A stretch of 64,000 nt of DNA, taken from contig CATQHI010000003.1 of assembly GCA_958295895.1 (NCBI GenBank), forward strand, positions 310,001 to 374,000. The letters are read 5' to 3'. A program made the position numbers and the translations under genes. The notes under the pieces were generated by a model, which did no database searches, had not been told where the DNA came from, and saw only the letters and a program-made list of their open reading frames with translations. Shown in pieces: positions 1 through 64,000 of the stretch (position 1 is its first letter; the number at the start of each line of letters is the position of its first letter). The stretch comes from Saprospiraceae bacterium (GTDB lineage Bacteria; Bacteroidota; Bacteroidia; Chitinophagales; Saprospiraceae).

Positions 1-1
1 C

Positions 2-3000
2 ACTAGGGCAGCCATGGAATCAGATGACAATTACCGTGAACCTTGGCATACCCCCACTAAGGCCATGACACTCGATCTGAACGGCACCTGGAAATTCAAG
101 TGGGTAAAAGGCACGAAGGAAGGTCCGGGCCCGAGTGAGTTTCAAGCAGCCGATTATAATGATAGCAACTGGGATGAGATCCGCGTGCCCATGAACTGGG
201 AAATGGACAGTCGCTACAATAAACCGACCTACAACAACACCGGTTATCCCTTTGAAAACGAACCGCCCTATGCACGCGCAGGTTATGAAGACCACGGGGT
301 GATAGACCATAATGCCACCGGTTTTTACCGGCGTACCTTCGAGGTCCCTGAGAGTTGGAATGATAAGCGCGTGTTCCTGCACTTTGACGGAGTGTACAGT
401 TGCGCCGTAGTTTGGGTGAACGGCAAGTTTGCTGGCTACTCACAGGGGTCAAACAATGATGCAGAGTTTGACATCACCAATTATGCAAAACAGGGTGCTA
501 ACCAACTCTCCGTCCGTGTTTATCGTTGGTGCGACGGCTCCTACCTCGAAGGCCAGGACCAGTGGCGTTTGAGTGGTATTCACCGTGACGTTTATCTGGT
601 TGCTACCCCAAAAACCTTCGTTCGCGATCATTACATCACCGTACCGAATCAAAATGAAGATGGCACCAGCAGTAAACTCAATGTAGCACTCGACATCGAC
701 AATCGCGATGGAGAGGAAGTCACCAAGAACCTTAAGCTTGAACTGCTTGATGCGAACGGGAGTGTTGTCGCTTCTCAGGAGCAAACAGTTAATGTTGCAG
801 ATACCGCTGCAACGGTTAACCTCACTACCGAAACATTAACCGGGCTTACTCCCTGGAATACCGATAATCCTTACCTCTACACCGTAGTTATCAGCCAGAC
901 GGCCAACGGCAAGGAAGAGATGGTGTTCTCTACCAAATATGGTTTCCATAACATCCAGTTGGTGGATAGTGGCGACAACCATTACGTTACCATCAACGGC
1001 AAGCGCATCTTCTTCAAGGGTACCAACATACACGACTCGCACCCGCTCTACGGTCGGTATGTGGATGTAGCAACCATGTTGAAAGACATCACCCTGATGA
1101 AGCAGGCCAATGTCAACACCGTCCGCACCAGTCACTATCCGCGTCAACCAAAAATGAATGCTATGTTTGACGCTTACGGGCTTTACGTAATGGATGAAGC
1201 TGACCTTGAATGTCACGGCAACAACAGCTTAACGAGAAACCCAAGCTGGCGAGACGCTTTTGTGGACCGCAACGTGAGAATGGTACTCCGCGACCGCAAT
1301 CATTCAAGCGTCATATTTTGGTCGCTCGGCAACGAAAACGGTGAGGGCAACAACATGAACGAGTGCTACGATGCGGTCAAAAAATTGGACAGTCGCCTCG
1401 TGCACTGCCACGGTAACGAAAGCAGCTCGGACCTGCATTCGGAAATGTACACCAGTGTAGATGCGGCAAGACGCGAGCAGAACGGTAGAAATGGAAAACC
1501 GTTTTTCATTTGTGAATATGCGCACGCCATGGGACAAGCGGTGGGCAACCTCGAGGACTACTGGAAGGTCATCGAAAACAGTAGCGGTATCGTCGGTGCC
1601 TGCATATGGGATTGGGTTGACCAAGCGATCTACGATCCCGTTAAGATTAAAGAAGGCGCGTTGGTAGACAAGGACGGCTTTCACGCCTGGACTACCGGTT
1701 ACGATTATGACGATTACGTCATCAATAATCCCGGACAGTACAACGATCACTCGTTCCAGGGAAACTACCTAAGTAACGGTATTGTCACTGCCGACCGCGC
1801 TTGGACCGCTAAACTCACGGAGGTAAAGAAGGTGTATCAATATGTTGAGTTTTCGGGTTTGACAGCCGACAGCAAGCAGGTTAGCATTAAGAACAAGTAT
1901 CCATTCAATAACCTCGCGGAGCTATTCTATCTGACCTACATGGTACGCAAAGATGGCCGCGTGATTGAAGAAGGAAAGGTGCAGGAGGTAGATATTCCGT
2001 CGGGAGAGTCCCGCCTCATCAACGTCCCGTTCACCCAGGTGATTGACGACGACGCTGAATACACCGTAGCTGTAGGTCTCTGTTTGAAAAAGGCCACTCC
2101 TTGGGCAGCGTCCGGTTATCCGCTGGCCGACGAACAATTTACTGTGAAAAACCGCAAGAATTTGCCAACCATCAGTGCAAACGGCAGCCTCACCATCGAC
2201 GGCCGGCAGGTGACCGGCGAAAACTTTTCTGTGGAATTCGATGATAATGGCGCCCTGAAAAGCTACACGTTCGGTGGGCAGGAACTTATTGCCAAAGCCC
2301 CCGAATACAACGACTTCCGTCGTATGGACAACGACACCGAAGGCAAGCAGTATGAGGAAAACAACGGGGATGCCGGCGATTATGAGTATGACTATGCCGC
2401 TACCGGCATCACCGGTCATAACATCACTTCCAATCTCAGCAAGCAGGGCAACAATGTTTGCATTTCATCGACGGCTACCGGTTGGAAGACCAACTACACC
2501 GTTGATTATACAATCTACCCCAACGGTGTGGTGGATATGAAAGTGAAGTTCGACCCACAACGTAGGGGTCTTCGTCGCCTCGGTCTCGGTATGCAGTTTG
2601 CCGCTGGCTTTGAAGATGTGGAGTACTACGCAAAGGGTCCGTGGTCGAACTACAAAGACCGCCAGACAGGCTCGTACTTAGGGCGCTATTCCACCACCGT
2701 GGATGAAATGGTGGAAGAGTATGTGCATCCGCAAACTTATGGCGATCGCCAAGCATTGCGCGAACTTATTCTTACCAACAAGGCTGCTAAGGTGAAGCTG
2801 CACATTGAGACTCAGGGGCCGGTTTCTTTCTCACTCAGCCACTACGACGAACTCATGTGGAATCATTCCACACATTACGAGCGCTTACACTGGTCAGACC
2901 TTACTCGCTACGATCAAGTGTTCGCACATTTCGATTACTGGCAACGTGGTATTGGTAACAACAGCTGCTTCTCCGACTCCTGCTTGCCACAGTACGAAGT

Positions 3001-3073
3001 TCCTTATCCAGGTAATAACCAGGACGGTGCCCTTACCTACACCCTGCGCTTTCTACCCGAAAAGATGAAGTAA
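2..3073 (+). CDS. GH2 beta-galactosidase (LacZ-type), 5' end outside window
   Basis: Glycoside hydrolase family 2 enzyme that releases terminal beta-galactosides. The frame is open to the window edge; the first Met is at 14, but homologues carry a longer N-terminus, so the true start is probably upstream. Numbering from that Met, the order is a sugar-binding jelly roll (about 20-200), an Ig-like domain, a TIM barrel (about 310-600) and a C-terminal beta-galactosidase small-chain domain. The acid/base is Glu441 in WSLGNENG and the nucleophile is Glu501 in ICEYAHAMG; DEADLECHG matches the family motif DEANxExHG. Length and domains fit bacterial LacZ. The substrate could also be another beta-linked galactoside or galactan. 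Codon use is slightly less GC-rich than in the neighbours. Confidence 0.93.
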   Translation, partial: TRAAMESDDNYREPWHTPTKAMTLDLNGTWKFKWVKGTKEGPGPSEFQAADYNDSNWDEIRVPMNWEMDSRYNKPTYNNTGYPFENEPPYARAGYEDHGVIDHNATGFYRRTFEVPESWNDKRVFLHFDGVYSCAVVWVNGKFAGYSQGSNNDAEFDITNYAKQGANQLSVRVYRWCDGSYLEGQDQWRLSGIHRDVYLVATPKTFVRDHYITVPNQNEDGTSSKLNVALDIDNRDGEEVTKNLKLELLDANGSVVASQEQTVNVADTAATVNLTTETLTGLTPWNTDNPYLYTVVISQTANGKEEMVFSTKYGFHNIQLVDSGDNHYVTINGKRIFFKGTNIHDSHPLYGRYVDVATMLKDITLMKQANVNTVRTSHYPRQPKMNAMFDAYGLYVMDEADLECHGNNSLTRNPSWRDAFVDRNVRMVLRDRNHSSVIFWSLGNENGEGNNMNECYDAVKKLDSRLVHCHGNESSSDLHSEMYTSVDAARREQNGRNGKPFFICEYAHAMGQAVGNLEDYWKVIENSSGIVGACIWDWVDQAIYDPVKIKEGALVDKDGFHAWTTGYDYDDYVINNPGQYNDHSFQGNYLSNGIVTADRAWTAKLTEVKKVYQYVEFSGLTADSKQVSIKNKYPFNNLAELFYLTYMVRKDGRVIEEGKVQEVDIPSGESRLINVPFTQVIDDDAEYTVAVGLCLKKATPWAASGYPLADEQFTVKNRKNLPTISANGSLTIDGRQVTGENFSVEFDDNGALKSYTFGGQELIAKAPEYNDFRRMDNDTEGKQYEENNGDAGDYEYDYAATGITGHNITSNLSKQGNNVCISSTATGWKTNYTVDYTIYPNGVVDMKVKFDPQRRGLRRLGLGMQFAAGFEDVEYYAKGPWSNYKDRQTGSYLGRYSTTVDEMVEEYVHPQTYGDRQALRELILTNKAAKVKLHIETQGPVSFSLSHYDELMWNHSTHYERLHWSDLTRYDQVFAHFDYWQRGIGNNSCFSDSCLPQYEVPYPGNNQDGALTYTLRFLPEKMK

Positions 3074-3106
3074 TGAGCCTGACCAAAACGTTGCAGTGGG
3101 TCCCCA

Positions 3107-3129
3107 CCGGCCCGGAGCCATCGGCCGGG
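3107..3129 (+). terminator. GC-rich hairpin after the GH2 gene
   Basis: CCGGCC and CGGCCGG arms lie about 35 bp after the GH2 stop codon. Only a weak T-rich tail (GTTATT) follows, so it may be a terminator or just a 3' stabilising hairpin. Confidence 0.35.
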
Positions 3130-3159
3130 TTATTGCACACGGCTGAATAACCCAAATTC

Positions 3160-3858
3160 ATGCTACGAATCCTGCTTTACGGAGCTACCGGCCGCACGGG
3201 CGGCCTCATTCTTAACGATGCCCTGCAACAAGGTTACGCCGTTACGGCACTGGTGCGCAGTCCGGAAAAGCTCACGGTCCAAGATGACCACCTGGCGGTC
3301 ATTAAGGGCCTGCCAACCAACCTCGCCGACGTGCGCCAGGCCATGGTCGGCTGCGACTTTGTCATTAGCACACTCAGCGCCCTGCCCGAATCGGAAGCTT
3401 TTTCCTTCCGGCGGGTGGCCGCGCCCCACACCCTGGAGACCACCATGCGCCACACCATCACCGCGATGGAGGAGCTGGGTATCAGGCGCATCGTCACGCT
3501 CTCCTCCATTGGGGTGGCCGACTCGTGGCCCTACGCGCCATGGTACATGCGCCTAGCCATTAAGTTGACCAACTTCAAGCTGACGTTCGCCGACCACGCC
3601 GCCCAGGAAGGCCTGCTGCGGCAATCCGACCTGGCCTGGACCATCGTCCGGCCCGTAGCCCTGAACGACAACGAGCAGCGCGGGGAGTTAGTCGTCAGCT
3701 ACCAGACCACGCCCTCACCCTTCAGGATGAGCCGCCGGCAGCTGGCTAAGTTCATGGTGGACTGCCTGCGCGATGATCGCTACGTGGGTAAAGCGCCGCT
3801 GCTGTCCGAGAGACCCGCTGAGAATGTGCATAGGATAAATGGTGATGCGTTAGGATAA
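3160..3858 (+). CDS. NAD(P)-binding atypical SDR / NmrA-like protein
   Basis: Rossmann-fold protein of 232 residues. The N-terminus has the dinucleotide motif GATGRTGG (residues 8-15), followed by the typical strand ending ALVRSPEKL, and later VTLSSIG and the family segment WTIVRPVALND. These are hallmarks of the NmrA/SDR_a5 group, which bind NAD(P)(H) as flavin reductases, redox sensors or quinone reductases. The exact substrate cannot be read from the sequence. It is a single gene between the GH2 gene and the convergent GH43 gene and has no obvious operon partner. The start ATG is the first in frame and gives the complete first beta strand. Confidence 0.85.
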   Translation: MLRILLYGATGRTGGLILNDALQQGYAVTALVRSPEKLTVQDDHLAVIKGLPTNLADVRQAMVGCDFVISTLSALPESEAFSFRRVAAPHTLETTMRHTITAMEELGIRRIVTLSSIGVADSWPYAPWYMRLAIKLTNFKLTFADHAAQEGLLRQSDLAWTIVRPVALNDNEQRGELVVSYQTTPSPFRMSRRQLAKFMVDCLRDDRYVGKAPLLSERPAENVHRINGDALG

Positions 3859-3886
3859 TTGGGAATTCCGACTCGCCGATTTGTAC

Positions 3887-4942
3887 CTATTCCCGTTGAC
3901 CCAGGTGGGTGCCTAACTTTAAGTAATAAAAATGTTCTTCATCTACGGTTAGCACATCCATGGTGTCCTGATCGGTTTGAACTGGCGTGAAACGTGCTGG
4001 CACCACCGCTGATTTTCGAGGACCTACAGAACTTTTAGAGTAATGGGTATGAAAAACATAGTGTAAATTGCCCCGATCATCCTGAAAAATATCTCCGTGT
4101 CCGGTTCCACTCTCCCCTATGGTGGCTCGGCTAATGATAGGGTTTCCTTTGTACTTCTTCCAGGGTCCGTAGGGGCTTTCGCCAACCGCAAAGCCTACTG
4201 CGTAGTCCGGGTTCCGGAAGTCGTTGGCCGAGTAAATGAAGTAATAAAGCTTATTATGCTTCAGCACCGATGGGCCTTCGGCGACCGGCCATTCAGCTCC
4301 CGCGGTGTTTTCCCAGGGTTCATCGGCGGTAATGCATTCTTGCAGCGTTTCAGGTTTGATGGCAGAAAAATCATCCGCCATTTCTGCTACGAACAGCCGG
4401 TTACCCTCAGTCAGACGTACGTGGTATAAGTATTTCTTGCCGTCGTCATCAATAAATACGAATGGATCAATTTGTTTCGTAGGAGCAGCTAACGAATCTT
4501 TTTTTGCTTGCGTAAAGGGCCCCAGCGGACTATCGCTTTCCGCAATGGCGATTTGCTCATTGGCTGTATAGGCCAGGTAAAATTTGTCTTGATAGAGAAA
4601 GACCTGAGGTGCCCAAAAGCCCTTGTCACCGTACACATCTTCTTTCCTAAGCGCATACCCTTTTTTAGCACCCTGAGGTTCTGACCAAGTGCGCATATCC
4701 GAAGAAGTGTAGACCAGGAAGCCCTGATCGGCATCGCGGGCTACCGTGCCGTATAAATAGTAGTTACCCTCGTGATGGATGATGGTAGGGTCAGCTAGGT
4801 AAATTGTTGAATCCACTTCAGCATCTGCTCCTATCTTAGAAGAATTGTCGGCATCACCTGAACAACCTAGTACTACCGCCCATACCAGCAGGATCCAAAC
4901 TGTCCGCATGGTAGTTTGAGTTATTATATGTGGGTGTTTCAT
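3887..4942 (-). CDS. GH43-type glycoside hydrolase lipoprotein
   Basis: Exported five-bladed beta-propeller glycosidase of 351 residues. The first 27 residues form a lipoprotein signal ending in VVLGC, so the mature enzyme should be anchored through Cys27. The family pattern is visible: DPTIIHHEGNYYLYGT (catalytic-base Asp51), PFVFIDDDGKKYLYH (pKa-modulating Asp) and VAEGPSVLKHNKLYYF (acid Glu). GH43 members act on arabinans or xylans; the sequence does not separate these. It is convergent with the NmrA-like gene and near a GH2 gene and a SusCD pair, which fits polysaccharide use, though the strands differ, so this is not one operon. Confidence 0.85.
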   Translation of the reverse strand: MKHPHIITQTTMRTVWILLVWAVVLGCSGDADNSSKIGADAEVDSTIYLADPTIIHHEGNYYLYGTVARDADQGFLVYTSSDMRTWSEPQGAKKGYALRKEDVYGDKGFWAPQVFLYQDKFYLAYTANEQIAIAESDSPLGPFTQAKKDSLAAPTKQIDPFVFIDDDGKKYLYHVRLTEGNRLFVAEMADDFSAIKPETLQECITADEPWENTAGAEWPVAEGPSVLKHNKLYYFIYSANDFRNPDYAVGFAVGESPYGPWKKYKGNPIISRATIGESGTGHGDIFQDDRGNLHYVFHTHYSKSSVGPRKSAVVPARFTPVQTDQDTMDVLTVDEEHFYYLKLGTHLGQRE

Positions 4943-5030
4943 AGGTGGTGTATCAGATATAAGGATGAGCTGGGGAGAAGAAGGTAGCCGAGCGGAGTTA
5001 CTATCTTAAAGGTGATGAAACACAAGAAGA

Positions 5031-5165
5031 ATGCTCATCTGCCCGGACTGCCAGGGTGGGAAGATAGTCAAGAACGCCGCCAACTCTTCCGGGGCCATTG
5101 AGCAGTGGCTGCACCGCTATTACTTCCTGATGCGGCTGCTGCTATTTACGGCTGGCCGACCCTGA
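5031..5165 (+). CDS. Small ORF with zinc-ribbon start, possible IS1-type transposase remnant
   Basis: A 44-codon frame preceded by a purine-rich AAGAAG. The product starts MLICPDCQGGKIVKNAANSS. The CxxC followed by IVKN resembles the N-terminal zinc ribbon of IS1-family InsA proteins, but the remaining conserved part is absent. After the stop, another frame stays open to about 5220 and reads DPDDDPQDLYDRGW, so a frameshifted longer gene is possible. It lies in the 494-bp gap between the GH43 gene and susC. No terminal inverted repeats were seen. It could also be non-coding. Confidence 0.25.
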   Translation: MLICPDCQGGKIVKNAANSSGAIEQWLHRYYFLMRLLLFTAGRP

Positions 5166-5263
5166 CGACGACCCTCAGGACCTCTATGATCGGGGATGGA
5201 CCGGTGGCGGTTCGATGTCGTGAGCCCCAACATTTCACGTCGTCAGAAAAAAAATCGATTTAG

Positions 5264-5295
5264 TTAGGGAAACCAAACTTGGCAGTCTATATTTA
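5264..5295 (+). promoter_or_regulatory. Putative promoter of the susCD operon
   Basis: TTAG, a 20-nt spacer, then TATATTTA (one mismatch to TAnnTTTG) approximates the Bacteroidota vegetative promoter. It predicts a start of transcription near 5302 and a leader of about 135 nt before the susC ATG at 5437. No ORF is needed in that leader. Confidence 0.4.
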
Positions 5296-5436
5296 TGCCG
5301 TCTTGTCTCCAACCGGTTGCGGTTGGCCTCAGTACGGTATCCTCTACTGTACGAAGTGCAATTTAGAAGTAACCCACAACTTCCGTCATCCTTTGACGGC
5401 AGCTCATTAGTTGATCATCACTTACAGTTTAACAAT

Positions 5437-8400
5437 ATGAAACAAGTCTACCTGTTAGTCAGGAACGGCCTACTGCTGTTAGGCCTTCTCCTCTCTACTC
5501 AACTCAGCGCTCAGCAGCGCACTATCACCGGTACGCTCACCGACGGTGGTACCGGTGAGCCACTGATCGGCGCCAGTGTACTAGTCAAGGGCACCACCCG
5601 AGGAACAGTCACCGACGTGGACGGTTCCTACAGCGTCGCTGCCGACGAAGGCGAGACCCTCATCATTTCCTATACCGGTTACGGCACCAAGGAAGTTAGG
5701 GTCGGTGAAACGGACGATATCTCCATGCCGCTCACGAGCGGGGAAATTCTGGATGAAGTCGTCGTGGTCGCCTACGGCAAGCAGAAGAAAGCAACCGTCA
5801 CCGGAGCGGTGGTAGGGGTAGAAGGCGCTTCCCTCATCCAATCTCCCTCCATCAACTTAGGAGCTTCGCTGGCCGGCCGCTTGCCGGGCGTGGTGGTGGT
5901 GCAACCCAGTGGAGAACCGGGCTCCGACGATGCGCGGATCAATATCCGGGGTACCAATACCCTCGGAAACAGCAGCCCCCTGGTCGTCATCGATGGAATA
6001 CCCGACCGGGCCGGTGGACTTGCCCGACTCAACCCTCAGGATATCGAATCGATCTCCGTACTTAAGGACGCCTCGGCGGCCATCTACGGTGCCCGGGCGG
6101 CTAACGGAGCGATACTCGTCACCACCAAGCGGGGTACCACGGGTAAGCCGAGCATCAGCTACGACTTCAACCAGGGTTGGGGGCAGCCGACAACCACCCC
6201 AAAAATGTCGGACGCTGTAGAGTACGCCACGATCATGAACGAGCTGCCGATTTATCAAAGCGTGCCCGTTGCCGAATGGGAAACGGCCTGGCGTAGCATC
6301 CAGGAGACGGGTACCTATGACTCCCCTACCGATGGAGTAGCCACGATCAACGGCAAATTTAGCCCGGAGGACGTAGCTCTCTACGCTGATGGTAGTGACC
6401 CCTGGGGGCACCCAAATACCGACTGGTTCGGCGATGCCTTCCGCACCTGGGCCCCCCAGACTCGACATAACCTGCAGATCAACGGCGGTACCGAGAACAT
6501 CCGCTACCTGGCCTCCGTGGGCTACCTCAACCAGGAAGCCATCTATAAGAACACCGCCACCAAATATAAGCAGTACAACTTTCGCATCAACCTGGATGCC
6601 GATATCAGCCAGTACATCAAAACCTCTCTGGGCTTCGTGGCCCGCCGGGAAAACCGCCGCTACCCTACGCAGAGCGCTGGGAGTATCTTTCGGATGCTGA
6701 TGCGTGGCCGGCCTACGGAACCGGAAGTCTGGCCCAACGGCCTCCCCGGTCCCGATATCGAGAACGGTCAGAACCCCGTTGTTATCACGACCAACGCTAC
6801 GGGATACGATGACCAAATCGTCGACTACCTACAGTCGCAGGCCTCCGTCACCTTCACTAACCCCTGGGTGGAAGGACTGGGCCTTACCCTATCCGGCGCG
6901 GTAGACAATACGACCGCACAGGGCAAAAAATGGGAAACCCCCTGGTCTCTCTATTCCTGGGACCGGGTGTCGTACGAAGATGACGGGGTAACGCCCCGAC
7001 TAGAATCGGCCATCCGCTCCAATTTTCGGGATCCCCGCCTGGAGCAGAATACCAGAAATGACCTGAATACCAACCTTTCGGCCCGCATCAATTACGATAC
7101 CGAGCTCGGCGGGGATCATTCAATCGGGCTGATGGCCGGCGTGACGCGAGAAACTTTTGACGGGGATAATTACTTCGCCTATCGCCGCAACTACATCTCC
7201 CCCGCCGTCGATCAGCTCTTCGCCGGCAGCCCCCTGCAGCAAAACATCAGTGGATCGGCCTATAATCGCGCTCGCCTAGGTTACTACGGCCGCGCGCAGT
7301 ATAACTTCCGCGAGAAGTACCTGGCCGAGTTCATCTTCCGTTACGACGGATCCTACATCTTCCCGGAAAACGAGCGGTTCGGTTTCTTCCCGGGCATCCT
7401 GCTGGGGTGGAACCTGACCAACGAAAGCTTCTTTAACGTGCCTGGCGTGGATTTCCTTAAGCTGCGCGCTAGCTATGGACAGATGGGCAACGACCAAGTA
7501 TATTATAACAACCAGCTCCAGGAGTACGCTTTCCTCTCTACCTACAGTTTCGGCAGTTACCCCCTCGGCGGACAGGTCGTAACCACGCTACGGGAGAGTA
7601 GACTGGCGAACCCTAGTTTCACCTGGGAGCGCGCTAACAATCTTAATTTCGGACTCGATGCGGTATTCTTCAACAACGTCATCGACCTGACGCTAGAATA
7701 TTTCTACAACAAGCGCGATCAGATCCTGATCCAGAAAACGGGTTCTACGCCCTCCTCTTCCGGTATCAGTAGCTTGCTACCACCAGTGAATGCCGGACGG
7801 GTAGACAACCGGGGCTTCGAGTTCAATCTCGGCGTGAACGGCAGTGCCGACCGGGCTTTCCAGTGGCGCTTTGGCGTCAACGGAGGCTACGCGAAGAACA
7901 AGGTCGTTTTTCAGGACGAGGTGCCGGGAGCACCCGAGTATCAACTGCAGGAAGGAAAGCCCATCGGGGGATTCCTCGTGTACCAGAGCGATGGCGTATT
8001 CCGCGACCAAGCCGCCATTGCGGCTAACGAGGTCGATTACAGCGGCGTGACCTCCCGCCTGCTACCGGGTGATATGCGCTTTAAGGACGTCAATGGGGAC
8101 GGTAAGATTGACGGGGACGACCGCGTCAGAATCGATGACAACGGTACTCCCACCTTCAATTACGGAGCCACGATGACGGCCAGTTTCCGGGGCTTCGATC
8201 TGAATATTCTCCTGCAGGGCGCTACGGGCGCTTCCCTACGCGTACAGACCGAGTCGGGTGATATTGGTAACTACCTACAGTACAGCTACCAAAATCGCTG
8301 GCGGATCGACAACCCCAGTAGTGAGCACCCGCGCCTGGCTAGCCGGGGGGACACGTATTACACCGGCGGTAATTTTGGCAACAACACCTACTGGCTGTTC

Positions 8401-8622
8401 AGCAAAAACTATATCCGTTTGAAGAATGCCGAAATCGGTTACACTTTGCCCGTGTCGCTCACCAGCCGCTTTAAGGTGGGTGGAATCCGGGCTTACGTCA
8501 ATGGACTTAACCTGATCACCTTTGATAAGCTAGACTTTTTTGACCCCGAATCGGATAACCAGGGAGGACAATATTATCCCCAGTCTCGCATTATCAACGT
8601 CGGTTTTAACCTCACGTTCTAA
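5437..8622 (+). CDS. SusC/RagA-family TonB-linked outer-membrane transporter
   Basis: TonB-dependent barrel that imports oligosaccharides or other large nutrients with its SusD partner. I chose the ATG at 5437 rather than the in-frame one 40 codons upstream because it gives a clean signal peptide (MKQVYLLVRNGLLLLGLLL, cleavage after LSAQ). Next come a carboxypeptidase-regulatory-like domain (TGTLTDGGTGEPLIGASVLV), the SusC motif DEVVVVAYGKQ, a plug with SPLVVIDGIPD and VLKDASAAIYGARAANGAILVTTKRG, then a beta-barrel ending in NVGFNLTF. At 1061 residues it has the normal family length. susD follows after 21 bp. Confidence 0.95.
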   Translation: MKQVYLLVRNGLLLLGLLLSTQLSAQQRTITGTLTDGGTGEPLIGASVLVKGTTRGTVTDVDGSYSVAADEGETLIISYTGYGTKEVRVGETDDISMPLTSGEILDEVVVVAYGKQKKATVTGAVVGVEGASLIQSPSINLGASLAGRLPGVVVVQPSGEPGSDDARINIRGTNTLGNSSPLVVIDGIPDRAGGLARLNPQDIESISVLKDASAAIYGARAANGAILVTTKRGTTGKPSISYDFNQGWGQPTTTPKMSDAVEYATIMNELPIYQSVPVAEWETAWRSIQETGTYDSPTDGVATINGKFSPEDVALYADGSDPWGHPNTDWFGDAFRTWAPQTRHNLQINGGTENIRYLASVGYLNQEAIYKNTATKYKQYNFRINLDADISQYIKTSLGFVARRENRRYPTQSAGSIFRMLMRGRPTEPEVWPNGLPGPDIENGQNPVVITTNATGYDDQIVDYLQSQASVTFTNPWVEGLGLTLSGAVDNTTAQGKKWETPWSLYSWDRVSYEDDGVTPRLESAIRSNFRDPRLEQNTRNDLNTNLSARINYDTELGGDHSIGLMAGVTRETFDGDNYFAYRRNYISPAVDQLFAGSPLQQNISGSAYNRARLGYYGRAQYNFREKYLAEFIFRYDGSYIFPENERFGFFPGILLGWNLTNESFFNVPGVDFLKLRASYGQMGNDQVYYNNQLQEYAFLSTYSFGSYPLGGQVVTTLRESRLANPSFTWERANNLNFGLDAVFFNNVIDLTLEYFYNKRDQILIQKTGSTPSSSGISSLLPPVNAGRVDNRGFEFNLGVNGSADRAFQWRFGVNGGYAKNKVVFQDEVPGAPEYQLQEGKPIGGFLVYQSDGVFRDQAAIAANEVDYSGVTSRLLPGDMRFKDVNGDGKIDGDDRVRIDDNGTPTFNYGATMTASFRGFDLNILLQGATGASLRVQTESGDIGNYLQYSYQNRWRIDNPSSEHPRLASRGDTYYTGGNFGNNTYWLFSKNYIRLKNAEIGYTLPVSLTSRFKVGGIRAYVNGLNLITFDKLDFFDPESDNQGGQYYPQSRIINVGFNLTF

Positions 8623-8643
8623 CTAGAACACGAATCTACCATC

Positions 8644-10509
8644 ATGCAATATTTCAACAGAAGAGTGTTTCGACTCCTACCTGCGACAGTGTTAGCCTGG
8701 ACACTGCTCACTACGTGTAGCAACGATTTTCTCAATACCGAGCCCCTCAATAGTATTTCCAGTGACGCTACTTGGGGCGATGCAGCGCTCTCCGAAGCCT
8801 TCATCTATAACGTCTATTCCTACCTCGGCCGGGGCGGTTTTGACGAGCAGATGCTCGCCTCGCTCACCGACGAAGCGATGTTTACCCACTCGGGACGTAA
8901 CATCAACACCTTCACCGAAGGCTCGGAAGATCCGAACAACATAGCCTGGACTAGCGATACCTACCGCTACGGTCGAATGTACCTGGCCATTCGTCAGGCT
9001 AACATTGCCCTACAGGAGTTACCCAATTCTACCTTCGACGACGAAGGTCTCCGCGACCGTCTCATGGGTGAGGCACACTTCCTACGCGCCTACTACTACC
9101 ACCAGCTCGCCCGGTTTTACGGCGGCGTTCCCCTCATTTCTACCCCCTACGGCCTGGATGAGGACTACAACATCGCCCGCTCGAACTGGGAGGAAACGAT
9201 CAATTTTATCGTAAGCGATCTGGATGAGTCCATTCGTCTGCTCGAGGGAAAAGACCGCACCGAGGGTCGCGCTTCCCAGCTTGCCGCCATGGCGCTTAAA
9301 TCACGCGTACTACTCTATACCGCATCCGATCTCCATGACGGCCCGACGGTTAGCGCCGCCTCTAGTACGATGTCCGGTTACGGTAACCTCGATCTGGTGG
9401 CGTACACCGGGGGAGACCGCACCGCCCGCTGGCAGGCTGCCCGCGACGCGGCGCTGGCCGTGGTAGAAGCCACAAACGGGTACAAGCTGGATCTCGACGC
9501 ACCGGTTTCGCCGGCCGAAGGGGAAAATAACTACGTATCCATCGCCATGGGCGGAGCCAGTGCCGTCGGCGATGCCGCGGCTACCTCCGAGCTGATCTTT
9601 GAGCGTTCGGTCAGTGCAGACCTGTCCGAAACCCTCTTCGGTATGTACAACGGCCCGAACGGCTACCACAACTGGGCCGGCAACACGCCCATCGGCCAGC
9701 TAGTGGATGACTATGAGATGATGGACGGCACCCCCTTCGACTGGAATGATCCCGCCAAGGCCGCCGCCCCCTACACCGATCGCGATCCGCGCTTCTACGC
9801 CAGCATTATGTTCGACGGTGCCGACTGGAAGCCCCGCCCCTCGGACGTCGAAGGACTCGAGCCATACGATGAGATCCAGACTGGCTTTTACGACGACGGC
9901 ACGGGCGGTACGATCAACGGCATCGACACCCGTAAATCGCCCATTGAGGACTGGAACGGTAGCCGTACGCATTACTACGTTCGTAAGTTCATCGACCCCG
10001 ATCCGGGCGTGCGCGATAACCTCTCTAATCCGCTGATCATTCCCTGGCCGTTCCTACGCTACACCGAGATGGTCCTCAACTATGTCGAGGCCAGTCTCGA
10101 AATGGGAGATGAGGAAGCGGCCAGACTGTGGCTGAACCGCATTCGCTTCCGCGCCGGGATGCCCGCCATCGACGATACGGGGCAGGCCCTGGTGGATCGC
10201 TACCGCAACGAGCGCCGCATTGAGCTGGCCTACGAAGAGCACCGCTACCACGACGTGCGCCGCTGGCTTATCGCCGAAGAAACCCAGGGACAGCTTATCG
10301 AAACTATCGATATCCGTGCAGATCTTAAGCCCGGTCAGCAGCCCCGTGTGCCCTATAAGTACGACCCCAGCGTGTACAACTACACCTATACTGTAGTGGA
10401 GAATACAGAAAATGAGACCCGCCGGTGGGTAGATAAAATGTTCTACCGGCCCATCGATCGAGATGAGATGAGCCGCAACACCGCCCTGATCCAGAACCCG
10501 GGTTACTAG
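8644..10509 (+). CDS. SusD/RagB-family nutrient-binding lipoprotein
   Basis: Surface lipoprotein that caps the SusC barrel and binds the nutrient. The signal peptide ends in WTLLTTC, a lipobox, followed by SNDFLNTEPLN, the usual SusD start. The helical TPR-like scaffold is visible in GEAHFLRAYYYHQLARFYGGVPLI, and the C-terminal part has RYTEMVLNYVEASLEMGD and the family signature RNERRIELAYEEHRYHDVRRW. It has 621 residues, at the long end of the family. It follows susC in one operon; a terminator lies just after it. Confidence 0.94.
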   Translation: MQYFNRRVFRLLPATVLAWTLLTTCSNDFLNTEPLNSISSDATWGDAALSEAFIYNVYSYLGRGGFDEQMLASLTDEAMFTHSGRNINTFTEGSEDPNNIAWTSDTYRYGRMYLAIRQANIALQELPNSTFDDEGLRDRLMGEAHFLRAYYYHQLARFYGGVPLISTPYGLDEDYNIARSNWEETINFIVSDLDESIRLLEGKDRTEGRASQLAAMALKSRVLLYTASDLHDGPTVSAASSTMSGYGNLDLVAYTGGDRTARWQAARDAALAVVEATNGYKLDLDAPVSPAEGENNYVSIAMGGASAVGDAAATSELIFERSVSADLSETLFGMYNGPNGYHNWAGNTPIGQLVDDYEMMDGTPFDWNDPAKAAAPYTDRDPRFYASIMFDGADWKPRPSDVEGLEPYDEIQTGFYDDGTGGTINGIDTRKSPIEDWNGSRTHYYVRKFIDPDPGVRDNLSNPLIIPWPFLRYTEMVLNYVEASLEMGDEEAARLWLNRIRFRAGMPAIDDTGQALVDRYRNERRIELAYEEHRYHDVRRWLIAEETQGQLIETIDIRADLKPGQQPRVPYKYDPSVYNYTYTVVENTENETRRWVDKMFYRPIDRDEMSRNTALIQNPGY

Positions 10510-10534
10510 CCAATTCCTCTACCCTATCTTGGAG

Positions 10535-10566
10535 ACCCGTCCCGGCTTTACCGCCGGACGGGTTTT
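10535..10566 (+). terminator. Rho-independent terminator after susCD
   Basis: A GC-rich stem of ACCCGTCC and GGACGGGT arms with inner GGC/GCC pairing is followed by TTTT. It lies 25 bp after the susD stop and separates susCD from the next gene. Confidence 0.85.
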
Positions 10567-10587
10567 CTCGTATTATTTAATTGTACA

Positions 10588-13500
10588 ATGCTCCCCCTTA
10601 AACACTGGCTCCCATTAGTAATGCTTGGTGTGTTCGTAATGCTTGCACTCTTTGTGAGCTGTGGAGACAAAGAATTGAAAAAAGAAGACTTCGGAAGAGT
10701 GCACGACGATGGTACACTTTTTTCGCTTTTGCCACCTAGCAGAACCGGAGTAGCTTTCGAGAACCCACTGACTGAGGGGCCCAACACCAATCTGCTCGTA
10801 TACGAGTATTTTTATAATGGTGGTGGTGTAGGTACGGGAGACTTCAACGGCGATGGCCTACCCGATCTTTACTTCGTCGCTAATATGGCGGACAACAAGC
10901 TGTATCTAAACCAGGGCGGACTGTCCTTCAGGGACGTAACTACCGAGAGTGGCGCAAGCGGGCGGGCGGGTCCCTGGAAGACCGGGGTCGCCGTCGTAGA
11001 CATCAACCTCGACGGGCTCGACGATATCTATCTTTCGTACTCGGGCATGCTTCCCCCCAATAAGCGTCGTAATCAACTCTTTATCAACCAGGGTATCGGT
11101 CCCAATGACGTCCCAACCTTCAGGGACGAGGCACCGCTCTACGGTCTCGACCTACCATCTTTTACTAACCAGGCCTATTTTTTTGATTACGACCAGGATG
11201 GCGATCTCGATGCCCTCCTACTCAATCACAACCCCAAGTTGCTCCCCATTCTTAACGTCGAACAAACTCGTCAACTGCTTGCCTTACCGGACCCAGACCG
11301 AGGATTACGCCTCCTCCGCAACCAGGACAATCGATTCACCGACGTTACGGAAGCCGCCGGCATCAACGGTTCGGCACTGAGCTACGGCCTGAGTCTCTCC
11401 CTCAGCGACATCAATCTCGACGGCCTACCTGACTTCTATGTCTCCAATGATTATGAAGTACCGGATTACCTCTACATCAACAACGGCGACGGCACCTTTA
11501 CCGACCGGCTCGCCGAGCAGCTCACCCATACGAGCCACTTTTCGATGGGCAGCGATATCGCTGACGTCGACAACGACGGACTGCCCGACATCGTCACCCT
11601 CGATATGCTGCCGGCGGATAACGAGCGTCGCAAGCTTCTGATGGCAGACGACAACCGCAGCAAGCACGATCTCAGCCTCGCCAGCGGGTTCCACGAGCAG
11701 ACCATGCGCAATATGCTTCACCTCAATCGCGGCAACGAGACCTTTGCGGAGGTCGGACAGCTTGCCGGCATCGCTACGACCGACTGGAGCTGGTCCGCCC
11801 TACTCGCCGATTTTGACAACGACGGCTACAAGGATCTCCACGTCACCAACGGCTACGTCCGCGATTACACCAATCAGGACTTCATCAAGTACATGGACGA
11901 TTTCGTGGCCGATCACGGTCGACTGAAGCGCGCTGATGTACTCGAACTGCTAAAAAAAATGCCGGCCTCTAACGTGAGCAACCAAGCCTTCCGCAACCGG
12001 AAAAACGGTACGTTCGAGAACGTTACTCAGTCCTGGGGCCTCGATCGCCCATCCACCAGCAACGGTGCCGTCGCCGTGGACCTCGACAAGGACGGTGATC
12101 TCGACCTGGTGGTCAATACTATCAATCAGGCAGCTCTCATCTATCGTAATAACGCGGCGGACCGGCACTTTCTGCAGGTTCAGCTCACAGTTCTCCCGGG
12201 GCAGACGGCGACCGGAGCCCGGGTGACCCTAAGCGCCGATAGCCTCACCCAAACTCAGGAACTGTACCCCAACCGAGGTTACCTCTCCACCGGTCCTACC
12301 CTGCTCCACTTCGGTCTAGGGGCGCAGACGCAGGTGCAAAGCCTCACCGTCGAATGGCCCGACGGGACACAGCAAGTTCTGACCGATCTACCCACCAATC
12401 AGCGGATTTCCTTACGGAAGGAAGACGCGGTGGCTTCCACTTCGACCGCCAATATGCCCCCACCCGTAGCTCTTTACGAGGCGGCACCATCACCCGTGGA
12501 CTACACCCACGAACTTACGCCATTCCGGGATTTCGACCGTCAGGCCTTACTCCCGAAATCCCTCTCGGACTGCGGTCCAATACTCGCCACGGGTGACCTC
12601 AACGGGGACGGTCTAACAGATTTGGTGATCGGAGGGACCCAAGGAAAAGAAGTGGGCGTGTATTTACAGCGGACCGATGGCGGCTTTAAGCCCCAAAGCA
12701 GTGCTGCCTTTGCCGCTACGGCAGCTGGAGTGACCAGTCAACTCGTACTGCGGGATATGGATGCAGACGGCGACTTGGACCTCTATGTTGCCAACGCCGG
12801 CTACCACGATTTTTCCGACCACTTCCCCGCCCTCGCCGATCAACTATTTATTAACGACGGGCAGGCATCGTTCACCGGTCCCTCACCACGCTTACCCGTC
12901 CTGCCGAGCGGTACCGGCAGCGTGGCCATCAGCCGGGAAAAGATACCCGAATACGTATTCGTGGGTGGCAGCGTAATTCCTGGAAAGTACCCCCTTGCGG
13001 CACCCAGTCGCTTGCTACGTCGTGACGAGCGGGGGGCGTGGCGGGATGTCTCCGCAACGGCGAACACCGCTCTCGTTGATCTGGGCATCGTAACCGATGC
13101 GGAGTGGCACGACCTTGATCAGGATGGTAACGATGAGCTCATCGTGGTCGGGCAGTATATGCCCATACGCGTGTTCAACCTGACAAATGGTAAATTGACT
13201 GAGTCAAGCGAGCACTTCTTCGATCAACCCACGCAAGGCTGGTGGAACGTCCTTCATCTGGCAGACCTCAACGGCGATGGCTTTACCGATCTACTCGTCG
13301 GCAACGAAGGAGATAATCACCTCTATCCCCTCAGTCCGCACCGGTCTGCCTATCTATTCAAGGACGACATTGACGGCAACGGCTCCATCGACCCCATTCT
13401 CACCGTCGGTACCGACACACTCGCTTATCCGGACCCTACCCGCGACGAGCTGCTGGCCCAGGTGCCCCAAGCGCGCACCCTCTACACGGACTACGCCTCC

Positions 13501-13944
13501 TACGCCCGGACGACCGCGGGTGATCTACTTGCTCAACTGGGTGTTACTAAGGGCGCCCTCACGGCCCGCATCAGCCGTACGACGATGTACCTGCGTGACC
13601 CACGGACCGGCAAATTCTTGGCCTCTCCCCTACCCATTCAGGCGCAGTATGCGCCGATACACACTATTCTTACCCTCGACGCCGACGGGGACGGGATCAC
13701 GGATATCTTGCTGGCCGGAAATGAAATCCGTGCCAGCCTGCGCAGGGGCAGCAGCGACGCTAATACAGGGATACTTCTGCGCGGATTGGGGGCCGGAAAA
13801 TTTGTCTACGTGCCCCAGGTTCTCTCCGGTTTCAATCTGCGGGGAGCGGTACGATCCGTAATTCACCTGGACGATCAACTAATATTCGGCGCTCAGGGTC
13901 AGGCGCTACAGGTTTACCGGAAGACCCCCTTACCAGTACGGTGA
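10588..13944 (+). CDS. FG-GAP/VCBS repeat lipoprotein with ASPIC/UnbV domain
   Basis: Large surface lipoprotein of 1118 residues. The signal peptide ends in LALFVSC (lipobox). Many calcium-binding FG-GAP/VCBS repeats follow in two blocks, for example GDFNGDGLPDLYF, DINLDGLDDIYL, DVDNDGLPDIVT, DLNGDGLTDLVI and DADGDGITDILL, as expected of a beta-propeller. Between the blocks, at about residues 525-615, is the ASPIC/UnbV domain ending HFGLGAQTQVQSLTVEWPDG. Proteins of this type are very common beside SusCD pairs in Bacteroidota; their molecular role is not firmly known, and binding or processing of surface glycans is inferred. It has its own start after a terminator, so it may be transcribed separately. 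Confidence 0.9.
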   Translation: MLPLKHWLPLVMLGVFVMLALFVSCGDKELKKEDFGRVHDDGTLFSLLPPSRTGVAFENPLTEGPNTNLLVYEYFYNGGGVGTGDFNGDGLPDLYFVANMADNKLYLNQGGLSFRDVTTESGASGRAGPWKTGVAVVDINLDGLDDIYLSYSGMLPPNKRRNQLFINQGIGPNDVPTFRDEAPLYGLDLPSFTNQAYFFDYDQDGDLDALLLNHNPKLLPILNVEQTRQLLALPDPDRGLRLLRNQDNRFTDVTEAAGINGSALSYGLSLSLSDINLDGLPDFYVSNDYEVPDYLYINNGDGTFTDRLAEQLTHTSHFSMGSDIADVDNDGLPDIVTLDMLPADNERRKLLMADDNRSKHDLSLASGFHEQTMRNMLHLNRGNETFAEVGQLAGIATTDWSWSALLADFDNDGYKDLHVTNGYVRDYTNQDFIKYMDDFVADHGRLKRADVLELLKKMPASNVSNQAFRNRKNGTFENVTQSWGLDRPSTSNGAVAVDLDKDGDLDLVVNTINQAALIYRNNAADRHFLQVQLTVLPGQTATGARVTLSADSLTQTQELYPNRGYLSTGPTLLHFGLGAQTQVQSLTVEWPDGTQQVLTDLPTNQRISLRKEDAVASTSTANMPPPVALYEAAPSPVDYTHELTPFRDFDRQALLPKSLSDCGPILATGDLNGDGLTDLVIGGTQGKEVGVYLQRTDGGFKPQSSAAFAATAAGVTSQLVLRDMDADGDLDLYVANAGYHDFSDHFPALADQLFINDGQASFTGPSPRLPVLPSGTGSVAISREKIPEYVFVGGSVIPGKYPLAAPSRLLRRDERGAWRDVSATANTALVDLGIVTDAEWHDLDQDGNDELIVVGQYMPIRVFNLTNGKLTESSEHFFDQPTQGWWNVLHLADLNGDGFTDLLVGNEGDNHLYPLSPHRSAYLFKDDIDGNGSIDPILTVGTDTLAYPDPTRDELLAQVPQARTLYTDYASYARTTAGDLLAQLGVTKGALTARISRTTMYLRDPRTGKFLASPLPIQAQYAPIHTILTLDADGDGITDILLAGNEIRASLRRGSSDANTGILLRGLGAGKFVYVPQVLSGFNLRGAVRSVIHLDDQLIFGAQGQALQVYRKTPLPVR

Positions 13945-13983
13945 CCAGACGTTTACCCGTTACCACTGCTGTTTCCCCTAGCT

Positions 13984-15711
13984 ATGGCAGCTTACCTTTG
14001 CGCCACCGCCATGGAATTGTCCGCCTACCTACATCCCCTACCCCCGGCAGTTGCCGGAATGGCGGGCCCCGCCCGCTTTACCTACCCCTTTTACTACCGG
14101 CCCCACCCGCTAGCACTGGCAGCAGCGGCTGACCTACAGGAGCATTTACTGTGGGAGCGTAAGTGGGACTATGACTTTGGGCTGGCGTCGGATCGGCCTA
14201 CCGGGGGGCGGGGAAAGATGTTCGGGGTACTGGTGGTGAGGCGCGCGGAGGGCAGCCTGGGCTACCTGGCTGCTTACTCCGGTAAGCTTGCGGATAGCAA
14301 TCACTTGCCGGGATTTGTGCCACCGGTGTTCGATCTACTGGAGCCGGATGGGTTTTACAAGGCCGGCGAGATTGAGGTGCATGAGCTCACCCTACGGATC
14401 GAAGCGCTTCGCAACTCCCCCGAATACCAGGAGGCTACGGCGGATTACACCGCTACCCTGGGGCGAACGGAAGCAGAACTTGCCGCCGAGCGGAAGAAGG
14501 TCAAGGAGGGAAAACAGCGAAGGAAAGCCCAGCGCACCGCCGCCCGGTATCTCAGTACCGTAGACGTGCAGGAACTAGAGGAACAGCTACGGGAGGAAAG
14601 CATAAGAGAGAGTTACGGACTGAAGGATATGTGTGGAGTAGTAAAGTGCCAAGTAAAGCAAAAAAAGAAAATTTTGGATGAGTATAATGGTACCATTCAG
14701 AATCTACTGGACGAACGCGCCGCCCTATCCGCATCTCTGCAGGAGCGTATCTTCGAGCGGTACACCTTTTTGAATGCGACGGGAAAGGATCGATCCTTGG
14801 GTAGCATTTTTCGTGAGACGGTGTTTGGCGTTCCGCCCGCCGGAGCCGGAGAGTGTGCCGCACCCAAGCTGCTGCAGTTTGCCTACCAGCACGGGCTGCA
14901 TCCTATAGCCCTGGCTGAGTTCTGGTGGGGCGAGTCTCCCACCTCCGCCATTCGTAAGCACGGCCACTTTTACCCCGCCTGCCGGGGTAAGTGCGAGCCG
15001 ATCCTCGGACACATGTTAGGGGGCCTACCCACCGATCCTAATCCCCTACTGGACAATCCCGGTGCCGATACGAAAATTGACATCGTCTACGAAGACGAAA
15101 CCATCCTGGTGATCGATAAGCCCGCCGGCCTACTCAGCGTACCCGGTAAGCGGATCTCCGATTCCGTGCAGCGCCGCATAAGGGCTACCCACCCCGAGGC
15201 TACTGGCCCCCTCATTGTACACCGGCTCGATATGTCTACCAGCGGCCTACTGCTACTGGCAAAAACTAAAGAGGCCCACAAGCTCCTGCAGCGGCAATTT
15301 TTCAAGCGGTCGGTCAGCAAACGCTACGTTGCCGTGGTAGCGGGACAGGTGAAGGAAGACCGTGGCACGATCGACCTGCCCCTGCGTGGGGACCTGGAAG
15401 ATCGGCCCCGGCAGATCGTGTGCAGCGCCCACGGCAAGTCAGCCCGTTCGCACTGGGAAGTCGCGGCGCGCGATACCTACACTACGACCGTCCGCTTCTG
15501 GCCCGTCACCGGCCGCACCCACCAACTGCGCGTCCACGCCGCCCACCCCGAGGGACTCAACGCCCCCATCGTAGGCGATGATCTCTACGGCCAGCCCGGC
15601 GACCGGTTGTACCTCCACGCCGAGCAGCTGGAGTTCACGCATCCGGTGACCAAGCGGGCCCTGTCGTTCACCCTCCCCGCGCCGTTTGCACCCGCGCACG
15701 CGCCCAGCTGA
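13984..15711 (+). CDS. RluA-family pseudouridine synthase with long N-terminal domain
   Basis: RNA pseudouridine synthase of 575 residues in two parts. Residues 365-575 are the RluA catalytic domain: DEETILVIDKPAGLLSVPG-like start, HRLDMSTSG with the catalytic Asp near 415, and GRTHQLRVHAAHP. Residues 1-350 are an accessory region seen only in the long RluA subgroup: an N-terminal domain, a charged coiled coil (about 165-265), and a Cys/His-rich segment GECAAPKLLQFAYQHG...HGHFYPACRGKCEPILGHML. The RNA target is unknown. It begins 40 bp after the UnbV-protein gene and converges on the dgcA-like gene. The coiled-coil part is locally AT-rich. Confidence 0.9.
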   Translation: MAAYLCATAMELSAYLHPLPPAVAGMAGPARFTYPFYYRPHPLALAAAADLQEHLLWERKWDYDFGLASDRPTGGRGKMFGVLVVRRAEGSLGYLAAYSGKLADSNHLPGFVPPVFDLLEPDGFYKAGEIEVHELTLRIEALRNSPEYQEATADYTATLGRTEAELAAERKKVKEGKQRRKAQRTAARYLSTVDVQELEEQLREESIRESYGLKDMCGVVKCQVKQKKKILDEYNGTIQNLLDERAALSASLQERIFERYTFLNATGKDRSLGSIFRETVFGVPPAGAGECAAPKLLQFAYQHGLHPIALAEFWWGESPTSAIRKHGHFYPACRGKCEPILGHMLGGLPTDPNPLLDNPGADTKIDIVYEDETILVIDKPAGLLSVPGKRISDSVQRRIRATHPEATGPLIVHRLDMSTSGLLLLAKTKEAHKLLQRQFFKRSVSKRYVAVVAGQVKEDRGTIDLPLRGDLEDRPRQIVCSAHGKSARSHWEVAARDTYTTTVRFWPVTGRTHQLRVHAAHPEGLNAPIVGDDLYGQPGDRLYLHAEQLEFTHPVTKRALSFTLPAPFAPAHAPS

Positions 15712-15716
15712 TCGTG

Positions 15717-16766
15717 CTACTTTCTGCCCAGACCCGGTAAGCCATTCGGCCGCAGGATACCCCGTTTGAGCGTAAACAAGTCCCGGAAGGGGTCATCGAC
15801 AAAATCGAGGTGACCATCCAGGTCGGCGTAGAGAATATTCGGCCGGCTCAGAGCAAAGTGGAGTCCGCCGGCAATACCGAGCCCGCACTCGTCCAGGCAG
15901 CCGACCATGACCTCATTAGCCGCTGATTTGGCCACCGAGTTGATGTGCGTAGCCGCCCAGATACCGCCCACCTTCTGGATCTTGATGTTGATCATATCGG
16001 TGAGCTCGTGCTGAGTGAGGCGGAAGGCATCGGTGAGCGTCTTCAGACTCTCGTCGGCCATCACGGCAATAGGTGAATCGCGGGTCAGGGTGCCCATTAC
16101 GGCCTCTTCATCAATGCTAGTGGGCTGCTCCAGGATCTCAATGCCCAGAGGTTGGGCTAGACTGATAAAGCGCAGTGCCTGGTCCAGGCTGTAGCCCTGG
16201 TTCCCGTCGAATCGTAGTGTTACTTTAGGAAAATACTGGCGGATTAACTTCAGTCGATCGATATCCTCCCGGTAATCTAGCCCCCCCTTGATCTTGAGGA
16301 TGTCAAAGCCGTCAGCTACGTACATCCGTGCCCGGCGCAGCGTTTCGGCTACCGGTAGGATGCCGATCGTGATGCTGGTAGCGATCTCGGGCCGAAAGCC
16401 CCCCAGAAACTCGTACAGCGGTACGCCGGCGGCCTTCGCCACCAGATCGTAGAGCGCAGCATCGACCATCGCCAGGGCGGAGCTCTTCAAACTGGGGCGG
16501 AGCTCCTCCAGCAGGCGGGCGTAGTGAAAGGGATTCTGGGCGGCCAGCGCAGGTGCAATCAGATCGGTGATGGCCATTTCCACATCGGCGGCCAGTTCGC
16601 CGGTGACCACCAGGTCGGGCGCGGCACAGCCGTAGCCGACCAGTCCTGTATCGGTGTGTAGCTGCAACACGAAGTTGGTCGCCGCACCAATGGTCTGGTA
16701 AGCGATGGTATAGGGCTCGGTAAGCTCCAACTCGTAGCGCTCGTACTCGACGTGGATGATCTTCAT
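15717..16766 (-). CDS. dgcA: Enolase-superfamily racemase/epimerase, DgcA- or dipeptide-epimerase-like
   Basis: Muconate-lactonizing-type enolase-superfamily enzyme of 349 residues that uses Mg2+ and two lysines to invert an alpha carbon. The acid/base pair is visible as Lys158-x-Lys160 (LKIKGG) and Lys262 (INIKIQK); the metal ligands are Asp187 (RFDGNQGY), Glu213 (ILEQP) and Asp238 (MADES). By sequence alone it could be an L-Ala-D/L-Glu epimerase. The dgcN-like gene just upstream makes N-acetyl-D-glutamate racemase (DgcA) the better guess. It is last in a three-gene minus-strand operon, 29 bp after dgcN. Confidence 0.8.
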   Translation of the reverse strand: MKIIHVEYERYELELTEPYTIAYQTIGAATNFVLQLHTDTGLVGYGCAAPDLVVTGELAADVEMAITDLIAPALAAQNPFHYARLLEELRPSLKSSALAMVDAALYDLVAKAAGVPLYEFLGGFRPEIATSITIGILPVAETLRRARMYVADGFDILKIKGGLDYREDIDRLKLIRQYFPKVTLRFDGNQGYSLDQALRFISLAQPLGIEILEQPTSIDEEAVMGTLTRDSPIAVMADESLKTLTDAFRLTQHELTDMINIKIQKVGGIWAATHINSVAKSAANEVMVGCLDECGLGIAGGLHFALSRPNILYADLDGHLDFVDDPFRDLFTLKRGILRPNGLPGLGRK

Positions 16767-16795
16767 CCGGTGAAGGTAGCCCGGGCCGCCGCGGA

Positions 16796-17854
16796 CTACT
16801 TCAGCTTCGTAAGGATTAGTTCCACCAGCTGGTCTGGACCATCGGCTAGTACGTCGTAGCAGGGTAGCCCGGTCTGCTCGGTGATCGCACGGCAGGCTGC
16901 CGGGATGTCTGAGGTTTTAATCCCCTCGTGGTTCAGGGTCACGGCCAGTACGTCGCGGCCCGACACCACCTTGATGGCATTGATCTGCTCGGACAGGCCG
17001 TGCAGCCGGTAGCCGGCAAAGCCATCGTACTCTTTACGGGTGGGGGCGTGCTGTAGGATCACGTAATCCGGCCGGCCCGCCGCCAGAATTTCGAAACCGC
17101 CCGGATAGGCGGGGTTCATCAGCGAGCCCTGCCCCTCAATGACGATCACGTCAGGCTGTTCGTTGCGGTAGGCACTCACCACGGCGTGCTCGATCTCGCC
17201 GGAGACAAAATCGTTGATGCAGCTGTCCATGATCATGGAGTACTTCGCCCCCTGCATCCAGCCAGTCTGACCGGTGCCGATCATTTGCGCACGCCGATCG
17301 GCCCGTTGCAGCCCCTGCACGATGAGCCAGGCGGTGGTGCGTTTGCCGATGGCGGAGTCGGTACCCAGTACGGCCAATTTGAGGCAGTCTACCCCCTCGA
17401 TATCGCCGGTGAAGAAATGCAGTCGGTCGCGGTCCGGCGTCATACGGATATCGCGTACCTGTACTCCGTGGGCGCGGGCGGCGGCCATCAGACTGGCATC
17501 CTTGTGGATGAAGTCGTGCAGGCCACTGTCCACATTGAGCCCGGCGGCAATGGCGTCGGCTACGACGCGGCAACCGGCGGCGGGTAGGCGGCCGCCGTCC
17601 GGGGCCAGTCCGATGACAAAGTAGGTAGGATCGAACTGCAACGCCTCCTCCAGATTTTCTACTACCGGTATGCCATTCGGTTTTCCGTCGAGCACCTCGC
17701 CGCTATCCTGCCCGGCGTAGCGGCTGTCGATGATGGCTAGGACCGTATACCGGTAGGTAAATCGGGCTAGGCCGTGGGCCGTCTTGCCGTTGGGGGTATT
17801 GAAGGCACCTTCGCAGTACACGACTGCGGGTCCGTCTAGGGGGGTGGTTGACAT
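16796..17854 (-). CDS. dgcN: DUF1611 protein, DgcN-like D-glutamate N-acetyltransferase candidate
   Basis: DUF1611 family protein of 352 residues: an N-terminal Rossmann-like domain (about 1-150) and a C-terminal P-loop domain whose Walker A-like segment is GTDSAIGKRT (164-173), followed by MIGTGQTGWMQGAKY and VIVIEGQGSLMNPAYPG. In marine bacteria, DgcN of this family has been reported to N-acetylate D-glutamate before DgcA racemises it; assignment here rests on family membership and the adjacent enolase-superfamily gene. It starts 6 bp after the PLP-enzyme gene, so the genes are surely co-transcribed. Specific substrate not proven by sequence. Confidence 0.78.
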   Translation of the reverse strand: MSTTPLDGPAVVYCEGAFNTPNGKTAHGLARFTYRYTVLAIIDSRYAGQDSGEVLDGKPNGIPVVENLEEALQFDPTYFVIGLAPDGGRLPAAGCRVVADAIAAGLNVDSGLHDFIHKDASLMAAARAHGVQVRDIRMTPDRDRLHFFTGDIEGVDCLKLAVLGTDSAIGKRTTAWLIVQGLQRADRRAQMIGTGQTGWMQGAKYSMIMDSCINDFVSGEIEHAVVSAYRNEQPDVIVIEGQGSLMNPAYPGGFEILAAGRPDYVILQHAPTRKEYDGFAGYRLHGLSEQINAIKVVSGRDVLAVTLNHEGIKTSDIPAACRAITEQTGLPCYDVLADGPDQLVELILTKLK

Positions 17855-17860
17855 GGGGTA

Positions 17861-18913
17861 TTATCGTTTGGCGGTTAGTACCGCTACGTGGGGTCCTTGT
17901 TCGTCGGCTTCGGATTCAAGCAGGGCGATGAGTCCGGCGGTGGAGGCAGGGAGTACCTGTAGGGCTTCTTTCTCGCGCAGGTAGGTGGACATCTTGCGCA
18001 TCTTGGCGTCCGAGATATGCCGGGCCCCTCCCCCACTCGCGTAGAGTGCATCCAGGGCCTCCTGCCCGTCGAAGCTGTGCCAGTTGATCAGCGGTTCGTT
18101 CACGTCGGTTTCGGTGATTTTAGCGGGATCAAGGTCGAGACACGTTCGGCTCCCCCGCAAAAAGGAGGTTACGATGGGGTTCTTGTGCGTGGAGGAGGCG
18201 GCTACCATCCGGGGCAGTTGCTCCATGCGGCCCGCTGTGTGAAGCCGCTGGAAACCCTGAAAAATACCGGCTAGCAGCGTGCCATTCGAAACGGGCACCG
18301 CCACCGTGACGGGCACCGCCGGGAGTTGCGCAACCAGCTCATCCGCGATTCCGGAGTAGGCCCGCAGTTGCAGCGCTGAGTTGGTGGTGCCGGGATTAGC
18401 ACTGTACCAACCGTGGTGAGCCGCCTCCGTGGTACTGTAGGCTACGACCTCCTCGTAGGTTCCCACCGGTCGGTAGATAGTGGCGCCCAGTGCTTCCATT
18501 TCTGCCAGTCGTCTGGTGTGGTAGCCGGCCGGTACGTAGATCATACACTGCAGTCCGGCTAGACGAGTCGCAAGCGCCACGGCGACTCCGTAGTTCCCAC
18601 AGGTAGCAAAGGAGATGGTATTGACTCCTCGTAGGAGGGCGTCCTCCGCGTGGGCAAAGGCGATGCGGTCTTTCTGGGTACCCGTAGGATTATCTCCCTC
18701 AAACTTTAGGTAAATCCCTTCCCTGTCAAAGTCCCTTTCGAGACCGCGGGATCGGCGCAACCAGGTAGCTCCAACGTCGCGGGCGGTCAGCTGTCGAAAG
18801 GCGGCCACCCGCTCTGATCGGGGTACGGTATCATCGGCGCTTAAGGCTGCCAACGCGCGGGAGACTTTGGAAACACTGTTACTAGCCGTGTGTACGGCGT
18901 CGCGGAGGGTCAT
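17861..18913 (-). CDS. Fold-type II PLP enzyme, threonine synthase-like
   Basis: PLP-dependent enzyme of 350 residues of the threonine synthase/TrpB fold. The Schiff-base lysine is Lys81 in DNPTGTQKDRIAFAH, and the phosphate/carboxylate loop is TISFATCGNYGVAVALA; YVPAGYHTRRLAEMEALGA is the usual following segment. It is probably a lyase or dehydratase acting on a hydroxy- or amino-substituted amino acid; a true threonine synthase is unlikely because it lacks the N-terminal domain and sits with dgcN and dgcA. As first gene of the operon it may feed or complete D-amino-acid breakdown (inference). The start ATG is the first in frame. Confidence 0.75.
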   Translation of the reverse strand: MTLRDAVHTASNSVSKVSRALAALSADDTVPRSERVAAFRQLTARDVGATWLRRSRGLERDFDREGIYLKFEGDNPTGTQKDRIAFAHAEDALLRGVNTISFATCGNYGVAVALATRLAGLQCMIYVPAGYHTRRLAEMEALGATIYRPVGTYEEVVAYSTTEAAHHGWYSANPGTTNSALQLRAYSGIADELVAQLPAVPVTVAVPVSNGTLLAGIFQGFQRLHTAGRMEQLPRMVAASSTHKNPIVTSFLRGSRTCLDLDPAKITETDVNEPLINWHSFDGQEALDALYASGGGARHISDAKMRKMSTYLREKEALQVLPASTAGLIALLESEADEQGPHVAVLTAKR

Positions 18914-18999
18914 AGATGGAAATGGAAATAACCAATAGACCCACTAGAAGCATACAACGAGTCCTAAAGTTGTATTGCACCTGCGCCCCCGCCTCAGTA

Positions 19000-19794
19000 C
19001 TACCGACTGCGCCTCAACTGTTGTGCACTGCGGTTCGGTCCCGGACGGTACACCCGCTGCTGGTAGGCAAAGTCAAACCGGCGCTCCTCGACGCTGACCG
19101 ACAGACGCAGGCGATCAACTTCATCGGAGCGGGAAAAAATGAGCTTGCCCACCGCACGCTCTCCGGGCCTTACGGTGGTGCGCCGCAGGGCGTGATCGAG
19201 CCAGAAAAAGCGGTTGTCGGGGCCCGGTACGTCGGTAGGCACTGCGATCGTACGGAGGCGCTGCTCGGTGTCCAGGATGTTGAAAAAGGCCGCATCGTAG
19301 AGGGAAATGGAGATGTCGCCGACCAGATCGGCCGTGCGACTGGAGGCGGTAGGGGTTTCGGTGGGACTACTCCCTTCCGCGATTGCATAGACCGTACCGG
19401 CCACCACCAGGGCGCCGCCCACCCAGGCCATGGTGCGCCGGCCCTGCTCACGGTGCAGCACCTCCATGTCGAGGGAAAAGAGTTCGATTTCGGGGTCCAG
19501 CGCGTGGTGGCCCTGGTTCTCCCCGGTGTAGAGTATAGTGGCTACGGGGTCAAAAAGAACTTCTTCTGCCCCATCGTTGAGGACCATGACGTCGAAAATG
19601 ACGTAGTCCGGAGTAGCATCGTAAAAGTTCGTTTCCACCGTGATGCCATCCTGCTCCAGCTGCTGGATGGCGTTGCCGTAGAAGTAGCGGTCGACGGTCG
19701 CTTCCGACTCCGGTTCGATGCGCACCAGCTGGAGTGGTCGACCGCAGCTGGTGCTTATCAGGGCGACGAGAACGAGGGAGTAGAACTGCTGCAT
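19000..19794 (-). CDS. Hypothetical lipoprotein
   Basis: Predicted lipoprotein of 264 residues, signal ending in LISTSC (Cys17). No family recognised. The body looks beta-rich, with VIFDVMVLNDGAEEVLFDP, and a glycine/alanine hydrophobic segment WVGGALVVAGTVYAIAEG near the middle that could cross a membrane or belong to a fold core. The C-terminal part RPGERAVGKLIFSRSDEVDRLRLSVSVEERRFDF resembles an Ig-like beta sandwich. It stands alone, upstream of the dgc operon on the same strand but 86 bp away. A 300-codon frame on the other strand is a shadow. Confidence 0.65.
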   Translation of the reverse strand: MQQFYSLVLVALISTSCGRPLQLVRIEPESEATVDRYFYGNAIQQLEQDGITVETNFYDATPDYVIFDVMVLNDGAEEVLFDPVATILYTGENQGHHALDPEIELFSLDMEVLHREQGRRTMAWVGGALVVAGTVYAIAEGSSPTETPTASSRTADLVGDISISLYDAAFFNILDTEQRLRTIAVPTDVPGPDNRFFWLDHALRRTTVRPGERAVGKLIFSRSDEVDRLRLSVSVEERRFDFAYQQRVYRPGPNRSAQQLRRSR

Positions 19795-19890
19795 GGTCGG
19801 TTACTTGACTTAACCTAAATTAAGTCCTATCCCCCAAATTCCTACGGTCGCCAAAATTTTTAGGTATTCTTTAACCAGTGTAGGGTCCGA

Positions 19891-20352
19891 CTAAGCCAGG
19901 ATCTGCTTGTCAAAAGGGTTAAGCCCCACGCCCTGCACCTGCGCCTCGGCCTCCAGCCGGTACTCAGAGCGTACGCGGCGGAGCTTCTTGGCGGCCCAGG
20001 CCAGGCCGCCGTAGACCGGGTTTTTATCCCCGAAATCATCCACTGCGGAGGTGACCTCGCTGAATTTGAGGTAGAAGGGCACGTCCACCGTCACGCCCTC
20101 CCCGGGCACGTCAATCAGATCGGTGAGGAGCAGACGACCGAGCTCGTACTCATCTACCAGTTGCTGCTCCTGCTTGCCGCGGGCGTACTTCTCCACCAGG
20201 ACAATCTTGATGGCCGAGACCCGCTGCGGGTGCTTACTGGTGAGGCGTACCGTACCGCTAACACTACCCTGCCGGGGATTAAAGCCGGGGGGCAGGATGA
20301 GTTCCAGTTTGACGCCCTCGATGCCGAGCCACTGCTTTACTTTACCTAACAT
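19891..20352 (-). CDS. Spo0M/arrestin-like protein
   Basis: Cytoplasmic beta-sandwich protein of 153 residues without a signal peptide. The start KVKQWLGIEGVKLELILPPG followed by GSVSGTVRLTSKHPQRVSAIKIVLVEKY is typical of Spo0M/arrestin-N-like proteins, in which a long loop and paired sheets mediate protein binding. No enzymatic motif. The gene is preceded by a perfect TAnnTTTG box four bases before ATG. It diverges from the DUF58 gene. The function is not known; the Spo0M resemblance is moderate. Confidence 0.6.
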   Translation of the reverse strand: MLGKVKQWLGIEGVKLELILPPGFNPRQGSVSGTVRLTSKHPQRVSAIKIVLVEKYARGKQEQQLVDEYELGRLLLTDLIDVPGEGVTVDVPFYLKFSEVTSAVDDFGDKNPVYGGLAWAAKKLRRVRSEYRLEAEAQVQGVGLNPFDKQILA

Positions 20353-20356
20353 AGGG

Positions 20357-20364
20357 CAAACTTA
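20357..20364 (-). promoter_or_regulatory. -7 box TAAGTTTG four bases before ATG
   Basis: A perfect match to TAnnTTTG on the minus strand lies four bases from the ATG at 20352. If used, transcription would start at or next to the start codon. No good TTTG was found 19-20 nt further upstream. Confidence 0.45.
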
Positions 20365-20429
20365 GTGCGTTAGCCGGGTGACCACCCGTTCTATTCGACA
20401 AACGCCCCCGGGGGCCCATTAGTTAGCCC

Positions 20430-21359
20430 ATGCAGCTGCTCACCAACGACCAGGTCCGCGACCTCGGCAACCTCGACCTTCTCGCCCGCCAGGTGGTAGA
20501 GGGCTTCATCATCGGGCTACACAAAAGCCCCTTCCACGGCTTTAGCGTCGAGTTCGCCGAGCACCGTATTTACAACCAGGGCGAGCCGACGCGCAACATC
20601 GACTGGAAGGTCTACGCCCGTACCGATAAGATGTACACCAAGCGCTACGAGGAGGAAACCAATCTGCGCTGTCAGATCGTGGTCGACTCCAGCAGTAGTA
20701 TGTACTTTCCGGAGGTCGACGCTAAGTCGGCCGACCACGTCAATAAGATTCGCTTCAGCGCCCTGGCCGCCGCCAGCCTGATGAACCTCCTGAAGCGGCA
20801 GCGCGATGCCTTCGCACTCAGTTTCTTCAACCAGGGGGTTGACCTGCACACCCGCCCCAAGTCTAGCACCACGCACTACCGGCTGATGCTGACCTACCTC
20901 CAGCGACTGATCGACCAGCCCACCCACGAGGTGCGCACCGCCGCGGCAGCCGCTCTGCACCAGATCGCCGACAGTATTCACCGGCGCTCGCTGGTCATCA
21001 TTTTCAGCGATATGTTCGATGGAGATACGGAGCGCGAGGAGGACCTCTTCGCGGCCCTGCAGCACCTCAAGCACGCTAAGCACGAGGTAGTGCTGTTCCA
21101 TACGGTAGACAAGCGCAAGGAGATCGACTTTGCCTTCGAGAACCGGCCCTACGAGTTCATCGACCTGGAGTCCGGCGAGCGGGTGAAGCTACAGCCCCAG
21201 CAGGTCAAGGCCTACTACGTGGAGCAGGTAGCGGCCTATCAGGAGCGGCTACGGATGAAGTGCCTGCAGTATAAGATCGACTACGTGGAGGCCGATATTC
21301 AGGCAGGCTACCGGCCCATCCTCCAGCAGTACCTCGTGAAGCGCGCCCGCATGCGGTAG
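20430..21359 (+). CDS. DUF58 (vWA-like) protein
   Basis: DUF58 family protein of 309 residues. The family signature GEPTRNIDWKVYART is followed by a von Willebrand A-like MIDAS start IVVDSSSSMYFPE and the later RRSLVIIFSDMFDGD. DUF58 proteins usually work with MoxR ATPases in maturation of membrane-bound or metal enzymes and in aerotolerance-type operons; no MoxR or vWA partner gene is adjacent here, which is somewhat unusual. It is divergent from the arrestin-like gene and converges within 3 bp on the giant exported protein gene. Confidence 0.88.
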   Translation: MQLLTNDQVRDLGNLDLLARQVVEGFIIGLHKSPFHGFSVEFAEHRIYNQGEPTRNIDWKVYARTDKMYTKRYEEETNLRCQIVVDSSSSMYFPEVDAKSADHVNKIRFSALAAASLMNLLKRQRDAFALSFFNQGVDLHTRPKSSTTHYRLMLTYLQRLIDQPTHEVRTAAAAALHQIADSIHRRSLVIIFSDMFDGDTEREEDLFAALQHLKHAKHEVVLFHTVDKRKEIDFAFENRPYEFIDLESGERVKLQPQQVKAYYVEQVAAYQERLRMKCLQYKIDYVEADIQAGYRPILQQYLVKRARMR

Positions 21360-21362
21360 GGC

Positions 21363-24300
21363 CTACTGCTCCGCGAAGGCCTCCTCCACCCGGCGCAGGA
21401 AGGTAGCGGCGGTGCCGGGGGTGACCTCGAGGATCTCATAGGTCTGTCCGTCGTCCATTTCCAGTACCAACTCCTTGGCCTTCATGCCCCGCAGGGTATT
21501 CATGAAGGTGTTGTTGTTGCTTACTACATTGAGGATACCGTCCTTGAAGCCGAAGAAGTAGTAGGTCTCGCTGGGTGATTTGATGTACAGGTACAGGCGG
21601 TCTTCGTCGCCGGTGGTCATTTTTACTTCGAGGTAGGATTCGATGCGCCGGCTGAGGGCCTGTCCGCCCACCGAGGCCAGGCCATTGCTGGCCGACGTAC
21701 TGACCCAGGACTGGTAATCGGCGTTCCACCGCATGGGCAGGTCACTGAAGAGGAAGGTGTGGCGGTTGATGGCGGGCGGAAGGTCCAGGGCATCGGCGGC
21801 CAGTCCGGCAATGGCCGCCTCGCGCTGCGGTCCGGCCGGGAACAGGGCCTCGATGCCGACCGTGGCAAACGGTATTCGCTCGTTGATGCCCAGTTGGGGC
21901 GCGCTGTAGCCGCTGGATACGATGTCGGTGGCCATGATCTGCGTAAGCTGTTCGGGGAGGATCAGGTCGATGGCGGTCATCAGCTCCACCTCCGTGGTCG
22001 GGTAATTTTTCTCGGCTTCGGTACGAGCGGCCTCGGCGGCTTCCTCTTCCGTAAGTTCGGCTTCACCGCCGGCCACGGGGGTGGGTTCGGTTTCTTCTTC
22101 GAGCAGGAACATATTGTCGGTCAGGGTCTCGGCCGGCTTGACTCCGGAGCTGTCGGTCGCGCTATCCGCTACATCGTCAGTCGAGTTATCCCCGTCTTCC
22201 TCCTCCACAAGGTCTAGCTCCGGGGCGGCGGATTGCTCCGGCAGGTCCATAGCGATGGTACCGTAACTGGTCATACTAATGTACTTGAGCCGCCCGCCGA
22301 TGCCGAGGAGGCCGTCTCCGGTCACCTTGCCGTTCGGGCGGTCGTAGACCATCAGATTCCCCTGGGTGGCCGTGGGGTCCTTGACCCGCGTACTGTCGCC
22401 GAAGCGAAAGGCATCATTCTCCTCATCATAGAGGAACACCCCACTGGCATCCAGGATGGGGTGATCCAGCCGCCGGTGCAGGGTCTGTACCATGCTGGGG
22501 TAGATCTGCCGCTCGGGCTTACTGAGGTAAAAACCGGTGTTTAGGGGTTTGGCGTCGCGACCTACGGCACCGGCGGTGTTGAGCACCAGGTTGGTTTTGT
22601 CGCCCTCACTCTGCACGGCGAACCATTCGGCGGAGGGCAGATTTTCCGCCTCGATCTTGGCGTAGCCGTCGAAGCCGAGTACGGGGCTACCGGCGTCCAG
22701 GCTGATGGTACCGAAGAATCGGGTCTTGTTGTCGATGTAAAAGGGGGTGTCCTCGGCGATTTCTCCCTCGGCGCGCGTAGCGGTGTTCTTTTCTGATTTT
22801 GCTCCCTTACCGATGCGCGTACCCACGATGTTCTGCAGTTCGAACTCCTGGGTGTGGGGGCCCACGTTGTACTCGTAGAAGCCCGAGGCGGTATACTCCT
22901 TGCGCCCGGCGATATCTACCGTGGCGCGATTGATGACGTGGTACTCACTGATCGTATCGGCTACGATCTGGGCGTCGGTCAGCTGCGCAATGCGACCGCC
23001 GGGCTGGACGACCAGCTTACCGTCGCCCGGAATGATCTTCGCATCGGCACTGATCACGTAGGGTACCCCCCCGACCTCGAGCTGGCTGGCCAGGTTATCG
23101 TACACGGCCGACTGGGCGGTGAAGGTCAGCGAATCCTGGTCGACGTTGGTACTGGTGAAGCGGTCCTTGCCGTCGGCGGTGTTGAACACGATGTTGCCCT
23201 GCTTCATGTCCCACTCGAACTCATTGGCACTGGTGATGAACTCCGTGTAGGGCAGCTCGGTGGCTAGTTCACTACCGTTGTTACGGAAGGTAGCCTTTCC
23301 GGCGGCAAAGTCCACCGCGGTAGCGACGTTGCTCGTCGCCAGGGCGATGTTGGCCGTATCCTGCACGCTTTTGATGCGCACCGTGGAGGTATCCGCCGCC
23401 ACCCCGTCGGCACCGAAGCTCAGGGCTTCGCTACTGATACTGGCCTTGGACCAATCTAGCGTACCGGTACCCTGCAGGGCGGTAGGCGTCAGGACCAGGG
23501 TGCCGGTAAAACTATGGTCCCCCTCCTCGAAAAGCTCGAAGGGGTAGCCGCGCTCGGGCTGGATGATCAGTGAGTCACCGTAGGGCCGAAAGGTAATATT
23601 CACCCGCTCTCCCAGCACCGTGGGTACGCTGCGCCGATCGGTGATGGAGCGCTTGAGCCGGAAGGTCTCCGTCGTCGTAGTCGTGCTGTCCACCCCGAAG
23701 GTGATGGTAGGGCTCTCAATTTCTGCCTCGAGGTAGTTTAACTTGCCACTACCGCTCAGGCCCTGGTTGGTCAGGCTCAGTTGACCGGAGTAGTTGCCGC
23801 GATCGCCGTAGGCTGCCTGCCCGGTGCTATCGGTATCGCCCACAAATCCAAGACTACCATCTTCCTGCACCCGCAGCGTCTGCTTGATCCGGCCGAAGAT
23901 GCCCCCGCTGACCAGCTCGCCCTCCAGCGCCAGGTTGTTTTCCGTGAGGGAGTCGAGGTTGTTGATGCTCAGGTTAGCGAGCTCGAAGTAGAAGCTATCG
24001 CGGGAGTACAGGGAGCTGGTATCCCCCTGGTCGTAGTAAACGTAGCTGGGCCCCCGGGTCTGGATACTGGGGAAGTAGGCAATGTCCTCCGAGCCGCTCT
24101 TATTTTTGGGCGCGTCAAGCAGGATGTAGCCGCTCACGTTTTCGATGCGGCTGGCCGTCGAGAGCAGTTTGACGTCATCACTCATCTTGCCCCCCTCCGG
24201 CAGAAACACATCGATGTCGGCCGAATCGAAGGTGATGTAGTAGGGGGCGTACTTGAAGTGGAAGCTATCCGCCGTCACGATGGTATTACCGGCGTATACC

Positions 24301-26087
24301 GTGCCCCCAAAATCCAGGTTGCGGTCACCGACGATGTCGATGATCTCGTTGCTGGGCTTAATGGCGATTTTCTTGTCGCGGTTCAGCGAGATGGGCTGCA
24401 CGGCCACCACGCGGATGGTCCCCTTGCGCAGATCAATGAAGGCATTCTCGGTCGGGGTGCTCGATACGATCCGTAGGTTGTCGTAATCCTTGGCCTCCCG
24501 CTGCGAGAGCACGAAGTGGTCCAGTTTGCCCTTCACGGCGATCTTGCCGGACTCCTCGTCGTAGGTCAGAAATCCGCGGTCCTGCAGCTCGTAGATGACC
24601 GACTCGATATCCCGCCCCGTCAGCCCCGCCTGGAATTCCTGGGCCAGTCCTTCAATGCCGACCGTATCGGAGGCCGGATACAGGGCAGCGCGGTAGCGGT
24701 AAATCGCTTCCAGCGGATCACCCCCGGCCAGGGCCTTGATGCGGGCGTACTCCTGCTTACTGAAGTAGTCCTCACTCTCAAAGACCACGTCGCCCTTTTC
24801 CTGAAAGGAAGCCGTGCGGCGGCCCACTACGGCACTGTCACTGGCCAGGTACACGGTGATGTTAGTCGCATCGATGTTGAAGCGGTTGCCACTGTGGTAG
24901 AAGGGTGCGGCCGAGGCACTACTTTTACTGCGGTTGAGTTCTACGACCCGGTTGGGCACGTCCACGTCAATACTGATGCTGGGGTGGTAGAGACTATCCC
25001 GTCCGAAGAAGATCGTCATATCGACCTTCTGTCCGGTGATGCGCTCGCCGGGATCTACCACGAAGAGCTCCCCGAGCCCGCGCACCTTGCGCTCGTCCCG
25101 TCCATCACGGATGTCCAGGGTCACCACGGCCTTACGCCCCTCCCCGCCCAGTACGTAGGCCCGCGAGGCCCGCAGTTCGAACTGCCCCTCCAGGCTCATG
25201 CCCTCCCCGACCTGATCCACGAGTACGCGACCGTTGGTCGATACGAACTCCGGCACGTCGCCCTGTACGCGGGGCCCACCCGATTGCAGCCGGTCCTTGA
25301 AACTACCGTACAGGATGCGGTCCCCGAAGTAGGCCGGATACTGAAACTGCGCGCTATCCGAGGTGATGAGCTGCCGGTCTACCTCGAAGTGGTAATCGAC
25401 CAGGCGCACAAAAATATCACTGGGCAGGCCCACCCGCTGCCAGTCGGTCCGGCCGCCCTTACCGGTCACCTGGCCGCTGCCCAGATCGACCAGCAGCTTC
25501 GTTTCCTGGATCATGATCGAATCGCCCGTCGTACTTCCCAGCAGTTGCTGCACCGTGTCGATGCGCAGGACCGGGCCCTCCGCGTACTCGAAGTGCGGCC
25601 TGCCCCCGGCCACCTTCCAGCCGTATGCTCCCTCGCGGCGGTCGAGCCGGGCGTTGCGTAGGTACACCTCGGTGGTGGCCAGTGCTGCGTTTACCGCGGC
25701 GGGCGATACCTCCGGGTCGGCAAGCATCGCCTGCAGCATAGCGTGGAACTCGGCGAAGAGCGTCGTCTTTTCTTTATCGGATCCCTCCAGGTAGGCGTGT
25801 AGGTCCAGGAAGTCGGCCATGCCATTGTCGGGGGCAATTTTGAGCCGGGCCAGGCTAGTCGCCGACTGCACGATTCGCCGCTGCTGCACGGTATCGAGTC
25901 CGCCACCGTAGAATACACCGGTAAAGTTGGCGTAAGCATCCTTTGCCCGCGTATTGCGCGAGGCGGTCATGTACTCTTCTAACTGCAGCTCGAAATCGGC
26001 CACCGGGGCATCCGGCGATAGCTCGGCCAGCTGCGCCGTAGCCAGGGCCGACCAGAATACCAAAGCCAGAAAGATGATGCGCCGCAT
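21363..26087 (-). CDS. Giant exported protein of unknown function (about 1574 aa)
   Basis: The ATG at 26087 is preferred over the one 44 codons upstream because it gives a signal peptide (MRRIIFLALVFWSALATAQ). No family recognised. After a helical start, most of the protein is beta-rich with many short segments such as DIRDGRDERKVRGLGELFVVD, GNTIVTADSFHFKYAPYYITF and GTISLDAGSPVLGFDG, reminiscent of OstA/AsmA-like beta-helical or barrel-associated envelope proteins (inference). Two clear internal repeats of about 96-residue period start near residues 760 and 855 (YSGQLSLTNQGLSGSGKLNY and FTGTLVLTPTALQGTGTLDW). An acidic Glu/Asp-rich linker lies at about 1296-1360, before an alpha/beta C-terminus. 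An ordinary fast-evolving envelope scaffold is the simplest reading. Confidence 0.75.
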   Translation of the reverse strand: MRRIIFLALVFWSALATAQLAELSPDAPVADFELQLEEYMTASRNTRAKDAYANFTGVFYGGGLDTVQQRRIVQSATSLARLKIAPDNGMADFLDLHAYLEGSDKEKTTLFAEFHAMLQAMLADPEVSPAAVNAALATTEVYLRNARLDRREGAYGWKVAGGRPHFEYAEGPVLRIDTVQQLLGSTTGDSIMIQETKLLVDLGSGQVTGKGGRTDWQRVGLPSDIFVRLVDYHFEVDRQLITSDSAQFQYPAYFGDRILYGSFKDRLQSGGPRVQGDVPEFVSTNGRVLVDQVGEGMSLEGQFELRASRAYVLGGEGRKAVVTLDIRDGRDERKVRGLGELFVVDPGERITGQKVDMTIFFGRDSLYHPSISIDVDVPNRVVELNRSKSSASAAPFYHSGNRFNIDATNITVYLASDSAVVGRRTASFQEKGDVVFESEDYFSKQEYARIKALAGGDPLEAIYRYRAALYPASDTVGIEGLAQEFQAGLTGRDIESVIYELQDRGFLTYDEESGKIAVKGKLDHFVLSQREAKDYDNLRIVSSTPTENAFIDLRKGTIRVVAVQPISLNRDKKIAIKPSNEIIDIVGDRNLDFGGTVYAGNTIVTADSFHFKYAPYYITFDSADIDVFLPEGGKMSDDVKLLSTASRIENVSGYILLDAPKNKSGSEDIAYFPSIQTRGPSYVYYDQGDTSSLYSRDSFYFELANLSINNLDSLTENNLALEGELVSGGIFGRIKQTLRVQEDGSLGFVGDTDSTGQAAYGDRGNYSGQLSLTNQGLSGSGKLNYLEAEIESPTITFGVDSTTTTTETFRLKRSITDRRSVPTVLGERVNITFRPYGDSLIIQPERGYPFELFEEGDHSFTGTLVLTPTALQGTGTLDWSKASISSEALSFGADGVAADTSTVRIKSVQDTANIALATSNVATAVDFAAGKATFRNNGSELATELPYTEFITSANEFEWDMKQGNIVFNTADGKDRFTSTNVDQDSLTFTAQSAVYDNLASQLEVGGVPYVISADAKIIPGDGKLVVQPGGRIAQLTDAQIVADTISEYHVINRATVDIAGRKEYTASGFYEYNVGPHTQEFELQNIVGTRIGKGAKSEKNTATRAEGEIAEDTPFYIDNKTRFFGTISLDAGSPVLGFDGYAKIEAENLPSAEWFAVQSEGDKTNLVLNTAGAVGRDAKPLNTGFYLSKPERQIYPSMVQTLHRRLDHPILDASGVFLYDEENDAFRFGDSTRVKDPTATQGNLMVYDRPNGKVTGDGLLGIGGRLKYISMTSYGTIAMDLPEQSAAPELDLVEEEDGDNSTDDVADSATDSSGVKPAETLTDNMFLLEEETEPTPVAGGEAELTEEEAAEAARTEAEKNYPTTEVELMTAIDLILPEQLTQIMATDIVSSGYSAPQLGINERIPFATVGIEALFPAGPQREAAIAGLAADALDLPPAINRHTFLFSDLPMRWNADYQSWVSTSASNGLASVGGQALSRRIESYLEVKMTTGDEDRLYLYIKSPSETYYFFGFKDGILNVVSNNNTFMNTLRGMKAKELVLEMDDGQTYEILEVTPGTAATFLRRVEEAFAEQ

Positions 26088-26100
26088 ACCGGGTAGTTGT

Positions 26101-26941
26101 TCAATCGCGTTCGAAGGCAAACGCCCGCCAGTCATCCACTGCCGATGTCTGTCGGTGCCGAAAGCCGAGCTGCTGCAGGTGGTCGATGAGCCGTGCGGTA
26201 TCCTGTGCAAGGACGCCACTCAGCAGGGCCGTCCCACCCGGCCGCAGTCGCCCGTACAACGCCCCCCCGGTAGCCAGTAGTACGTTCCGGTTGATGTTTG
26301 CCAGCACCAGGTCGTAGGGCTTACCGATGGGCAGGCACATCGCCGAGTTCACCGTGCACCACCCCGTCCAGTTTCACCCCGTTCTGCACCGCGTTTTCGA
26401 GCGTGCTTTCGTAGGCGGGCCGCTCGATGTCTACGGCATCTACCCGCCGCGCACCGAGCTGTTTGGCGAGGATCGCTAGCACCCCGGTGCCGGACCCATA
26501 ATCTAGTACGCTGACCCCCTGCGGCTGCGCGGCAAAGTAGTCCAGCAGCAACTCGCACATCATGTGGGTCGTAGCGTGGTGACCCGTACCAAAGGCCATT
26601 TTAGGGTCGATCACGAGCTCCCGCGCCACGCCGATTTGCGGCGCGTGAAAGCTTGCCCTAATCGACAGCCGATCCCCAATCCGTATGGGCGCAAAGTCCC
26701 GCTCCCACTCCGCATTCCAGTTCCGCTGCACCAGCCGCCGCGCCTCGTAGGCGAAGGGGATCCGCCGCTGTAGCTCCCGAAAAACTACCGGCCAGTCAGT
26801 ACCCGCAGTGTCGGCGGCGTAGGCAATGAGCACTTCTTCCGTTTCCTCAAAGGCCTCCATACCCGCATCGGCGAGCAGCGCAATGAGTAGCTCGCGGTGC
26901 TCCTCGGAGCAGACCAGGGTGTAGGTCGTGTAGTCGGGCAT
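26101..26941 (-). CDS. prmA: Ribosomal protein L11 methyltransferase PrmA, frameshifted
   Basis: SAM-dependent methyltransferase for ribosomal protein L11. The first part (ATG at 26941) contains NWEx-like NWNAEWERDFAPIRIG, then MAFGTGHHATTHMMCELL and the SAM motif VLDYGSGTGVLAI. The frame then ends at 26321 after GELGDVPAHR. The rest continues one frame away: PIGKPYDLVLANINRNVLL, PGGTALLSGVL and the end ending AFAFERD. One extra base in the CCC run near 26330 explains the break (+1 on the coding strand). As the two halves together give the normal length of about 280 residues, a sequence error is more likely than a pseudogene. It is divergent from rlmH. Confidence 0.85.
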
Positions 26942-27004
26942 AGGCAACAACTGGGGCGGGGCCGCAGGGTGCAAGGTAGGTCGAGCGGGCCGTACCTTCC
27001 CCCC

Positions 27005-27478
27005 GTGAAGGTGCTCGTCCTATACATCGGCAAAACCGCCGAGCGGTATCTCCAGCAGGGGGAAGCCGTGTACCAAAAACGCCTGGGCCACTACCTGCCC
27101 ATCGCCTTCGAGACCGTCCCCGACGTGCGCGGCGGCGGTAAGCTACCGGTAGAACAACTGCGCGAGCGAGAGGCTGAGGCGGTGCTCACCCGACTACAGT
27201 CCACCGACCGCCTGATCCTACTCGATGAGGGGGGGGAGCAGTTTACCAGTGAGGAATTTGCCGCCTGGCTCGACCGCGAGTTACAGCGCCCCGCCCGCCG
27301 GCTAGTGTTTCTGGTTGGGGGTGCTTTCGGCTTCGCTCCCCTACTTCACCACCGCGCGGATGCCAACCTCAGTCTTAGCCGCATGACCTTCAGCCACCAG
27401 ATGGTTCGCCTCTTTCTAACCGAGCAATTGTACCGGGCCATGACCATCCTACGTAACGAGAAGTACCATAACCCATGA
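27005..27478 (+). CDS. rlmH: 23S rRNA (pseudouridine1915-N3)-methyltransferase RlmH
   Basis: SPOUT-class methyltransferase that modifies pseudouridine 1915 in helix 69 of 23S rRNA. I chose the GTG at 27005, giving 157 residues, the usual RlmH length; the ATG far upstream would add 36 unlike residues. Motifs: LILLDEGGEQFTSEEFA, VFLVGGAFGF (SAM-binding knot) and LSRMTFSHQMVRLFLTEQLYRAMTI...YHNP, all typical. TACCTTCC lies four bases before the GTG. It overlaps tilS by 4 bp (ATGA), so the two are translationally coupled. Confidence 0.95.
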   Translation: MKVLVLYIGKTAERYLQQGEAVYQKRLGHYLPIAFETVPDVRGGGKLPVEQLREREAEAVLTRLQSTDRLILLDEGGEQFTSEEFAAWLDRELQRPARRLVFLVGGAFGFAPLLHHRADANLSLSRMTFSHQMVRLFLTEQLYRAMTILRNEKYHNP

Positions 27479-28832
27479 GTGCTCAGGACCTCATCCGTTC
27501 GTTCAAGCACTTCGTCCGTGAGGAAAAGCTATTCAGCCTGGATACTCACCTGCTCGTGGCCGTCAGCGGAGGGAAGGATAGTACGGTACTCGTTCATCTG
27601 CTACGTGAACTAGGATACACTATCTCGCTACTTCACTGCAATTTCCATCTGCGGGGGAAGGACTCTGATTTGGATGAGCAGTTCGTACGGGATCTTGCGA
27701 GCCCCCACGAGCTGAAAATCCACGTAACGGATATCGACCTTTCGACTGAGGCTCTACCTCAGGAGAGTGTGCAAATGACAGCCAGAAGACTAAGATATAT
27801 TCATTTTGAGAAAATTTTGGATGAGTATTATAATTACGAAGCGGTCATTGCAACCGCCCACCAATTAGAAGACTCTTTTGAGACCCTCCTAATTAATTTT
27901 CTGCGGGGTACGGGACTCGCGGGACTGAAGGGTATCGACCCTAAGTACCACAATACGGTTCGGCCTCTGTTGGGTAGCTCACGGTCTGAGATCGCTGCCT
28001 TCGCCCGGGAGCGCGGCATCGTTTGGCGGGAAGATGCCAGCAACGCAGGCGATGCTTATCTACGCAACCGGGTCCGCCACCAACTGCTTCCGGTGTTTGA
28101 CGAGTTAGGATTGACAACAACGGTACTGGTGCGCAACCTACGCCGGCTACGCAGCGAATCCTCACTTCTAAACTCAGCGCTAGCATCCTGGGCGGCCGAG
28201 GTGGTGCAGCGTACGGGGGAAGAAACGTTGGTGGACCGCAATTACTTCGATCCTATGTCTGCCGCCACGACTGAATTACTACTCCGACACTCCACCCCCT
28301 TTGCCGGGCCGGCTTCACCCCGGAGCAGTACCGGCAGATGGTTACGGTCGAGGGTACCCGACAGATACCAGGGGAAAACACCCTAGCCCACGTCACCCCC
28401 ACGACTTTTCGCTTCACCCCCCTACCGGCTGCCCGGGAGGTACGGTCTGTAAGTTTTACCCGCTTACCCTTCGTGCACGAAACGACGGAGTGGTACTACC
28501 TCTTCGAAGAGGTGCAGCGGCCCGACCAGCTTAATCATCCTGAATTCTTGTACCTGCACCCGCCCGACTTTCCGCTGCACCTGCGGCCCCGCCAAAAGGG
28601 TGACCGGATGGCTCCGCTTGGAATGGAGGGAAAGCGGAAAAAGCTAAAAAAAGTCTTTCAGGATCTGGAACTGACTGGGCTCGAACGAGCGGAGCAACTG
28701 CTGCTCTGCACGGCCGACGGGGTTATATTAGCTATCCTAGGGCACTGTATCGCGGAGCCAGCTAAAGTACTGCCCCAGGATGAGCGCGTACTGAGGATCA
28801 GCTGGCAACACAAAGGCCCCGAAGCACGCTAG
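27475..28832 (+). CDS. tilS: tRNA(Ile)-lysidine synthase TilS, frameshifted
   Basis: ATP-dependent ligase that adds lysine to C34 of tRNA-Ile(CAU). The PP-loop motif SGGKDS is at residues 31-36, followed by HCNFHLRGKDSDLDEQFV and LRYIHFEKILDEY. The usual AxHxDDxxET motif reads AHQLEDSFET here, a notable change. The frame breaks near 28305; the C-terminal domain continues in another frame with FTPEQYRQMV, RPRQKGDRMAPLGMEGKRKKLKKVFQD and VILAILG. A single missing base restores a protein of about 452 residues, the usual size. The gene is essential in most bacteria, so an error in the sequence is likely. The stretch 27770-27900 is locally AT-rich. Confidence 0.85.
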
Positions 28833-28845
28833 GTACTCCGGGGCC
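28815..28845. terminator. Hairpin between tilS and the convergent ompA-like gene
   Basis: GGCCCCG and CGGGGCC arms separated by 17 nt span the tilS stop codon. There is only a weak T-rich tail on each side. Position between convergent genes suggests a bidirectional terminator. Confidence 0.35.
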
Positions 28846-28870
28846 CGTTGGTCTGTAAAGTGCGGTGAGC

Positions 28871-29767
28871 TTACTCGGGCACCTTCGTAGGATCGAGCAG
28901 ATCGTAAAACTGGTTGAGGCGGGGCAGCAGGATGATACGGGTACGCCGGTTGGTGGAGCGGTTGTCGGGCGTATCGTTGGCGACCAGCTGGTTGTACTCG
29001 CCGCGGCCGCTGGCGATGAGGCGGTTGGGGTCGATGTCGTACTTGTTCTGAAGGGCCTTCACTACGGCGGTAGAACGAAGCACGGACAGGTCCCAGTTGT
29101 CCTTCACGCAGGCGGTGTTGATGGGCACATTGTCGGTGTAGCCTTCGACCATAAGGTCCAGGTTGGGGCGGCTCTTGGCGATCTGGGCGATCTTTTCCAG
29201 TACCTCGCCGGCGCGATCGGTGATCTGGTAGCTGCCGCTCTTGTAGAGCATCTTGTCGCTCAGGTTGATGTACACGACGGTCTTGTCGACCTTAATGTCC
29301 ACGTCCTGGTCTTCGATGCCTTCGCGGAGAACACTCTTTAAGTTGACGGCCAGCGCAAGATTGATGGAGTCAGCCTTGGACTTAGCCTCCTGGAGCAGGC
29401 GGATGTACTTATCCTTGCCCTCGAGCTGCGAGAGGGTGTTGGAGATGTTGGCGTTGGCACCCTGGCTGAGGACGGTCAGGTCACCAACCTGCTGTAGCTG
29501 GGCATCGCGCTGCTTGCGCAGGTCCTCGATTTGTTCCTGGCGCAGGTTGGCCTGGCTCTCGGCGGACTTGACCTGGTTAGACAGTTGGAGTTCCTTGCGC
29601 TCACACTCGGCCAGTTGCTGAGCGTAGCGGTTGATCTCCTGGTCGCGCTGGGCGAGCAACTGGTCGCGACTAGCCACCTCGGCCTGGGCGCTTTCCAGCT
29701 GTTTTTTGCTCACGCAGGAGGAAAGTCCCACGGTAAGCATGAGAAGAAGAAGGGTAATCTTTTGCAT
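28871..29767 (-). CDS. OmpA-family peptidoglycan-binding lipoprotein
   Basis: The ATG at 29767 gives a lipoprotein signal (MQKITLLLLMLTVGLSSC, Cys18); the longer frame start is rejected. The mature protein of about 280 residues has a coiled coil (about 20-125) rich in Q, E and R and a C-terminal OmpA/MotB-like domain (about 165-290) with LDLMVEGYTDNVPINT, LSVLRSTAVVKALQ, DPNRLIASGRGEYNQL and NRSTNRRTRIILLP. This domain binds diaminopimelate in peptidoglycan, so it likely tethers the outer membrane. It is separated by 67 bp from the S8 protease gene upstream on the same strand. Confidence 0.92.
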   Translation of the reverse strand: MQKITLLLLMLTVGLSSCVSKKQLESAQAEVASRDQLLAQRDQEINRYAQQLAECERKELQLSNQVKSAESQANLRQEQIEDLRKQRDAQLQQVGDLTVLSQGANANISNTLSQLEGKDKYIRLLQEAKSKADSINLALAVNLKSVLREGIEDQDVDIKVDKTVVYINLSDKMLYKSGSYQITDRAGEVLEKIAQIAKSRPNLDLMVEGYTDNVPINTACVKDNWDLSVLRSTAVVKALQNKYDIDPNRLIASGRGEYNQLVANDTPDNRSTNRRTRIILLPRLNQFYDLLDPTKVPE

Positions 29768-29834
29768 AATAAGCGGTTGAGAGTATTTGGTTGCCGCAGC
29801 GGGGATTTGGTACGCCGGCGGACAGTCGTAAACG

Positions 29835-31430
29835 CTAATGTACAACGACGGCAGCGTGTGCGTGTAGTGTCTTACCGACTAGCGAAATCAAATAGTAACC
29901 CGCGGGAAGCCCGCTGAGGTCCAACCGCACCCCGGCCGTGCCGGCAAAGACTGGTTCGTAGACAACCTCAGTTATGTACTGGCCTACTGCATTTAATATT
30001 TTGACACTCAGGCCCTCAGGTAATACGAGTTGATTAGTTAATAGCGTAAGCGAGCCCGTCGTGGGATTAGGACTTATGGAACTTACCAATAAATCCTGTG
30101 GGTCCGGAGCAGGACAGGAAGCGGTCAGCAATTCACCTGCCGCAGCTACCTCTAATACGCCCCCGGTGACGGTTTTGCCGCTAAGGCTAGCGTTGGCGAC
30201 GGTGCCCCCCAGGATGGCATCACGCACCAACCGTGCCGCCACGGCCGGCCGGTCGAATACGGTTGCTACCAGCTCCGGACACGCCGTGGCGTAAAGCAGA
30301 CTGATGGCCCCGGTCACGTAGGGGGCCGCGGCGCTCGTACTGCCGAAGGGGCCGTAACGGTCCCCGGGCCGGGTGGTGTAGCTGCCCTCGCCGGTAGCGG
30401 CTAGGTCGACCTGGCGCTGTCCGTAGGCGGCCGTAGGCTGGAGCTCATTATTCACTCCCAGGTTGGTCACCGTGAGGAGGAACTCACTCGGGCAGTCCGT
30501 CGGCATATCCTCCGTGAGATCGACGTCAATGGGTGCGTTGGCTACGCTAGCCGCGGTGAGTACCCCTACCTCCCCCAGCCGGTCATACATGGCCCCCCAG
30601 ACCGGAAAATCGGCACACGTAGCCCCCTCCACCCCGAAGCTGGCATTGGTGGCGGCTACGAAGGCGCCCCGTGCTCCCCTACTTTTGTTAAACGCCCGCC
30701 GCTGATCCACCACGTAGGTGTAGGCCTGCACGATGTCGGCCACCGTACGTATGCTGAAGAGCATGAGCCGGGCCTCCCAGTTGGTACCGGCTACCCCGAT
30801 GCCGTTGTCGCCCACGGCCCCCACGATGCCCGTCACCTGGGTGCCGTGGGCATCGATGTTGTACTCGCCCCCCAGGGTGTCGATGAAGTTGAAGCCGTGG
30901 ACATCGTCGACGTAGCCGTTGCCATCGTTGTCCACTCCATCACCGGCTACCTCGCCGGCATTCACCCAGAGATTGCCGCGCAGGTCCTCGTGCTCGGCAT
31001 CGAACCCGGCATCGAGCACGGCGGTGACGATGGGCACACCGTTCGGTAGATTACCCCCGGTCGTCTGGTCCCAGAGCTTCAAAAACCCAAGCCGTTGCAG
31101 GTTATCCTGTCGGTCGTAGTTCGGGTCGTCCGGAGCGCGGCGCGGCTGCACCGCCCAGTTGTACTGCACCGTCACCAGCTCCGGGTGAAACCGCAGGTGC
31201 CGATATACCCGTGCGGCTTCGTCAGCCTCGGTAAAGCGCAGCAGGGTGTGGGTGGGCGTCAGCCGCTCGGCCTGCCCGGAAGTCCACAGCGCGCGCTGAC
31301 CTGCCGTAGGTGCTGATTTCCAATCACAGAGCAGTTCGGTCGCGATTTGCTGTGCACCTGCGCTTCCCGCCCCGATGAAGTAGCAGAGCATGACTAACCC
31401 CACCGCTGACACGCTGCTTTTACAGCTCAC
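29835..31430 (-). CDS. Secreted subtilisin-like (S8) protease with T9SS sorting domain
   Basis: Serine protease with the S8 triad: Asp in VTAVLDAGFDAEHEDLRG, His in DAHGTQVTGIVGAVGDNGIGVAGT and Ser in FGSTSAAAPYVTGAISLL. The C-terminal 80 residues, from SSISPNPTTGSLTLL to GYYLISLVGK, are a type A sorting domain for the type IX secretion system, so it should be exported through the outer membrane and cleaved. The start is uncertain: the GTG at 31430 overlaps the ccsA stop and adds a signal peptide ending in AGAQQ; a Met at 31391 leaves only a short signal. I prefer the GTG. Confidence 0.87.
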   Translation of the reverse strand: MSCKSSVSAVGLVMLCYFIGAGSAGAQQIATELLCDWKSAPTAGQRALWTSGQAERLTPTHTLLRFTEADEAARVYRHLRFHPELVTVQYNWAVQPRRAPDDPNYDRQDNLQRLGFLKLWDQTTGGNLPNGVPIVTAVLDAGFDAEHEDLRGNLWVNAGEVAGDGVDNDGNGYVDDVHGFNFIDTLGGEYNIDAHGTQVTGIVGAVGDNGIGVAGTNWEARLMLFSIRTVADIVQAYTYVVDQRRAFNKSRGARGAFVAATNASFGVEGATCADFPVWGAMYDRLGEVGVLTAASVANAPIDVDLTEDMPTDCPSEFLLTVTNLGVNNELQPTAAYGQRQVDLAATGEGSYTTRPGDRYGPFGSTSAAAPYVTGAISLLYATACPELVATVFDRPAVAARLVRDAILGGTVANASLSGKTVTGGVLEVAAAGELLTASCPAPDPQDLLVSSISPNPTTGSLTLLTNQLVLPEGLSVKILNAVGQYITEVVYEPVFAGTAGVRLDLSGLPAGYYLISLVGKTLHAHAAVVVH

Positions 31431-32577
31431 TCCGCCGCAGTAAGCGTTCTCCCACGATACGGGCCCGGTAGGCCACCCCGGCCATCCAGCCGCCAAAGAG
31501 CGTCCAGCCGATGATGGTGGGGTAAAACACCATACGCATGGTATTGTCCAGGTCCTCCCCGCCCATGGCCGGATTACCCTCCGCGCCGGGGTGCAGACTC
31601 GTCGAGGACATCCGCGGCAGGATATAGATCAGCGGAATCAGACAGGCGAACGCGAAAATGTTGTACACCGCCCCCAGCCGGCCGCGTTGTTCCGGATCGG
31701 GAAAGGCCGCCCGCAGCACGAAGTAGCCCGCGTAGATCAATAGCGCGATCAGGGTGGTGAACTGCTTGATGTCCCAGTTCCACCAGCTGCCCCAGGTGTA
31801 CCTAGCCCACACCGCGCCGGTGAGCAGGCCGAGTACGCCAAATAACATACCCACCCCGGTGAAAACTACCGACCAGTGATCGGTACGTTCCAGCCGGCTC
31901 AGCTCGCTTAGCGATACGGTGGCGGGCAGCGTCCCGGCATCGGTGCGCGCCTTGATGCGCAGGTGCTTCACGGCGTACACCACCGCAGCGATGAACAAAA
32001 ACAGCATCGCAAACCAGAGGCTCACGTGGAAGTAGGTATTGCGGATCGTCTCGCTCAGCAAGCCCCGGTAGGGAAAGGTAAAGGCGGTATTTTTCGTCAG
32101 TTCATCACCGCGTAACCCATCGTGGAGCCACGCTTCCCGGTAGCGGGCCGGGGCCGCAGGTGCAAGCCGCTGGCGAACGGTGACTGCATTCGGTACGACG
32201 AACGTTCCGTTGGCCGGCCCACTCACGATCAGCGACATCCCGTGGGCACTCGTCTCCGGGCTAGGCAGGTAATCGGGGAAGCGGAAGGTGGCCGTGGCCC
32301 GCCGGTCATCGACCGCAGTAACCGATGCGGCGGGCAGCGAGTACAGCGTATCGTCCAGCGAGACATTCAGCCAGGCCCTGGTGGCACCCCCGTCCTCCAG
32401 AAACCGTGTATTGTAGCCTACCAGCTCAAAGGACTGGTTCTGGCCGAGCTCGGCCGCGGTGGGGCTTACGTGCACCAGGTTGGGCTTCAGGGGCACGAGC
32501 AGACCGGCCACCAGGGCGTAGACCAGGATCGCTACGCTGAGTAGTTTCCACCAGTGCTGCCGCATTAATCGTTCCAT
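31420..32577 (-). CDS. CcsA/CcmC-like cytochrome c maturation (haem-handling) protein
   Basis: Membrane protein of 385 residues. One N-terminal membrane segment is followed by a periplasmic Ig-like region (about 35-155) and then at least five membrane helices. The Trp-rich haem-handling motif WGSWWNWDIKQF is present, with flanking histidines in TYFHVSLWFA and TSLHPGAEG, as in CcmC/CcsA proteins that move haem for c-type cytochrome assembly. The N-terminal extracytoplasmic extension is seen in Bacteroidota members. Other ccm/ccs genes are not in this window. A TAAATTTG box lies four bases before ATG. The 3' end overlaps the protease start. Confidence 0.88.
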   Translation of the reverse strand: MERLMRQHWWKLLSVAILVYALVAGLLVPLKPNLVHVSPTAAELGQNQSFELVGYNTRFLEDGGATRAWLNVSLDDTLYSLPAASVTAVDDRRATATFRFPDYLPSPETSAHGMSLIVSGPANGTFVVPNAVTVRQRLAPAAPARYREAWLHDGLRGDELTKNTAFTFPYRGLLSETIRNTYFHVSLWFAMLFLFIAAVVYAVKHLRIKARTDAGTLPATVSLSELSRLERTDHWSVVFTGVGMLFGVLGLLTGAVWARYTWGSWWNWDIKQFTTLIALLIYAGYFVLRAAFPDPEQRGRLGAVYNIFAFACLIPLIYILPRMSSTSLHPGAEGNPAMGGEDLDNTMRMVFYPTIIGWTLFGGWMAGVAYRARIVGERLLRRSEL

Positions 32578-32581
32578 GGTG

Positions 32582-32589
32582 CAAATTTA
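32582..32589 (-). promoter_or_regulatory. -7 box TAAATTTG four bases before the ccsA-like ATG
   Basis: Perfect TAnnTTTG on the minus strand with the spacer CACC before ATG at 32577. It predicts an mRNA without, or nearly without, a leader. No convincing -33 element is visible upstream. Confidence 0.45.
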
Positions 32590-32695
32590 CGGCCGGCGTA
32601 CCGCCCTGGGGGCAGGGTGGCGGACAAATGACACCCCACAAACCAAGGCCCCCGCCCGGGGGTTAACTTTACATCCCAATAGTAGTCCCCCCCCT

Positions 32696-33251
32696 ATGGC
32701 GCTTGATCTCCACACCGGTATTGTACTCCTCGCCGAACCCTTCATGCTTAATACGAACTTCAAGCGGGCCACCGTGCTGCTGGTCGAGCACACCAACGAG
32801 GGTAGCCTGGGGTTCATCCTCAACCGCAGGGTCAATATGCGCGTGGACCGGCTGGTGGATGATTTTCCGGACTTCGATGCTCCCGTCTACTACGGGGGGC
32901 CGGTAGCCACCGACACCGTGCACTACCTACACCGCAAGGGAGAGTTGATCGAGGGTAGCGAGGAGGTCTCGCGGGGCATCTTCTGGGGGCGGCAACTACG
33001 AACAGCTCAAGGCCCTGATCGGGCAGGGGGTACTCACGAGCCGCGACGTGCGCTTCTTCGTGGGGTACGCCGGCTGGTCACCGCAGCAGCTGCTCGAAGA
33101 GCTCCAGGGGGGCAGCTGGGTACCCGCCACGATGTACCCCAACTACTTATTCAAGACGCGCCCGGAGCGGCTCTGGTCGCAGGTGATGTCCAACAAGGGC
33201 AACACCTTTTCGGTCATCGCCGAGATGCCCGAGGACGTACATTTCAACTAG
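32696..33251 (+). CDS. YqgE/AlgH family protein, frameshifted
   Basis: YqgE/AlgH (DUF179) protein. The first part starts MALDLHTGIVLLAEPFM and has VLLVEHTNEGSLGFILNRR and YYGGPVATDTVHYLH. The frame is lost after GIFWG near 32988; the end continues in the next frame with LTSRDVRFFVGYAGWSPQQL and ATMYPNYLFKTRPERLWSQVM. An extra C inside a G run (GGGGGCGG) explains the shift: without it the text reads WGGNYEQLKALIGQ. The joined protein has about 185 residues, the family norm. The biochemical function of the family is unclear. It is divergent from ccsA and followed after 30 bp by the HU/SPOR gene. Confidence 0.85.
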
Positions 33252-33269
33252 GCATGTCGATTCCCGTGG

Positions 33270-33277
33270 TACATTTG
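33270..33277 (+). promoter_or_regulatory. -7 box TACATTTG four bases before the HU/SPOR ATG
   Basis: Perfect TAnnTTTG followed by GTCT and then ATG at 33282, the same four-base spacing as at 20352 and 32577. No clear -33 element. Confidence 0.45.
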
Positions 33278-33281
33278 GTCT

Positions 33282-34238
33282 ATGAGCCACTCCATGATCG
33301 AGGCCGCCCTACGCACGTTGCTGATGGAGGAAGGCCGGGTGTGCCTGCCCGGCATCGGTACGCTGGTCGTCGAAGCCCAGCCCGCCCTGGTCAGTCTGAT
33401 GGAGGGCCGGGCCTCTCCGCCCTCTAAGTACGTCAGCTTTAACGCTAACCTGATTACCGACGACGGCCGACTGCGCCAGGAATGCGGAGACCCCGCCGCG
33501 GTGACGAGCTACCTCCAGGAAATCCAAACGGCGTTGGGGGAGGAAAAGCCCTTTATGTGACGGGCATCGGCAAGCTCTACCAGCAGGACCGGCACACGAT
33601 TCGCTTTATCCCGGGTGCCAACAATCTTAGCAAGGGGAGTTACGGCCTACCCACCGTAGAGGTGCACCCCATCATTCGTAAAGAACGTTTGGGTCCGGCG
33701 GCCGCACAGACAGCTAGCACCGATCGCCGCAAGCACCGGCAGGTGGGTACCCGCTCGGTAGCCGGCCGGTTCCCAGCCGGCCGGCCGTCCACCCACCTGG
33801 GCCTGGTATCTGGCCGCGATCGTAGGCACGCTGCTTGCCATTTTCCTGGTGTTCCGCCTGGCGGGCACCATTGGTATACTACTCGAAGACGAGGCGGAAC
33901 CGCTCACGCGGAATACTGCCGCGGAGGATGTTGCCCCCGCCCCGGCCCCCCGCCTACCCCCTTCTGCCGCCGCTGCAATTCCGGTAGCAAAAAACGAGGC
34001 CGTCATTATTATCGGACTCTACGGCCGGGAGCGTAACGTACGCAAACAAGTAGGTCGCTTGGAGGCAGCCGGCTACGTGCCGTACACCAGTCGGGAGGGC
34101 CGCAATACGCGAGTGGGCCTACGTCTGCGCTACGGCAACGAGGCAGAACTGCAACGGGTGCTGAACGAGGTGCAGGCCCGGTATACCCCGGAGGCCTTTG
34201 TCAGCCGGGTCAACGGAGCGGAGCGGCGGCCCCAATGA
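33282..34238 (+). CDS. HU-CCDC81/SPOR-domain membrane protein, twice frameshifted
   Basis: Bacteroidota protein with an N-terminal HU-CCDC81-like module (ALRTLLMEEGRVCLPGIGTL, ASPPSKYVSFNANLITDDG), a second such module (YVTGIGKLYQQDRHTIRFI), one membrane helix (WYLAAIVGTLLAIFLVFRLAG), a Pro/Ala linker and a C-terminal SPOR-like domain (VIIIGLYGRERNVRKQVGRLEAAGYVPY). SPOR domains bind peptidoglycan lacking stem peptides, so a role at the division site or cell wall is likely. Three frames are needed: one base is missing near 33540 (G run) and one is extra near 33795. Joined length is about 318 residues. Order and topology are convincing despite the breaks. Confidence 0.75.
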
Positions 34239-34292
34239 AAAGGCCCCGACCCGGTAAAAGATCGAGGCCAGAATAGAACTTAGGAAGTTCGG

Positions 34293-34376
34293 TGCCGGAG
34301 GGGGGAGTCGAACCCCCACGCTCGCAAAAGCACACGCCTCTGAAACGTGCGTGTCTACCAGTTTCACCACTCCGGC
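34293..34376 (-). tRNA. tRNA-Leu (anticodon CAG)
   Basis: On the minus strand the gene starts GCCGGAG and ends CTCCGGC plus discriminator A, a perfect 7-bp acceptor stem. The D arm is GTGGTGAAACTGGTAGACAC, the anticodon loop TTCAGAG gives CAG (reads CUG), a long variable arm marks a class II tRNA, and the T arm is GGGGGTTCGACTCCCCC. The full CCA is not encoded. Confidence 0.96.
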
Positions 34377-34391
34377 GGGTCTAACGGGGCG

Positions 34392-34422
34392 CAAAGATAG
34401 TGCGCCGCTACATGTATGCAAC
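34392..34422 (-). promoter_or_regulatory. Promoter of tRNA-Leu(CAG)
   Basis: GTTG, a 19-nt spacer and TATCTTTG (perfect TAnnTTTG) on the minus strand, ending 16 nt before the tRNA 5' end. It fits the Bacteroidota vegetative promoter well. Confidence 0.75.
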
Positions 34423-34454
34423 AAAGGGGCCGACTTTTTCGGCCCTTCCTTTCG

Positions 34455-34536
34455 TACCGCCAGTGGGAATCGAACCCACACTCCCGGAGGAACTGGATTT
34501 TGAATCCAGCGCGTCTACCAATTCCGCCATAGCGGC
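34455..34536 (-). tRNA. tRNA-Leu (anticodon CAA)
   Basis: On the minus strand, GCCGCTA pairs with TGGCGGT (two G-U pairs), the D arm has GGAATTGGTAGAC, the anticodon loop TTCAAAA gives CAA (reads UUG), a variable arm TTCCTCCGGGAGT forms a hairpin, and the T arm is GTGGGTTCGATTCCCAC. Class II shape confirms leucine. It is the second of two neighbouring tRNA-Leu genes, each with its own promoter. Confidence 0.96.
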
Positions 34537-34552
34537 CGGTACGAATACGGCA

Positions 34553-34584
34553 CAAAAGTAGGCAAGCCGCAGCTAGCCCGCAAC
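34553..34584 (-). promoter_or_regulatory. Promoter of tRNA-Leu(CAA), -33 element inside a duplicated rimO tail
   Basis: GTTG, a 20-nt spacer and TACTTTTG (perfect TAnnTTTG) on the minus strand, ending 16 nt before the tRNA, the same distance as in the neighbouring tRNA. The GTTG lies in the 38-bp repeat copy at 34563-34600. Confidence 0.7.
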
Positions 34585-34600
34585 GAGTTCGCCCATTAAA
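34563..34600. repeat. 38-bp direct repeat, copy 1
   Basis: Exact copy of 34636-34673. In copy 2 these bases are the last codons and stop of rimO plus following bases; copy 1 is outside the gene, 73 bp away, and overlaps the tRNA-Leu(CAA) promoter. Confidence 0.95.
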
Positions 34601-34635
34601 AAGTTTTGGCACACGTCTACCAACCCGTCGATAAT

Positions 34636-34673
34636 CAAGCCGCAGCTAGCCCGCAACGAGTTCGCCCATTAAA
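34636..34673. repeat. 38-bp direct repeat, copy 2 (rimO 3' end)
   Basis: Encodes the C-terminal MGELVAG and stop codon of rimO on the minus strand. Copy 1 is 73 bp away with no mismatch, pointing to a recent duplication or an assembly duplication. Confidence 0.95.
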
Positions 34674-35959
34674 TCATACTCCGTTGCCCCCGTGATGCGT
34701 ACCGTCACCATGTCACCCGTGCGCAGGTAGGCTTCCCCGGCCGCGAGGTGTACCTCGTTGTCTACGTCCGGACTATCGTACTGGGTACGCCCCACGTAGC
34801 TGCCCCCATCCTTGCGATCGATGAGCACGGTGGCTACCTCCCCCACCCTGGCCAGGTTGAGCTCATAGCTAATCTGCTGCTGGATGGCCATCAGGCGGTT
34901 GGCCCGGTCGGCCTTGACCCCGGGGGGTACGTCGTCGTCCACGGCATAGGCCCGGGTATCCTCCTCGTGGCTGTACTGAAATACCCCGAGCCGCTCGAAG
35001 CGCATCTGCCGCACGAAGTCGCACATCTCCTCGAACTCAGCCTCGGTCTCACCGGGATAGCCCACCAAAAAGGTAGTCCGGATGGCGATGCCAGGGACGA
35101 CGCGGCGGGCGTACTTAATGAGCTCCGTCGTCTCGGCGCGGGTAACCTGGCGGCGCATCCGCTGGAGCACCGCATTGGAGCCGTGCTGTAGGGGAATGTC
35201 CAGGTAGTTACACACCTTGGGTTGGGCGGCCATCACATCGAAAATATCCCGGGGGAACTTCGAGGGGTAGGCGTAGTGGAGCCGGATCCAGATGATGCCC
35301 TCTACGGCGGCCAGGGCTTCGAGCAGCGTCGGAAGCATGCGTCGTTTGTACAGATCCAGGCCGTAGTAGGTGAGCTCCTGGGCGATAAGGATCAGCTCCT
35401 TGACCCCCGTGCGGGCGAAGTGCTCGGCCTGGCGGACGAGCTCCTCAATGGGCCGGCTCACGTGCTCGCCCCGCATGAGCGGGATGGCGCAGAAGGAGCA
35501 CGTCCGGTTACAACCCTCGCTGATCTTGAGGTAGGCGTAGTGCTCGGGCGTGGTAATAAAACGCTCGCCGATTAGGTCGTGCTGGTAGTCGGCCTCCAGG
35601 CGGGCGAGCAGCCCGGGGAGTTCCATGGTACCGAAGTAGGCATCGACCTCGGGGATCTCGGCCTCCAGATTATCCTTATAGCGCTGGCTCAGACAACCCG
35701 TCACATAGAGCCGTTCGATCTCGCCGCGCGACTTGCGGTCGGCGTAGTCCAGGATGGTAGTAATGCTCTCCTCCTTCGCCAGGTCGATGAAGCCGCAGGT
35801 GTTGACGATCACGATGTTGGCCGCCTCATTGCTGTCGTGGGCTACGGCGTAATCGTTGGCCTGCAGCTGAGTAATCAGGTTCTCGGAGTCCACCAGATTC
35901 TTGGAGCAGCCCAGGGTGACCACATTCACTTTATCCGGCCGTAAGGTCTTGGTTTTCAT
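34646..35959 (-). CDS. rimO: Ribosomal protein S12 methylthiotransferase RimO
   Basis: Radical-SAM enzyme that adds a methylthio group to Asp88 of ribosomal protein S12. Domains in order: UPF0004 (1-130) with three cluster cysteines, C18 in TLGCSKN, C54 in VNTCGF and C89 in VTGCLSQ; radical-SAM core with C150, C154 and C157 in EGCNRTCSFC; and a C-terminal TRAM domain ending YDLMGELVAG. At 437 residues it is the family length, and CSKN with DLAKEESI separates RimO from MiaB. The tail is duplicated downstream (see repeats). A TACCTTTG promoter lies 20 bases before ATG. Confidence 0.96.
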   Translation of the reverse strand: MKTKTLRPDKVNVVTLGCSKNLVDSENLITQLQANDYAVAHDSNEAANIVIVNTCGFIDLAKEESITTILDYADRKSRGEIERLYVTGCLSQRYKDNLEAEIPEVDAYFGTMELPGLLARLEADYQHDLIGERFITTPEHYAYLKISEGCNRTCSFCAIPLMRGEHVSRPIEELVRQAEHFARTGVKELILIAQELTYYGLDLYKRRMLPTLLEALAAVEGIIWIRLHYAYPSKFPRDIFDVMAAQPKVCNYLDIPLQHGSNAVLQRMRRQVTRAETTELIKYARRVVPGIAIRTTFLVGYPGETEAEFEEMCDFVRQMRFERLGVFQYSHEEDTRAYAVDDDVPPGVKADRANRLMAIQQQISYELNLARVGEVATVLIDRKDGGSYVGRTQYDSPDVDNEVHLAAGEAYLRTGDMVTVRITGATEYDLMGELVAG

Positions 35960-35979
35960 GCACTCGCGCTTAGCGGCCG

Positions 35980-36011
35980 CAAAGGTACGCCAAATGCCGG
36001 GCCCACCCTAA
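35980..36011 (-). promoter_or_regulatory. Promoter of rimO
   Basis: TTAG, a 20-nt spacer and TACCTTTG (perfect TAnnTTTG) on the minus strand. The -33 part overlaps the stop codon of the upstream isomerase gene. Predicted leader is about 14 nt. Confidence 0.6.
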
Positions 36012-36967
36012 CCCTCCAGAAACTCAATACTCCGTTCGGCACTGCCCAGGGCATCGGGCTTCCAGTTGTTGTCCTGCTCGTAAAAGCAGTAGGTGACCCC
36101 TGCCTCCTGCCCCTGTCGCATCAGGGCGGGGATGTCCAACTTACCGGCCCCCAATTCGGTAAACTTATCCGCCGGCATGCTTTCGATGGTGACGTAGGGT
36201 TGGGGCAGATCGACGAGGTTTTTGATGTGCAGTAGGCTCACGCGGTCGCTGACCGATTCGAGCACCTGCGCCGGGTCCTGCCCCGCCATGGCCGCCCAGC
36301 CAAGATCGAGTTCGAAGGGGACCAGGCTACCGTCCATGTGTTCCTTCAGCAGCTCCCAGCCGGTGGTGCCGTCCACGGGCTCCCACTCGAAGTTATGGTT
36401 ATGGTAGGCCATGTTGAGTCCCGCCGCCTGGGCCTTCGCCGCCGCGTTATTGGCCGATTCGATGTGCCGCTTCCAGTCATCCGCAGTCTTATGCTCTTCG
36501 GGAAGCATGTAGCCGAAGATGAGGTGGGAGAGCCCGCCGGCATTAGCCTGTTCGAGTATCTCTTCCACCGTGATGCGGGGGGCGTCCGGGAGTAAGTCCC
36601 AGCGCCCGGTGATGGCCGTCCACTGAATGAAGCTACTGTTAACGGCTAGTCCGTACTCATCGCAGATCGGCTTGAGGCGGGTGATGTCGCGGGTGTCCAT
36701 CAGTTCCACCTGTTGGTAGCCCAGGTCGGCCAGTGCCTTCAGGGTAGCCCGGGGGTCGGCGGCCATCTGCTCGCGCACCGTCCAGAGCTGAATACCGAGC
36801 GTATCGAGATAGGGCACTGCGGTGGTGATCTCGTCGGTTGCCATGGTATCCGTGGTTGCGGTGGTATCAGTGGGGGTGCTATCCCCACCGCCACAGCCCA
36901 GTAGGCTAAAGCCAGCGGCGGCAAGTACAGACTGGTAGATAAAGGAACGGCGGCTTATACTATACAT
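36008..36967 (-). CDS. Exported sugar phosphate isomerase/epimerase-like TIM-barrel protein
   Basis: AP-endonuclease-2-type TIM barrel of 319 residues. I chose the ATG at 36967, which gives a Tat-like signal (ISRRSFIYQSVLAAAGFSLLGC) that also ends in a lipobox; the frame start 82 codons upstream is a shadow. A Thr/Asp-rich linker follows. The barrel shows LGIQLWTVREQM, LADLGYQQVELMD, NMAYHNHNFEW (metal-binding histidines), PFELDLGWAAMAG and VSLLHIKNL, the usual order for xylose-isomerase-like sugar epimerases. The substrate is unknown; an extracytoplasmic role in sugar catabolism is inferred from the signal. It ends 23 bp from pncA's stop codon on the same strand. Confidence 0.85.
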   Translation of the reverse strand: MYSISRRSFIYQSVLAAAGFSLLGCGGGDSTPTDTTATTDTMATDEITTAVPYLDTLGIQLWTVREQMAADPRATLKALADLGYQQVELMDTRDITRLKPICDEYGLAVNSSFIQWTAITGRWDLLPDAPRITVEEILEQANAGGLSHLIFGYMLPEEHKTADDWKRHIESANNAAAKAQAAGLNMAYHNHNFEWEPVDGTTGWELLKEHMDGSLVPFELDLGWAAMAGQDPAQVLESVSDRVSLLHIKNLVDLPQPYVTIESMPADKFTELGAGKLDIPALMRQGQEAGVTYCFYEQDNNWKPDALGSAERSIEFLEG

Positions 36968-36990
36968 GAGGGTAAGCTTTTGCCGGTAAG

Positions 36991-37605
36991 CTACGGTACG
37001 GCTGCGGAAGTTCCGATCTCGGCACCGGCCGCCCGCATCTCCGTGACGGCAGCGTCTATATCCCCCGGGGCCAGCTTTACGCCACGGGTGGCATCCTCCA
37101 GCAGCACGGTGGTAAAGCCTTCCCGGAGTGCATCCAGTACGGTGTACTTCACGCAGTAGTCGGCCGCTAGTCCCATCACGTGCACCGTATCTACCCCCTG
37201 CTCCCGCAGCCACTCGGCCAGTCCCGTTGACTTCCGGTGCCCGTTGTCATAGAAGCCGGAATAGCTATCGATGCCCGGATCCGTGCCCTTCCGAAAGACC
37301 TTGGTAATGCCGGTCTGATCGAGCTCCGGTACCAACTCTGCCCCCCAGCTTTCCTGCACACAGTGAATCGGCCAGAGCACCTGCGGCAGCCCGTCGAGCT
37401 CGATCACCTGACCGGGTTTACGCCAGGGGTGATTGGCGGCAAAGGAACCATGGTTGGCGGGGTGCCAGTCCTGGGTGGCCACTACGATGCCGTAGTGTGG
37501 CATCAGTCGATTGGCGATGGGCACCACCTGGTCGCCTTCCCGGACGGGGAGCATGCCGGTGGGCATGAAATCTACCTGGAGGTCTACTAGAATAAGGGCG
37601 GTCAT
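36991..37605 (-). CDS. pncA: Nicotinamidase/pyrazinamidase PncA
   Basis: Hydrolyses nicotinamide to nicotinate in NAD salvage. The ATG at 37605 gives 204 residues, the family length. The catalytic triad is visible as Asp8 (ILVDLQVDF), Lys106 (VFRKGTDP) and Cys151 (GLAADYCVKYT); the metal ligands are Asp46, His48 and His52 in TQDWHPANHGSF. The isochorismatase-like fold is complete to the C-terminus. It is preceded by a TATCTTTG promoter 19 bases before ATG and followed closely by the TIM-barrel gene, so the two may be co-transcribed. Confidence 0.96.
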   Translation of the reverse strand: MTALILVDLQVDFMPTGMLPVREGDQVVPIANRLMPHYGIVVATQDWHPANHGSFAANHPWRKPGQVIELDGLPQVLWPIHCVQESWGAELVPELDQTGITKVFRKGTDPGIDSYSGFYDNGHRKSTGLAEWLREQGVDTVHVMGLAADYCVKYTVLDALREGFTTVLLEDATRGVKLAPGDIDAAVTEMRAAGAEIGTSAAVP

Positions 37606-37624
37606 GGCTGTGAGGTTAACGGTG

Positions 37625-37656
37625 CAAAGATAGTTTAATTTTAAAACTAACCTAAA
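37625..37656 (-). promoter_or_regulatory. Promoter of pncA
   Basis: TTTA, a 20-nt spacer and TATCTTTG (perfect TAnnTTTG) on the minus strand, in a locally AT-rich stretch. Predicted leader is about 13 nt. Confidence 0.65.
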
Positions 37657-37769
37657 GACGAAGGTTGAGTGGCCTCTGGCCCGAGAATACGTGATGGCGA
37701 GCGGCGCTGCTCGGACCGGAGGCCGCTCGACCTTGGAACCCGGTGGCAATTCACCGCAATTATAGGCCC

Positions 37770-37777
37770 TACCTTTG
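37770..37777 (+). promoter_or_regulatory. -7 box TACCTTTG upstream of the helicase gene
   Basis: Perfect TAnnTTTG 58 bases before the GTG at 37836. The -33 region is poor, so support is partial. Confidence 0.4.
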
Positions 37778-37835
37778 CTGGTCCCCTCACCACATCCACC
37801 GCACCCGCGGTTCCGCCCCCCTTAACTCTCGCTCC

Positions 37836-39074
37836 GTGAAATTCACCGACTACCCCCTCTCCCCCGCCCTGAAGGCCAGTATTGCGCGGCAGGGGTGGCG
37901 ACGGCCGACGGACATTCAGTACCGGGCCATCCGCCCGATCCTGGAGGGGGAAGACGTGCTGGCGATCGCGCAGACGGGGACGGGAAAGACGGCGGCCTTC
38001 GCCATTCCGATCCTCCAAAAGCTCCAGGAGCGCAAGGAAACGCAGTGGCGGGAAACCGGCATCGGCTGCCTGGTCATGGTACCCACCCGGGAGCTGGCCC
38101 TGCAACTGACCGAGGTGTTTACCGCCCTGGCGCAGGGGACGGGGGTGCGCATTCTGGGCCTAACCGGGGGAGTGGAAATCGAGCCGCAGATCGCCCGGCT
38201 CACTAAGGAGCTCGACGTGCTCATCACCACGCCGGGGCGGATGTATGATCTACTGGGAAGAAAAGTACTACGGCTGGAACGCGTTGACATACTGGCACTT
38301 GATGAGGCCGACCTGATGCTAGACCTAGGTTTCATCGAAGATATCCGGGGGGTGATCGGTCATCTTAAACGGAAGCACCAGACGCTATTCTTCTCTGCCA
38401 CCATCAACGAGGAGATCAAAAAACTGGCCTACTCGCTAGTGCGCAATCCGATCCGCATTCAGGTGTCACCGAAGGACCCGGTAAGCAAGAACGTCGATCA
38501 CGCCGTGGTATTTATTGCCATGGACGACAAGCGCTTTTTCCTCGAACGCTTCGTAAAGGAGAACCCGGAGGCCAAACTACTAGTGTTTGCGCGCACGCGG
38601 GTGCGGGCCGAACGGTTGGTGCAAGCCATGGCCCGCGTCAGCCTTCCAGCCCTACTCCTGCACGGAGAACTACAGCAGGCGGAACGGGAAGCCGCCCTCG
38701 CCGCCTTTCGGTCCGGCGAGCAGCGCATGCTGGTGGCTACCGATGTGAGCGCCCGGGGCATCGACATTCCGGACGTGACCCACGTGATCAACTACGACCT
38801 GCCCGAGCAGCCGGACTACTACGTACACCGGGTGGGACGCACCGGACGCGGGAAGCAGCGCGGGGTAGCCTACAGCTTCTGCGCGCCGAAGGAAGTGCCC
38901 CTGCTCCAGGCTATCGAAACCTATACCGGCACCCCGATTCGGGTGGTGGAACTGGACCGTAGTGAATACCGTGAAACACTGACGCTCACGAAACTAGACC
39001 GTCTTGGACTACAGGATTTACTCGCAGAAACGGAGGAAGTGATGCGAAAAAAGAAGGGCCGCAGGAAAGGCTAA
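37836..39074 (+). CDS. DEAD-box RNA helicase (RhlE/CsdA-like)
   Basis: ATP-dependent RNA helicase of 412 residues from a GTG start at 37836, where homology begins (KFTDYPLSPALKASIARQGW, with the Q motif PTDIQ). The motifs are in order: AQTGTGKT (45-52), PTRELALQ, GG, TPGR, DEAD in LALDEADLMLDLGF, SAT in FFSATI, then VATDVSARGIDIPDVTHVINYD and HRVGRTGR. The C-terminus is short and basic (KKKGRRKG), as in RhlE-type helicases that act in ribosome assembly or RNA decay. The cellular target is not readable. It is divergent from pncA. Confidence 0.94.
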   Translation: MKFTDYPLSPALKASIARQGWRRPTDIQYRAIRPILEGEDVLAIAQTGTGKTAAFAIPILQKLQERKETQWRETGIGCLVMVPTRELALQLTEVFTALAQGTGVRILGLTGGVEIEPQIARLTKELDVLITTPGRMYDLLGRKVLRLERVDILALDEADLMLDLGFIEDIRGVIGHLKRKHQTLFFSATINEEIKKLAYSLVRNPIRIQVSPKDPVSKNVDHAVVFIAMDDKRFFLERFVKENPEAKLLVFARTRVRAERLVQAMARVSLPALLLHGELQQAEREAALAAFRSGEQRMLVATDVSARGIDIPDVTHVINYDLPEQPDYYVHRVGRTGRGKQRGVAYSFCAPKEVPLLQAIETYTGTPIRVVELDRSEYRETLTLTKLDRLGLQDLLAETEEVMRKKKGRRKG

Positions 39075-39217
39075 ACTTTAACACAAATTATTGGAAGAAG
39101 ATAATTGCGTGTACCTACAGGAAAGCCCCGAGTATCCTGAGACCCCATTAGTAACCAAATGTTATTCCGAAACAGTCGATTCAGTACGTATTGTGCCGAA
39201 TCATATTCGCCGGTACT

Positions 39218-39249
39218 GTTGCGCGCTACACGGAATACCCCGACCTTTG
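39218..39249 (+). promoter_or_regulatory. Putative promoter of the small membrane protein gene
   Basis: GTTG, a 20-nt spacer and GACCTTTG (one mismatch to TAnnTTTG). Predicted start near 39256, 30 nt before ATG at 39286. Confidence 0.45.
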
Positions 39250-39285
39250 CGGTGAATTTGAGTATCTCAGTAACCCCCCCTGACC

Positions 39286-39498
39286 ATGAAAACTTCACAA
39301 ACCCCGCGCCCGACCCGCAGCACCCTGCTAAACCGCCGCCTCAACCGCGCCGTGGCGGCCTCTCAGCTCGGCAATCCCGACGGCCTGCGACTGGCCTCGC
39401 GCCGTAGCGAACTTCCCAAGGCGCACCGTTCCGACGTAGCCATTGCGCTGGCCGGTAGTCTGTTGATCCTCCTACTCGCCTTCCTCCTAGCGTACTAA
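39286..39498 (+). CDS. Small basic protein with C-terminal membrane helix
   Basis: 70 residues. The first 50 are Arg/Ser/Leu-rich and basic (LLNRRLNRAVAASQLGN), the last 20 form one hydrophobic helix (VAIALAGSLLILLLAFLLAY), so a tail-anchored or single-pass protein is expected. No family recognised. Support for a real gene: a promoter-like sequence upstream, a strong terminator 23 bp after the stop, and codon use like the neighbours. The function is unknown. Confidence 0.6.
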   Translation: MKTSQTPRPTRSTLLNRRLNRAVAASQLGNPDGLRLASRRSELPKAHRSDVAIALAGSLLILLLAFLLAY

Positions 39499-39520
39499 TC
39501 TAGTGTGTGACCCTTACCGG

Positions 39521-39555
39521 ACGGGTACGCTACCTTATGTAGCGTACCCGTTTTT
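39521..39555. terminator. Strong rho-independent terminator
   Basis: A perfect 13-bp stem (ACGGGTACGCTAC with GTAGCGTACCCGT), a 5-base loop and TTTTT on the plus strand. It ends the small gene and lies 3 bp from the stop of the convergent aldo/keto reductase gene, so it may serve both. Confidence 0.92.
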
Positions 39556-39557
39556 CG

Positions 39558-40544
39558 TTACCAGAGTTGGTGGACGGTGGGCTTCACCAGCTCGTCGTAA
39601 ATCGCGTTCATTTCCAACAGTTGTTCCTGACTCAGCGACGGACGGTCCACGGCCGCCACGTTACTCCGCAGGTGCTCCGCTTTCGATGCGCCGGGAATAA
39701 TGCAGCTTACTTCCGGGAAACTCAGTATCCACTGTAGGGCGATGGGTGCTAAGTTCTTCTCGTCGGGAAACAAAGCTTTCAGTCGATCCACGGCCTGTAG
39801 TCCGAGCTCATAATCTACACCGCTGAAGGTCTCGCCCTTATCAAAGGCCTCCCCCTCCCGATTGAAGTGGCGGTGGTCGCCCTCCCCGAAGGTGGTCTGC
39901 TCGGTGAATTTACCGGTCAGCAGTCCGCTAGCCAGGGGCACGCGTGCGATGACGCCGATGTCGTGCCGCTTCACGAGCTCAAAGAAGAGCTCCGTAGGCC
40001 GCTGCCGGAACAGGTTGAAGATGATCTGTACCGTAGCCACGTTCGGGTACTCCATAGCCTTGATCGCCTCCTCCACCTTCTCCACGCTCACGCCCAGGTG
40101 CTGGATCTTTCCCTCCTCCCGCAGCCGGTCGAAGAGTCCGAAGATTTCTGGTCGGTAGTAGGTATCGTTAGGAATGGAGTGCAGCTGGATCAAATCGATG
40201 CGCTCAATCTGCATCCGCTGTAGACTCTCCTCGACGTACTTGCGTAGCGCCTTGACGGTGTAGTTCTCGTTGGTGTGGGGACTGATCTTGCGGCCACACT
40301 TCGTGGCCACATAGATATACTCCGAGCGGCTGCGCACCACCCTGCCAACGGCCTTTTCGCTGAGCCCATCGGAGTATACATCGGCCGTATCGATAAAATT
40401 GATGCCGCTATCGATCGCCTCGTTGATGATGCGCTCGGCCTCCTTATCGTCGAACGGCGCTCCCCAGGTACCCCCCACCTGCCAGGTGCCCAGGCTCACC
40501 TCACTTACGTCCCATCCGGTCTTTCCTAATCTGCGGTACTTCAT
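39558..40544 (-). CDS. Aldo/keto reductase
   Basis: NADPH-dependent oxidoreductase of 328 residues with a TIM barrel. The start MKYRRLGKTGWDVSEVSLGTWQVGG is typical. The catalytic residues are seen as Asp and Tyr in FIDTADVYSDGLSE, Lys in YVATKCGRK and His in LIQLHSIPND; CIIPGASKAEHLRSN is the C-terminal cofactor-binding segment. It is close to the YghZ/AKR13-14 type group; the carbonyl substrate cannot be assigned. It is transcribed alone, 51 bp downstream of gltD on the same strand. Confidence 0.92.
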   Translation of the reverse strand: MKYRRLGKTGWDVSEVSLGTWQVGGTWGAPFDDKEAERIINEAIDSGINFIDTADVYSDGLSEKAVGRVVRSRSEYIYVATKCGRKISPHTNENYTVKALRKYVEESLQRMQIERIDLIQLHSIPNDTYYRPEIFGLFDRLREEGKIQHLGVSVEKVEEAIKAMEYPNVATVQIIFNLFRQRPTELFFELVKRHDIGVIARVPLASGLLTGKFTEQTTFGEGDHRHFNREGEAFDKGETFSGVDYELGLQAVDRLKALFPDEKNLAPIALQWILSFPEVSCIIPGASKAEHLRSNVAAVDRPSLSQEQLLEMNAIYDELVKPTVHQLW

Positions 40545-40595
40545 TCGTCTGCTTTTCCCCTCTAACCGGGCGGCGGGGCGCAGGTGCGACGTAGA

Positions 40596-42077
40596 TTAGG
40601 CGAAATCGAGTTCGAGGCGGCCCTCGTCGCGGCTTTCGAGTACCGATTGCCCTCCCCGCAGGAAGCCATCAACGGCACGGGCACACTCCCGGCCCTCGGC
40701 GATGGCCCACACTACCAGGCTCTGCCCACGGCGCATGTCACCGGCGGCGTACACCTTCGGTACCGAGGTCTGGTAGTCGTGCTCGGGGCTGGCGGCAACG
40801 TTCTTACGGTTGTCCAGTCCGACCCCCAATTCGTGCAGCAGTCCCTCGTGCTGGGGGTGCATGAATCCGGCAGCGATCAGCAGCAACTGACAGGGTAGCT
40901 CCCGTTCCGTGCCGGGGATCTTCACGAAGGTGTTGCGGCCTGTCTGGTCGCGGCCCCAGCGGATATTGACGGTCTTTACGCCTCGCAGGTGACCCTCCTC
41001 ATCCTTCACGAACTCCTCGGTCAGCACCGCCCACTCGCGCTCGCAGCCCTCCTCGTGGCTGGTGGAGGTGCGCAGCACCATCGGCCAGTTGGGCCAGCTA
41101 TCGGCGCTGCGCTCGGTGGGTGGCATCGGCATGATCTCGATCTGGGTCACGGAGCGGGCGCCGTGGCGGTTGCTGGTGCCCACACAGTCGGCTCCGGTAT
41201 CCCCACCACCGATCACGATCACGTCCCTATCGCGGGCGTGAATCTCGCAGGTGTCCGATAGATCATCGCCGGCTACGCGCTTATTATTTTGTTCGAGAAA
41301 CTGCATGGCGAAGTGTACGCCCTGGGCTTCACGACCGGGGCTGGGGATGTCGCGGGGGATAGTGGAGCCCCCGGCCAGCACCACGGCGTCATGGTCCCGT
41401 ACGAGTTGCTTAGCATCTACGTTCCCGCCCACCTCAGCGTTGGTGCGGAATTTGATGCCCTCGGCTTCCATCAGCTCGATGCGCCGGTCGATCACCCACT
41501 TCTCAAGCTTGAAGTCGGGAATACCGTAGCGGAGTAGTCCGCCGATACGGCTGTTGCGCTCGTACACGGTGACGGTGTGGCCGGCCTTGTTGAGCTGGGC
41601 GGCGGCGGCCAGTCCCGAGGGGCCCGAACCGATCACGGCTACCGTCTTACCGGTGCGACTGGTAGGTGGACTAGGTCGCGCGTAGCCCCGCTGAAAGGCC
41701 TCCTCGGCAATGCTCTTTTCAATGTGCTCGATGGCTACCGGGGGGGCATTGATTCCCAGTACGCAGGCCGCCTCGCAGGGGGCCGGACAGATACGGCCCG
41801 TGAACTCCGGAAAGTTGTTGGTGCTACTCAGGATCTCGAAGGCCTCACGCCAGTCCTCTTCGTAGACCGCATCGTTGAACTCGGGGATGATGTTACCGAG
41901 CGGGCAGCCGCTGTGGCAGAAGGGCACGCCGCAGTCCATGCAGCGGGCGGCCTGGGTAACCGTGCGCTCCTCGGACATCGGCTCGTAGAGCTCCTGCCAG
42001 TCGGTCTTGCGCAGCTGCACGGGGCGTTTGCCGGGTAGCTCCCGGTCGTACTTCAAAAATCCGCGGGGATCAGCCAT
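40596..42077 (-). CDS. gltD: Glutamate synthase small subunit GltD
   Basis: FAD/NADPH subunit that passes electrons to GltB for reductive transfer of the glutamine amide to 2-oxoglutarate. ATG at 42077 gives 493 residues. The N-terminal Fe-S region has CMDCGVPFCHSGCPLGN and CPAPCEAACVLG (4Fe-4S clusters). Two nucleotide-binding motifs follow: VAVIGSGPSGLAAAAQL (FAD) and VIVIGGGDTGADCVGTS (NADPH), and VYAAGDMRRGQSLVVWAIAEGR closes the FAD site. It lies 22 bp after gltB in one operon. Confidence 0.97.
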   Translation of the reverse strand: MADPRGFLKYDRELPGKRPVQLRKTDWQELYEPMSEERTVTQAARCMDCGVPFCHSGCPLGNIIPEFNDAVYEEDWREAFEILSSTNNFPEFTGRICPAPCEAACVLGINAPPVAIEHIEKSIAEEAFQRGYARPSPPTSRTGKTVAVIGSGPSGLAAAAQLNKAGHTVTVYERNSRIGGLLRYGIPDFKLEKWVIDRRIELMEAEGIKFRTNAEVGGNVDAKQLVRDHDAVVLAGGSTIPRDIPSPGREAQGVHFAMQFLEQNNKRVAGDDLSDTCEIHARDRDVIVIGGGDTGADCVGTSNRHGARSVTQIEIMPMPPTERSADSWPNWPMVLRTSTSHEEGCEREWAVLTEEFVKDEEGHLRGVKTVNIRWGRDQTGRNTFVKIPGTERELPCQLLLIAAGFMHPQHEGLLHELGVGLDNRKNVAASPEHDYQTSVPKVYAAGDMRRGQSLVVWAIAEGRECARAVDGFLRGGQSVLESRDEGRLELDFA

Positions 42078-42099
42078 GGGGTAGTTCTTTTGGGGGGAG

Positions 42100-46653
<4,554 letters not shown>

Positions 46654-46699
46654 CTAGCTAATAGGCTTTTGGGGCGTGGGATTTGATCCCTCCGGTTTG

Positions 46700-46730
46700 C
46701 CAAGATAGTTTACACGGGAAACATTTCCAA
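46700..46730 (-). promoter_or_regulatory. Promoter of gltBD
   Basis: TTGG, a 19-nt spacer and TATCTTGG (one mismatch to TAnnTTTG) on the minus strand. Predicted start of transcription near 46693, leader about 40 nt. The -33 part touches the first 12-bp repeat of the AT-rich island. Confidence 0.65.
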
Positions 46731-46740
46731 TGTTCCACGG
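46729..46740. repeat. 12-bp direct repeat, left copy
   Basis: AATGTTCCACGG, repeated exactly at 46967-46978. The two copies bracket an AT-rich segment of 226 bp. Confidence 0.8.
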
Positions 46741-46966
46741 CTGTTTGATTCGGTAGCAACCTACCGTCAAACAGTGTTACTCCGCTATACAGAATCGATA
46801 TTCAAAATTATTAATTTTGTATTTACTCAATGAGCTCAATAAAAATTCTTTGTAAAGGTCACGGCATACTATTAATGATGTTAAACAAACAGATAGCATC
46901 CTTTCCCCGCCAGATAAATATTTGTACCTACACCTAAATTTATCAGTTCTTCCCAGTCCTGCATTG
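46741..46966. other. AT-rich intergenic island between 12-bp direct repeats
   Basis: 226 bp of clearly lower GC than the surroundings, in the 383-bp gap between gltB and the MazG-like gene. At its left end an imperfect palindrome (CTGTTTGA..GGTAG/CTACC..TCAAACAG, 46741-46774) could form a hairpin. A 78-codon frame on the minus strand covers it but has no support. No terminal inverted repeats were found. It could be a small insertion with target duplication, or an upstream regulatory region of gltBD. Confidence 0.5.
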
Positions 46967-46978
46967 AATGTTCCACGG
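46967..46978. repeat. 12-bp direct repeat, right copy
   Basis: Second AATGTTCCACGG, just before the MazG-like gene leader. See the left copy at 46729-46740. Confidence 0.8.
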
Positions 46979-47036
46979 AGCAAACTTGGCCCGCACACCT
47001 GTCCGAAAATCACGGCGCATGGAGTATCTTCACCCC

Positions 47037-47516
47037 ATGCCGAAGCCAGTTTATGAGGAACCCCGGGCGCTGACCGACGTAGCGGAATTCCACCACACCT
47101 TCGCCCTGCCGGTCCTTTCCTCCCCCACCCTCCCCCCGGCCGACCGCTGCCGCCTGCGGTTGAACTTGCTACAGGAGGAGCTTGATGAACTCAGCGCCGC
47201 CATCGCCAGCCATGACTTGGTGGAGGCAGCCGATGCGCTGGTCGATCTACAGTACGTACTGAGTGGCGCGGTGCTCGAATTCGGGCTGGCCGACCGCTTT
47301 GCCGCATTGTTCCGGGAGGTCCACCGCTCCAACATGAGCAAAACCTGCGCCACACCGGCCGAAGCCGAGGCCACCCTGGCACACTACCGCGCTCTGGGCC
47401 AGGAGGGACACGTCACACCCTCCGGCGACGCCTACCTCGTCTACCGCAGCTCCGACAACAAGGTGCTCAAGAACGTCCACTACTCACCGGCCGACCTGGC
47501 CACCCAACTCAAATAA
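47037..47516 (+). CDS. All-alpha NTP pyrophosphohydrolase (MazG/PRA-PH-like)
   Basis: 159-residue protein of the all-alpha NTP-PPase superfamily. The Mg2+-binding pattern is seen as LLQEELDELSAAI and, one helix later, DLVEAADALVDLQYVLSG. Such enzymes clear non-canonical or phosphoribosyl nucleotides; the C-terminal extension DAYLVYRSSDNKVLKNVHYSPADL matches the group often named HAD Cof-like/PRA-PH-like phosphohydrolase. Start: ATG at 47037, with TATCTTCA four bases upstream; an ATG at 47019 is the alternative. pcm starts 1 bp after its stop, so the two are an operon. Confidence 0.8.
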   Translation: MPKPVYEEPRALTDVAEFHHTFALPVLSSPTLPPADRCRLRLNLLQEELDELSAAIASHDLVEAADALVDLQYVLSGAVLEFGLADRFAALFREVHRSNMSKTCATPAEAEATLAHYRALGQEGHVTPSGDAYLVYRSSDNKVLKNVHYSPADLATQLK

Positions 47517-47517
47517 G

Positions 47518-48168
47518 ATGCAGGACGGCTTTCGCCACCGCGGTCAGCGCAAGCGCCTCATTGATCGGCTGCGCCAGCAGGGGGAGTACCATGAGCGGGT
47601 ACTCTCCGTGATGGCCAATCTGCCCCGCCACGCCTTCTTAGATAGCAGCTTCGCCGAGTGGGCCTACCGCGATGAGGCCTTCCCCATCGACTGTGAGCAG
47701 ACCATCTCCCAGCCCTCTACCGTAGCCTGGCAGAGTAGTGCCCTACAGCTACTCCCCCGCCAGAAGGTCCTGGAGGTTGGCACCGGTTCGGGCTACCAGG
47801 CCGCCGTACTGTCCTTACTGGGCGGGCGAGTCTTTACCATCGAGCGCCACAAACCCCTCTATCAGAAGGCTAAGCTGACGCTCAAAAAATTGCGGCTCGA
47901 CCGCGGCATCCGGTTCTATCTACGGGATGGCCACCGGGGGGTACCGGAGCTGGCCCCCTTCAGCCGCATCCTGGTCACCGCCGGTGCCGTAGAGGTGCCC
48001 CAGGTGCTCGTCGATCAGCTCGAAGTAGGGGGCCTGATGGTCATCCCGATCGGTGGTGAGGAGGATGATCAGCAACTGCTCCGCATCACCAAAGTAGCGG
48101 CGGACAAGACCGTTCAGGAGGAGCTCGGGCTGTGCCGCTTCGTGCCCTTCCGCCGCGGCGTCGCCTGA
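47518..48168 (+). CDS. pcm: Protein-L-isoaspartate O-methyltransferase
   Basis: SAM-dependent repair enzyme for isoaspartyl residues in aged proteins, 216 residues. The family markers are RHAFLDSSFAEWAYRDEAFPI, the active-site loop QTISQPSTVAWQ, SAM motif I VLEVGTGSGYQAAVLS and the later FSRILVTAGAVEVPQVLVDQL with GGLMVIPIG. It starts directly after the MazG-like gene. Its 3' end overlaps the convergent hypothetical gene by about 55 bp. Confidence 0.95.
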   Translation: MQDGFRHRGQRKRLIDRLRQQGEYHERVLSVMANLPRHAFLDSSFAEWAYRDEAFPIDCEQTISQPSTVAWQSSALQLLPRQKVLEVGTGSGYQAAVLSLLGGRVFTIERHKPLYQKAKLTLKKLRLDRGIRFYLRDGHRGVPELAPFSRILVTAGAVEVPQVLVDQLEVGGLMVIPIGGEEDDQQLLRITKVAADKTVQEELGLCRFVPFRRGVA

Positions 48169-48629
48169 CTTAGTCCCGTGGTGCCCAGCAAACGTTGCAC
48201 CACCACGGCCGCAGCATCCAGCTTCCCTGCCCCACACCGCACCACCGTCCAGCTAGCCGGCAGATCGTCCCGCAGGGGCCGCTTGCCAAAATGCAGTACC
48301 GTTACGTTTGCAAGCCCGTACAGTGCCCGGTACCATCCCGCGGTTTTCATCGTCACGCCATCACTCACTACCACCACCGTAGGCAGCGCAGGGGCGGCCG
48401 CGACCGCAGGTGCAATACGAGTGGTAAGGGCAATAGGCTGCACCTCGCCGAAGAGACTGCTGAGCGCCACCAGCCGGTCCGGTCGCCACCGTGGGTGATA
48501 GACGAGGCGCAACTTCCGCTCGACGGTCATCTCACTATTGTTAGTCCGAGCAGGCTCGACCCCCCCGGCACCCCAACCCGTTCCCGAACAAAATAGAACA
48601 GTCGCTAACACTAAAAACCACTTTGCCAT
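48114..48629 (-). CDS. Hypothetical exported protein
   Basis: 171 residues with a signal peptide (MAKWFLVLATVLFCSGTGWGAGG). No family recognised. The core VVVVSDGVTMKTAGWYRALYGLANVTVLHFG has alternating hydrophobic strands and helices, like an alpha/beta domain of GH3-type or flavodoxin-like proteins, but no catalytic motif is seen. The last 18 codons overlap the end of pcm on the other strand. Reading frame quality before the overlap supports a real gene; it may be a truncated copy of a larger protein. Confidence 0.5.
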   Translation of the reverse strand: MAKWFLVLATVLFCSGTGWGAGGVEPARTNNSEMTVERKLRLVYHPRWRPDRLVALSSLFGEVQPIALTTRIAPAVAAAPALPTVVVVSDGVTMKTAGWYRALYGLANVTVLHFGKRPLRDDLPASWTVVRCGAGKLDAAAVVVQRLLGTTGLSQATPRRKGTKRHSPSSS

Positions 48630-48717
48630 ACCTATACTAACGGTTCCAGCGTACCCGCATTACCTCTACCCCGAACGGTAACATTACCTTGCCCCTTTAC
48701 TCCTGTCCCCCCCGCCT

Positions 48718-50079
48718 ATGGACCCGTTCTGGATTTCCTTCTCCGTACTCGTACTCGGCGTAGCGGTGGGAGCACTCGGTGCCTACCTCTACCTCCGCCA
48801 GCAAGCTGAGGTAACTACGCTACAACGGGAGCAGGAGCTGCGCGTCGAACTTAGTAGCCTGCGCACCACGCAGGAGTCCCGGCTCGCGGAGAATAGCACC
48901 CTGCGCACCGAGCTGACCACCGCCCGTCAGCAATCAGCCGCCCTACGGGAGCAACTTGCCGACCTGCGTATTGCCCTCAACCAGAGTAAGTCTGCCGGCG
49001 AGCAGCTCCGCCAGCGTCTCGATCTCCAGGATGCCGAGATGACCCGTCTGCAGCGTGCCTCCGAGGCGCACTTCGAGCGGACGGCCGAACGGCTGCTCCG
49101 GGAAAAGGGACGTAGCATGACCGAGCAGAATTCCGTGCAGTTGAGTAGTCTCATCACCCCGCTACGCGAGCGCATTCAGGACTTCGAGCGGCAGATCAAC
49201 GAGCGCTTTACGGAGCAAACCCGCGATACTGTGAGCCTGCGTCAGGAGATCGTAGGCCTCAGCAAACTCAACAGCCAGCTCAGCGAGGAAGCCAACAACC
49301 TGGCCGGTGCCCTGCGCGGCAATACTAAGACCCAGGGCGACTGGGGCGAATGGCAGCTCCTCCGCCTGCTGGAAGCGAGCGGCCTACAGGACGGCGTACA
49401 CTTCCGCACCCAGGCCAGCTTTGGCGATGCCGAGGGGCGGCAGAAGCGGCCCGATTGCATCATCCACCTGCCCGAGAATAAGCACCTCGTGGTAGATAGT
49501 AAGGTTTCTCTGGTGGCCTACGAACGGTACTGCGCCTGCCAGGATGGGGACGTGACCGAGCGTCGCCAGCACGCCGCCGACCACCTGCGCAGCCTGCGCC
49601 AGCACGTCACCGACCTGGCCGGCAAGAACTACACCCAGCTCGATCAGCTTAATTCCCCCGATTTCCTGTTCCTCTTCGTTCCCATCGAGCCGGCCTACGG
49701 ACTGGCGCTGACCACCGACCAGACACTCTTCAACGAGGCGCTAAACCGCAACGTAGTCATCGTGACCCCCACGACCCTACTCTCCACCCTGCGCACCGTG
49801 AGCTACCTCTGGAAACAGGACGACCAGAAACGCAACGTGCGCAGGATCGCCCGCCAGAGTGGACTGCTGTACGATTCCATGGTCGGCTTCGTGCAGGACC
49901 TGGAGCGTATCGGCCACCGCCTCGACCAGGCGCAGCAGTCCTACCACGACGCCTTTCGCAAGCTCAGCCAGGGGGGTAAGCCGGGAGCTACTATCTTGGG
50001 CCGGGCCGAGCGGATCCGTAAGCTGGGGGCGAGCACGAAGAAGCGGCTCGATCCGGGATTGCTGTCCGAAGAAGAATAG
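48718..50079 (+). CDS. rmuC: DNA recombination protein RmuC
   Basis: 453-residue RmuC family protein, thought to limit inverted-repeat recombination as a nuclease-fold protein. Residues 1-25 form a membrane helix (WISFSVLVLGVAVGALGAYLYL), about 30-170 a long coiled coil, and 190-430 the RmuC core with KTQGDWGEWQLLRLLEASGL, RPDCIIHLPENKHLVVDSKVSL, FLFVPIEPAYGLAL and VIVTPTTLLSTLRTV. These match the PD-(D/E)xK-like core. It is followed after 27 bp by the CoA-transferase pair. Confidence 0.95.
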   Translation: MDPFWISFSVLVLGVAVGALGAYLYLRQQAEVTTLQREQELRVELSSLRTTQESRLAENSTLRTELTTARQQSAALREQLADLRIALNQSKSAGEQLRQRLDLQDAEMTRLQRASEAHFERTAERLLREKGRSMTEQNSVQLSSLITPLRERIQDFERQINERFTEQTRDTVSLRQEIVGLSKLNSQLSEEANNLAGALRGNTKTQGDWGEWQLLRLLEASGLQDGVHFRTQASFGDAEGRQKRPDCIIHLPENKHLVVDSKVSLVAYERYCACQDGDVTERRQHAADHLRSLRQHVTDLAGKNYTQLDQLNSPDFLFLFVPIEPAYGLALTTDQTLFNEALNRNVVIVTPTTLLSTLRTVSYLWKQDDQKRNVRRIARQSGLLYDSMVGFVQDLERIGHRLDQAQQSYHDAFRKLSQGGKPGATILGRAERIRKLGASTKKRLDPGLLSEEE

Positions 50080-50106
50080 CTACACCACGTATAAACTCGA
50101 TAATTC

Positions 50107-50811
50107 ATGCAAAAACAAGTAGCCGACGCCTCCGCAGCCATCCAGGGCATCCGCAGCGGTATGACGCTGATGCTCGGCGGCTTTGGTCTCTGCGGCATAC
50201 CGGAGAATTGCATTGCCGCTCTGGCCGCCACTGACCTCACCGATCTGACGTGCATTTCCAATAATGCCGGCGTCGATGACTTCGGACTTGGGCTTTTGCT
50301 CCAGAGCCGGCAGATCAAAAAGATGATCGCTAGCTACGTAGGGGAGAATGGTGAATTCGAGCGGCAGATGCTGGACGGGTCGCTGCAGGTGGACCTCATT
50401 CCCCAGGGTAGTCTGGCGGAGCGGTGTCGGGCCGGGGGGGCGGGCATTCCGGCATTCTTTACGCCCGCCGGCTACGGCACCGAAGTGGGTGAGGGCAAAG
50501 AAGTTAGGGACTTCAACGGCAGGCCCCACATTCTCGAGCGAGCTCTCGTTGCCGATTTTGCCCTCGTAAAGGCCTGGAGGGGGGATACCGACGGTAACCT
50601 CATCTACAAGGGCACGGCCCGCAACTTTAATCCGGTGATGGCCATGGCTGGTCGGATCACCGTAGCCGAGGTCGAGGAGCTGGTGCCGGCCGGTGAGCTC
50701 GACCCCAATCAAATCCACACGCCCGGAGTGTTCGTGCAGCGCATCTTCCGGGGCACCAACTACGAAAAGCGCATCGAGCAGCGCACAACCCGCCCCCGCC
50801 ATGCTGGATAA
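50107..50811 (+). CDS. scoA: 3-oxoacid CoA-transferase subunit A
   Basis: Alpha subunit (234 residues) of a family I CoA-transferase such as succinyl-CoA:acetoacetate CoA-transferase. The signature [13 protein letters not shown] follows [35 protein letters not shown] and [22 protein letters not shown] are all typical. It makes a heteromer with the next gene, which overlaps its stop by 11 bp. Role: ketone body or short-chain acid use. Confidence 0.94.
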
Positions 50812-51460
50812 GACAGGCATCGCCCGCCGCATCAGTCAGGAACTTCGCGACGGCTGGTACGTCAACCTTGGTATCGGCATCCCTACTCTCGTGGCCAACT
50901 TCGTGCCGGAGGGGATCGACGTGACCTTCCAGAGCGAGAACGGCATCCTGGGCATGGGGCCCTTCCCCTACGCGGGCGACGAGGACGCCGATCTGATCAA
51001 CGCCGGTAAGCAGACGATCACCGCCCTGCCCGGCGCGGCCATCTTCGATAGTGCCACTAGTTTTGCGATGATCCGGGGTCAGCACATCCAGCTCACCGTG
51101 CTGGGGGCGATGGAGGTGTCCGACACCGGAGACATCGCTAACTGGAAGATCCCCGGTAAGCTGGTCAAGGGCATGGGTGGGGCCATGGACCTGGTTGCCT
51201 CCGCCGAGAATATCATCGTAGCGATGATGCACACCAATCGCGCCGGCGAGTCGAAGCTCCTTAGCGAGTGCAGCCTGCCGCTTACCGGAGTACGCTGCGT
51301 CAAAAAGATCGTCACTAATCTGGCGGTACTTGAGGTGACTGAGCGCGACGGTTTCCGGCTGCTGGAACGTGCCCCCGGGGTGAGCGTAGCGGAGATTCAG
51401 GCGGCAACGGCCGGCCGGCTGGTCGTGCCCAATGACGTGCCGGAAATGCGGCTGGGCTAA
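50801..51460 (+). CDS. scoB: 3-oxoacid CoA-transferase subunit B
   Basis: Beta subunit, 219 residues from the ATG at 50801 (an upstream frame start inside scoA is rejected). The catalytic Glu lies in the motif [12 protein letters not shown], after [42 protein letters not shown] and [14 protein letters not shown] follow as in all SCOT beta subunits. It overlaps scoA upstream and its TAA shares bases with the ATG of kdsB (TAATG), so the three are translationally coupled. Confidence 0.95.
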
Positions 51461-52194
51461 TGCGGCTGGCCGTCATTCCCGCCCGTTATGCCAGTAGCCG
51501 CTTTCCCGGCAAACCGTTAGCAGACCTAGGCGGACGTACCCTGATCGAGCGCGTCTACACCGCCGTGACTGACACCGCCCTGTTCGCTGCGGTGGTGGTG
51601 GCAACGGACGATGAGCGCATCTACCGCGAAGTAGAACGCTTTGGTGGCACTCCGATCATGACCTCCCCGGATCACCCCTCCGGCACGGACCGGGTGGCCG
51701 AGGCGAGTCGGGCGTATCCCGAAGCTGAGCTCGTTGTCAACGTGCAGGGGGATGAGCCCTTCGTGCGCGAGGGTCAGTTGCGTGACTTACTTTCCGCCTT
51801 TGCGGACGAGGGGGTAGCCATCGCTACGCTAGCTACGCCGATTACGGACGAGCACCAGCTTCTTTCCCCGAATGTGGTGAAGGTGGTGCGCGATGCCCGG
51901 GGCGGCGCCCTGTACTTTAGCCGCCACGCCATTCCCTACCTCCGCGACGTCCCCGTCGGTCGGTGGCTGGAGGAGGGCAACCACCTACAGCACCTGGGCG
52001 TATACGCCTACCGTGGGGAGGTGCTGCAGCAGATCACCAAGCTCCCCCCCGCCCCAATTGAGCGCGCTGAATCCCTCGAGCAGCTCCGCTGGCTGGATGC
52101 GGGCTACCGCATCCACGTGGCCCTGACCGATGACGTATCAATTGGTATCGATACCCCCGCAGACCTTGAGGCCGCCCGCAAGCTAATTGCTTAG
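51460..52194 (+). CDS. kdsB: 3-deoxy-manno-octulosonate cytidylyltransferase KdsB
   Basis: Makes CMP-KDO for lipopolysaccharide inner core, 244 residues. The nucleotide-binding start AVIPARYASSRFPGKPLADLGG is diagnostic, with HPSGTDRVAEA, NVQGDEPFV and YFSRHAIPYLRD following in order and IGIDTPADLEAAR at the end. It is coupled to scoB by an overlapping stop-start, an odd mix of functions for an operon. The last 4 bp overlap the Nudix gene on the other strand. Confidence 0.97.
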   Translation: MRLAVIPARYASSRFPGKPLADLGGRTLIERVYTAVTDTALFAAVVVATDDERIYREVERFGGTPIMTSPDHPSGTDRVAEASRAYPEAELVVNVQGDEPFVREGQLRDLLSAFADEGVAIATLATPITDEHQLLSPNVVKVVRDARGGALYFSRHAIPYLRDVPVGRWLEEGNHLQHLGVYAYRGEVLQQITKLPPAPIERAESLEQLRWLDAGYRIHVALTDDVSIGIDTPADLEAARKLIA

Positions 52195-52733
52195 CTCGCG
52201 GTAGCCGGATAGGAGTTCTGGTAGAGTTGCTTAGTGCCATTTTTCCGGTCCCGGAAGTAGTTTCTCAGCGTAAAGGCCGAAGAGGTAAATGCGATATCTT
52301 CCCACGGAATTTCCTGCTCCGTAAAGAGCCGTACCTCCAGGCTCTCCTCGCCTACCGCGTACCGCCCCTCCACTAGATCGCCTACGTACTGTAAGTACAG
52401 CTGTTGGATGCGCTCGATGTCGTAGAGGGTAATGAGGTAATCTAGTCTGACTTCTGCCCTGGCTTCTTCCCATACCTCCCGTCGGGCCCCCTCCCGTACA
52501 GATTCTCCATTTTCCAGGTACCCGCTCGGCACGTTCCACAGCCCGTAGGCCGGTGCGATGGCGCGGCGGCAGAGAAGCACCTTGTCTTGCCAGACCGGTA
52601 AGCAGCCGGTGACGATCTTGGGGTTGCTGTAGTGGATGGTGGCGCAGGTGGTGCAGATTTGACGGGGGTGGGTGTCGCCTTCGGGGATGCGGTGGGTGAG
52701 GTTAGGGGAGCCGCAGTGGGGGCAGAAGTTCAT
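52191..52733 (-). CDS. Nudix hydrolase with N-terminal zinc ribbon
   Basis: 180 residues. A zinc ribbon comes first (CPHCGSPNL and CTTCATIHYSNP), then the Nudix domain with the box GYLENGESVREGARREVWEEARAEV, which fits Gx5Ex7REUxEExGU. The ribbon plus the segment WNVPSGYLE resembles NudC-type and ADP-ribose pyrophosphatase-like enzymes, but without the NudC SQPWPFPxS motif, so the substrate is open. It is convergent with kdsB. Confidence 0.9.
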   Translation of the reverse strand: MNFCPHCGSPNLTHRIPEGDTHPRQICTTCATIHYSNPKIVTGCLPVWQDKVLLCRRAIAPAYGLWNVPSGYLENGESVREGARREVWEEARAEVRLDYLITLYDIERIQQLYLQYVGDLVEGRYAVGEESLEVRLFTEQEIPWEDIAFTSSAFTLRNYFRDRKNGTKQLYQNSYPATAS

Positions 52734-52760
52734 TGGGTTGGGTTGGCACCTGGGTGGAAT

Positions 52761-52796
52761 AAAAACGCCCCGCTTCCTAGAGGAAGCGGAGCGTTT
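52761..52796 (-). terminator. Rho-independent terminator of the second susCD operon
   Basis: A long stem (AAACGC-C-CCGCTTCC and GGAAGCGG-A-GCGTTT) with loop TAGA; on the minus strand it is followed by a run of T. It lies 27 bp after the susD stop. Confidence 0.88.
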
Positions 52797-52822
52797 CGGG
52801 GAAGGGTTACTAGACTGACCCC

Positions 52823-54397
52823 TTAGTAACCGTCATTCTGGATCAAGTTGCCATTAGCATTAAGCTGTGCTGAGGGCAGCGGGAACAAATTGCGGGTTTC
52901 CGGCTGTGGGGTTTTGAAGTCCCACGTTCCGGAGGCGAAGCGGCCGAAACGAATTAAGTCGGTACGACGCAGACCTTCGTAGAAGAATTCGCGGCCCCGT
53001 TCTGCTAGTAGATCGTCCATGGTAAAGGATTCCATTTCCTCCAGTCCGGCACGTTGACGGACCATGTTAATGAACATCTGTCCTCCGTCGTTGCCCTGAC
53101 GCATTTGGGCTTCAGCCTTATTGAGGAGCACCTCGGCGAAGCGAACGATGGGGAAGTCATTGGGAATCGTGCTAGGTGCACCGGCGGGAATCTCAAACTT
53201 AAATACCCGAGCTCCGGCTTGCCGGAAGGCGTTAGGCTCTAAGGCATTCAGAACCGGAGTGTACACCACGGGCTCGCCACCCGGATCATCCGCGGTACCA
53301 TCCATGATGGGGTCGGTGCCGCCGGGAGTAGTGTACTGAGGGCCAGCAAGGAAGTTGCCGCGGACGGTGGCGTTGCCATACTCACCCTTGCGGAGATCGG
53401 TTGAATCGTAGCTGTTGTAAAAGCTGGAGATCGTACAGTAGCCGTTCCAGGGCTGCTCCTGTAGATTGAAGGTGGTCTGACTATTGTAGTGTAGGGTTTG
53501 CTGAGCGATATTGAATCCACCGGCAATTGCGGGCGCATCATAGGGAATGACCCACATGTTCTCCGTTGTGGAGTTAAAGCCCTGATCGTTGTCAGCGGCA
53601 AAATTGGCGAAGTAATTGTCCGTTAGGGAGAAAAGGCCACTATCGATGATCTCGTCGGCCATTATCTCTGCGTCTGTGGAACGATCCGTGCCTACGTATA
53701 CCTCGGCATTAAGGTATAGGCGGGAGAGCAGGGCACGGTTTACCCAATAGGTGACTTTACCGTAGGTAGAGGTCGACTTGTCACGACTCAGACCGGCGGC
53801 GGAGGATTCTAACTCACTTTCAATGAAGTTGAAAATATCCGCACGGGAAGCTTGCTGCGGAGACAGATCGGTAAGATCAGAATCTTCGGTAATCAAGGGC
53901 ACGTTACCAAAGGCGTCCATCAGCAGCATGTACCAGTAGGCACGTAGGCTACGAATCTCAGATACAAATATTACCTTCTCCTCCTCTGCAATAGCGTCCG
54001 TTTCCTCGATAGTTTGTAAAACGAGGTTGGCTTGCTGGACTCCCTGGTAGAGAAATACCCAGGCATTATTGAATTGCGCATCGGTTGGATCGAAGGTGAG
54101 CTGATGCGTGCGTACCCAGATGCCCCCGTCGAACCAGTCGGAGCCGCGTACCGGAATAGCAATCTCGTCGGAGGAAACCTCCTGGATGCTCATGTAACTG
54201 TTATGATTCATCATTGGCAACAATCGAGTGTAAGCCGATAAATAAAGCCCGATGATATCACCTTGATTCGAAGGAAAGTTATCCTCGGATAGATCCGAAA
54301 AAAGTACGGGATCGAGGTCAGTACAAGAATTGAAGGGAAGTGCCAGAGCCACCACGAGGGTAAGACCGATACATCCTTTCTTGATTAATAATTTCAT
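52823..54397 (-). CDS. SusD/RagB-family nutrient-binding lipoprotein
   Basis: 524-residue surface lipoprotein, signal ending in LPFNSC followed by TDLDPVLFSDLSEDNFP. SusD features: NNAWVFLYQGVQQANLVLQTIE, EIRSLRAYWYMLLMDAFGNVPLI, PIVRFAEVLLNKAEAQMRQGN and ERGREFFYEGLRRTDLIRFGRF, and a final NLFPLPSAQLNANGNLIQN. It pairs with the SusC gene 33 bp upstream. No glycosidase is adjacent, so the nutrient cannot be named. A terminator follows. Confidence 0.95.
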   Translation of the reverse strand: MKLLIKKGCIGLTLVVALALPFNSCTDLDPVLFSDLSEDNFPSNQGDIIGLYLSAYTRLLPMMNHNSYMSIQEVSSDEIAIPVRGSDWFDGGIWVRTHQLTFDPTDAQFNNAWVFLYQGVQQANLVLQTIEETDAIAEEEKVIFVSEIRSLRAYWYMLLMDAFGNVPLITEDSDLTDLSPQQASRADIFNFIESELESSAAGLSRDKSTSTYGKVTYWVNRALLSRLYLNAEVYVGTDRSTDAEIMADEIIDSGLFSLTDNYFANFAADNDQGFNSTTENMWVIPYDAPAIAGGFNIAQQTLHYNSQTTFNLQEQPWNGYCTISSFYNSYDSTDLRKGEYGNATVRGNFLAGPQYTTPGGTDPIMDGTADDPGGEPVVYTPVLNALEPNAFRQAGARVFKFEIPAGAPSTIPNDFPIVRFAEVLLNKAEAQMRQGNDGGQMFINMVRQRAGLEEMESFTMDDLLAERGREFFYEGLRRTDLIRFGRFASGTWDFKTPQPETRNLFPLPSAQLNANGNLIQNDGY

Positions 54398-54430
54398 GAT
54401 TGGTGTTTTTGTGATCTAGCTAGCTAGTTA

Positions 54431-57400
54431 TTAGAAGCCAACATTTGCCCCAAATGTGAAGGTCCGGGTGCGGAAATAGGTACTGCGCCGGTCGATGCCG
54501 GGGCTCAATGCACTCTCTCCTCCATCCAGGAAGCCGTTGCCATTTACATCATCGAAGAAGCGGACATTGGGGTCTACTCCTGTGTAGTTGGTAATGTAGA
54601 AGAGGTTCTGACCGGATACATACAGGCGTAGGTTACGGAAACCGGAAGTGCCACCAAGATTGAAGGTATATCCGAGCTGAGCGTTGTCAAGCGCCAAGAA
54701 GCTAGCATCCTCCACAAAATAATCACTAAACTGCGGCGCAGCGGTGATATTCGGCTGGTAGAGATCGGTAAGTATAATGTTGTCAACCGGCCGACTTGCT
54801 ACGTTACCGGCCTGCCCGTAAAAGTTGCGGGGAAGGTTAGCCAGATCGTGCCCAAAGTCTCCCCGCAGGAAGAAACTCAGGTCAGCGTTGCCGTAGGTGA
54901 AGGCATTGGAAATACCTAAACTGAAGTCAGGTAGACCGTTACCAACTAGCGTCTTGGCACCATCGTTTAGGTAGACGAAGTTATTACCGTTTTCGGCTAG
55001 GGTAGCAGCGACATCGAGCTGACGGGTGTAGATACCTCCAAAATCCGCATCGAACACGAGTCGGCTGATGGGGTCACCGTTCTGACCTGGCGAACCCGGC
55101 GTGGTGGATTGAATCTCCTGGTTGTTATTAAAGCTGAAGTCGGGAGTTTCGCCATTGTCCTCTAGGCGAGTGTTGATCGAGGAAAAAACTACGCGTGGTT
55201 CCCAGGTAGCGTTGTCACTGAAGTTGACTAGATAGCCTAGAGACACCTCGACGCCATTATTGACGAGGTCAGCATTGTTCAGGTTAGCCTGCACGGTTGG
55301 GATGAGGAAGGGCGGGCTGGGAACTTCGGCAGTCACGAGAAGGTCGCGCGTCCTACGGATAAAGTAGTCTACCGTACCCGTGAGCCGGTAGTCGAGCAAA
55401 CTAAAATCGATGCCAGCGTTGAACTCACCTTTTTTCTCAAAGCGTAGTGCACTATTAGCGTTCGACACAGGGCCGACGGCCGTGCCGTACGCACCAAGGT
55501 TGGGATACTGTCCTACTCCCCGATAACGCTCAATGAAGTCATAGTTGCCGGGTGGTAATGAACCGGTGATACCGTAACCCACACGCAATTTAAGCGCGTT
55601 AGCTGCCGTGAGATCGAATATATCGACCAGATCGGCACTCGCAGAGATGGCCGGAAACCAATCATATTGATTATCAACGCTATTGCGGCTGGTACCGTCG
55701 CGACGGATCGATGCAGTGATGTTATAAGCGGTACCAATACCCAGGCGAGCCCGGCCGAAGAAGCCGATGACGCGATATAAGCCGCGACCCGATCCGGTTT
55801 GCACCGTGCCTAAGCCGATCGCCGTCAACTGGCCGAGATTGTTTGCACCGAATGCATCGGAGACCGTACCGAAACCGCCGGAGTTGAAATCCTGATTGTT
55901 GTACTCCTGCCAACTGTAACCGGCCAAAAGTTCAAGACTGTTATCTCCAAGCGCGACATCATAGGTGGAAGTAACTTCTAGAAGATCGTTGCGGTTGTTA
56001 GACGAAAGTCGTTGGGCGAAACCGGCCGTAAGGGGGTTACCTAGCTCGTTGGCCTGACCGGCAAACCGACTGGACTGGGTTGCGCTAAAGGATTCGCTGC
56101 GTTGGGCATGATTGCGGCTGTACCGTACCTCCGCGCGCCAGTTGGGTAAAATATTGTAAGTCGCGCCGAAACTGTATAGGATGGTACTCGTCTGCTGATT
56201 GCGCCGGGTAAGTCGCGCGATGGCTACGGGGTTGAAGTAGTCGAAGTTATTCAGCTCGAAGTAACCTCCGTAGCCTACACTGCTAGCTCGTGTAATGCTC
56301 TCGCTGATGTCAAAACCGGACTGGTCGACACGTACCGGGGCGGTTGGGTTATAGGTGATCGCGTAGCGAAAGGCACTGTTATTAAAAATGTCTGCATCAC
56401 GGTCCGTAGCCGTAATGTCCAGGGTGAACTGCAATTTATCGTCCAGAGCTCGCTGGGTAAAATTCACCCGGCCGTTCAACTGGCGGAAACCGTCATTGAC
56501 AATCCCAATGCCCTTGATGTCACGGTAATTGGCCGATGCGCGGAAAGTCGTGTTACCCGATCCGCCGGAGTAGCTTAGGTTGTGCACGTGGCTGAACCCA
56601 GTCCGAGTCACTTCGTCGATCCAGTCTGTCTCACCACCGAAATCATTGTTGGCGCGCACCTCGGCACCGGTTGATAAATCCTGAGGATTGCTCGCTCGCG
56701 AGCGGAATAGGTCCCCTACCCGCTCCAATTCGCTAAGGTATTCTTCGCGGTTAGCAACAGATGGAGCCTTGGCAATTGACTCGGCCGACACGTAGCCCCG
56801 GTAGTCGATGACAGCATCCCCCGTGCGTCCCCGCTTAGTGGTGATGATGATCACACCGGCGGAGGCCTGGATACCGTAAATAGCGGCTGCCGATCCGTCC
56901 TTAAGCACATTGATGCTTTCAATGTCGTTAGGGTCAACGGTTTGCAGGTCGGCACCAACGACGCCGTCGATAATTACGAGAGGGGATTGGTTACCTCCAA
57001 AGGATGAGAGGCCACGCAACCGGATGGTGGTGCCACCATTGACATTGCCCCCCGGCTTGGAGATGGTCAGACCGGCGACCTTACCCTGGATTAACTGGGT
57101 AGGATCGTTGATATTACCGGCGTTGAAGTCGCCTTCTTCAATGGTGGTCACCGCACTAGTCACTTGCCGCTGCGTCACCGTACCGTAGCCCACCACGACG
57201 ACCTCATCGAGGAGCTCGCCGGAAGTTAGGGTAAGATCGACGGTGGTCTGCCCGGTGAAGGGCACCGTCTGGGTAGCGTAGCCGGTGTAGGAAATGGTCA
57301 GCGATTCGGAGCCCTCGGGCACGTTCAGCGTGAAGTTGCCGTCGAAGTCGGTGACGGTACCCGTGGAGGTACCCGTGACTAGCACGCTGGCTCCGATGAG

Positions 57401-57529
57401 GGGGTCGCCGTTGTCCGCATCGGTGATGGTACCACTTACGCTCGTCTGGGCCAGGGCGGCCGTGGAGGTGAATAGCACCAGCAGCAGGAAGAGGCAACCA
57501 CGGTAGGCATGGTCTAGGTTAAGCTTCAT
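54431..57529 (-). CDS. SusC/RagA-family TonB-linked outer-membrane transporter
   Basis: 1032 residues. Signal peptide to about residue 27 (TSTAALAQ), then the carboxypeptidase-regulatory-like domain (SGTITDADNGDPLIGASVLV), DEVVVVGYGTVTQRQVTSAV, the plug (SPLVVIDGVVGADLQT, VLKDGSAAAIYGIQASAGVIIITTKRG) and a barrel ending TFTFGANVGF. Complete family length. It is the first gene of the susCD operon. It differs enough from the other SusC in this window to be an old paralogue, with closest likeness limited to the N-terminal domain and plug. Confidence 0.96.
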   Translation of the reverse strand: MKLNLDHAYRGCLFLLLVLFTSTAALAQTSVSGTITDADNGDPLIGASVLVTGTSTGTVTDFDGNFTLNVPEGSESLTISYTGYATQTVPFTGQTTVDLTLTSGELLDEVVVVGYGTVTQRQVTSAVTTIEEGDFNAGNINDPTQLIQGKVAGLTISKPGGNVNGGTTIRLRGLSSFGGNQSPLVIIDGVVGADLQTVDPNDIESINVLKDGSAAAIYGIQASAGVIIITTKRGRTGDAVIDYRGYVSAESIAKAPSVANREEYLSELERVGDLFRSRASNPQDLSTGAEVRANNDFGGETDWIDEVTRTGFSHVHNLSYSGGSGNTTFRASANYRDIKGIGIVNDGFRQLNGRVNFTQRALDDKLQFTLDITATDRDADIFNNSAFRYAITYNPTAPVRVDQSGFDISESITRASSVGYGGYFELNNFDYFNPVAIARLTRRNQQTSTILYSFGATYNILPNWRAEVRYSRNHAQRSESFSATQSSRFAGQANELGNPLTAGFAQRLSSNNRNDLLEVTSTYDVALGDNSLELLAGYSWQEYNNQDFNSGGFGTVSDAFGANNLGQLTAIGLGTVQTGSGRGLYRVIGFFGRARLGIGTAYNITASIRRDGTSRNSVDNQYDWFPAISASADLVDIFDLTAANALKLRVGYGITGSLPPGNYDFIERYRGVGQYPNLGAYGTAVGPVSNANSALRFEKKGEFNAGIDFSLLDYRLTGTVDYFIRRTRDLLVTAEVPSPPFLIPTVQANLNNADLVNNGVEVSLGYLVNFSDNATWEPRVVFSSINTRLEDNGETPDFSFNNNQEIQSTTPGSPGQNGDPISRLVFDADFGGIYTRQLDVAATLAENGNNFVYLNDGAKTLVGNGLPDFSLGISNAFTYGNADLSFFLRGDFGHDLANLPRNFYGQAGNVASRPVDNIILTDLYQPNITAAPQFSDYFVEDASFLALDNAQLGYTFNLGGTSGFRNLRLYVSGQNLFYITNYTGVDPNVRFFDDVNGNGFLDGGESALSPGIDRRSTYFRTRTFTFGANVGF

Positions 57530-57888
57530 ACTTTAAGGATGTAAATGTGAATGATGGAATGTGGGATGCACAAAGACTGTGGGCGCTCGCGGAGAGCTGC
57601 CATGATGTTCCGGCCTGGGAGGGGCTCAGGGAGCCCAGGGATACGCTACGCAAGGCGCACTAAGATTTGCATGATTGAAATAAGCCAGTACCCGAAGCCA
57701 GAGGCAAGGTCGCACCTTTCGGCCGGCTGTCTTACTAAGACGTTCACATTTTCGTGTAGGTACGTCAAATAGACCACCTGGGATTTCCACTGCGGGCACT
57801 ACTATTAACATCTCGTTAACGTGCAAAAACTCCATTCGCTGCCTATTGTTTAGCTTTTACCTAACCAGTTACCACTCCGCCACACTGA
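57530..57888. other. Divergent intergenic region between susC and the aspartyl protease
   Basis: 359 bp without a supported gene. It is more AT-rich from about 57680. A perfect 6-bp inverted repeat GGGCTC-AGG-GAGCCC is at 57622-57636, nested in a wider CCTGGG/CCCAGG pairing; it could be an operator or a hairpin. TAGCTTTT at 57851-57858 (one mismatch to TAnnTTTG) may be the -7 box for the protease gene. No good promoter was found for susC on the minus strand. Confidence 0.4.
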
Positions 57889-59154
57889 ATGCCGCCCGCT
57901 TACCCCTGTTTTTGCACCCGCGTCCCCGCCCGTCTGCTTATGCTGCTGGGCTTATGCTGTGGTGTAACGGTGCTGCCGGCCCAGCGACTGGACATGAAGG
58001 TGCTGGGCAACTACCGCGACATTGAGATTCCCTTCGATCTGGAGAATGACTTCATCGTCATCTCGGTGCTGCTCAACGGCAAGATGCCGCTGCGCTTCAT
58101 CGTCGACACGGGGGCGGAAAACACGGTGCTACTCGACCGCACCATGACCGACGCCCTACAGGTCAGTTACCGGCGGAGCTTCCAGGTGCGGGGGGCGGAC
58201 GTAAATACCGAGCTTACGGCCCACCTGGCCACGGGCGTGAGTCTGCGCCTGGCCGATCGGCTGCTGGCCCGCAATCGAACGGTACTGGTGCTGGAGGAGA
58301 ATTACTTTAACTTCGAGCGGATCACGGGCACGAACATTCATGGCATCCTGGGGGGAGACTTCCTGATGCGCTTCGTGGTGGAGTTCAATTTTCGGCGGCA
58401 GGTGATGACGCTGCACGATCCGGGCAAGTTTCGCATTCGCCGGAGATTCATCGAGGTGCCTACCACCTTTATCCGCAACCGGCCCTACCTGAACATCCAG
58501 GTGGGGGTGCTACGGGATAGCACCACCGTCCGCCGACTGCTCATGGACACCGGGGCGGGCCTGAGCCTGCTGATGCATACCTATCCCCAGGCCATGGGTA
58601 GCGATCTGCCGGAGCAAACCATCCCGGCCTACATCGCTAGCGGACTGGGGGGTACCATGGAGGGTAGCGTGGGCCGCAGCCGGGTGGTCAACCTGGCCGA
58701 CCGCCGGCTAAGCAACGTAATTACCTACTTTCAGGAGGTCGATACCACGGAGATGAAATTCCTCAACCAGCGCGAGGGCATCCTGGGCAACCGCATCCTG
58801 AAGCGGTTTACCGTCGTGGTCGACTACGTCAGTCAGCGGGTGTACCTGCGCCCCGAGGGGAGAGCCTACAAACGAAAGTTCACCTACGACCGCTCGGGCA
58901 TCAGCGTGCTGGCCGGCGGGGACAACCTCAATAAGTACAGCGTGAGCAGCGTGGTGCCGGGTAGTCCGGCCGACCGCGCGGGCATCCTGGTACGCGACCG
59001 GTTGCGAGCAATAAATGGCGTTCCTACCAGCCTAATGAGTCTGGAAAGCATCGTACGTAAGCTGGAGGGAAAGGCCGGTAAGCGCATCCGCGTTCGGGTG
59101 TACCGCGGCGGGCGGCTTGAGGACTATACCTTCGTGCTAGAGGACCTGATCTGA
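57889..59154 (+). CDS. Retropepsin-like aspartyl protease with PDZ domain
   Basis: 421 residues with a signal peptide (RLLMLLGLCCGVTVLPAQ). Two retropepsin-like halves each carry the catalytic Asp motif: FIVDTGAENTVLLD and LLMDTGAGLSLLM. A C-terminal PDZ domain (about 330-421) is seen in YSVSSVVPGSPADRAGILVRDRLRAINGVP and the end YRGGRLEDYTFVLEDLI. This architecture is common in Bacteroidota; a periplasmic processing or quality-control role is inferred. The ATG chosen is the first in frame and gives a plausible, slightly long signal. The rlpA-like gene follows after 36 bp. Confidence 0.88.
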   Translation: MPPAYPCFCTRVPARLLMLLGLCCGVTVLPAQRLDMKVLGNYRDIEIPFDLENDFIVISVLLNGKMPLRFIVDTGAENTVLLDRTMTDALQVSYRRSFQVRGADVNTELTAHLATGVSLRLADRLLARNRTVLVLEENYFNFERITGTNIHGILGGDFLMRFVVEFNFRRQVMTLHDPGKFRIRRRFIEVPTTFIRNRPYLNIQVGVLRDSTTVRRLLMDTGAGLSLLMHTYPQAMGSDLPEQTIPAYIASGLGGTMEGSVGRSRVVNLADRRLSNVITYFQEVDTTEMKFLNQREGILGNRILKRFTVVVDYVSQRVYLRPEGRAYKRKFTYDRSGISVLAGGDNLNKYSVSSVVPGSPADRAGILVRDRLRAINGVPTSLMSLESIVRKLEGKAGKRIRVRVYRGGRLEDYTFVLEDLI

Positions 59155-59190
59155 AGAACAAAGCCCCTAGTGGGCACTTTACCCCATGGC

Positions 59191-60030
59191 ATGAAACTGC
59201 TAGTCGTACTTACCTTATCGTCCCTACTGCCGGGCTGGGTTTGCGCCCAACTGGTAGGCGATACCCAGAGTGGCCTGGCGAGCTACTACGCTACGGAGTA
59301 CGACGGCGCCGAGACCGCCTACGGGGTGGTCTACGATAAAACCGAACTGGTCGCTGCCCACAAGACCTACCCCTATAACAGCACCGTACGGGTACGCAAC
59401 GAGGACAACGGCCGCACGGTCACGGTACGCATCGTCGATAAGGGCCCCTTCATTCGCGGGCGCATCATCGAGCTCAGCGAACGGGCAGCCCGGGAGCTCG
59501 GCATGCTGGGCGAGCGGACCGCGCCGGTGGAGGTCACGCTACTCTCTACGCCGGACCAGCCAAACGTAGGTCCGCCTACCGCCCCCGAGCCCCGCGTCGA
59601 GGTACGCCCCGACCCGCCGCCCCGGCCCGTAGTCGAAACGCCCCCGGCCTTCGACGACCCACCGGCTTACGATCCGCCGCCAACCACCCCACGACCGGCC
59701 GCTCCTACCCCGCCGGTGCGCCGCCCGGTGGCTACCTTCGGGCCCGGGATATATAAGGTTGTGCTAGACCAGCCCGCGCGGGGGCAGTACGGGGTACAGG
59801 TAGGCAGTTACGCCTCCCTGGAATCGGCGATGGAGCGAGTAGTACAGCTCCAGGGGCAGTACTTCGATGACGTGCTCCTGCATAAACTCGGTCGGGGTAC
59901 CGGTGCTAGCTACAAGGTGCTGCTCGGCCCCTTTGACGATCAGGCCAGTGCGCAGCACTACGCCCGCAGCCTGAAGCAGCGCTACGGCATCGCGGGCTTT
60001 GCCGTGGAGCTCGACCGCAGCCCCCGCTAA
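59191..60030 (+). CDS. RlpA-like septal ring protein with SPOR domain
   Basis: 279 residues from the ATG at 59191, which gives the signal MKLLVVLTLSSLLPGWVCAQ. The double-psi beta-barrel of RlpA follows (SGLASYYATEYDGAETAYG, LVAAHKTYPYNSTVRVRN, VRIVDKGPFIRGRIIELS), then a long Pro-rich linker (about 125-185) and a C-terminal SPOR domain (YGVQVGSYASLESAMERV, YKVLLGPFDDQASAQHYA). RlpA enzymes cleave peptidoglycan strands lacking stem peptides; SPOR domains target them to the septum. Lies between an envelope protease gene and an OmpA-like gene. Confidence 0.93.
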   Translation: MKLLVVLTLSSLLPGWVCAQLVGDTQSGLASYYATEYDGAETAYGVVYDKTELVAAHKTYPYNSTVRVRNEDNGRTVTVRIVDKGPFIRGRIIELSERAARELGMLGERTAPVEVTLLSTPDQPNVGPPTAPEPRVEVRPDPPPRPVVETPPAFDDPPAYDPPPTTPRPAAPTPPVRRPVATFGPGIYKVVLDQPARGQYGVQVGSYASLESAMERVVQLQGQYFDDVLLHKLGRGTGASYKVLLGPFDDQASAQHYARSLKQRYGIAGFAVELDRSPR

Positions 60031-60039
60031 TTGCATGCT

Positions 60040-60942
60040 ATGAAGTTACTCTACACCCTTACCCTGTATCTTGCCCTTACGGCCTGCGTACCCCGTGCGC
60101 AGTATGACACCCTAGTTACGGAGCGTAACTACTACCGCAACCAGCGCCTGGCCGCCGATAGCCTGGCTGGCGTAGCACTACAGACGTCGCGCGATAGTGT
60201 CAATCTAACCGACCGCACCCAGCGCAGCGAGCTACGACAGATCGAGGACCTTACGGCGACCAACCGCGTCCTGGAGCAGCAGCTACGTACGTTCCGCGAG
60301 CGCTACGAGCAGCTGGTCGCCCAGCAGGGCAAGCTGGCTACCACCCCGGCCCCGAGTCGGAGCGCGCACTGGCCGAACTACGCGCTGAGCTCACCGACGA
60401 GCAGGCCGCCCTCGAACGTCGCGAGCGGGAGTTATCCGCCCGGGAGGCCCGACTGGCCAGCCTACCTACCGCCGCGACGGTACAGACCAAGGGGGGGGAG
60501 GAAGATCCCATGGCCCCCGCCGCGACACCGCGACCGCCTGGCCGAAGAGCTGCGGCAGGTGCTGCTGGCCGCCGCCGATACCGGCTACACCCTTCACCAG
60601 CCTCGGCGACCGAGCCGGCGGTCACCCCTTACGCTGGCCGACGAGCTGCTCTTCGGTGCGTCCGATACCCCTCACGCTGGCCGGGGGAGCAACTCCTGCG
60701 GGAGATGTCCACCACGCTGCGCGCCTACCCCCGGACACGGGTACTCGTAGTGGGGCCACGTGGATAGTCAGGGGGGGGGGATCCGCGCGCTGCCCTACCG
60801 GCGCAGTACGCAGCGCGCGGCAGCGGTAAGGTCTGCACCTGGCCCGCCTCGGGTTAGATCCTGGACGGCTTATTGCCGGGGGGACGGGCTACTACGGAGC
60901 CGCCGGGGGGGTACCGACCTAGTCTTTACCCTAACGCCCTAG
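60040..60942 (+). pseudogene. OmpA-family lipoprotein, broken by several frameshifts
   Basis: The start is clean: signal MKLLYTLTLYLALTAC, then a coiled coil (ELRQIEDLTATNRVLEQQL). The rest has to be read in changing frames: ALAELRAELTDEQAALERRERELSAREARL, RDRLAEELRQVLLAAADTGYTL, LTLADELLFGASDT, EQLLREMSTTLRAYPRTRVLVVG, HVDSQ, LARLGLDPGRLIAGGTGYYG and finally TDLVFTLTP before the stop. Together these form a coiled-coil plus OmpA C-terminal domain. At least five indels are needed, several next to runs of eight or nine G. True decay or poor sequence are both possible; I favour sequence errors. It overlaps the convergent DUF3810 gene by 12 bp. Confidence 0.7.
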
Positions 60943-61993
60943 GTCGCGGGCGGCGTGTAGCCCCTCCACCAACTCCACCACCCCTACCGTAGTTGAGCAG
61001 GCCCTCGTGGATGCCCTGGGCCTTCAGGTACACGGTATAGGTGGCGTCGCGCAGGACGGGTGCGATATCGGTGGTAGAGCGCCCCGTTTTCGTAGATGGC
61101 CTCCAGATCGTTGCGGATGCCGGGGTCGAGTCGTTCGCTGCGCCAGGCCAGGTAGCCCTCCGGATCGGCGTAGCGGAGCAGGCCGGCAATGGTACGCCAG
61201 TAGGCTAGTTCGAGGGTGTACCTGAGCAGGGGGGGTGTCCCGGGTCTGCTCGGCCGCCAACACTGCCCAGAAGGAGCAGCTGCCCTCGTCGCCAAACCCA
61301 TAGGCATGGCTGAGTTCGTGGGCCAGCACGGCGGGTCGCTGCAGGGGATGGAGTCCGGCATCGATGTTACCCTGCCCCGCCCAGGGGCCAGTACACGCCG
61401 GCGGGTACCTAAGCGCAGAAGAATGCCCCGTGGCAGCAGTTGCCAGCCCCGCGGTCGGCCGGGTGCGCCGAAGCCATGCGCGCGCAGTGTCTTTGCTACG
61501 AGCGGTCGAACCGCCATCTCCAGATCCTGCGGAAATAGATTTTCCTGTAGCGCTAGGGTATCGGGGGTAAGCTCGGCGCGAAGTTTCGCTAGTGACTCGG
61601 CCGTACCATAAACGCGCTCCCGCAGTTCTTCCTACGCTGGGCCGGTAGAGCGCAAAACCGAGCTGCGTCTCTACCGGTACGCGACCGTAATTGTATCCCC
61701 AGATCCAAAGGAAGACTAAGATCAGCACTAGTAGCCCGCAGGCAGTGCGCCGCAGCAACCGCAGCCAGCCCCGGAAGCCCCGCCACTGCACTATGAGCCA
61801 CGCCAGCAGCCCGAGCCAGAAGAGGTAGAACAGCGGAACGGGCAGCAGTCCCAGCGTATAGTCCAGCAGGAAGCGGACGGCCACGAAAAGCCCCCGGCTG
61901 TAATACGTTTCGATTAGCGCGGGGGGAAGCACGACCCGTAACAGTACACTCGCTGCTAGCAGTAGCAGCAGGAACGTCAGGGGGCGGCGGGGG
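60931..61993 (-). pseudogene. DUF3810 membrane protein, broken by several frameshifts
   Basis: DUF3810 family membrane protein of about 350 residues. Minus-strand pieces in order: LTFLLLLLAASVLLRVVLPPALIETYYSRGLF with three membrane segments (LPVPLFYLFWLGLLAWLIV, LLVLILVFLWIWGYNYGR), then VLAHELSHAYGFGDEGSCSFWAVLA with the HExxH-like metal motif, LRYTLELAYWRTIAGLLRYADPEGYLA, RDATYTVYLKAQGIHEGLLNYG and VVELVEGLHAARDLGR at the end. At least four frame changes are needed. The start codon is not certain. Errors in G/C runs are the likely cause since all parts keep family-like sequence. Confidence 0.68.
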
Positions 61994-62121
61994 GCGCTGG
62001 TGCAGGGGGGAATGGGAATGCGTCACGTACGGTGGGCCAACACGGCGGGGGGGCTCAACCAATGTTGGTAGCCTCGCGTTTAAGTGTCGTGCGATTTGCA
62101 CAAAACTTAAACTATAGCACA

Positions 62122-62448
62122 ATGGCATTCCAACTCACCGACGGCAACTTCCAGCAGGAGGTCCTCGAAAAGAAGGGCATTGCACTGGTCGACTTCTGGG
62201 CCGAATGGTGTGGTCCCTGCAAAATGATCGGCCCCGTGGTCGAGGAGCTCTCCAAGGACTACGACGGCAAAGCGTTGATCGCCAAGGTAGACGTAGACGA
62301 AAACGCCGAGCTTACCCAGCGGTACGGCGTGCGTAATATTCCCACCATCCTGATCCTCAAGGACGGAGAGGTGGTCGACAAGCACGTAGGCTTCGCCACT
62401 AAGGAGGCCCTGGCCCAAAAGATTGAGGCTCAACTGCAGGCAGCCTAG
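62122..62448 (+). CDS. trxA: Thioredoxin
   Basis: 108-residue thioredoxin that reduces protein disulfides in the cytoplasm. The active site WCGPC is Cys30-Cys33 in VDFWAEWCGPCKMIGP; cis-Pro lies in NIPTILILKDGEVV. No signal peptide. The ATG at 62122 gives the standard length; a longer frame start 30 codons upstream is not needed. Single gene with its own terminator. Confidence 0.97.
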   Translation: MAFQLTDGNFQQEVLEKKGIALVDFWAEWCGPCKMIGPVVEELSKDYDGKALIAKVDVDENAELTQRYGVRNIPTILILKDGEVVDKHVGFATKEALAQKIEAQLQAA

Positions 62449-62468
62449 GTCGCCCATCCGCTAAATAC

Positions 62469-62501
62469 GAAGCCCCGGCACTCGTCCAGTGTCGGGGCTT
62501 C
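62469..62501 (+). terminator. Rho-independent terminator after trxA
   Basis: GAAGCCCC-GGCACT and AGTGTC-GGGGCTTC arms form a strong stem, followed by a T-rich GTTGTTAT. It is 20 bp after the trxA stop. Confidence 0.85.
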
Positions 62502-62582
62502 GTTGTTATATGGATGTGATCTAAATAGCCCGCCCTCCGGGCCCCTGCGGGCAACCAGTCCGGTGGTATAGCGATTTACTAG

Positions 62583-62590
62583 TAGCTTTG
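62583..62590 (+). promoter_or_regulatory. -7 box TAGCTTTG of the sdh operon
   Basis: Perfect TAnnTTTG 30 bases before the sdhC ATG at 62621, between the trxA terminator and sdhC. The -33 region lacks a clear TTG. Confidence 0.5.
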
Positions 62591-62620
62591 CTTTCCTTCT
62601 ACAAAATATAGTTTTAGCGC

Positions 62621-63364
62621 ATGGCTTCAAGCACCGCAACTCGCAGCGTTTCGCAAATCGGTTGGATGGGTAGGTTCCTATCCAGCAGCATCGGCCAGAA
62701 GGTGATCATGTCGCTGACCGGGCTGTTTCTGATCACCTTTTTGGTGGTCCACCTGATCGGTAACCTGCAGCTCATCATGGCCAACGACGAGGGCTACAGC
62801 TTTAATACCTACGCCTACTTTATGACCAATAACCCGGTCATTAAGCTTACCTCCTACGGGCTGTACGCCTTCATCCTACTGCACGCCATTCAGGGGACCT
62901 ACCTCTGGATTCAGAACAAAAAGGCCCGTGGTACCGTGGATTACGCCGTCAAGCGCTACCGCACGGCCGGCGAGAGCAAGAACTCGATTTACATGGGCTC
63001 CCTGGGGCTGGTGATTCTGGCCTTCATCATTGTCCATATGGTGCAGTTCTGGGCCCAGATGCACTTTACCGACAACATCGGTGCCTTTACCGCCGAAGGG
63101 TATGCGGATGCCAAAGACCTCTACGCGCTGGTGAGTCAGACCTACGAAAATCCGTGGATCGTGCTTTTCTACGTCGCCTCGATGGTATTCATTGCCTTTC
63201 ACCTCTGGCACGGTTTCCGCTCCGCCTTTCAAACCCTGGGGCTCAACCACAAAAAGTACACCCCCTTCATCAAGGCCCTGGGCTGGACCTACGCCGTGCT
63301 CGTGCCGTTTGGCTTTGCGGTTATCCCCGTGATCATGTACCTGCGCCACGAGGGCGTACTCTAA
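62621..63364 (+). CDS. sdhC: Succinate dehydrogenase cytochrome b subunit
   Basis: Membrane anchor of complex II of the Bacteroidota type (fused five-helix cytochrome b), 247 residues. After a short N-terminus, [31 protein letters not shown] starts the first helix; haem-ligand histidines are seen in [27 protein letters not shown] and [20 protein letters not shown]. It carries electrons from the flavoprotein to menaquinone. sdhA follows after 35 bp; sdhB presumably lies beyond the window. Confidence 0.95.
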
Positions 63365-63399
63365 ATTCACCTTCCCTACCCCCCCCAACCCACCGATAC

Positions 63400-64000
63400 A
63401 TGCCCTTTCAGCCTAACGTCCCACCGGGTGAGCTTTCCGAAAAATGGAAGCAGTACCGCTCGTCCATGCCCCTGGTGGCGCCCAACAATAAGCGCCGTCT
63501 GGAGGTCATTATCGTCGGTACCGGACTGGCCGGAGGTGCCGCCGCCGCTACCTTCGGAGAGCTGGGCTACAACGTCAAGGTATTCACCTTCCACGATAGC
63601 CCCCGCCGCGCCCACTCCATCGCCGCTCAGGGGGGTATCAACGCCGCCAAGAACTACCAAAACGATGGGGGACAGCGTCTACCGCCTGTTCTACGACACC
63701 ATCAAGGGGCGGTGATTACCGTAGCCGCGAGGGCCAACGTGCACCGGCTGGCCGAAGTCAGTGTCAACATCATCGACCAGGCCGTAGCGCAGGGCGTACC
63801 CTTTGCCCGCGACTACGGTGGACTACTTCAGAACCGTTCCTTCGGCGGCGTACAGGTGTCGCGTACGTTCTACGCCCGTGGCCAGACCGGTCAGCAACTC
63901 CTACTCGGTGCCTACCAGTCGCTCTCGCGCCAGATCAGCCTGGGTAACGTCCAACTCTTCAACCGCCACGAGATGATCGACCTGGTAATGGAAGACGGCA
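63400..64000 (+). CDS. sdhA: Succinate dehydrogenase flavoprotein subunit, 3' end outside window, frameshifted
   Basis: FAD subunit of succinate dehydrogenase. The start [20 protein letters not shown] is followed by the FAD motif [21 protein letters not shown] and [19 protein letters not shown], where covalent FAD-His is expected. Then three single-base insertions at about 63670, 63710 and 63732 disrupt the frame; removing them gives [30 protein letters not shown], after which the frame is good to the window end ([29 protein letters not shown]). As the text is otherwise perfect and the enzyme central, I read these as sequencing errors. Confidence 0.9.

Follow-up and report, generated by a model that had tools for sequence, protein, structure and literature searches.

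To our knowledge, DgcN and DgcA form the only characterised system that includes a DUF1611 protein. DgcN is the N-acetyltransferase and DgcA the N-acetyl-D-glutamate racemase of a D-glutamate pathway, and the pair reportedly constitutes a catabolic system that uses acetyl-CoA. Bacteroidetes are named as significant dgcN carriers in a marine D-amino-acid survey (PMC12363236). The epimerase MurL converts L to D while ATP is converted to AMP (PMC8788868). Its reaction is one-way.

Here, an operon encoding a pyridoxal phosphate (PLP) enzyme, a DUF1611 protein and an enolase-superfamily epimerase is analysed in a window of 64,000 nucleotides, the whole stretch of Saprospiraceae DNA under study. This trio is a conserved, unstudied gene set of marine Bacteroidota, and probably encodes a pathway that inverts the configuration of an unusual amino acid, which may be a basic one. 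A search of open-licence PMC text found no description of the operon, in agreement with the preliminary description, which had called the trio little described. Seaweed-morphogen work on Maribacter exists in the literature.

Layout and conservation of the operon

The three genes were confirmed as a single, tightly packed operon (Table 1), with 6 bp (17855-17860) separating the PLP and DUF1611 genes and 29 bp (16767-16795) separating the DUF1611 and epimerase genes. Pfam assigned the PLP protein to PALP (4e-46), the DUF1611 protein to DUF1611 (2.8e-61) and DUF1611_N (2.3e-24), and the epimerase to MR_MLE_C (1.2e-39) and MR_MLE_N (3.6e-12). No RNA families were found near the operon, and only two tRNAs were found across the whole window.

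Table 1. Genes of the operon and residues discussed in the text, with positions in the window
Feature	Position	Strand	Remarks
PLP gene	17861..18913	-	350 aa; heads the operon; fold-type II; resembles threonine synthase (NCBIfam PRK06381)
DUF1611 gene	16796..17854	-	352 aa; Rossmann-like N-domain and P-loop domain
Epimerase gene	15717..16766	-	349 aa; enolase superfamily, dipeptide-epimerase-like
PLP enzyme, Lys81 in GTQKDR	18671..18673	-	Predicted PLP-binding, role by fold-type II convention; 101/101 sequences
PLP enzyme, loop T-C-G-N-Y-G (104-109)	18587..18604	-	C105, N107, Y108 and G109 in 101/101
PLP enzyme, Gln182	18368..18370	-	Gln in 101/101; four solved threonine synthases have Arg at the aligned position
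DUF1611 protein, P-loop G-T-D-S-A-I-G-K-R-T-T (164-174)	17333..17365	-	
Epimerase, Gln24	16695..16697	-	Of 77 trio-class sequences, 70 have Glu, 5 Gln, 1 Asp and 1 Gly
Epimerase, Asp51	16614..16616	-	Acidic pocket residue of trio class; 76/77
Epimerase, catalytic K158-x-K160	16287..16295	-	77/77 trio class
Epimerase, catalytic Lys262	15981..15983	-	77/77 trio class
Epimerase, Asp292	15891..15893	-	Acidic pocket residue; 77/77 trio class, 12/12 duo class; also in 3rit
Epimerase, D315-x-D317	15816..15824	-	77/77 trio class; does not discriminate, being present in two annotated DgcA as well

Among 150 genomes of the window's family, the PLP gene is present in 21, the window's own included, and a DUF1611 gene of the trio class in 16 (58-79% identity, plus the window's own). 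The PLP gene adjoins the DUF1611 gene in all 16 of these genomes, each of which also has an epimerase candidate. This candidate is a trio-class enolase-type enzyme in 13 genomes (12 at an identity of at least 50%; that of G090 is a fragment of 47% identity at a contig end), and in the other three (G058, G101, G140) it is solely a MurL-like gene that is described below. A second set consisted of the best 80 of 356 named matches and is biased towards the window's kin; in it, DUF1611 lies at most 0.7 kb from the PLP gene in 79 loci and the epimerase falls inside the fetched stretch in 70, the members from SAR324 (L128) and Melioribacteraceae (L093) being MAG contigs that are possibly mis-binned. 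Departures from the full arrangement comprise a PLP gene that stands alone (L116), two loci with the MurL-like gene and no enolase-type match above 37% (L082, L102), and five of the 21 PLP-positive family genomes in which an adjacent DUF1611 gene is missing (G023, G031, G055, G062, G134), three of these (G023, G031, G134) being also without the MurL-like gene. Relatives of the PLP gene were absent from plasmids at E 1e-20, and none were confirmed in viral contigs.

The adjacency of the trio is thus conserved, and chance is excluded as its cause. The PLP gene is an integral member of the operon, as the preliminary description had supposed; the contrary outcome, in which it is not kept beside the dgcNA-like genes of relatives, did not occur. 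For marine Bacteroidota, the trio is a compact marker. Its PLP gene is named threonine synthase by NCBIfam and its DUF1611 gene could be scored as dgcN; such counts would mislead if these genes act on another amino acid.

The three proteins compared with described enzymes

The trio shares with DgcN/DgcA the pairing of a DUF1611 protein with an enolase-superfamily enzyme, and the epimerases of both systems have the DxD motif and the catalytic lysines. The preliminary description had taken the pair for DgcN and DgcA, turning D-glutamate into N-acetyl-L-glutamate, with the PLP enzyme possibly widening the pathway and internal peptidoglycan turnover as a conceivable source. The DgcN and DgcA models do match the window's proteins (NF041892, 144.1 bits, 4.7e-42; NF042940, 135.3 bits, 2.7e-39), but these scores are far below the equivalog cut-offs of 480 and 400, and a Maribacter relative of the DUF1611 protein reaches only 157.3 bits with the DgcN model. 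Closer DgcN/DgcA-like pairs without a PLP gene occur in the same family, still under the cut-offs (239.2 and 190.9 bits in L154; 210.1 and 184.7 bits in L157). In a DUF1611 tree of 61 hand-chosen sequences out of 119, which carries a long-branch warning, the trio forms one clade (100/98) that is parted from two annotated DgcN by a 100/99 branch. Moreover, the epimerase differs from two annotated DgcA at positions 24, 51 and 292, the trio has the additional PLP gene, and it is devoid of the D-amino-acid transaminase or symporter carried by the two annotated dgc operons that were opened. The equation with DgcN and DgcA is therefore not supported, and the D-glutamate pathway built on it is regarded as quite unlikely.

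The nearest solved folds of the PLP enzyme are threonine synthases, and it shares fold and PLP lysine with the bacterial enzymes 1uim, 2zsj, 2d1f and 6cgq at 22-25% identity in fold alignments. It differs from them in the TCGNYG loop, where the four solved enzymes read S-T-G-N-T, and in Gln182, which replaces an arginine that presumably binds phosphate in threonine synthases. The statement that it is not a proper threonine synthase is upheld by the threonine synthase model TIGR00260, with which it scores 67.9 bits (equivalog cut-off 167.1) and another gene of the same genome, a second thrC, 280 bits; it needs qualification with respect to the NCBIfam name, since the PRK06381 'threonine synthase' model (NF004996) gives 369.4 bits, above its cut-off of 266, and is passed by no gene in 14 control genomes. 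A housekeeping threonine synthase role was rejected, as the other gene passes TIGR00260. The PRK06381 score and the fold would also suit a back-up threonine synthase that is functionally unrelated to the other two proteins, but with a gene that already passes the thrC cut-off, the conserved arginine replaced in every sequence, and tight linkage to the DUF1611 and epimerase genes, this is the least probable of the explanations considered.

The epimerase was compared over 77 trio-class sequences of more than 330 aa. D187, E213 and D238 align with the known catalytic set in all of them, and the hallmarks of dipeptide epimerases (KxK, the D/E/D metal triad, the C-terminal lysine and DxD) are likewise found in 77/77 and are shared with DgcA, which confirms that all catalytic residues are kept. 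DxD was dropped as proof of dipeptide over N-acetyl substrates because the two annotated DgcA have it. The solved dipeptide epimerases 1jpm, 3rit and 3jva match at 207.1, 202.3 and 183 bits and have the catalytic positions and DxD in common with the trio class, which differs from them in having D51, E/Q24 and, next to the catalytic lysine, G161. The best solved match is the B. subtilis L-Ala-D/L-Glu epimerase (207.1 bits), and the corresponding model, NF041118, outscores DgcA (203.9 versus 135.3 bits), each score being below its own cut-off (500 for NF041118). An ordinary L-Ala-D/L-Glu epimerase of murein-peptide recycling would fit this match; however, Arg24 of the B. subtilis enzyme, which we take to serve the Glu side chain, is Gln in the window and Glu in 70/77 relatives, D51 and D292 are added, and the genome has three further enolase-superfamily matches elsewhere, which makes this explanation very improbable. 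The acidic pocket formed by D51, D292 and E/Q24 hints at a probably basic or cationic substrate. The cationic reading of these residues is based on 3rit, in which Glu occupies position 51 and Asp the position of D292, together with reported work on dipeptide-epimerase specificity.

Optional partners in relatives

Among the best 80 of 356 matches, 18 loci have a gene after DUF1611 for a QueC-fold protein that distantly resembles MurL, accompanied in 17 of the 18 by a creatininase-type amidohydrolase, and in some relatives the unrelated enolase-type and MurL-like epimerases occur within one operon. The MurL model NF041275 weakly matched 13 of 16 MurL-like proteins (best E 1.4e-5, some 74 residues being aligned in one alignment shown), far under the 700-bit equivalog cut-off; the gene differs from MurL also in its operon and in adjoining the creatininase gene. 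A predicted structure (pLDDT 89.2) had QueC, Cap9 and QatC as nearest folds (QueC, Z 13.9 over 190 residues; QatC, Z 13.6 over 323), and the SGGKDS ATP-pyrophosphatase motif (S166-S172) is invariant in 16/16 proteins, so that the fold and motif of QueC-type PP-loop proteins are both present. By sequence, the MurL-like profile had no solved relatives at E 1. The gene is patchy, with 12 changes on the tree, and was not found in the window's genome, in which NF041275 gave no match, a result that is uninformative alone as the controls likewise gave none. Assignment of the fifth gene to creatininase (PF02633, gathering score 31.3) is based on 245 bits in L033 and 238.5 bits in a fused form in L031. 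The claim that no deacetylase is adjacent consequently needs qualifying, given this amidohydrolase in the operon of some relatives.

The recurring neighbours had been considered mere genus-level synteny until annotation revealed an envelope cassette that consists of a HEAT protein resembling NTT carriers, a PPDK_N protein and two beta-lactamase-fold proteins (signal peptides were assessed by eye). Among the best 80 of 356 loci, 7 have the complete cassette in linkage and 12 have part of it. In unlinked form it occurs in 12 of 21 PLP-positive versus 2 of 21 PLP-negative family genomes; the latter were the first ones listed and no random sample, and no correction for kinship was made. A HEAT-protein match is missing in 7 of the 21 PLP-positive genomes, and the HEAT protein is the only member found in the fetched stretch of the window's genome, a congener (G006) and Neolewinella maritima (L190, L191, L209). 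It matches the solved plastid NTT carrier 9j3j (E 4.5e-6 over residues 100-426) and stays under the cut-off for MFS_1. The absence of an adjacent transporter holds for the window, but some relatives have a linked gene of transporter-like character. Clusters encoding an ABC ATPase, a GH63-like protein, an SSF symporter, a met-zincin and an AraC regulator look like local synteny, as does one recurring cluster without Pfam match; annotation covered the 14 clusters except cl13, cl20, cl22 and cl23, and of the Neolewinella-only clusters (cl9, cl10, cl11, cl14, cl15) it covered cl15. Since the linked cassette includes a possible nucleotide carrier and a secreted protein of ATP-binding fold, one may ask whether ATP is used outside the cytosol.

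Direction of the putative inversion pathway

The reading that we tentatively prefer, at well short of an even chance, is a cytosolic, biosynthetic L-to-D inversion of an amino-acid alpha-carbon that takes place while the residue is part of an N-acyl or dipeptide conjugate. The PLP enzyme, as a threonine-synthase relative without the arginine, would catalyse beta/gamma elimination or replacement on the free amino acid, the DUF1611 P-loop protein would conjugate it by ATP-dependent ligation or acyl transfer, and the epimerase would flip the conjugated residue, the side chain of which is probably basic. In some relatives, the QueC-fold MurL-like protein may replace or supplement the enolase-type enzyme by epimerising L to D at the expense of ATP, the creatininase-type amidohydrolase may trim or release the product, and the envelope cassette may handle it outside the cytosol. 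The opposite direction is possible, if rather doubtful: a scavenged D-amino acid other than glutamate would be N-acylated by the DUF1611 protein, epimerised to L and deacylated by the creatininase-type or a housekeeping amidase, after which the PLP enzyme would break down the free L-amino acid; in relatives, import by the transporter-like protein would follow the release of D-residues outside by the beta-lactamase-fold proteins. Such catabolism would be in line with the analogy to DgcN/DgcA and the transaminase or symporter of annotated operons, with the amidohydrolase of the five-gene version and with the envelope cassette, but the MurL-like partner suggests the L-to-D direction and the annotated recurring neighbours include no transaminase or similar enzyme.

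The biosynthetic direction is narrowly favoured over the catabolic one because MurL is one-way from L to D and because no annotated recurring neighbour is a typical amino-acid degradation enzyme. Confidence in it was lowered slightly since the absence of a conserved transporter-like gene no longer holds; beta-lactamase-fold and transporter-like proteins are as compatible with the import and degradation of D-peptides as with export. Also counted against it are the window's genome being without the patchy MurL-like gene, the catabolic nature of the characterised DgcN/DgcA, the five of 21 PLP-positive family genomes without adjacent DUF1611, and plasmid DUF1611 regions that have no racemase or epimerase. 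An elaboration that combines all steps into a new stereo-inversion system with an envelope arm is unlikely. Here the threonine-synthase-like enzyme would make a non-proteinogenic basic amino acid, the DUF1611 protein would act as ligase to build a dipeptide, and the residue in it would be inverted by an epimerase, either reversible and of enolase type or driven by ATP and of MurL/QueC type; in many relatives, the D-configured product would then be exported or processed outside by the beta-lactamase-fold enzymes and the secreted dikinase-like protein, with ATP perhaps supplied by the NTT-like carrier. If the genes act on another amino acid than D-glutamate, a hidden D-amino-acid pathway is open to testing with three to five purified enzymes.

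Finally, 12 DUF1611 regions out of 102 plasmid records were opened, one of which is without annotation. No racemase or epimerase was found by DUF1611 in two (Vibrio nigripulchritudo, Streptomyces), and the partner is DgcA in two, a dipeptide epimerase in three and a protein of the alanine/ornithine-racemase family in four. These pairings with a racemase or epimerase count in favour of the preferred inversion reading. In the last type, encountered in Vibrio, Ruegeria and Phaeobacter, DUF1611 at 39-43% identity is paired with an Ala_racemase_N-fold protein, and the four regions differ from the trio in having neither an enolase epimerase nor a threonine-synthase-like gene annotated.

Organization and conservation of the operon

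The preliminary description had proposed three tightly packed genes, encoding a PLP enzyme, a DUF1611 protein and an enolase-superfamily epimerase in this order, and this arrangement was recovered with spacings of 6 bp and 29 bp (table below). The operon is real, conserved and little described, and the trio is a new variant among DUF1611-epimerase modules, with optional partners in relatives. For the same-strand open reading frame upstream (19000-19794), Pfam and NCBIfam searches at E 0.01 gave no match.

Coordinates of the operon genes and the downstream neighbor
Feature	Position	Strand	Remarks
PLP enzyme	17861-18913	-	first of three genes; PALP/PRK06381 (Pfam, NCBIfam)
DUF1611 protein	16796-17854	-	middle gene; DUF1611 (Pfam, NCBIfam)
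Enolase-superfamily epimerase	15717-16766	-	third gene; MR_MLE (Pfam, NCBIfam)
Downstream gene	13984-15711	+	convergent to operon; RluA-type domain

A survey of 150 genomes from the family to which the window belongs, its own genome included, detected the PLP protein in 21, DUF1611 in 52 and enolase-type relatives in 95. By identity, the DUF1611 proteins other than the window's own fell into three classes (58-79%, about 37-44%, about 26-32%). Together with the window, the 58-79% class comprises 16 genomes, and the PLP gene adjoins DUF1611 in all 16 (at locus L029 in divergent orientation). The remaining 5 of the 21 PLP-positive genomes lacked an adjacent DUF1611. Each of the 16 contained one or more epimerase candidates: a trio-class enolase-type gene in 13 (12 at ≥50% identity, and a contig-end fragment in G090) and, as the only candidate, a MurL-like gene in three. 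PLP and MurL-like genes without a trio-class DUF1611 were seen adjacent in genome G062 (L034, 5948-9491), and about 61 kb apart on contig 77 of genome G055 (110582-112087 and 173005-173925).

The named collection contained 356 relatives of the PLP profile, of which the best 80 were fetched with their surroundings, including loci from Neolewinella, Maribacter, Muricauda, Kordia, Dokdonia, Balneola, Reichenbachiella and others. In 79 of these best 80 no more than 0.7 kb separates DUF1611 from the PLP gene, and in 70 the fetched stretch contains the epimerase; the proposed membership of the PLP gene in the operon thus withstood the neighborhood comparison in both the family and the named genomes. 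For seven of the ten loci without an epimerase in the stretch, a trio-class one (56-68%) was located elsewhere in the same assembly, L070, L087 and L105 being cut by a contig end; in L082 and L102 a MurL-like gene is present and enolase-type matches do not exceed 37%, and L116 has the PLP gene without trio-class epimerase, MurL-like gene or DUF1611. In the phylum the PLP gene is widespread yet not universal (16 of 296 sampled genomes at E 1e-60).

Identity of the three proteins

The suggestion that the PLP enzyme is not a proper threonine synthase was largely borne out, as all 101 relatives have Gln at the position of Arg in four solved threonine synthases, and the window's genome contains a separate gene above the thrC cut-off. 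Since, moreover, the loop (T/S)CGNYG occurs in 101/101 relatives and the nearest solved relatives, which are threonine synthases, share 22-25% identity (best fold alignments), the PRK06381 label "threonine synthase" is doubtful. The PRK06381 model was passed by no gene in 14 control genomes.

The identification of the other two proteins as DgcN and DgcA was not supported, with both scoring far below the respective cut-offs (144.1 versus 480 bits, and 135.3 versus 400 bits). A tree built from 61 of the 119 DUF1611 sequences placed the trio in a single clade (100/98), neighbored by a family-level duo class and then by a Vibrio/Roseobacteraceae group, whereas two annotated DgcN proteins lie past a 100/99 branch. 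Another DUF1611-epimerase pair of the family, with no PLP gene beside it and scored at two of five loci, is more DgcN/DgcA-like (210-239 and 185-191 bits, below the cut-offs). Besides the trio, the family has two DUF1611-epimerase pair classes that lack an adjoining PLP gene (L141-L152 and L153-L157).

Among 12 plasmid regions examined of 102 records, DUF1611 is accompanied in four by an Ala_racemase_N-fold protein with the annotation alanine/ornithine racemase family, by a dipeptide epimerase in three and by DgcA in two; two lack any such partner and one is unannotated. On these counts DUF1611 usually, though not invariably, goes with a racemase or epimerase. The Vibrio/Roseobacteraceae plasmid pair at L175, L176, L178 and L180 combines DUF1611 with an alanine/ornithine-racemase-family protein.

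The catalytic positions are conserved in all 77 trio-class epimerases. D51 (76/77) and residue 24 (Glu in 70, Gln in 5, others in 2) distinguish the trio both from the duo class, where position 51 is A/S/T, and from two annotated DgcA proteins; D292 is common to trio and duo class. The solved Bacillus subtilis Ala-Glu epimerase differs in having Arg at its residue 24, which presumably reads the Glu side chain, and Ile at the D292 position; dipeptide epimerase 3rit, a Methylococcus enzyme reported to prefer cationic dipeptides, carries acidic residues at both 51 (Glu) and the D292 position (Asp). A basic substrate is therefore predicted with moderate confidence. The window's genome has more enolase-superfamily genes on contigs 12 (L159) and 26 (L160), and the motifs of the former resemble solved epimerase 3q45.

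Optional partners in relatives

Among the best 80 of 356 named loci, 18 have a MurL-like gene of about 503 aa, or a longer fused version, after DUF1611, and 17 of these 18 also have a creatininase-type gene or fused domain; at L064 none was called in the 0.8-kb gap. The pair, whole or partial, recurs at 11 of 20 family loci, and the MurL-like gene anywhere in the genome in 12 of 21 PLP-positive family genomes; a search of the window's genome did not find it. Its SSGGKDS motif is invariant, the match to MurL is weak (13 of 16 members, best 1.4e-5), and the confidently predicted structure (pLDDT 89.2) resembles QueC, Cap9 and QatC. On the DUF1611 tree the gene has a scattered distribution (12 changes over 33 trio rows). 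Enolase-type and MurL-like epimerases are suggested to be able to replace each other; in three Muriicola/Eudoraea genomes (L122, L127 and L132) they occur together, apart from PLP-DUF1611.

Four more genes recur by the operon. A Beta-lactamase2-family gene is close to it in 19 of the best 80 of 356 named loci, accompanied in 18 by a 939-aa HEAT-repeat membrane protein; in seven of the 80 (L072, L122, L123, L124, L127, L131 and L132) genes for a PPDK_N-domain protein and another Beta-lactamase2 protein complete the set, which lies upstream of PLP at three loci and downstream of DUF1611 at four, in Maribacter, Muriicola, Eudoraea and one Bacteroidales MAG. The four genes also occur unlinked (L192-L207). 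Within the first 400 residues of the HEAT protein there are 13 hydrophobic stretches, the N-terminal portion is similar to a solved plastid ADP,ATP carrier (E 4.5e-6), and MFS_1 scored below cut-off; the PPDK_N protein begins with what, by eye, resembles a signal peptide, and weakly matches the PEP-utilizer mobile domain. Searches of 49 chosen genomes gave HEAT protein matches in 14 of 21 PLP-positive versus 2 of 21 PLP-negative family genomes, and in five of seven named ones. All four genes were together in 16 of 20 fetched stretches, representing 12 of the 21 PLP-positive genomes, both HEAT-matching PLP-negative ones and two named (Fisher p, uncorrected for kinship: HEAT protein 3e-4, whole cassette 2.5e-3), and the stretches of the window's genome, congener G006 and Neolewinella maritima have the HEAT protein alone (35-36%). 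By these linkage and co-occurrence counts and HEAT-only stretches, the cassette partners the system in many relatives and does not evidently belong to it in the window. Its composition may point to extracytosolic use of ATP, and the optional partners make the system more interesting than the window alone suggests.

Proposed pathway and genomic surroundings

With the operon, the co-occurrence, the fold and motif assignments and the separation from DgcN as observations, the best explanation as a whole, which we regard as possible rather than probable, is L-to-D inversion of a conjugated, probably basic amino acid. The PLP enzyme would perform chemistry on the free amino acid, the DUF1611 protein would conjugate it and the epimerase would flip the residue, probably a basic one, with a putative envelope role in relatives. 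The L-to-D direction is proposed mainly by analogy with MurL, as described in PMC8788868, and catabolic inversion of a scavenged D-amino acid is almost as likely.

Elsewhere in the window, the RluA-type pseudouridine synthase domain of the convergent 575-aa protein is confined to residues ~358-568, with no Pfam family above cut-off in the first 350. A 1618-aa open reading frame (21363-26219, - strand) had no Pfam match at E 0.001. An FG-GAP repeat protein of 1118 aa with an ASPIC/UnbV domain is encoded at 10588-13944 (+ strand), and two tRNA genes (34293-34376 and 34455-34536, - strand) account for every Rfam match that the window has above gathering score.
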